Shown piece after piece: positions 1 through 22,885 of a DNA stretch of 22,885 nucleotides. The translations under genes were made by a program, and so were the position numbers. The first letter of the stretch is position 1; each line of letters starts with the position of its first letter. Under the pieces are notes generated by a model. That model had not been told where the DNA came from. It did no database searches and saw nothing but the letters and a program-made list of their open reading frames with translations. Source of the DNA: a virus; IMG/VR virus record IMGVR_UViG_3300030202_003192, positions 1 to 22,885 of that record. One strand, 5' to 3'.

Positions 1-87
1 TTTCTCCCAAGTATCGCCTATATTACCCTTAGCGGTATAGTCTCCACTTTTACCTACAATGTGTTCTTCGTGTGAATGTTTTTCCAT
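1..87 (-). CDS. Partial small hydrophilic protein, N-terminal 29 aa only
   Basis: The reading frame starts with ATG at 87 and runs off the left window edge with no stop. It is preceded by AAAGGAGAAGACT, a strong ribosome binding site at good spacing. The visible peptide begins MEKHSHEEHIVGKSGDY and is rich in His, Glu and Gly. It has no membrane segment and no motif I recognise. It lies 21 bases downstream of the basic 37-aa gene and on the same strand, so it belongs to the leftward lysis or late operon. Function unknown. Confidence 0.6.
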   Translation of the reverse strand, partial: MEKHSHEEHIVGKSGDYTAKGNIGDTWEK

Positions 88-108
88 AGTCTTCTCCTTT
101 TTTGTTAA

Positions 109-222
109 TTATTTTTTTCTTATAACTTTTTGTAATGTTCTTGCTTGCTTTGCATGTAAGTTAGATGCTTTTTTCAAACCTTTGATTACTTTTTTAACTT
201 TTTTCTTGTTACCTTTTTTCAT
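109..222 (-). CDS. Very basic 37-aa protein
   Basis: This 37-codon frame starts at ATG 222, which overlaps the holin stop as TAATG, a typical coupled start. The product begins MKKGNKKKVKKVIKGLKKAS and is about 40% Lys and Arg, with no acidic residue. It could bind nucleic acid or act as a cationic amphipathic peptide near the membrane; its place just after the holin makes a lysis-associated role conceivable, but that is inference. The tight coupling and the uninterrupted frame between two real genes support it as a gene. No family recognised. Confidence 0.55.
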   Translation of the reverse strand: MKKGNKKKVKKVIKGLKKASNLHAKQARTLQKVIRKK

Positions 223-632
223 TACTTAGTAAGACCCTTTGCCTTCTCAAAACTTCTCATCCCGGCGACTCCGAGCATTGAAGTGACAATAGCTAGGAGG
301 GGCCCAGTCTCGATAGCAGGAGGCACAATATCTATACCTGCAAATTTTGCGTACCATTCAATACAGGGAGATAGGATGAAGCTAAACATTAAAGCAAGCC
401 CTCCAATCCAGCCTATGAATGGTCGCCACCCAGCAACGAATACGCTGCGATGGGTGGCTTCTTTTGCATTAACATCTAACTGCTTTTCTGCAAGCTTTTG
501 TTGGATGCGTTGCATTAAAATCTTTTTATCTAATTTCTCTTCTTCTGATGTATGAATCTCGTCGACAACTTTAGCGATGGTTTTTAAGGCTCCGCCTTTA
601 CCTCCTAACATGCCTCCAAGAAGTTGTAGCAC
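222..632 (-). CDS. Holin of the 3-TM GTA/phage type
   Basis: This is a likely holin that permeabilises the inner membrane at the end of infection. The pattern matches the 'holin of 3TMs, for gene-transfer release' family (GTA_holin_3TM): a short Gly-rich N-terminus (LLGGMLGGKGGALKTI), a charged coiled segment with EEEKLDKK, then HRSVFVAGWRPFIGWIGG, a hydrophobic helix, an amphipathic stretch, and a last helix LLAIVTSMLGVAGMRSFEKAKG. The frame is open from 704, but the first 24 codons overlap the preceding membrane-peptide gene. I chose GTG at 632 because its TAGTG overlap with that gene's stop couples translation and GGCGGAG lies 8 bases upstream; it gives 136 aa. ATG at 611 (129 aa) is the alternative. 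The family call is from pattern recognition. Confidence 0.75.
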   Translation of the reverse strand: MLQLLGGMLGGKGGALKTIAKVVDEIHTSEEEKLDKKILMQRIQQKLAEKQLDVNAKEATHRSVFVAGWRPFIGWIGGLALMFSFILSPCIEWYAKFAGIDIVPPAIETGPLLAIVTSMLGVAGMRSFEKAKGLTK

Positions 633-766
633 TATGCTGCTCCGCCTGTCATCCAACTTAATATCCAGATAACTACGATCGCTACTATAGCGGCTTTTAT
701 CCAATCCTTCATTTGCCAGTCACTCCATTCTTTGATGTGTGACCATAGATCTTTTAGTAAGTTCAT
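632..766 (-). CDS. Small single-TM membrane protein (44 aa)
   Basis: A 44-codon frame starts at ATG 766 behind AAAGGAGGTTCT, one of the best ribosome binding sites in the window. The product starts MNLLKDLWSHIKEWSDWQMK, a Trp-rich amphipathic segment, and then has one hydrophobic helix at about residues 24-40 (IKAAIVAIVVIWILSWM). It ends at TAG 632-634, overlapping the GTG start of the holin by one base. A tiny one-helix protein next to a holin is often a second holin, antiholin or spanin-like partner; which of these applies cannot be told from the sequence. Confidence 0.7.
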   Translation of the reverse strand: MNLLKDLWSHIKEWSDWQMKDWIKAAIVAIVVIWILSWMTGGAA

Positions 767-797
767 AGAACCTCCTTTGTTAAAGTAGCGAATTATA

Positions 798-983
798 CTA
801 TTTTACGCCTTTGAAAGCTACTTTTTTAATCTGCATTCTGCTTGTTTGTCCTTGAGGCCCACTTCCTTTGTTATCTTTTACTACAAATGGAGAGAAAACT
901 TGCTCTGCTGTTGAAGCAACTTGTGTGTTAGGAAATGGATTTTTTTGAGGAACAATTGTCATTTTTGCATTTTTAAATTTCAT
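798..983 (-). CDS. Hypothetical 61-aa protein
   Basis: A 61-codon frame starts at ATG 983, preceded by TTAAGGGGTCGT, a leader shared almost letter for letter with the plus-strand gene at 15631. The product is basic and soluble (starts MKFKNAKMTIVPQKNPFP, ends KKVAFKGVK), with many Gln, Asn, Ser and Pro residues in the middle and no membrane segment. It lies 8 bases after the 72-aa gene, in the stretch between portal and lysis genes where head or tail accessory proteins are common. I do not recognise the family. Confidence 0.6.
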   Translation of the reverse strand: MKFKNAKMTIVPQKNPFPNTQVASTAEQVFSPFVVKDNKGSGPQGQTSRMQIKKVAFKGVK

Positions 984-991
984 ACGACCCC

Positions 992-1210
992 TTAATGTAC
1001 TGTTGGTTTTTGTTGTTCAAGTATGATTTCTTTATCATTCTCAAAAAGAGTATTACCATTGTTTCCTAATGTTTGTAAATAAATCATTTTTGCAGTCACC
1101 ATCATCATAGAAGCGACGATTAACATCTCTTCTTGATTTCTATCATTTTCAAAAGCATAGTTAGTTAAATCATGAACGATTTCATCTACATTTAAATTAG
1201 AATTTTTCAT
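992..1210 (-). CDS. Hypothetical 72-aa protein
   Basis: The ATG at 1210 overlaps the portal stop as TAATG and has AAAGGAAATTA upstream, so it is translated in coupling with the portal. The product has an acidic helical N-terminus (VDEIVHDLTNYAFENDRNQEE), a Met-rich hydrophobic patch (MLIVASMMMVTAKMIYL, perhaps amphipathic rather than a true membrane span) and a polar tail ending QKPTVH. No known family recognised. The position directly after the portal suggests a small virion or assembly protein, an inference from context only. Confidence 0.6.
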   Translation of the reverse strand: MKNSNLNVDEIVHDLTNYAFENDRNQEEMLIVASMMMVTAKMIYLQTLGNNGNTLFENDKEIILEQQKPTVH

Positions 1211-3603
1211 TAATTTCCTTTATTTAGTTTTTGCATTTGAATATTATTACGTTTAGCAGCTAATTCCGCTGTTTGTTGTAGTTTAGCTTCGTCTATTTCA
1301 GCTTTTTGTTGTAATTTTGCAACATCAAGCTCTGTTTTTGCCATTTTAGCCATGTTATCAGCTTGAACTCTTTGTTTTTCTATGTCTATTTCTTCTTTTT
1401 TAAGCTCTACCAGTGGATCTTCGCCTCCACCTTCAAGATACTCTTGTTCTTCAGCAATCATTTGAGACATAAGCTCCATTTCTACTTGAGCAATTTGCTC
1501 ATTTAACAATTTATTGACAGCAGATTGTACTTGTTCTGGTATTTGACCATTAAACTGTTGAGTAAGTGCATCAATTTTTTCTTTATTCTTCTCTAAAACA
1601 TTTTGCGTTGCTAACATTGAAGTATGTTGAAGAATATGAGAGGTAATATTAACCATAACATCAGGCATAGTTCTAACTAACACGGAAGAGATGAAAGCTC
1701 TGTGTGTATTAATGTGTGCAACGTGATCTTGATCTGCAAAAGATTGAGCAGTTTTCTTCATAAGTAGTTCTGCATTTTCTGTAATTGGATCTTTTGGTTG
1801 TGGTTTAGCAGGTGGAGGTAAAATAGCGTCAACATTTTGTACTCCAAGTGCCTGATACATTCTTCTATACGCTTCATAAGCATTATGTATTTGTGGGTTC
1901 GATTGTGCTAATTGTAATTGTGCTTGAGCCAATTGAATTCTTTGCGACATTGAAAAGATGTTTGGATCGGATACTGGAATAATATCAATTCTTTCATCAA
2001 AATCCTGAACCTTAATTGTTCGCTCTCCGCCCGAAACATTGTAAGGATATTCTGGTGGAAGATATAATTGAAATACTCTAGCTAATAATCTGAATTCAAC
2101 TCTTTGAGCATAATGCATTCTTTTATGAATTGCGCTCATAACTTTTGTTCCTTGTTCAATCATTGCCATTGTTGTTCCAACTGGATTAGCATTGTTTGAA
2201 TCTGAAATTTTTGCGTCTGCTACAGCAGCAAATCTTTTACCAGCATCTACACAAAAACTAAGAAGCATAAATAAAGTTTGACTTGGTTCTTTATATGGAA
2301 GAGGTACGAAGTTTGCTCTTAGATCTCCTCCCGGAGCATCAACATCTCTGAACTCGCCAGGTTGTAATGGACTGTCATCATCTCTAATTCGAAGACCTCT
2401 TGCTTTAAATCCTGCTGGTAGATTTGATAATGTTCCCGCATCAATAAGTTGACGTAACGAGGAAGTAGCCGATCTTGATAAACCTCCCAACATATGGATA
2501 AGACCAAAACCATAAAAGCCAAGACCTGGAAGGAAACGATAGTGAACGAAATATTGTATCTTCTTTTTTTGAGGATCTTCTTGTTTATAGTTTCTGTAGA
2601 TTGATAAAACTTTTCCTGATCCTTCATCGATTGTAATTATGTAAGGCAGTTTAATGCCTGTAGGCTCACCATTCAAACCGATATCTTCGAATCCTGGTAT
2701 GTCTAAATCACAATGTATTTCAAGTAAGGTGCATTCGTTATCATACTGAACATCACTAGGGCTTACTCCTTCAATAGAATTATATTTTTCTTGAATAGCA
2801 CTTTCGTTTGGCAGCATAGACTCAAGATCAACATCTCGGTAAAAACCATTAACCTGACTTTTTCTTACTTCATTTTTATTTTGTTTTAAAACATGTGTAA
2901 TACGCGGAGCTGTTTCTAGATCTGTAGAATGATAAGGAACAACTAAATCTTCAACAGGAATAAATTTTGCAACTGCTCTTCCTAAGTTTGCATCATAATA
3001 AACTTTTTTAAAAGAAGAACCAGCTAATGCTAAAAAGAATAACATCTGATCCATATCAGGATCATACTCTTCCATTACAGAAGTAATTTGATAATTCATA
3101 TAGTCTCGAACTCTTTTACTTTGTTCTTCGACTTGAGGGTTTACTGCTCCAACAATATCACATTTTACTGGACCACCTGCTGGAAGTAATTCTTTATATG
3201 CTTGTGCTTGAAACTGTGTAACAGATTCTGCTAACATTGGGTGGGTGACACCACTTGCTCCTTGAAAGGGCTGTGATCTCTCTTCGTATTTAAATCCTAG
3301 AAGGTCTAATCCTTGTGTGTAACCTTGTTCCCAATCCTTTCTTGTTTCTTTATCAGTCTCGTAATCAGCAATCAAGTCTGAACTCATTTTTTCTAAATCG
3401 TCTTCATCAACAAACTCAGATAAATTAGAATCAAAAGTTGCTTGCATGTTAAGTGTTTGTGGACCAACAATAGCTGATCCATCTTGTAGCATTTCTATAT
3501 TATCTTGCGGTTGTCCTTCAACACTGATGTCAATAGGGCTACTCGCATATTGATCTATAACAATGTCATTTTCTGTAGGTTGAATTTTTTTATCTATAGC
3601 CAT
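1210..3603 (-). CDS. Portal protein (head-tail connector), P22-like
   Basis: The portal is the dodecameric ring at the capsid vertex through which DNA is packaged and ejected. The 797-aa length fits the long P22-type portals rather than the ~500-aa HK97 type. Recognised stretches include the N-terminal LIADYETDKETRKDWEQGY, SQPFQGASGVTHPMLAESV with the following QAQAYKELLP, and a middle region with KRFAAVADAKISDSN and VGTTMAMIEQGTKV, as in many marine podovirus-like portals. The last ~100 residues are a Gln, Lys and Glu-rich helix (QRVQADNMAKMAKTEL onward), compatible with the long C-terminal barrel helices of P22-like portals. It starts in TAATG overlap with the gene before and ends in TAATG overlap with the gene after. 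Its place two genes downstream of the large terminase agrees. Confidence 0.88.
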   Translation of the reverse strand: MAIDKKIQPTENDIVIDQYASSPIDISVEGQPQDNIEMLQDGSAIVGPQTLNMQATFDSNLSEFVDEDDLEKMSSDLIADYETDKETRKDWEQGYTQGLDLLGFKYEERSQPFQGASGVTHPMLAESVTQFQAQAYKELLPAGGPVKCDIVGAVNPQVEEQSKRVRDYMNYQITSVMEEYDPDMDQMLFFLALAGSSFKKVYYDANLGRAVAKFIPVEDLVVPYHSTDLETAPRITHVLKQNKNEVRKSQVNGFYRDVDLESMLPNESAIQEKYNSIEGVSPSDVQYDNECTLLEIHCDLDIPGFEDIGLNGEPTGIKLPYIITIDEGSGKVLSIYRNYKQEDPQKKKIQYFVHYRFLPGLGFYGFGLIHMLGGLSRSATSSLRQLIDAGTLSNLPAGFKARGLRIRDDDSPLQPGEFRDVDAPGGDLRANFVPLPYKEPSQTLFMLLSFCVDAGKRFAAVADAKISDSNNANPVGTTMAMIEQGTKVMSAIHKRMHYAQRVEFRLLARVFQLYLPPEYPYNVSGGERTIKVQDFDERIDIIPVSDPNIFSMSQRIQLAQAQLQLAQSNPQIHNAYEAYRRMYQALGVQNVDAILPPPAKPQPKDPITENAELLMKKTAQSFADQDHVAHINTHRAFISSVLVRTMPDVMVNITSHILQHTSMLATQNVLEKNKEKIDALTQQFNGQIPEQVQSAVNKLLNEQIAQVEMELMSQMIAEEQEYLEGGGEDPLVELKKEEIDIEKQRVQADNMAKMAKTELDVAKLQQKAEIDEAKLQQTAELAAKRNNIQMQKLNKGN

Positions 3604-5657
3604 TATATGCTTTCAAAGAATATTTCGATGTCAATCAAAGGATTTGCCTTTGAAGTTTTTGTTTTACCACCCTTTTTAAATTGAGGAAAGCCAATTTTCT
3701 TTAAAAGGTTAGGATCAAAATCCTCTCTAGCTTTCAAGTCAATATAAGGCATGTTAATAAGTTGCAAAGTATTTTCAATTTCCTCATAACGATATTCTTC
3801 TTTCCTCCTTGTTTTTTCACCAGTTCTTACATATTTTTCCATTCCAGGAAACTGGTTTTGTCTCACTCTTGAAAAATATTCATCTCCTCCACTATCAAAT
3901 TTATACTGGCCATCATTTCTTACTTTAAGTGTTGCCATTGAAATTTCATCATCACTCATGCCAAGTGCCTTACCTCTTTTGGTAATATCTTTATTTAATT
4001 TTTTTATAAATTCATTTGTTTTATTATTGTAAATATTAATAAAACCTTTGTAGTTATCTTTGTCTGCACCTTCATAATGAGATACAACTTCACCTGGAAC
4101 CCATCCTAAAAAATCATCACCATCAATTAAGGCTTGTGTGAGTCTATCTTTCATTACTTGTTTTACCCAGTATTGAGCTCCGCCTGCGTAAGGATAATTA
4201 TTTTTACTAGAAGTAAAATCATTTGACGATGTTGGATATTGAATTGCAGGTTTGTTACGATGAACGTCAGATTGCATTTCCATAATAATACTACCTTGAT
4301 CACCATTTTCGTAATTTTGTATTTTTCTTCCTCTACTAAATGCGATTGTATTATCCGCTGTAGGGTGTGAAGTATTGTGTTCGCTTGTTCTATTCTCTTG
4401 TCCAAATTTAGGATTAAAATTATGTGTGATAACAGAATAATCCTCTGCACGAGTACCAGGTAAACCAATGTTCATGTGCTCATTCGTGAATACAGTACCT
4501 TGTAAGGTTGACCCTACTTGACGAATGTAATCTTGTATCTTTGCATACTCTCTATTTCTTTCTAGCATTGATGGATCAATTCCTTCTTCAGCTAATAACT
4601 CTTGTGTTTGTATTTGTATTTTAGCTAAAGCATCTGCTGCTGTATCTCTATCTGTAGAATTTTGTATACTTTTTAAATTATCCGTTACTAAATTTTTATA
4701 TCTATCTACAAAATCTGATAGTTGACCCGGACGCATGACAACATCCATTTCATTAATTCCGTTGATTGCATTTTGCACTGTTTGAGGAAAGAGCTCTTGA
4801 TCTCCTCCCATGATTTGATAATTACCAAAACCTGCTAATTGATTATCTGCTCCTTGTACTAATTCTAATAATTCTTTTGCTGTAACTTTTCTTTTTGGGT
4901 CTGCTTGATTAATTTGTTCTAACTGAGCTGCAAGACCTGTATCTCTTAATTCTAGTGTTAACCCTTTTTGTGGATTAAATAATTCATTAACCCAATCGTT
5001 AAGTAATTTTTTTTCACCAGCCGTGTAATTTGATTTAAGGTAGTCCTCTGTTTGAGAAAAACGTGGGGCAATTTCACTTTGATATGTTTCCATAGGATCA
5101 GGTAGATCTGCCAAACTCTCCATCATCTTAGTCGGAACAAGTGCCTTGGATGTATCTTCTTTTTTCTTTTGATCTGACATTGTAATAATTAAATCATCAG
5201 CAGTTACAGGTTTAGGTATAGGAGTAATATTACTTGTATCTTCTTGCGGGGAAGGTAGGGTAATATTTGCATCGTCCAGCAAACCTTTTGGCTTAGGTGT
5301 AGGTGTAATTAAAGGTTCGTTTTTTACATCAGGAGGGACAAGTCCTGTGTTCTTTGCTCTCTCTGCATCCTCTGCTTGTCTTTTTCTAATCTCCTCTTCG
5401 CTCGGTGCATATACATCACCCCCTGGTGTTTTAATAATAGGGGATATTCCAGAATCTTTATCTTTTTCTGTCATAGCACTAACAGCGGGATATGCTCCAG
5501 CTGCCATCATGGCGAACAACGGCCCGAGGTCCGCGGCTCCTAGTTTAGTAGGATCGCCCATTAAATTAGGTCTCCTTATCATAGGAAGAACATCCAATAT
5601 ATCTGGATCATCTAGAACACTAGCTGCGCCTGATTGAAACTTTTTCTTTTTATCCAT
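3603..5657 (-). CDS. Large protein with a phage large-polyvalent-protein-like region, between terminase and portal
   Basis: This 684-aa protein has three visible parts. Residues 1-200 are low complexity and rich in Pro, Lys and Asp (repeated ITPTPKP-like stretches), with one hydrophobic patch near 45-62. Residues 200-400 are helical. Residues ~405-570 carry VITHNFNPKF, HNTSHPTADNTIAFSRGR, IIMEMQSDVHRNKP, a run ending WVKQVMKDRLTQALIDGDDF, then LGWVPGEVVSHYEG and a Lys-rich helix. That order (His-containing Arg-Phe strand, 'EIQSDW'-type motif, 'lkr.lr.A...d.iaW.tG', ending KxxGKALG) resembles a module I associate with phage large polyvalent proteins and internal virion proteins. It starts and ends in TAATG overlaps with its neighbours. 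It may be an ejected or internal head protein; no catalytic role can be claimed. Confidence 0.5.
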   Translation of the reverse strand: MDKKKKFQSGAASVLDDPDILDVLPMIRRPNLMGDPTKLGAADLGPLFAMMAAGAYPAVSAMTEKDKDSGISPIIKTPGGDVYAPSEEEIRKRQAEDAERAKNTGLVPPDVKNEPLITPTPKPKGLLDDANITLPSPQEDTSNITPIPKPVTADDLIITMSDQKKKEDTSKALVPTKMMESLADLPDPMETYQSEIAPRFSQTEDYLKSNYTAGEKKLLNDWVNELFNPQKGLTLELRDTGLAAQLEQINQADPKRKVTAKELLELVQGADNQLAGFGNYQIMGGDQELFPQTVQNAINGINEMDVVMRPGQLSDFVDRYKNLVTDNLKSIQNSTDRDTAADALAKIQIQTQELLAEEGIDPSMLERNREYAKIQDYIRQVGSTLQGTVFTNEHMNIGLPGTRAEDYSVITHNFNPKFGQENRTSEHNTSHPTADNTIAFSRGRKIQNYENGDQGSIIMEMQSDVHRNKPAIQYPTSSNDFTSSKNNYPYAGGAQYWVKQVMKDRLTQALIDGDDFLGWVPGEVVSHYEGADKDNYKGFINIYNNKTNEFIKKLNKDITKRGKALGMSDDEISMATLKVRNDGQYKFDSGGDEYFSRVRQNQFPGMEKYVRTGEKTRRKEEYRYEEIENTLQLINMPYIDLKAREDFDPNLLKKIGFPQFKKGGKTKTSKANPLIDIEIFFESI

Positions 5658-6118
5658 TAACTAAGCTTTGCTTTTCTAAAACCTTTGTTAGCGATTCTAA
5701 CACCACGAACCTTGGTACGCGAACCGTCTTTCGCTTTAACTGTAGCTTTTGCAGCATCTTTTAGACCAGCTAATTTTTTACGTCGTTCAAGAAAAGTTGA
5801 ATCTCCTGATTTTAAACCTTTCTTTGTAGCTCCAGCAATTCTATCCGCTTGTGTCGGATTTGGATTATTATCTATACCTGCTGCAACAGATAGCTTACCA
5901 AAGTCAGTGCCTTTACCTGATTTAAGACCAAAGTTTTTTACTTTTTCCTTATCCTCTTTGCTTGGATTTAAACTATAGCTTCCATTTTTAACTACTATTT
6001 TTCCTTGATCTACTCTTCTATCAAACTCTTCCCCAAGACTTAATCTCTTTTTTTCTGGATTGTCTGATTTATCAATTAAATATTGTCTATCTTCTATGTA
6101 CTGTGATTTCGCGCTCAT
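5657..6118 (-). CDS. Hypothetical basic 153-aa protein downstream of terminase
   Basis: The ATG at 6118 follows TTAGGAGATA, a ribosome binding site that overlaps the terminase stop codon. The product is strongly basic and soluble: an N-terminal charged helix (SQYIEDRQYLIDKSDNPEKKR), a middle rich in Gly and Lys, a helix LERRKKLAGLKDAAKATVKA, and a tail SRTKVRGVRIANKGFRKAKL. Such composition fits a nucleic-acid-binding or scaffold-like protein. The gene lies between the large terminase and the 684-aa protein in the head operon. No family recognised. Confidence 0.6.
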   Translation of the reverse strand: MSAKSQYIEDRQYLIDKSDNPEKKRLSLGEEFDRRVDQGKIVVKNGSYSLNPSKEDKEKVKNFGLKSGKGTDFGKLSVAAGIDNNPNPTQADRIAGATKKGLKSGDSTFLERRKKLAGLKDAAKATVKAKDGSRTKVRGVRIANKGFRKAKLS

Positions 6119-6126
6119 TATATCTC

Positions 6127-7590
6127 CTAATAGTATTCTCGCATCTTCAACATACTTGGCTCATCCTCGTAGTCTTCTGGGTGCGTAATAAAATTTCCCT
6201 GTCTGAATCTTAACAGAGCTTGAGTGGTGGAGTCAACATAATCGTCGTGTTCACCAAAAGGAAAAGCAGCACATTCCTCAATAACCTCTTGCGCCCACCT
6301 TTCGTCAGGATAATAAACTTGTCCTGATTCAAATAGAGGTGCTACAGCGTTTACTCTTGAATGTTTATCATTTCCTTTGCTCGGTGTAAAGTTAACAACT
6401 GGAATTCCTGTTTGACGTAACTCGTACGTTAGCGGAAGGCCTGACGCTTTCGCTTCGATGATCACGGTCTCGGGTTCCCAGTAATTGTACTGTTCGACCG
6501 CTTTCCTTTTTAATTCAGGAAACTCCCACCGCCCGCGTTTCGCGTCTAACAAAATACAAGCAGGTGCTCTCATTTCATCTCTATAGAAAACTCCCCATGT
6601 TGTAATCGCCGAATAGTCGGCTGTTTCTTTTTTACTATAGGCTGTATCGTAGCTTTGAATTATATGTTGGAGGGGTGGTGGATCTTCATGTTCATATAAC
6701 TTCCACCAGTCACGTTTGATTATGGAACCTTCTTCACTGGTGGGTTGCTGTTGCCACTGTGCTTGCCACTTCTGTTCTGACAGAGATGCTTTGACAGAAA
6801 GTAATTCATCTTCTTTCCAATACTCAGGCCACATAGGATTACCCGTCTCAGGAAAGATTGCGGGAAACTCAATAATATCCCATTGATCTGCTTTAACTCC
6901 TTTTTGTGCATTAACCAATTTACCTGTTAGATCTTTAACGGACCAACGGGTCATAACAATAACAATGGCTCCTCCAGGTTGTAAACGCTGACGAGGTCCA
7001 GAGGTATACCATTCGTACGCATTATCGAATGCGGTAGAGGACAACGCATCTTGCTCTGAGTGTGGGTCATCAATAATAAGTAAATCCGCACCACGGCCCG
7101 TGATTGCACCACCAACACCCGCGCCAAAATATTCACCGCCCTTATTCGTTTCCCAACGGCCCGCGGCCTTCGAATCTTGTGATAGTTTTATATCTGTAAA
7201 AATATTTTTATAATCTTCCGAGTCCATGAGGTTACGAACCTTACGACCAAAACGATAAGATAATTCTGCTGTGTGCGTAGTTTGAATAATCTTTAACTTC
7301 GGATTGTGGCCCATCATCCATGCGGGAAAAAGAAAAGAAGCAAATTCTGACTTGGTATGACGTGGAGGCATATTAACGATTAAGCGTTTTAACTTGCCCT
7401 CTTTGATTAAATTAAATTTTTCTGCAATTTTTTTATGGTGATACCCTGCAATAAATTCTGGCCATACGGCACGTACAAAAGATAGATAATCATCTCTTGA
7501 ATGCTTTGACGTATCTATTTCAGCTTTTTTTAATTCTAATTTTTTAATTAAGTCTTCAGCTTCAGAATAAGTAATTTGATCGTAATCCAT
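6127..7590 (-). CDS. terL: Terminase large subunit (DNA packaging ATPase and nuclease)
   Basis: TerL pumps DNA into the prohead and cuts concatemers. The 487-aa protein carries the full motif set. The Walker A-like NMPPRHTKS is at 73-81, LLIIDDPHSEQDA at 170-182 is Walker B with the acidic pair, and IVMTRW at 211-216 is the coupling motif. In the C-terminal RNase H-like nuclease domain, SYDTAY places Asp315, VIIEAKASG places Glu379 and HDDYVDS at 448-454 gives the third acidic site. Length and motifs fit the T4 gp17-like group with a Terminase_6C nuclease. No Shine-Dalgarno sequence is visible before ATG 7590 (CACAGAAAA), unusual here; no better start exists nearby. A 267-base spacer lies upstream, and the small subunit gene is about 3 kb away. 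Confidence 0.95.
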   Translation of the reverse strand: MDYDQITYSEAEDLIKKLELKKAEIDTSKHSRDDYLSFVRAVWPEFIAGYHHKKIAEKFNLIKEGKLKRLIVNMPPRHTKSEFASFLFPAWMMGHNPKLKIIQTTHTAELSYRFGRKVRNLMDSEDYKNIFTDIKLSQDSKAAGRWETNKGGEYFGAGVGGAITGRGADLLIIDDPHSEQDALSSTAFDNAYEWYTSGPRQRLQPGGAIVIVMTRWSVKDLTGKLVNAQKGVKADQWDIIEFPAIFPETGNPMWPEYWKEDELLSVKASLSEQKWQAQWQQQPTSEEGSIIKRDWWKLYEHEDPPPLQHIIQSYDTAYSKKETADYSAITTWGVFYRDEMRAPACILLDAKRGRWEFPELKRKAVEQYNYWEPETVIIEAKASGLPLTYELRQTGIPVVNFTPSKGNDKHSRVNAVAPLFESGQVYYPDERWAQEVIEECAAFPFGEHDDYVDSTTQALLRFRQGNFITHPEDYEDEPSMLKMREYY

Positions 7591-7622
7591 TTTTCTGTGA
7601 TGTTTAACACATATAATCGTTT

Positions 7623-7637
7623 GTGTAAAACTTACAC
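7623..7637. promoter_or_regulatory. Inverted repeat upstream of terL (possible operator)
   Basis: GTGTAA and TTACAC form perfect 6-bp arms around AAC, about 33 bases before the terL start. On the minus strand an AT-rich GATTATATG stretch lies between this repeat and the gene. The dyad may bind a regulator of the packaging operon or be a weak hairpin; only the symmetry is seen directly. Confidence 0.3.
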
Positions 7638-7821
7638 GCTACGTGCATGCCCACAATGTATAGGGGGGAGAGGGGGGTGGCGTCGTTTTAAGGGATTATT
7701 TCTGGCAAAATCGAGTTGGGACTCTAGATCGTGTATATCTAAATGTAATAACTACTAGATGTAGGTGGCGTGTGAGTCGAGGATTATTTCAGGAGAGCTG
7801 GTTACGCTGGGGAATGGGGTA

Positions 7822-7851
7822 TGGAGATGGTAGAAAAACCATCTCCATTTT
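7822..7851. terminator. 10-bp perfect stem-loop after the upstream small-gene operon
   Basis: TGGAGATGGT (7822-7831) and ACCATCTCCA (7838-7847) form a perfect 10-bp stem around AGAAAA. Four Ts follow on the plus strand. On the minus strand the stem starts 10 bases beyond the stop of the 7858-8103 gene, where an operon terminator would be expected, but the 3' T-run in that direction is missing. It could end leftward transcription weakly, protect a 3' end, or stop rightward antisense transcription. Confidence 0.5.
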
Positions 7852-7857
7852 CGTAGA

Positions 7858-8103
7858 TTATCTTGTCAAGCCAAATTTATTAGCTAGGTTAGATGAGAGT
7901 TGAATACCAAAGTCTTTTATTGTTTGGTTATCTCTATTCTTTAGTATGAAAGAAAACATTTCACTATCAAGATAACTAGCAACCAATTGCCAATCAACTT
8001 CTTGATCGTTACTTACTAAAGGTTCTGTAACCGCTCTATTTGAGCGGTTAGTATTAGTTAAATTTCTTAAGTTCTGTAAGTCAGTCACTAGATCATTAGG
8101 CAT
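7858..8103 (-). CDS. Hypothetical 81-aa protein
   Basis: The ATG at 8103 lies inside the end of the preceding gene (8-base overlap), which suggests translational coupling. The product is Asn-rich and soluble, starting MPNDLVTDLQNLRNLTNTNR, with a helical C-terminal half (DWQLVASYLDSEMFSFILKN and IKDFGIQLSSNLANKFG). No family recognised. Codons for residues NRSNRAVT fall in a perfect 9-bp hairpin (8028-8050), noted separately. It is the last gene before the spacer upstream of terL. Confidence 0.6.
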   Translation of the reverse strand: MPNDLVTDLQNLRNLTNTNRSNRAVTEPLVSNDQEVDWQLVASYLDSEMFSFILKNRDNQTIKDFGIQLSSNLANKFGLTR

Positions 8104-8458
8104 TAGCTATTCTCCCTAGTTGCTCTTCAATTTGTAACTCAACTTCTTTTGAATTAGTTACATTCTTGATAGCATAGTAACTTGAATTCTTAACTGGAAT
8201 TTCTATCTTTTTCTGCGTTAAGATCTCTCTTACTTGTTTCATATCAGTTAATGATCTATTCACTTCACTAATTGAGAAAACATTATTGTTATGAGTAAAG
8301 ATAAAGTTTTCTTTTTCAGTTAAGTTCTTATCATCAATTAATTGATACACTTGCTTTTGTAATTGCTTACACTTTTTATCCGCAAGGTTTTTGATATCTT
8401 GATACTGTCTGTATTCAAGAAGTAGTTTTACTTCAAATGCATTTAATTTTTTTGCCAT
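8096..8458 (-). CDS. Hypothetical 120-aa coiled-coil-like protein
   Basis: The ATG at 8458 is preceded by CTAAAGGAGTTACAATC, the recurring AAGGAGTTAC leader of this genome. The product is Lys-rich and predicted helical: residues 1-45 (MAKKLNAFEVKLLLEYRQYQ onward) look like a coiled coil, followed by a short beta-like part around ENFIFTHNNNVFSIS and a helical Glu/Gln tail (KEVELQIEEQLGRIANA). No catalytic motif is seen. It starts a two-gene unit behind an AT-rich palindromic region that is probably its promoter area. Confidence 0.65.
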   Translation of the reverse strand: MAKKLNAFEVKLLLEYRQYQDIKNLADKKCKQLQKQVYQLIDDKNLTEKENFIFTHNNNVFSISEVNRSLTDMKQVREILTQKKIEIPVKNSSYYAIKNVTNSKEVELQIEEQLGRIANA

Positions 8459-8661
8459 GATTGTAACTCCTTTAGTTTAATCGTTTAAGGCTAGTATTAA
8501 TTATTAATACAAATACTAATCTACTTATAATTAATTATAAGTAAAGAAAATAATAATTTATTTTTTCACATAATTTAAACTCCAAAAATTCTGATGACAG
8601 GAAAATAACAGGAAAAAATTAATCATTCCAGGTCAACCCAGGTAATGTACCTGTGTTCTAG
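8459..8661. other. AT-rich noncoding region with two palindromes
   Basis: About 200 bases with no gene seen. It holds the dyad GTATTAA-TTA-TTAATAC (8494-8510) and a perfect 22-bp palindrome with half-site TACTTATAATT (8522-8543), then an A/T-rich run, and at about 8600 it passes into the GC-richer repeat island. It lies directly upstream of the leftward gene at 8458, so it probably contains that unit's promoter and operator. An AT-rich melt region of a replication origin is an alternative. Confidence 0.5.
8522..8543. promoter_or_regulatory. Perfect 22-bp AT-rich palindrome
   Basis: The half-site TACTTATAATT is followed exactly by its reverse complement AATTATAAGTA, with no spacer. It is about 64 bases upstream of the gene starting at 8458. 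The ACTTATAA/TTATAAGT core recurs in other gaps (about 9751-9767, 11771-11779, 14994-15000). It is consistent with a regulator binding site or overlapping promoter -10 elements. AT-rich DNA makes short dyads common, but 11-bp perfect arms are long. Confidence 0.4.
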
Positions 8662-8708
8662 ATCTATATAAAGACCAAATGAGTGGCGAACAACGAACGT
8701 ATTTTTCA
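8662..8708 (+). repeat. Repeat core copy 1 of 6
   Basis: Starts ATCTATATAAAGACC, then GAGTGGCGAA and AACGTATTTTTCAC. It shares with the other copies the order ATCTATA - ~15 bases - GGCG - ~10 bases - CGTATTTTT. This is the most diverged flank: its distance to copy 2 is 202 bases rather than ~162, and the +95 second block is not visible. Confidence 0.6.
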
Positions 8709-8863
8709 CGACAAGAACCCATGAACTGCGAAGAATAGAGCGAACAAACTAGCAAAAAGAAACGCAACGAAAGGATTTCGACCGACAGCAACCAAAATAA
8801 TAAAGGTGATAAAGAAAAACATCATAGTGGCAACTCAGCTGCATCCTGTTCCGGGTGCCCTGG
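8709..8863. other. Noncoding spacer between repeat copies 1 and 2
   Basis: No gene, hairpin or clear signal is seen here beyond a change from A-rich to GC-rich sequence at about 8822. An 84-codon minus-strand frame covers 8822-9076, but it runs over repeat copies 2 and 3 in different frames, so I do not call it a gene. Confidence 0.4.
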
Positions 8864-8914
8864 ATCTATAAGAAACCCCAGAAAACGGCGATATTTCAGC
8901 GTATTTTTCCACAG
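8864..8914 (+). repeat. Repeat core copy 2 of 6
   Basis: Starts ATCTATAAGAAACCCC, then GAAAACGGCG, TTTCAGCGTATTTTTCCACAG. It matches copies 4 and 5 closely in the GAAAACGGCG block and copy 5 in the TTTTTCCACAG end. A second conserved block (TGGCTGTTTTCTGCCG) follows about 96 bases after the copy start. Confidence 0.75.
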
Positions 8915-9024
8915 AAGCCCAGGTGGAGGCGACGCTTCAGGCTCAGATGGACGTAAAAAATGGCTGTTTTCTGCCGATTCTTTGCCCTTGACAATGGAGA
9001 AACTCGCCGCTGGCGGCCTTCGTA

Positions 9025-9070
9025 ATGTATAGTAAGGCCACAGACGTGGCGAAAAGTCAGCGTATTTTGT
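9025..9070 (+). repeat. Repeat core copy 3 of 6
   Basis: Starts ATGTATAGTAAGGCCACAG, then GTGGCGAAAAGTCAGCGTATT. It lies 161 bases after copy 2, the same spacing as copies 4-5-6. It ends just before the stop codon of the Gp88-like gene, which begins where the second block of this unit would be expected. Confidence 0.65.
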
Positions 9071-9084
9071 TGGCATCGTTCCCC

Positions 9085-9720
9085 CTAATGTTTCAAGTAA
9101 GCTATATCAGGATATTTTGGATCCCAACACGCTCGGCAAGTCTTGCATTCGTTGCCTTGTTTATATGCTTGACATAGGTGGGACGTCGCCAGGTCTTCAC
9201 TGGTGACAACCGTGGAACTGTGCCCGTGCGATTTATGCGGGACGCCGTTAACCATCGTCGCGGAAAGCCTGACAACTAAATTTTTTGGAAACTCGCCATA
9301 TTTGTTTTTATATTCTTTAACGAAACCAGCTTCGCGAGTTGGCAGCCAGTGCATAACGCCCGGCGTTTTGTTGCACACATCAACAATTTTTTTTAAATGA
9401 GCTACGCCCTGGAGATCCCCGCTATCGTGCCATCTAAAATATTTTGATTTCTTTTTATACCAATTGATCAATGAAGCCATAGCCTCAACCCATAGTTTAT
9501 TGTCAATTGATTTCAATCGGCGCTGGTGCGCCTCGTATACATTCGGAAAAACATAACGACCTTTCAACGCGTAACATGCAGAGCAAACACTGTTGGCAAT
9601 TTTTCTTAATACGCTTCCTGTCTTGCAATCTTTAGCGCTTAATCCATAACCGTGGCCCGGCATCTTGGACGGCTTAGACAAACCCCCAACCAGCGCCCAC
9701 GCTTCTTTTACTGTAAACAT
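9085..9720 (-). CDS. Gp88-like phage protein (function unknown)
   Basis: The 211-aa product resembles the phage 'gene product 88' family. Its features are a Cys pair in ANSVCSACYALKGRYVFPNV (Cys46, Cys49) followed by EAHQRRL, then YFRWHDSGDLQGVAHLKKI at 94-112, HWLPTREAGFV at 124-134, LVVRLSATMVNG at 148-159, and a C-terminal Cys cluster (Cys183, 192, 195, 198; CKTCRACWDP). The Cys set suggests bound metal or an Fe-S cluster; the biochemical role is not known to me. It starts at ATG 9720 with AAAAGGGGTCATT upstream and a TTGACT promoter-like box further back. Its GC content is higher than its neighbours, and it sits between two groups of the same repeat, which suggests it arrived with the island. 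Confidence 0.7.
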   Translation of the reverse strand: MFTVKEAWALVGGLSKPSKMPGHGYGLSAKDCKTGSVLRKIANSVCSACYALKGRYVFPNVYEAHQRRLKSIDNKLWVEAMASLINWYKKKSKYFRWHDSGDLQGVAHLKKIVDVCNKTPGVMHWLPTREAGFVKEYKNKYGEFPKNLVVRLSATMVNGVPHKSHGHSSTVVTSEDLATSHLCQAYKQGNECKTCRACWDPKYPDIAYLKH

Positions 9721-9742
9721 AATGACCCCTTTTTTATAATAG

Positions 9743-9770
9743 AATATAGTTATAACTTATTATAAGTCAA
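9743..9770 (-). promoter_or_regulatory. Candidate sigma70-like promoter for the Gp88-like gene
   Basis: On the minus strand TTGACT (9765-9770) is followed after 16 bases by TATATT (9743-9748), and the gene starts 22 bases further on behind AAGGGG. The stretch also contains the small palindrome ACTTAT-T-ATAAGT. The TTGACTT start matches the promoter-like site at 18142. Confidence 0.45.
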
Positions 9771-9832
9771 CCAATTAAAAATTTATTTTTTCCCCAGCAG
9801 CAGGATCAGCGGCTTCCAGGCGGCCTGACTGA

Positions 9833-9880
9833 ATCTATATAGAAGCCCGGAAAACGGCGAAAGTATAGCGTATTATTCCC
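9833..9880 (+). repeat. Repeat core copy 4 of 6
   Basis: Starts ATCTATATAGAAGCCCGG, then AAAACGGCGAAAGTATAGCG and TATTATTCCC. This is the copy closest to the consensus in its left half. Its distance from copy 3 is 808 bases, close to five times the ~162-base spacing. Confidence 0.75.
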
Positions 9881-9927
9881 GGTGTCAGGCTCACCTGGCG
9901 ACAGGATCAGGACTTCGCTGGTATTTT

Positions 9928-9962
9928 TTTGGCAGACTTCTGCGGTTTTTTAACCTTTTCCC
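9928..9962 (+). repeat. Second conserved block, copy after repeat 4
   Basis: TTGGCAGACTTCTGCGG followed by TTTTTTAACCTTTTCCC. The same order occurs at 8960 (after copy 2) and 10093 (after copy 5), each about 95 bases after the core start. Its centre is an inverted repeat, GCAGA-CT-TCTGC. Confidence 0.6.
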
Positions 9963-9997
9963 GTTCCATCCAGGAGCGGCAGCTGGTATCTATTACC

Positions 9998-10049
9998 ATC
10001 TATAATAAATGGCGGAAAACTGGCGTATTTTTAACGTATTTTTCCACAG
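9998..10049 (+). repeat. Repeat core copy 5 of 6
   Basis: Starts ATCTATAATAAATGGCGG, then AAAACTGGCGTATTTTTAAC and GTATTTTTCCACAG. It shows the internal doubling of (GG)CGTATTTTT at 11-12 base spacing. It starts 165 bases after copy 4 and its second block begins at 10093. Confidence 0.75.
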
Positions 10050-10092
10050 CTTCCAGGGCCCTGGCAGCTTCAGCTCATGACTCAGGGTAATT

Positions 10093-10128
10093 TTTGGCGG
10101 ATTTCTGCCATATTTTAAAGTCTTCCCG
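10093..10128 (+). repeat. Second conserved block, copy after repeat 5
   Basis: TTGGCGGATTTCTGCCA followed by TATTTTAAAGTCTTCCCG. The arms TGGCGGA and TCTGCCA pair with one G-T wobble. It lies 95 bases after the start of core copy 5. Confidence 0.6.
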
Positions 10129-10159
10129 CCGTCCCAGCGGCACCAGGTGCATGCGAGTA

Positions 10160-10208
10160 ATCTATATAGAGGCGTAGGATTTGGCGTATTCTTGGCGTAT
10201 TTTTACGA
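10160..10208 (+). repeat. Repeat core copy 6 of 6, overlapping a gene 3' end
   Basis: Starts ATCTATATAGAGGCGTAGG, then TTGGCGTATTCTTGGCGTAT, an almost perfect tandem of GGCGTATTNTT at 11-base spacing. It starts 162 bases after copy 5. The last ~15 codons and stop of the nuclease gene are encoded by the reverse strand of this copy. Confidence 0.75.
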
Positions 10209-10620
10209 GCTCAACAAAGCGATCCTCGGACCATGTTTCGGTCATGACCAGATCTGGGGCGAGCTTCAAACCTTTTTCCCCGAGCTCCGTGGCCCTTTTT
10301 CCCACATATATCAGCAGTGACCTCTGTAAGAGGGCCTTAACGCAGATGAAAGATGTACCACCATACTTTTCATAGCGATGATGCCACGCAATTTGTTTAG
10401 AACTGAGCAAAACTTTGTTAGTCTTAGTTAATTTTAATTCGACCCAAAAGGTATGTCCAAAGCCTGTGTCAATATCTTTAAAAAATCCATGTAAATCAGG
10501 AATTCCAGGTGATGTTTTAGACTCAACTCTATCCCACTTAACAATATTACTGTTAAGTCTTATCGTCTTCCAAATATTTTTCTCTTTCATTACCTTTTTT
10601 CGTTTCACGTGAAAGCACAT
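10162..10620 (-). CDS. VRR-NUC-like nuclease
   Basis: The 152-aa product looks like a small PD-(D/E)XK nuclease of the VRR-NUC kind found in phages. RVESKTSPGIPDLHGF places the metal-binding Asp42, WVELKLTKTNK gives Glu61-X-Lys63, and SSKQIAWHHRYEKYGG at 73-88 is the following helix with Gln76; FICVKA is the last core strand. Phage members cut structured DNA and may act in recombination or packaging clean-up. ATG 10620 has AAAGG six bases upstream; ATG 10590 is an alternative with poorer spacing. The first 68 bases overlap the small terminase gene in another frame. The last ~60 residues lie in the GC-richer island, and the final 15 or so are encoded by repeat copy 6, so the tail may be a later addition. 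Confidence 0.75.
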   Translation of the reverse strand: MCFHVKRKKVMKEKNIWKTIRLNSNIVKWDRVESKTSPGIPDLHGFFKDIDTGFGHTFWVELKLTKTNKVLLSSKQIAWHHRYEKYGGTSFICVKALLQRSLLIYVGKRATELGEKGLKLAPDLVMTETWSEDRFVELVKIRQEYAKSYASI

Positions 10621-11068
10621 TTACTACCTTTGGAAACCTTTTTTTCAGGTCAGCAAGTCTTCTTTCAACCTCTGCTTTAGGCATACTATCAATTGAACCA
10701 GTCAAAATTTCTTTTCTATCAACATATAAACCTGCTGCTTTTCCTCTTGAAACTTCAGCACTTACGGCTGCCGTATAATTGCCTTTTTCTTCTGCTGATT
10801 TAGATAAACTTGCAAGTCTCCTCATGTGACGATTATAGTTGACATGATATTTTTTATGTTGCTCTTCTCTTAACTCCAACAAGTAATCATATACTTTTGG
10901 ATACCTCTCCCTATTTTGTAATTGACTAGCAATAACTCTAGCAGACTTTTCAGAATAACCTGCTTCAATAGCGCATTGAGTTGCCGTCCATTCGCCATCA
11001 TACAAAATAATTAACTCACAAAATTTTCTTTGTTGAGGAGTTATTTCAACAATATTTGATTTTTTCAT
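10553..11068 (-). CDS. terS: Terminase small subunit
   Basis: TerS recognises the packaging site and hands DNA to TerL. The N-terminus shows the helix-turn-helix pattern of the Terminase_2 family: ITPQQRKFCELIILYDGEWT, ATQCAIEAGYSEKSARVIAS, QLQNRERYPKVYDYLLELRE (residues ~9-68). A helical oligomerisation part follows (HVNYNRHMRRLASLSKSAEE and AAVSAEVSRGKAAGLYVD), then MPKAEVERRLADLKKRFP and a basic tail. The 171-aa length is usual. ATG 11068 follows TAAGGGGTAAACT, a good ribosome binding site. The gene is followed by the overlapping nuclease and the repeat array; terL is ~3 kb further along. The 3' end contains the parS-like palindrome. Confidence 0.85.
   Translation of the reverse strand: MKKSNIVEITPQQRKFCELIILYDGEWTATQCAIEAGYSEKSARVIASQLQNRERYPKVYDYLLELREEQHKKYHVNYNRHMRRLASLSKSAEEKGNYTAAVSAEVSRGKAAGLYVDRKEILTGSIDSMPKAEVERRLADLKKRFPKVVNVLSRETKKGNEREKYLEDDKT
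10603..10614. promoter_or_regulatory. parS-like 12-bp palindrome TTTCACGTGAAA
   Basis: TTTCACGTGAAA is perfectly symmetric and equals the core of the bacterial chromosomal parS consensus (TGTTTCACGTGAAACA); including flanks, 13 of 16 positions agree. It lies in the overlap of the terS 3' end and the nuclease 5' end, so it is under coding constraint in two frames. Whether a ParB protein binds it is unknown. Confidence 0.4.
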
Positions 11069-11314
11069 AGTTTACCCCTTATACAGCATTTTTATCAAAA
11101 TTAAAATTTTTACCTTTTTTCCCCCGCGCGCGATACCAGGAAGGTTTGAAATGTTACCTGTTACCTGAAGAATTGTCTCTCAGGTAACACAATAAGTAAC
11201 ACTTTTTTGTATGTTTTCTGCATGTTGTAGCCAAATGTTACCTGTGTTACCTCATATTTGAGCAAAAAGTAAAAAAATATTTTTTTCAAAATAATTACTT
11301 ATATAGAGAGAACT
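11069..11314. other. Noncoding region upstream of terS with TGTTACCTG cluster
   Basis: About 246 bases with no gene seen. The part next to terS has a T-rich tract and an alternating CGCGCGCG run (11125-11132). The centre has the TGTTACCTG motif in several copies and a 10-bp inverted repeat. The far end is very AT-rich, with AAAAAAATATTTTTTTC near 11271. It probably carries the promoter and control sites for the terS operon. Confidence 0.5.
11152..11252. promoter_or_regulatory. Cluster of TGTTACCTG motifs with a 10-bp inverted repeat
   Basis: TGTTACCTG occurs at 11152-11160, 11159-11167 and 11236-11244, with TGTTACCTC at 11245-11253, and in reverse at 11181-11189. Copies 11159 and 11181 extend into the perfect arms TGTTACCTGA and TCAGGTAACA around an 11-base loop. 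The two tandem pairs with one inverted copy look like an operator array; a structured leader RNA for terS is also possible. Confidence 0.5.
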
Positions 11315-11521
11315 TTAAAATACCTTTGGATCATCAGTTATAGGCATTATTTCTGTTATTTTCTTTAATGCTTTAACACCTTGACCAACAATATATTCCC
11401 ACTCTTGTTGACTATAAATTTTTTTAACATCATCCCAAAATGTGACATGAACTTTATTACAATCCGGGCAAGTAAAAACTTCCCTAATCGGACTTCGGGG
11501 TAAATGTGAGGACGTTACCAT
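11315..11521 (-). CDS. Hypothetical 68-aa protein with one CxxC
   Basis: ATG 11521 is preceded by AAAGGAGAGAC, a strong site that fixes the start although it overlaps the gene before by 38 bases. The product has REVFTCPDCNKVHVTFWDD at 13-31, half of a zinc ribbon (Cys18, Cys21) with a following His, then a helical part (YSQQEWEYIVGQGVKALKKI). A single CxxC would bind metal only as a dimer or with the nearby His. No family recognised. It is the last gene before the noncoding region upstream of terS. Confidence 0.6.
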   Translation of the reverse strand: MVTSSHLPRSPIREVFTCPDCNKVHVTFWDDVKKIYSQQEWEYIVGQGVKALKKITEIMPITDDPKVF

Positions 11522-11690
11522 GTCTCTCCTTTAATTTTTTATTAATATATTTAGAAGCTGCTTGATGATCTATAAATTTAAATTCATTAATTAGGAGGGT
11601 GCACCTGGAGGAAAAATCATTAGGTGCTAACCCCTCCAATAAGTGATCAATGACATTAGCTTGCGCTTCCAGTAAAATATCATCACTCAT
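11484..11690 (-). CDS. Hypothetical 68-aa acidic helical protein
   Basis: The frame is open from an ATG at 11711, but GAGGAG sits 6 bases before the ATG at 11690, while nothing like a ribosome binding site precedes 11711; I therefore start at 11690 (MSDDILLEAQANVIDHLLEG). The product is helical with an acidic N-terminal half and a basic C-terminal half (AASKYINKKLKERHGN). No family recognised. It overlaps the next gene by 38 bases. Confidence 0.55.
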   Translation of the reverse strand: MSDDILLEAQANVIDHLLEGLAPNDFSSRCTLLINEFKFIDHQAASKYINKKLKERHGNVLTFTPKSD

Positions 11691-11780
11691 AAACTGCTCC
11701 TCAGCCACCATATCGGTTCAGCCATATAACAGTCTTAATTGTATACCTGAAAAGTTACAAGTACACAATAACTTATAACG

Positions 11781-11824
11781 AGGTGTAGACGAAGTGAAAA
11801 AGAATAAAAACTCCGTCTACACCT
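11781..11824. terminator. 11-bp perfect stem-loop after the zinc-knuckle gene
   Basis: AGGTGTAGACG (11781-11791) and CGTCTACACCT (11814-11824) pair perfectly, and two more pairs extend the stem after one mismatch. The loop is A-rich on the plus strand (T-rich on the minus strand). It lies ~70 bases beyond the zinc-knuckle stop and ~90 bases before the next gene. No classical T-run follows on either side, so it may be a processing site or RNA end-protector rather than a plain terminator. Confidence 0.45.
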
Positions 11825-11892
11825 ATAATTTTATACTAAACTTTTAAAAAGGTATAGGTTTTCCTTTTTGCCAACTAACCACGGGACACGGA

Positions 11893-12081
11893 TCAATGAA
11901 TTTGCTTCTTTTCTTTTTGCTCTTGAACCACGGATCGCGGTACACGTCGAACCCAAATTTCTCCCTCGCTCTCGCACGTTTGACATTGCTGTGTGGCTTT
12001 TTCAGTTTCGAACGTAAGACGAATATACCCATTACCCTTGCACGCGGGACACGGTTTCTTGGTCAAATCCTCTAACTTCAT
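11893..12081 (-). CDS. Small zinc-knuckle protein (DnaJ-type CxxCxGxG)
   Basis: ATG 12081 follows TTTGGAGAAGAT, a good ribosome binding site. The 62-aa product begins MKLEDLTKKPCPACKGNGYI: CxxCxGxG at 11-18 and QCQTCESEGEI (CxxCxxxG) at about 33-40 form one zinc-binding pair like half of the DnaJ cysteine-rich domain. The C-terminus is basic and polar. Small stand-alone proteins of this type are common in phages, with unknown targets. It overlaps the preceding 66-aa gene by 50 bases. A second open frame overlapping this one (11844-12032) lacks these features and is not called. Confidence 0.65.
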   Translation of the reverse strand: MKLEDLTKKPCPACKGNGYIRLTFETEKATQQCQTCESEGEIWVRRVPRSVVQEQKEKKQIH

Positions 12082-12232
12082 ATCTTCTCCAAACTATTAT
12101 TCTCAATCGTTCCCATAACAATCGATCGGCGACTTCGCGCGCAGTACGGGGCTCCCGTACGGCTTTTTTACTAATCTTCCCCAGTGCAGCACGTAAACAT
12201 TTTTCTATATTCTTGTTTTTCTTGCTTGCCAC
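12032..12232 (-). CDS. Hypothetical basic 66-aa protein
   Basis: The start is GTG at 12232 with GGAG seven bases upstream, inside the end of the single-TM gene (28-base overlap). The product is very basic: MASKKNKNIEKCLRAALGKI, then EPRTAREVADRLLWERLRII, a helix with a Trp/Arg patch, ending QETVSRVQG. It might bind nucleic acid. No family recognised. The 50-base overlap with the following zinc-knuckle gene and the GTG start lower the certainty. Confidence 0.45.
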   Translation of the reverse strand: MASKKNKNIEKCLRAALGKISKKAVREPRTAREVADRLLWERLRIIVWRRYEVRGFDQETVSRVQG

Positions 12233-12372
12233 TCTAGATCTCCATCACGTACACCTTTATTATATTCCTCTTCCAGGCGAGCTTCATATATTCGTCGTAT
12301 GCGCCATTTTGCTAAAAGATATCCTAAAACAAATACTCCAACTAACCATCCGAAATAAATAAAATTACTCAT
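12205..12372 (-). CDS. Small single-TM protein (55 aa)
   Basis: The ATG at 12372 sits in an 8-base overlap with the end of the preceding gene, with AGAGG about seven bases upstream. The 55-aa product has one membrane helix right at the N-terminus (IYFGWLVGVFVLGYLLA, residues 5-21), then a basic stop-transfer stretch KWRIRRIYEAR and a charged cytoplasmic tail (EEEYNKGVRDGDLEWQARK). This N-out/C-in layout resembles small phage membrane proteins of unknown role. It links two otherwise unconnected genes, which supports it. Confidence 0.6.
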   Translation of the reverse strand: MSNFIYFGWLVGVFVLGYLLAKWRIRRIYEARLEEEYNKGVRDGDLEWQARKTRI

Positions 12373-12580
12373 CAACTGCCTCTACTAGCTCTGAAAAAAT
12401 TTTAAAAGCTGCTGGGTTAGAATAAAATAATCTATTTAATGTTCGGTCACGTAACTTTCTTGGTGCGTACTTAATTATAAAGATAACTGTGCGTTGTGGT
12501 TTGCGTAAAACTTTATCAAAATAAATACGCACAATACTAAACCACATCCAAAACAAATAATTTTTTATATGTTCTTTCAT
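12365..12580 (-). CDS. Hypothetical 71-aa basic protein with hydrophobic N-terminus
   Basis: The ATG at 12580 overlaps the stop of the ribbon-helix-helix-like gene as ATGA, and AAAGG lies 9 bases upstream. The product begins MKEHIKNYLFWMWFSIVRIY, an aromatic hydrophobic helix that could be membrane-associated, then has a basic middle (RKPQRTVIFIIKYAPRKLRD) and an acidic end (FSELVEAVDE). No family recognised. It lies in a chain of at least seven small overlapping genes. Confidence 0.55.
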   Translation of the reverse strand: MKEHIKNYLFWMWFSIVRIYFDKVLRKPQRTVIFIIKYAPRKLRDRTLNRLFYSNPAAFKIFSELVEAVDE

Positions 12581-12753
12581 TTAGGTAAACCTTTCCTTTT
12601 ACCGCGTTTATTTTCGTTCTCTTCTTCGAACTCAACTAATTGCTCAATATACTTTGTTATTGATTGATACCTTGCTTTAGCTAATTTTTTTAGCCGTGCA
12701 TGCACATCATGCCTTACAGCAATCGTTGAGTAGGGTGAGTTTGATTTATTCAT
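12577..12753 (-). CDS. Ribbon-helix-helix-like small DNA-binding protein (58 aa)
   Basis: ATG 12753 follows AAAAGGAGAAAA, a strong ribosome binding site, and overlaps the DUF3310 gene by 8 bases. The product reads STIAVRHDVHARLKKLAKAR, then YQSITKYIEQLVEFEEENEN: a short beta strand (STIAVRHD), helix A (VHARLKKLAKAR), a turn, and helix B (ITKYIEQLVEFEE). This is the order of Arc/CopG-like ribbon-helix-helix domains, which bind DNA as dimers and often regulate their own operon. The tail is basic (KRGKRKGLPK). A likely target would be one of the repeated motifs in the nearby gaps, but that is a guess. Confidence 0.6.
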   Translation of the reverse strand: MNKSNSPYSTIAVRHDVHARLKKLAKARYQSITKYIEQLVEFEEENENKRGKRKGLPK

Positions 12754-12955
12754 TTTTCTCCTTTTGTTTAATTAATTTATTTAAATACCATTTAGCTTTT
12801 TTTAAATCTTCAATGCCATTCTTTGATTTATATCTAGAAATATACTTAACAATATTCCCTTCTAAAAAACCCATGTCATATTCAATAATAAAATCAGTTA
12901 CTTGAATTTTTTTTCTATAGTAAGACGGATTTATTTTATCTTGTTCACGGGACAC
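12746..12955 (-). CDS. DUF3310-like protein
   Basis: The 69-aa product reads INPSYYRKKIQVTDFIIEYD, MGFLEGNIVKYISRYKSKNG, IEDLKKAKWYLNKLIKQKEK. The pattern of PxHY-like start (here NPSYY), 'F...GN.vKYi.Ry..KnG.eDL.Ka.wYl..l' is the DUF3310 phage family, sometimes labelled as a nucleotide-kinase-like protein; its activity is not established to my knowledge. The expected His of PxHY is replaced by Tyr. The start is GTG at 12955, with AGGAG ten bases upstream inside the end of the gene before (11-base overlap). Confidence 0.8.
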   Translation of the reverse strand: MSREQDKINPSYYRKKIQVTDFIIEYDMGFLEGNIVKYISRYKSKNGIEDLKKAKWYLNKLIKQKEKNE

Positions 12956-13145
12956 GGCGCATGAGCTCCTGTAGTTTATGAAAAAAGATTATTCTAAATT
13001 CAATATCTTCAGCACCTAACATCGCATTAATGAGATTCTGTTGGCGTCTTAAAAATAATTCTTCAGTCATCGGCAACGGCTGATAATCAACCGTTGGACC
13101 TGGATGAATAGAATTTATTCCTGACTGCCATCCTATAACAACCAT
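12945..13145 (-). CDS. Hypothetical 66-aa protein
   Basis: ATG 13145 has GGGGAGGTTTCGA upstream, a strong site that lies inside the end of the 44-aa membrane-protein gene. The product starts MVVIGWQSGINSIHPGPTVD and continues with a helical part (TEELFLRRQQNLINAMLGAE and FRIIFFHKLQELMRRV). No family recognised. It couples to the DUF3310 gene by overlap. Confidence 0.55.
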   Translation of the reverse strand: MVVIGWQSGINSIHPGPTVDYQPLPMTEELFLRRQQNLINAMLGAEDIEFRIIFFHKLQELMRRVP

Positions 13146-13267
13146 TCGAAACCTCCCCTACTCCAAACGATCCAAAAACCAAACAACAATGCAAAAAGCA
13201 AAGTGTTTTTGTAGAGAACTATTCCCGCTATTAATATGATAGCTATTACTCCATGTAACATTGTCAT
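13133..13267 (-). CDS. Small membrane protein, 44 aa, one long or two short helices
   Basis: ATG 13267 is preceded by AAAGGAGTTACGT, the standard leader of this genome. The product is MTMLHGVIAIILIAGIVLYK followed by NTLLFALLFGFWIVWSRGGF: two hydrophobic segments (residues 6-19 and 22-36) separated by a Lys-Asn turn, then a basic end. It might be a hairpin membrane peptide. It overlaps the next gene by 13 bases. The four TATAACT repeats lie just upstream. Confidence 0.6.
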   Translation of the reverse strand: MTMLHGVIAIILIAGIVLYKNTLLFALLFGFWIVWSRGGFEWLL

Positions 13268-13287
13268 ACGTAACTCCTTTCAACGGG

Positions 13288-13324
13288 AATAACTCCCTAT
13301 AACTACATATAACTATTTATAACT
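13288..13324. promoter_or_regulatory. Four TATAACT repeats with an exact 10-base period
   Basis: AATAACT, TATAACT, TATAACT and TATAACT start at 13288, 13298, 13308 and 13318, each separated by three variable bases (CCC, ACA, ATT). They fill the gap between the helicase stop and the 44-aa membrane-protein gene. One copy per helical turn on the same face is the usual arrangement of a cooperative binding site (iteron or operator array). Confidence 0.5.
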
Positions 13325-13329
13325 TTAAT

Positions 13330-14814
13330 TCAAGATTTTTTTAAGACTTTTATCCATTCACGGTATTGTTCATTCAAAACTTTGTTGGAAATCTTGACTT
13401 TTCCTACCAAATTAGCGATGATATGCTCATCGACTGTGCCAACACATTGCAGATCTATATACAAAGTTTTTTGATCTTGGCCATAACGATGAATACGATC
13501 TTCCGATTGAATGCGTACTTCTAAATCATAATTATTAGAATAATAAATAATTGTTTTTGACACAGTTAAATTTAATCCGTACCCACCTGTCTTTGGATTG
13601 GCTACAAGATATTGCAGCTCAGACTTAGGATCTTTAAATTTTTCTATTATATCAACTCTCTCTTTATCTTTTGTGCCACCATAAAAAGATTCTACAATAG
13701 AATGATTGTTATACTTTTTTGTAATCGCTTTTACTATGTGTTCAATGTTGTGACGATAGTTTGCCCAGATAATAACTTTACCATCAATCTCATCTAAACA
13801 ATCCATTAATGTTTCTAATCTTGGGATCATTCCTTTTTCATCATGAAGATCTATAATGCCATCATCATCGGTAACTAAAAAGCCACAAGCGATTTGATGT
13901 AAGCGTAACATCATTGTAAGTTTTGCAACAGCCGTTGTTTCTTCTCCTGAGTCTAGTCTAGCAATTTGTAATGCTTGCATTTGTAAATATGCATCTTCTT
14001 GTTTTTTATTCATTTGCACTTCCCTGGTAACAAATGTTTTTGGAGGAAGATCTAAACACTCATCTTTTTTTACACGAAAAGAAAAATTATTTAACAAGCC
14101 TGTTAGATCACTTAAACGTTGATAGCCAAGAACTTTTTGAAAAGTGTAGTCTGCTGCATAACCTGTTTCCATCACACAATATTTATTTTTAAATGACCAG
14201 TAACTTGGTTGTTGTAAATGTTTTGGGTCCAAGAAATAACATTGAGAAAATAAATCCAACGGACTGCGGGTCACGGGCGAACCAGTCAGGATCCGACGAT
14301 ACCTTGCTAGCGTACCAAGTTTCATTATACTTTTAGTTCTAGCAGCTTTAGGATTTTTAATTGTCGTTGACTCATCAATCGCAAACATCGCTGGATATAA
14401 TTGTAAAAATTTATCAGCAATCTTTTTTCCTTTAACACTTGAGAACGCTTCAACGTTCATTAAAAAAATTTTAAATTTATTTCCATCCTTATATAAAAAA
14501 TCATTACGTCTCTTTTTTTCTTTAATTGTATCCACAGGATTCCAATCATACACATCATAATCTTCAATAAGTGGTGACATATGTGCTGGCAATTGTTCTA
14601 CTTTCCAATTACGATAAACACCTTTCGGTGCAACAACTAATGCGCCTTTAATTTTATTTGTTAAAAATAATAAACAAATATTATCTATTAAAACCTTTGA
14701 TTTACCTGTGCCCATCTCCATGAAATAAGCAAAACTGTCACGGCTCCATGACTCTTCTAATGCTTTTTTCTGATGTACAAAAGGTTTCGTTCTGAAACGA
14801 TATTGTAACTCCAT
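13330..14814 (-). CDS. SNF2-like superfamily 2 helicase/ATPase
   Basis: The 494-aa product has the SNF2-type motif order. MEMGTGKSK (32-40) is Walker A, LVVAPKGVYRNW (59-70) is motif Ia, FAIDEST (144-150) is the DEAH-like box, followed by TIKNPKAARTKS, and RRILTGSP (173-180) is motif III. Further on are KVIIWANYRHNIEHI (motif IV), NPKTGGYGLNLTVS (motif V) and RIQSEDRIHRYGQ (motif VI). Phage members translocate on duplex DNA and may support replication, recombination or anti-restriction. The frame is open back to a TTG at 14907, but that start has no binding site; I use ATG 14814 (AAAGGG three bases upstream). The other replication genes lie on the opposite strand. Confidence 0.88.
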   Translation of the reverse strand: MELQYRFRTKPFVHQKKALEESWSRDSFAYFMEMGTGKSKVLIDNICLLFLTNKIKGALVVAPKGVYRNWKVEQLPAHMSPLIEDYDVYDWNPVDTIKEKKRRNDFLYKDGNKFKIFLMNVEAFSSVKGKKIADKFLQLYPAMFAIDESTTIKNPKAARTKSIMKLGTLARYRRILTGSPVTRSPLDLFSQCYFLDPKHLQQPSYWSFKNKYCVMETGYAADYTFQKVLGYQRLSDLTGLLNNFSFRVKKDECLDLPPKTFVTREVQMNKKQEDAYLQMQALQIARLDSGEETTAVAKLTMMLRLHQIACGFLVTDDDGIIDLHDEKGMIPRLETLMDCLDEIDGKVIIWANYRHNIEHIVKAITKKYNNHSIVESFYGGTKDKERVDIIEKFKDPKSELQYLVANPKTGGYGLNLTVSKTIIYYSNNYDLEVRIQSEDRIHRYGQDQKTLYIDLQCVGTVDEHIIANLVGKVKISNKVLNEQYREWIKVLKKS

Positions 14815-14920
14815 TTGCCCTTTATAGTTGTAAAATGCAGAAAAAACAACTAAATGTAAAATTGATTTGGTACTGTTATTTACGTAACTCCTTTCGTCCC
14901 AGATCAAGGCTAAAGAAATT

Positions 14921-14961
14921 AGGCTAGATTTTCCTCCCGAGAGTCTAGCCTTTTTCTTTTG
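14921..14961 (+). terminator. Rightward intrinsic terminator at the divergence point
   Basis: AGGCTAGATTTTC (14921-14933) pairs with GAGAGTCTAGCCT (14939-14951), giving 13 bp with two G-T wobbles around CTCCC, and TTTTTCTTTT follows. This is a textbook rho-independent terminator for the plus strand. No rightward gene lies upstream of it in this window, so it must stop antisense or long rightward transcripts before the right operon begins. Confidence 0.75.
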
Positions 14962-15034
14962 TTGACAAGGTAATATAGTTTCATGTAAAGGAGTTATAAG
15001 TTGTTAGCTGCAACGATTAACATAAGGAGTTACG
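14962..15034 (+). promoter_or_regulatory. Leader of the right operon with two tandem AAGGAGTTA elements
   Basis: TTGACA at 14962-14967 looks like a -35 box, but no good -10 box lies 16-18 bases beyond it. AAAGGAGTTATAAG ends at 15000 just before a TTG that could start a 20-codon peptide ending at 15063. A second TAAGGAGTTACG leads into the ATG at 15035. The doubled leader may be a duplication or a translated control peptide. Confidence 0.35.
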
Positions 15035-15622
15035 ATGCCCAAAGATTTAGATTCTATATTTGACACACTTTCGACACAGGCTGTTGATCAAAAATTAAAA
15101 GAACTCGACGGAGAAGGCTTATCAGACATTGGGGCTCTTTGTAAAAAATTAGTAGAAACAAAAGAACAAAAACAATTACATGAAAAAGCTGCTGAAGAAG
15201 CAACGCAAGAAATACAAAATTTAAGCGCAACAATTGGCACATACTTAAAAGAAAAAAATTTAACGTCTTTAAAATTAACTGATGGTAGTCTTGTTGAATA
15301 CGATGAAAAGTTAAGAGCAAATATAAAAAGAGAAAATACACATAAAGCATATGAATTCATACGGTCACTGGGCGCTGGTGATCTAATTAAGAACGAAATA
15401 AAAATGCAATTTGGTAAAGGCCAAGATGAAGATGCAGAAAAGTTTCGTGAATTTTTAATTAGTAAAGGTCTTCTTCCGCAAGAGAAGCAAGGCGTAGCTT
15501 GGAATACTCTCGATGCATGGTGCAGAGAGACAATCGAACAGTATGCAAGAGATGGTAAAACTTTTCCTGAAGAACTGTTCGGAATTTTTCGTTATCACAA
15601 CGTAAAAATAAAAAATAAATAG
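15035..15622 (+). CDS. Coiled-coil protein, first gene of the replication operon (195 aa)
   Basis: ATG 15035 follows TAAGGAGTTACG. The N-terminal third is a long charged helix (residues ~14-75, with KKLVETKEQKQLHEKAAEEA) typical of a coiled coil. A short beta part, LKLTDGSLVEYDEKLRANI, comes next, then KAYEFIRSLGAGDLIKNEIK and a C-terminal WNTLDAWCRETIEQYARDGK. I have the impression of a family seen beside ssDNA-binding proteins in marine phages, but I cannot name it. It lies 8 bases before the next gene, so the two form one unit. A role in replication or recombination is inferred from position. Confidence 0.65.
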   Translation: MPKDLDSIFDTLSTQAVDQKLKELDGEGLSDIGALCKKLVETKEQKQLHEKAAEEATQEIQNLSATIGTYLKEKNLTSLKLTDGSLVEYDEKLRANIKRENTHKAYEFIRSLGAGDLIKNEIKMQFGKGQDEDAEKFREFLISKGLLPQEKQGVAWNTLDAWCRETIEQYARDGKTFPEELFGIFRYHNVKIKNK

Positions 15623-15630
15623 GGGGTCGT

Positions 15631-16476
15631 ATGGCTAAAAACGAAGTAGCTACAAAAAAGAAAACAGAGGTAGCAATAAATGATGATGCACTAGATCTTA
15701 TAGTGCAAAACTTAGGTGACGGATTAAGTAATGTTACCACACAAGATATATTAATTCCTAGGTTTCAAATTTTACAACCAATGTCACCAGAAGTAAGTGA
15801 TAAAACTGTAAAAAATAATAGACCAGGAAATATTATTAATAAAGCAAACAAAGAAACTTTTGATGGAGACACAGGTATACGTGTAATTCCATGTGAGTTT
15901 TATAGAAATTATGTAGAGTGGGAAAAACGAGGGCAAGGTACAAGTAAAGCACCTGTCAACGTTCATCCAGCTACGTCGGATGTCATGTCAAAGACTAAAA
16001 GAGATCCGAATGATAATTTAAATTATTTACCAAATGGTAATTATGTTGATGAAGTAGCAAATCATTTAGTTGTTGTACTAGATGAAGATGATCTACCTTT
16101 ATCTAAAGCAATGATTACAATGAAAGTTTCGCAAATGAAGAAAAGTAGAATGTGGTTGTATATGCAAAAAACAGCCATTTTAAAAGTTGGAGAAAGAGTT
16201 ATTCAAAATCCACCAAGCTACAGCTTCGTTTATAATCTAACTTCTACTTTAGAGTCATCTGGCGGTAATCCCGTACATGGATGGGTTATTGAGAGAGAAG
16301 GTATGGTTAAGAAAAAAGAAACCTTAGAACAGTGCATCAGCTTTGCTAAATCTTTCCAAGAGGGAGATGTTGGCGTAGCTGCTGACCATGATGAAGAACA
16401 ATCTAATAGTTCTGACTCTATGGTTGATGTTACTCCCACAGAAGAAAAAGAAGAAGTAACGGGCGTAAAGTTTTAA
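15631..16476 (+). CDS. Acidic-tailed protein, candidate ssDNA-binding protein (281 aa)
   Basis: ATG 15631 follows ATAGGGGGTCGT. The first 20 residues are polar and basic. A compact middle follows with DILIPRFQILQPMSPEV at 40-56, RPGNIINKANKETFDGDTGI at about 64-83, VIPCEFYRNYVEWEKRG at 85-101, HLVVVLDEDDLPLSKAMITM, and NPPSYSFVYNLTSTLE. The last ~30 residues are Ser, Asp and Glu-rich and end VTPTEEKEEVTGVKF, that is, an acidic tail with a terminal aromatic residue, as in many ssDNA-binding proteins. Position directly before primase, helicase and polymerase agrees. The exact family is not recognised and the role is inferred. Confidence 0.6.
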   Translation: MAKNEVATKKKTEVAINDDALDLIVQNLGDGLSNVTTQDILIPRFQILQPMSPEVSDKTVKNNRPGNIINKANKETFDGDTGIRVIPCEFYRNYVEWEKRGQGTSKAPVNVHPATSDVMSKTKRDPNDNLNYLPNGNYVDEVANHLVVVLDEDDLPLSKAMITMKVSQMKKSRMWLYMQKTAILKVGERVIQNPPSYSFVYNLTSTLESSGGNPVHGWVIEREGMVKKKETLEQCISFAKSFQEGDVGVAADHDEEQSNSSDSMVDVTPTEEKEEVTGVKF

Positions 16477-16554
16477 GGTAAAGTTCGTAAGCAATTTATA
16501 GTAAAGTTAAAGTAATGACCCTTTATGTACTGTTGATTGTTTACGCCGTGGATA

Positions 16555-16607
16555 ATGCTCAGGTAATCGTTAAAAATAATTGTTATTTCGCCGTAACACC
16601 TGAGCAT
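16555..16607. promoter_or_regulatory. Long inverted repeat before the primase gene
   Basis: ATGCTCAGGT (16555-16564) and ACCTGAGCAT (16598-16607) are perfect 10-bp arms. Inside, GTTA/TAAC and AAATAA/TTATTT can pair as well, giving a long stepped hairpin about 24 bases before the primase ATG. No T-run follows. It may be a partial attenuator, an RNA-stability element, or a dyad operator between the ssDNA-binding-like and primase genes. Confidence 0.5.
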
Positions 16608-16630
16608 GGTTCACTCATAAGGGGTCAAAA

Positions 16631-18136
16631 ATGTTTAACAGATTTAAAAATTTATTTGCGGGTTTAGAAAGAGCGCATGGTCAATATGTGGCTGGTGAAC
16701 TTGACGAAAAAGGAAAAAAGGGTGGTAAAGCTTTTATTAAAAAAGCAATTGTTACAGATACCCTTTGGGAAAATCACTTACTTGGTAAAGATCCAAGTCT
16801 TGGCATTGTGCCTATTAACGATGATAGCGCTTGTAAATGGGGTTGCATTGATGTTGACACCTACCCTATTGATCATCAATCTATTGTTGATGAAATAAAA
16901 AAATTAGAATTACCTTTAATTGTTTGTCGATCTAAAAGTGGCGGTGCTCACATTTTTGTTTTTACACAAGAATTTGTGCCTGCAAAATTATTAAGATCTA
17001 AATTAATTGAATGGGCCGCGGATCTCGGTCATGCAGACACAGAAGTTTTTCCAAAACAAATTAGTCTTAACACCGAACGAGGAGACGTAGGTAACTTTTT
17101 AAACTTACCTTACTTTGGTGGGGATGAATCTTTTCGATATGCATTTGCAGAGGATGGTTCCAGTCTTACCCTTGAACAATTTTTAGATGCAGCAGAAAAA
17201 ATATCAATCACTAAAGAACAATTATCTAGAAAAAAAGCAAAGAGAGAAACGAATAAAGAATTAGACGATGGTCCACCTTGTCTTCAAACATTAATGGCAA
17301 TGGGTATATCTGAAGGAGGTAGAGATCAAGTTTTGTATCAGTACGCCGTGTATGCAAAAAAAGCTTTTCCAGATAATTGGCAAACAAAAATTGGTAAATT
17401 TAATTATCAATACTTTGAACCAGAGTTATCAATAGAACAAGTTAATAAAACAATTAAGCAACATGAAAAACAAGATTATCAATACAAGTGTAAAGATCAA
17501 CCAATGTGTTCAGTGTGTAATCCTGTGCAATGTAAATTACGTAAACATGGTATTGGTTCAGCCTATCAACATCAATTAACAGACTTACAAAAGTTAGAAA
17601 GTGATGAGCCAGTTTGGTTTTTAAATGTTGATGGTAAACGTATCGAATTAGATACAGATACTTTGTATGATCAAAATAGATTTAGAAAAAAATGTATGGA
17701 TGTTTTAACAGAGTTACCACCACGAATGAAAGAAGTTGACTGGGCAGCTAAAATAAATTTTTTATTAGAAAGCTGCGATATCATTCCAATGCCAAAAGAA
17801 ATTAGTAAGCAAGGTAGATTTGATGAGCACCTTAGATCTTTCATGCGTGAGAATGGTGAAGCATTATCTATTGATGAAGTTTTAATTGATAAAGTTTTTA
17901 CAGATAAAGAAGATATATCTTGGTTTACATTAAGCGCCCTGGAAACGTTTTTAAAATCAAGAAAATTTACGGAGTATAACGAAACACAAATCTGTGGACG
18001 TATACGAGAACTTGAAGGAGGAAGTAAAAAGAAAAGAGTCAAAGGTGCATTGGAACACTTATGGTACATGCCCGCAATTAATTTTGATAGTCAACCTTTA
18101 CCAACGAAAGATTTAATAGATGAAGTACCATTTTAA
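16631..18136 (+). CDS. Archaeo-eukaryotic-type (AEP) DNA primase
   Basis: The 501-aa product makes primers for phage replication. CIDVDTY at 72-78 holds the DxD metal site (Asp74, Asp76), SKSGGAHIFVF at 101-111 is the SxH-type nucleotide-binding motif (His107), and HADTEVFPKQ at 134-143 with LNLPYFGG at 157-164 closes the AEP fold, as in the primase modules of TOTE-like elements and many phages. CKDQPMCSVCNPVQC (Cys287, 293, 296, 301) is a zinc site after it. The C-terminal ~190 residues are helical, probably a primase C-terminal or DNA-binding domain. ATG 16631 follows ATAAGGGGTCAAAA. No DnaB-type helicase is fused or nearby; the UvrD-like protein may fill that place. Confidence 0.82.
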   Translation: MFNRFKNLFAGLERAHGQYVAGELDEKGKKGGKAFIKKAIVTDTLWENHLLGKDPSLGIVPINDDSACKWGCIDVDTYPIDHQSIVDEIKKLELPLIVCRSKSGGAHIFVFTQEFVPAKLLRSKLIEWAADLGHADTEVFPKQISLNTERGDVGNFLNLPYFGGDESFRYAFAEDGSSLTLEQFLDAAEKISITKEQLSRKKAKRETNKELDDGPPCLQTLMAMGISEGGRDQVLYQYAVYAKKAFPDNWQTKIGKFNYQYFEPELSIEQVNKTIKQHEKQDYQYKCKDQPMCSVCNPVQCKLRKHGIGSAYQHQLTDLQKLESDEPVWFLNVDGKRIELDTDTLYDQNRFRKKCMDVLTELPPRMKEVDWAAKINFLLESCDIIPMPKEISKQGRFDEHLRSFMRENGEALSIDEVLIDKVFTDKEDISWFTLSALETFLKSRKFTEYNETQICGRIRELEGGSKKKRVKGALEHLWYMPAINFDSQPLPTKDLIDEVPF

Positions 18137-18141
18137 ATTGT

Positions 18142-18170
18142 TTGACTTGTATATTATAATATGTTATAAC
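18142..18170 (+). promoter_or_regulatory. Sigma70-like promoter before the methyltransferase-helicase-polymerase genes
   Basis: TTGACT (18142-18147), a 17-base spacer, then TATAAC (18165-18170), which is close to the sigma70 consensus at ideal spacing. It is followed after 23 bases by the gene at 18194 with AAAGGAGTTCAA as binding site. It would let the methyltransferase, helicase and polymerase genes be made apart from the primase transcript. Confidence 0.6.
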
Positions 18171-18193
18171 TTATTTTTAACAAAGGAGTTCAA

Positions 18194-18457
18194 ATGAAAC
18201 TATCAAAAGAAATGTACAATTACATTTTAGAATGCATTGCTTTAGAAGATAATAATTGGAGAGATGACAATCATACTTATCTACCAATGAAAGAAGAAGC
18301 TACCAAATGGATTAAAGCTGTTTGGGAGAAACAAGAAAAAGGTAAATTAAAAAAACTAAAAGACTTAAAACCTGGAGAGGGTTCTTCTAAATTATTAGAT
18401 CCGAAAAAAAAATTAGAAGAGTGGTATGCTAAAAACAATGTGAAGATAGGTATATGA
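18194..18457 (+). CDS. Hypothetical 87-aa protein before the methyltransferase
   Basis: ATG 18194 follows AAAGGAGTTCAA. The product is Lys-rich and helical (LSKEMYNYILECIALEDNNW, then EEATKWIKAVWEKQEKGKLK) with a loop KPGEGSSKLLDPKKK and a short last helix. No family recognised. Its stop overlaps the methyltransferase ATG by four bases (ATGA), so the two are translated together. Confidence 0.6.
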   Translation: MKLSKEMYNYILECIALEDNNWRDDNHTYLPMKEEATKWIKAVWEKQEKGKLKKLKDLKPGEGSSKLLDPKKKLEEWYAKNNVKIGI

Positions 18458-19422
18458 AATTAAAACACTTAGATTTATTTAGTGGTATTGGTGGCTTCAG
18501 TTTAGGACTAGAAGCCACTGGTGGTTTTGAAACAGTAGCGTTTTGTGATATTGATAAATATTCTAAAAAGGTTTTAAAAAAGCAATGGCCAAACGTTAAA
18601 CAATATGAAGATATAAAGGAGTTAAATTATGAAAGACTTAAAACAGATGGAATTGGGCCTATCGACATCATCACAGGTGGATACCCTTGCCAACCTTTCT
18701 CCATCGCAGGTAGAAAAAAAGGTGAAGAAGATCCGAGACACCTCTGGCCAGAGTATTTTAGACTTATCAAAGAACTCAGACCGTCTTGGGTTATTGGAGA
18801 AAACGTTAGTGGACACATTAAACTCGGTCTCGACACCGTACTCGAGAACTTGGAAAGTGAAGGTTACTCCGCAAGGACATTTAGTATTTCAGCTTCGAGC
18901 GTCGGTGCAAAACACCAAAGAGAAAGAATCTGGATTGTGGCGAACGCCAGACAACATGGCGGGCGGATCGAACCTGCCGGGAATTCAGAAGGCACTGGAC
19001 GCGGGTCACTTGAAACGACCGAGCGGTCAGCAGATACAGATACGATTAGCCGATCAAGTGAGGGAGAAGAGACTTTGGCCAACTCCGTTGAACTCGGATT
19101 GGAAAAACATGGACACAGCGAAACAACAGAGTCTATCAAAAGAGGCGAAACTATGGCCGACACCAACGTCGAGGGACGGCAAGGGAGGATATATAGGGGG
19201 CAGAATAAGGAATGGGAAAGTCAGCAGAGATACTTTGGACGTAACAGTGCAGCACACGGACAACAAGAACAAAACTGGTGGGACACTGAACCCGAACTGG
19301 GTAGAGTGGCTCATGGGATACCCAATAGGGTGGACAGACTTAAAGGACTAGGAAATAGTTTGGTACCACAAATACCTTACTTCATCGCGCAATCAATTTT
19401 ACAAGTGGAGGAACAATGTTAA
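18454..19422 (+). CDS. DNA (cytosine-5) methyltransferase, phage type
   Basis: This enzyme methylates cytosine at C5 in a specific DNA site, usually to protect phage DNA from host restriction. Motif I is DLFSGIGGFSLG (7-18), motif IV GGYPCQPFSIAG (75-86) with catalytic Cys79, motif VI ENVSG (116-120), motif VIII QRERIW (155-160) and motif X LGNSLVPQI (299-307). The target-recognition part (~165-280) is short, hydrophilic and low in aromatic residues, and most of it overlaps the end of a second open frame (18629-19351). The 322-aa length is at the short end for the family. It overlaps the helicase gene by 7 bases. No partner restriction enzyme is seen, so it is probably an orphan protective enzyme. 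Confidence 0.92.
   Translation: MKLKHLDLFSGIGGFSLGLEATGGFETVAFCDIDKYSKKVLKKQWPNVKQYEDIKELNYERLKTDGIGPIDIITGGYPCQPFSIAGRKKGEEDPRHLWPEYFRLIKELRPSWVIGENVSGHIKLGLDTVLENLESEGYSARTFSISASSVGAKHQRERIWIVANARQHGGRIEPAGNSEGTGRGSLETTERSADTDTISRSSEGEETLANSVELGLEKHGHSETTESIKRGETMADTNVEGRQGRIYRGQNKEWESQQRYFGRNSAAHGQQEQNWWDTEPELGRVAHGIPNRVDRLKGLGNSLVPQIPYFIAQSILQVEEQC
18629..19351 (+). CDS. Second protein encoded inside the methyltransferase gene (240 aa)
   Basis: This frame is entirely inside the methyltransferase gene in another reading phase. It starts at ATG 18629 behind AAAGGAG with 7-base spacing, as strong as any ribosome binding site here. The product has a Ser/Thr-rich first third, then TPYSRTWKVKVTPQGHLVFQ at about residues 69-88, SGLWRTPDNMAGGSNLP, a repeated LWPTP (two copies, the second LWPTPTSRDGKGGYIGG), and a C-terminus reading TLNPNWVEWLMGYPIGWTD before LKD. 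I associate the LWPTPT.RD and NP.WVEWLMG.P.GWTD motifs with a recurring phage protein family that also occurs near cytosine methyltransferases. Whether it works alone or with the methyltransferase is unknown. It could be conserved only because the host frame is, but the binding site and motifs argue for translation. Confidence 0.65.
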   Translation: MKDLKQMELGLSTSSQVDTLANLSPSQVEKKVKKIRDTSGQSILDLSKNSDRLGLLEKTLVDTLNSVSTPYSRTWKVKVTPQGHLVFQLRASVQNTKEKESGLWRTPDNMAGGSNLPGIQKALDAGHLKRPSGQQIQIRLADQVREKRLWPTPLNSDWKNMDTAKQQSLSKEAKLWPTPTSRDGKGGYIGGRIRNGKVSRDTLDVTVQHTDNKNKTGGTLNPNWVEWLMGYPIGWTDLKD

Positions 19423-21002
19423 AAAATTTAAATAAAAATACATTAAAAATATTTGGTCCACCAGGGACGGGTAAAACTAAAACTCTTCTTGATATTATAG
19501 AACGGGAGCTGCAAGATAATTGTACACCTGAAGATGTTGGATTTTTTACATTCACTCGCAAAGCCAGACTCGAAGCGATAACTAGGGTAACAAAACTTTT
19601 GAAAGTCGATGCGAAAAAATTTGAATACTTTAAAACTTTGCATAGCATTGCTTGGAAGATAGGAGGCTTTCAACCACAGAATAAAATGAAACCAAAAAAT
19701 TGGTATGAGTTTGCCGAATTATGTAGATCGCAAAAGATAACAATGGATATAAATATGCGTGGTGATTTAGATGTAGATGAGATGGGTCGAAGTATAAGTG
19801 ATAATCCCTATATACGATTGGTTGATTTAGCACGGCAAAGAATGCAAGATCTAAAAACATTTCATAAAGTATCGCGATCATTAGATGGAGGCTACCTTAC
19901 TTTGCAATTTATTGCAGACACATTGAAAAAATACAAAGATAGAAATCAAGTGTTTGACTTTACAGATAGTATTGAAAAAATTGTTTATGAAGATGTACAT
20001 ATTCCAAAATTAAAAGTTGTCATTGTTGATGAGGCACAAGATCTCACACGTTTACAATGGGCAATGATTTTAAAATTTATTAATCAAGCGGAGAGAGTTT
20101 ACATTGCTGGTGATGATGATCAAGAGATATTTGATTGGGCGGGAGCAGAATCCTTGTTTTTCAAGAACTTAGAAGGTGAATCTAAAGTGCTTAATAAGTC
20201 ATATAGGGTACCAAAATTGATAGCAGATAAGTCAAAAAAACTTATTGAACGCATACCTACAGATCTAAGAGAACAAAAACAATGGGAAGCGGTCCACGAA
20301 GGTGGTAGTATACATTACTTGGATAATGAAAAATTTATTAATTATAGATTAGGCGGATCTTATTATTTTTTAGCTACATGTGGTTACATGTTAGATAATG
20401 TAGTTAGAACATTACGACAGCATGGAATGTTTTATAAAAAATTTAAAACGCTTTCAATTAAAGAAGAAGTTATTTACGCAATCAACACTTGGAAAAAATT
20501 ACAAGAAGGCGGAGATGTGTATGCGGATAGCATTAAAAATTTATTTAATTTTATGTCAACAAGAAATAAAAATAAACCTAGAGGTCTTTTAAAAACAGGT
20601 GCAAAACAATTTAAAAATTTAGACATGGATAAAAAGTATAATCTTTTTAACATAGAAGAACTTGGTCTCTTAGATCCAATATACACTACTGAGTGGCCTT
20701 GGCATGAAGCATTGGATACAGTTAATGCGGGTGATAGAACTTACATTGAAAAAGTTATGGAACGTAATATTAATATAAATTCAGAACCACAAATTACTGT
20801 CAACACAATTTACGGCGTGAAAGGAGGAGAAGCTGACAACGTCATTTTATTTTCAAACATATCTCCAAGTGCCCAAGCTGCACTTAGAGAAAACATTAAT
20901 GACTTGCGAAAAGTTTTTTATACGGGAATGACTAGAGCAAGAAAAAATTTATTTATTACTCGGAATGATCGCGGGTATGTTTTTAAGGAACTTTACGCAT
21001 GA
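19416..21002 (+). CDS. UvrD/Rep-like superfamily 1 helicase
   Basis: The 528-aa product has the SF1A helicase motifs in order: FGPPGTGKTKT (13-23, Walker A), FFTFTRKARLEA (43-54, motif Ia), VVIVDEAQDLTRLQW (201-215, Walker B), YIAGDDDQEIFDWAGA (229-244, motif III), LNKSYRVPKLI (259-269, motif IV), TVNTIYGVKGGEADNVILF (near 473-491, motif V) and FYTGMTRARKNLFIT (501-515, motif VI). It is shorter than bacterial UvrD (about 700 aa) because the 1B/2B insertions are small, as in phage Dda-like helicases. Its start overlaps the methyltransferase end by 7 bases and its TGA overlaps the polymerase ATG. It probably unwinds the fork for the polymerase next door. Confidence 0.88.
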   Translation: MLKNLNKNTLKIFGPPGTGKTKTLLDIIERELQDNCTPEDVGFFTFTRKARLEAITRVTKLLKVDAKKFEYFKTLHSIAWKIGGFQPQNKMKPKNWYEFAELCRSQKITMDINMRGDLDVDEMGRSISDNPYIRLVDLARQRMQDLKTFHKVSRSLDGGYLTLQFIADTLKKYKDRNQVFDFTDSIEKIVYEDVHIPKLKVVIVDEAQDLTRLQWAMILKFINQAERVYIAGDDDQEIFDWAGAESLFFKNLEGESKVLNKSYRVPKLIADKSKKLIERIPTDLREQKQWEAVHEGGSIHYLDNEKFINYRLGGSYYFLATCGYMLDNVVRTLRQHGMFYKKFKTLSIKEEVIYAINTWKKLQEGGDVYADSIKNLFNFMSTRNKNKPRGLLKTGAKQFKNLDMDKKYNLFNIEELGLLDPIYTTEWPWHEALDTVNAGDRTYIEKVMERNININSEPQITVNTIYGVKGGEADNVILFSNISPSAQAALRENINDLRKVFYTGMTRARKNLFITRNDRGYVFKELYA

Positions 21003-22870
21003 AATTTGTAAAACAACATGAATGGCTTATGCCTGAAAGTATACCTGATGCAGTTTTTGAATCAGATATCGTATCAATAGATTTAGAAACAAAAGATCCT
21101 AACCTTAAAAAATTAGGCGCTGGTTGGTCAAGAAATGATGGCAATACTATCGGCGTTGCAATTGCTGTTGATGGTTGGAAAGGTTACTTTCCTACTAATC
21201 ACGAAGTAGGTCCAAACTTTGATGAGAAAGTTTTAAAAAGAATTCTTAAAAAACTATTAGCAACTGACTCTACAAAAGTATTTCATAATGCATCTTATGA
21301 TCTTGGTTGGCTACAACATATGGGGCTCACGGTCCACGGAGAAATAAGAGACACAATGGTTATGGGAGCATTGGTCGATGAAAATAGACTTAGTTACTCG
21401 TTAAATAATTTATCTAAAGATTACTTGGATGATAAAAAATCTGAGTCGGGGTTATATAAAGCTGCGGAAGAGTTTAATGCAGATGCTAAAGCAGAAATGT
21501 ACAAATTACCCGCTATGGAGGTAGGTCCTTACGCAGAACAAGATACAGTATTAACACTAAAACTTTATCATAAATTTTCAGCTTTAATTGAGCAAGAAGA
21601 GATGGAAGAAGTTTATAAATTAGAAATGAAATTATTACCTATAATTTTTAAAATGATATCAAAAGGAGTTAGAATTGATTTTGAGCAAGCTGAAAAATCG
21701 GAAAAAGATTTATTACGAAGAGAGAAAAAGATACTTGATTACATCATTAAAGACACAGGCGTTGCAATTGATCCTTTCAATGCGCGTGCTATTGGTCGAG
21801 CTTTTGATGCGAAGAAAATTCCATACGAACGCACTGAGAAGTCTGGTCAGCCTAAATTTGATAAAGACTTTCTTTCAAATCATCGTTCTGATCTTGCAAA
21901 AAAAGTTGTTCAATTACGTGAAATTAATAAAGCGAGAACCACATTTATAGAAACTATTAAAAAACATTCTTATAAAGGTAGAATACATGCAAGCATAAAT
22001 CAGTTGCGTAATGATATGGGAGGTACTGTTTCAGGTAGAATATCTATGCGTAATCCTAATTTACAACAAATGCCCGCACGTAATCCAGAAGTATCAAACC
22101 TAATTAGATCTTTATTTCTTCCTGAAGAGGGAGAGAAGTGGGGTGCGTTTGACTATTCACAGCAAGAACCAAGAATAATGACACACTTTGCATCAAGTGT
22201 AAAAGTAGATGGTAAAAATTTATATGGTGTTATGGATGTTGTTAAAGCTTATCAAGATCCTAAAACAGACTTTCATCAACAGATCGCTGACATGGCTGAG
22301 ATAGATCGTAAGACAGCAAAAACAATTAATCTTGGCTTATCTTATGGTATGGGAATTACAAAGTTAGCTGGTGAATTAAGTATGGATCTAAATGATGCAA
22401 AACAATTATTTAATAAGTATCATTCAAGAGTACCTTTTGTAAAACAATTGATTGATATTGCTACTAACAGAGCAGAAAAATATGGGTTTATCCGCACGAT
22501 AATGGGAAGAAAATGCCGATTCAATTTATATGTTCCCACTGAATGGGGTGTTTTCAAGCCACTACCGAGGGAGGCAGCAGAACTAGAATATGGTACTGGC
22601 TTCAATCAAATAAAACGCGCGGGTACTTTTCGGGCGCTTAACAGATTAATTCAAGGTTCAGCAGCAGATCAAACAAAAAAATCAATGGTAGATCTAGCCT
22701 CTGAAGGTTTATTACCTCTTATTCAAATTCATGATGAGCTTGATTTTTCTGTTGGCTCCGAAAAAGATCAAAAGAAAATTATTGAAATTATGGAGAACTC
22801 TGTAAATTTAAAAGTACCAAGTAAAGTGGATGTTGCTCTTGGAAAAAATTGGGGGGAAGCTAATGATTAA
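20999..22870 (+). CDS. polA: Family A DNA polymerase with 3'-5' exonuclease
   Basis: This 623-aa replicative polymerase lacks a 5'-nuclease domain, as in T7-like phages. The proofreading part has SIDLETKDP (Asp28, Glu30; Exo I), VFHNASYDLGWL (Asp101; Exo II) and YAEQDTVLTLKLYH (Tyr178, Asp182; Exo III). In the polymerase part are GRISMRNPNLQQMPAR (346-361), motif A AFDYSQQEPRIM (Asp385), motif B RKTAKTINLGLSYGMG (Arg437, Lys441, Tyr449) and motif C IHDELDFSV (His578-Asp579-Glu580). The position equal to Phe762 of E. coli Pol I, in the O-helix, is Leu445 here. ATG 20999 overlaps the helicase stop as ATGA. The gene overlaps a following frame at its end. Confidence 0.95.
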   Translation: MKFVKQHEWLMPESIPDAVFESDIVSIDLETKDPNLKKLGAGWSRNDGNTIGVAIAVDGWKGYFPTNHEVGPNFDEKVLKRILKKLLATDSTKVFHNASYDLGWLQHMGLTVHGEIRDTMVMGALVDENRLSYSLNNLSKDYLDDKKSESGLYKAAEEFNADAKAEMYKLPAMEVGPYAEQDTVLTLKLYHKFSALIEQEEMEEVYKLEMKLLPIIFKMISKGVRIDFEQAEKSEKDLLRREKKILDYIIKDTGVAIDPFNARAIGRAFDAKKIPYERTEKSGQPKFDKDFLSNHRSDLAKKVVQLREINKARTTFIETIKKHSYKGRIHASINQLRNDMGGTVSGRISMRNPNLQQMPARNPEVSNLIRSLFLPEEGEKWGAFDYSQQEPRIMTHFASSVKVDGKNLYGVMDVVKAYQDPKTDFHQQIADMAEIDRKTAKTINLGLSYGMGITKLAGELSMDLNDAKQLFNKYHSRVPFVKQLIDIATNRAEKYGFIRTIMGRKCRFNLYVPTEWGVFKPLPREAAELEYGTGFNQIKRAGTFRALNRLIQGSAADQTKKSMVDLASEGLLPLIQIHDELDFSVGSEKDQKKIIEIMENSVNLKVPSKVDVALGKNWGEAND

Positions 22871-22885
22871 AAATCAAAGAATGGT
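22863..22885 (+). CDS. Partial start of the next gene after the polymerase
   Basis: ATG 22863 lies inside the polymerase end (8-base overlap), with GGGGGGAAGCTA directly upstream as a possible ribosome binding site. Only seven full codons are visible (MIKNQRM) before the window ends. The overlap style matches other coupled genes here; nothing can be said about the product. Confidence 0.45.

Follow-up and report, generated by a model that had tools for sequence, protein, structure and literature searches.

Does the long reading frame nested inside a phage cytosine methyltransferase gene encode a protein, and if so, what would this protein contribute to the enzyme? In the window, i.e. the whole 22,885-nucleotide stretch of viral DNA that was analysed, the methyltransferase ORF (18454-19422) contains a second ORF at 18629-19351 on the same (+) strand, which starts with ATG, encodes 240 aa and lies in the +1 frame. 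This frame was found exactly as the original prediction had described it, with AAAGGAG at 18615-18621, seven bases 5' of the nested ATG, and both LWPTP motifs and the terminal NPNWVEWLMGYPIGWTD claimed for it are present. The start of the methyltransferase overlaps the stop of an upstream 87-aa ORF (ATGA at 18454-18457) and its 3' end overlaps the start of the next gene (19416), so that the genes look like one operon; the 87-aa ORF itself (18194-18457), which adjoins the methyltransferase 5' end, has no PHROG or Pfam match. We propose, with a probability of roughly 0.86, that a C5-cytosine DNA methyltransferase is encoded here in naturally split form: the long frame would provide an alpha subunit with motifs I-VIII and X and the nested frame a beta subunit that carries motif IX and the region for target recognition. 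The nested protein would thus most likely be the DNA-recognition half that the methyltransferase chain lacks. The features of the locus are as follows:

18454..19422, +, putative alpha subunit: C5-cytosine methyltransferase ORF, 322 aa, motifs I-VIII and X (PF00145, 1e-43; phrog_363, 2e-79; M.HhaI 12-174 and 296-319 aligned; AF2 model)
18454..18954, +, alpha catalytic large domain, residues 1-167 (AF2 pLDDT mostly 73-98 per 10-residue block; Foldseek M.HhaI 2.8e-14)
18955..19353, +, alpha-frame spacer, residues 168-300, low complexity, without recognition domain (pLDDT <50 throughout; variable in alignment)
19342..19419, +, alpha motif X and C-terminal helix, GLGNSLVPQIPYFIAQSIL (LGN and VP nearly invariant; model helix 306-321, high confidence)
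18615..18621, +, nested-gene ribosome binding site AAAGGAG (ATG with SD core common among relatives)
18629..19351, +, putative beta subunit: nested ORF, 240 aa, +1 frame (ORF, homology, shuffle and substitution tests)
18629..18943, +, beta N-terminal half over alpha motifs IV-VIII, both frames constrained (stop counts and substitution pattern)
18944..19351, +, beta C-terminal half, probable target-recognition region and motif IX (nested third position takes 60% of differences; in-frame equivalents in actinophage methyltransferases)
19076..19087, +, first WPTP motif of beta
19154..19165, +, second WPTP motif of beta
19286..19336, +, motif IX-like end of beta, LNPNWVEWLMGYPIGWT (hhalign placement)

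Both frames of the locus are protein-coding

Synonymous codons of the methyltransferase gene were permuted in 20,000 trials, with the encoded protein and the codon usage retained. The +1 frame at this locus stays open for up to 241 codons, while the longest run in the shuffled genes averaged 78 codons and never exceeded 219, with none of the 20,000 reaching the real run. For 86 non-redundant relatives, the observed +1 run was reached in 37 of 25,800 shuffles, and the +2 frame of these relatives was not longer than in synonymous shuffles. These results speak against a shadow ORF, i.e. a nested frame that is open merely through the sequence and codon usage of the methyltransferase. What such a reading can draw upon is that part of the similarity between beta N-terminal halves is forced by the conserved methyltransferase frame, with the profile of this half also matching the +1 frame of other methyltransferases. 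Cross-locus similarity of the N-terminal half was hence discarded as evidence, since the profile also matches methyltransferases without nesting, and the case for this half is based upon the stop and substitution tests described below.

Of the loci retrieved with the nested protein as query, 82 were examined (2 of them from annotated phages), and every one carries the nested frame at +1 inside a methyltransferase ORF. As this sample is biased towards the nested frame, the methyltransferase was also used as bait, and the same +1 frame was open in 80/80 viral loci. A profile scan of bacterial genomes gave 80 loci, with 78 nested at +1, one (L242) fused in frame and one (L238) with a shift; this count covers bacterial-genome loci, with the phage loci L251-L254 outside it, and includes L220 on the frame of motif X because its N-domain was undetected. 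The bacterial loci span Bacteroidota, Pseudomonadota, Verrucomicrobiota, Acidobacteriota, Bacillota, Chloroflexota, Nitrospirota, Synergistota, Planctomycetota and Spirochaetota, amongst others. Amongst annotated phages, 222 records match the nested protein at E 0.1, and in the records opened (N15, SEN5, RcMaeve, PhiXhv-18 and phiEc3) the match lies +1 to the annotated methyltransferase. The arrangement of two proteins on one stretch of DNA is maintained in phages and in prophages of many bacterial phyla and is rarely annotated: most phage records list the methyltransferase alone, although Shelly lists a 'g55 internal gene' and PhiXhv-18 also annotates the overlap. The nested protein matches phrog_1008 ('DNA methyltransferase') with an E-value of 1e-31 over residues 13-238; this family name is silent on nesting, while some member phages (again Shelly and PhiXhv-18) annotate overlapping genes. 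Our literature search, in which few subscription papers were covered, found no description of such nesting in phages. The comparison of stand-alone and nested homologues suggested with the original prediction was made: stand-alone homologues of beta are almost absent, nesting is the rule, and the family is almost never found without alpha. In three loci (L143, L147 and L151), nested ORFs of 440-499 codons lie in methyltransferase ORFs of 552-614 codons, which are unusually long same-strand overlaps.

In 54 of 83 non-redundant loci the nested frame begins at an ATG preceded by an SD core, compared to 22% for all out-of-frame ATGs in the same genes; this enrichment agrees with the earlier proposal that the second protein has a ribosome binding site of its own.

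The frame under selection switches along the gene

Differences between 70 pairs of close relatives were counted by methyltransferase codon position (1/2/3), with methyltransferase position 1 corresponding to nested position 3. Since loci recur in several pairs, which are therefore not independent, the percentages are descriptive: 20/10/70% upstream of the nested gene, 38/15/47% across motifs IV-VIII, 60/19/21% in the recognition region (i.e. 60% at the nested third position) and 18/8/74% after the nested stop. Comparing the window with its three closest relatives over the recognition region, the differences were 17/4/0. Stop codons in the +1 frame over motifs IV-VIII number 0.08 in the nested family against 2.8 expected, with 88 of 93 non-redundant loci stop-free (8.1 expected). 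For comparison we used 18 full-length cellular methyltransferases, since the Streptococcus-phage enzymes initially picked as control carry a +1 ORF of their own: these canonical enzymes have 4.8 stops each over motifs IV-VIII, the same as when shuffled, and 0/18 are stop-free. Identity at fourfold sites over motifs IV-VIII is 0.40 in the nested family, compared to 0.28 upstream, and in the 18 canonical cellular enzymes it is not above that of the upstream region. In the recognition stretch it is the alpha frame that remains stop-free, in 82/82 loci against 5.9 stops expected per locus under nested-synonymous shuffling, because alpha must be read through to motif X.

Together, the substitution and stop patterns show that constraint along the gene runs 0, both, +1, 0: the frame under selection switches from 0 to +1 and then back to 0. 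Change at synonymous sites of the methyltransferase frame is thus not free, which was the second check attached to the original prediction. With stops occurring at the shuffled rate in canonical methyltransferases and changes in the recognition region falling at nested third positions, we regard a shadow ORF as highly improbable, the substitution pattern being what refutes it. The claim that the two genes are overprinted stands in so far as there are two coding frames; the recognition region, on the other hand, is constrained in the nested frame, with the methyltransferase frame there being a stop-free spacer. That half is thus a split gene and not a pair of overprinted genes under equal constraint.

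A candidate split enzyme and its alternatives

Alpha carries motifs I, IV (PCQ), VI (ENV), VIII and X and is a C5-cytosine methyltransferase as judged from PF00145, the alignment to M.HhaI and the invariant residues. It aligns to M.HhaI 12-174 and, weakly, to 296-319. The AF2 model of alpha is confident for residues 1-167, falls below a pLDDT of 50 for residues 168-300 (133 residues) and is confident again in the motif X helix. The target-recognition domain and motif IX are absent from the alpha chain, with residues 168-300 showing low pLDDT and a profile that matches no canonical methyltransferase; in the model, alpha is without a predicted small domain.

When compared with single-chain actinophage methyltransferases, the C-terminal half of beta matches their VIII-X segment collinearly and in a single frame. 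Mycobacterium phage Moonbeam gp69 runs without a change of frame from the methyltransferase N-domain through the beta C-terminal half to motif X. Ahead of its motif X lie an LLPTP segment and the sequence PEWMMGWPAGW, which resemble the beta C-terminal half; Papez gp46 has only the EWLMGLPRGW part of the beta-like end. Comparison by hhalign gave 96-97% probability for the beta C-terminal half against actinophage methyltransferases and placed the motif IX-like end at 96%. Against canonical methyltransferases, the best placement of beta was on motif IX LTPRECARLQGFPDTF and was marginal (P 0.016, probability 3%), the M.HhaI sequence at this position being PRECARVMGYPDSY. Likeness of beta to motif IX of canonical cellular enzymes thus appears marginal though correctly placed, and the strong link is via the actinophage enzymes. 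The conserved ends that had been noted in both frames fit these results.

Could beta instead act outside the enzyme, as a separate protein such as an anti-restriction or regulatory factor? Pfam and NCBIfam searches with beta returned no match and neither did a search of PDB sequences with its profile, so a recognised domain is lacking, and the N-terminal half has no equivalent in known methyltransferases. AF2 modelled beta on its own with low confidence (mean pLDDT 57, pTM 0.27) and the model gave no significant Foldseek match, hence we make no claim about its fold. Nevertheless, single-chain methyltransferases carry the beta C-terminal half in frame within their VIII-X segment, alpha is without exactly that part, and beta is almost never found without alpha, which makes an independent protein improbable. 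The anti-restriction partner that had been offered as one option found no support, while the other option, an enzyme plus specificity partner, fits the observation that the beta C-terminal half corresponds to the VIII-X segment of single-chain relatives that alpha lacks.

A further alternative would retain the recognition region in the enzyme but deliver it differently: programmed frameshifting after motif VIII into the +1 frame would produce a fused chain (I-VIII, recognition region and IX) besides alpha. Natural in-frame fusions do exist, as in Paenibacillus macquariensis (L242) and in the actinophage single-chain forms. However, the nested frame is opened by a conserved ATG with SD core, and the nested N-terminal half, for which frameshifting has no use, is itself constrained; as the sole route, programmed frameshifting is unlikely.

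In the split enzyme that we favour, the long frame would yield alpha, comprising the catalytic domain (I-VIII) and the C-terminal motif X joined by a flexible spacer and without a recognition domain. The ribosome binding site within alpha would start beta in the +1 frame, and beta would bring an N-terminal arm followed by the target-recognition region and motif IX, supplying the small domain. Both chains would assemble into one working enzyme, in which beta as specificity subunit would determine where the phage DNA is methylated, the likely benefit being protection from restriction.

In case of M.EcoHK31I, the small gene is reported to be nested in the large one in another frame. This enzyme, which recognises YGGCCR, consists of two polypeptides, with motifs I-VIII and X in alpha and motif IX in the smaller one; M.AquI (CYCGRG) is also a split C5-methyltransferase whose small subunit carries motif IX (PMC3404938). 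The phage locus shows the division of motifs for which M.EcoHK31I is the precedent, but in M.EcoHK31I the recognition domain is described in alpha, whereas in phage alpha the corresponding stretch is neither folded nor constrained and selection there acts in beta. Furthermore, M.EcoHK31I is part of a restriction-modification system, while here we have a phage gene, with no restriction partner among the neighbouring genes examined. The small subunit of M.AquI additionally holds motif X and half of the variable region, unlike the phage locus, which keeps X in alpha and so does not have the M.AquI layout. Nearer to that layout is Gordonia phage Upyo (L252:1108-2377), where gp54 (I-VIII) is adjacent to gp53 (WPTP-type region/beta C-terminal half, IX and X) and the +1 frame is open back through gp54.

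A very common phage enzyme that is usually annotated as one gene would thus probably consist of two subunits. A codon-optimised construct of the annotated frame alone would destroy beta and could yield a dead enzyme, and as beta is lost in such clones, specificities assigned in that way may be missing.

Origin of the nested family and other features of the window

In the N-domain tree, the in-frame actinophage forms group with the nested family, separately from canonical and Streptococcus-type enzymes, so that Moonbeam gp69 and Papez gp46 share their N-domain clade with alpha. The actinophage forms branch within the nested group, next to the nested L160 and L229, with supports of 0.84-0.88 in this midpoint-rooted tree; they are all in one frame and, in a small sample, without +1 constraint over motifs IV-VIII. 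Their position inside the nested group makes re-fusion from a nested ancestor appear the likelier direction, a point that is not settled. With its deeply conserved long same-strand overlap, a selected frame that switches twice and in-frame relatives, the family is a good test case for overlapping-gene origin and reversion. Tentatively, and on balance with some doubt, overlapping coding could be a recurrent design in phage C5-methyltransferases, comprising a large clade with a nested trans-acting specificity subunit and a separate Streptococcus-type lineage with a selected +1 product of its own; if true, the shared nested N-terminal half would have a function of its own.

Further arrangements were seen amongst these relatives. 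In L242 (3679-4611; Paenibacillus macquariensis), a frame change joins the methyltransferase N-domain to the beta C-terminal half and leaves motif X in another frame, giving a natural single chain without X. The Streptococcus-type methyltransferases (L164:1298-1717 from Streptococcus phage IPP54, and L287-L366) have a +1 ORF of ~140-165 aa over motifs IV-VIII that ends like SLSDILEEHVDEKYFLSEE, and in several of these enzymes motifs IX and X lie in the methyltransferase frame itself. This +1 ORF is stop-free in 7/7 non-redundant loci (~0.4 expected), with changes in the tail mostly at its third positions.

Elsewhere in the window, 16631-18136 encodes a primase in a phage replication operon that matches the TOTE conflict-system archaeo-eukaryotic primase domain (PF22548, 8e-13), and two adjoining genes at 15035-16476 match the Pam3 phage gp33-like and gp34-like families. 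On the minus strand, 11161-13283 is a stretch of ~2 kb without an ORF >80 aa, which holds a series of small overlapping ORFs of 42-75 aa.
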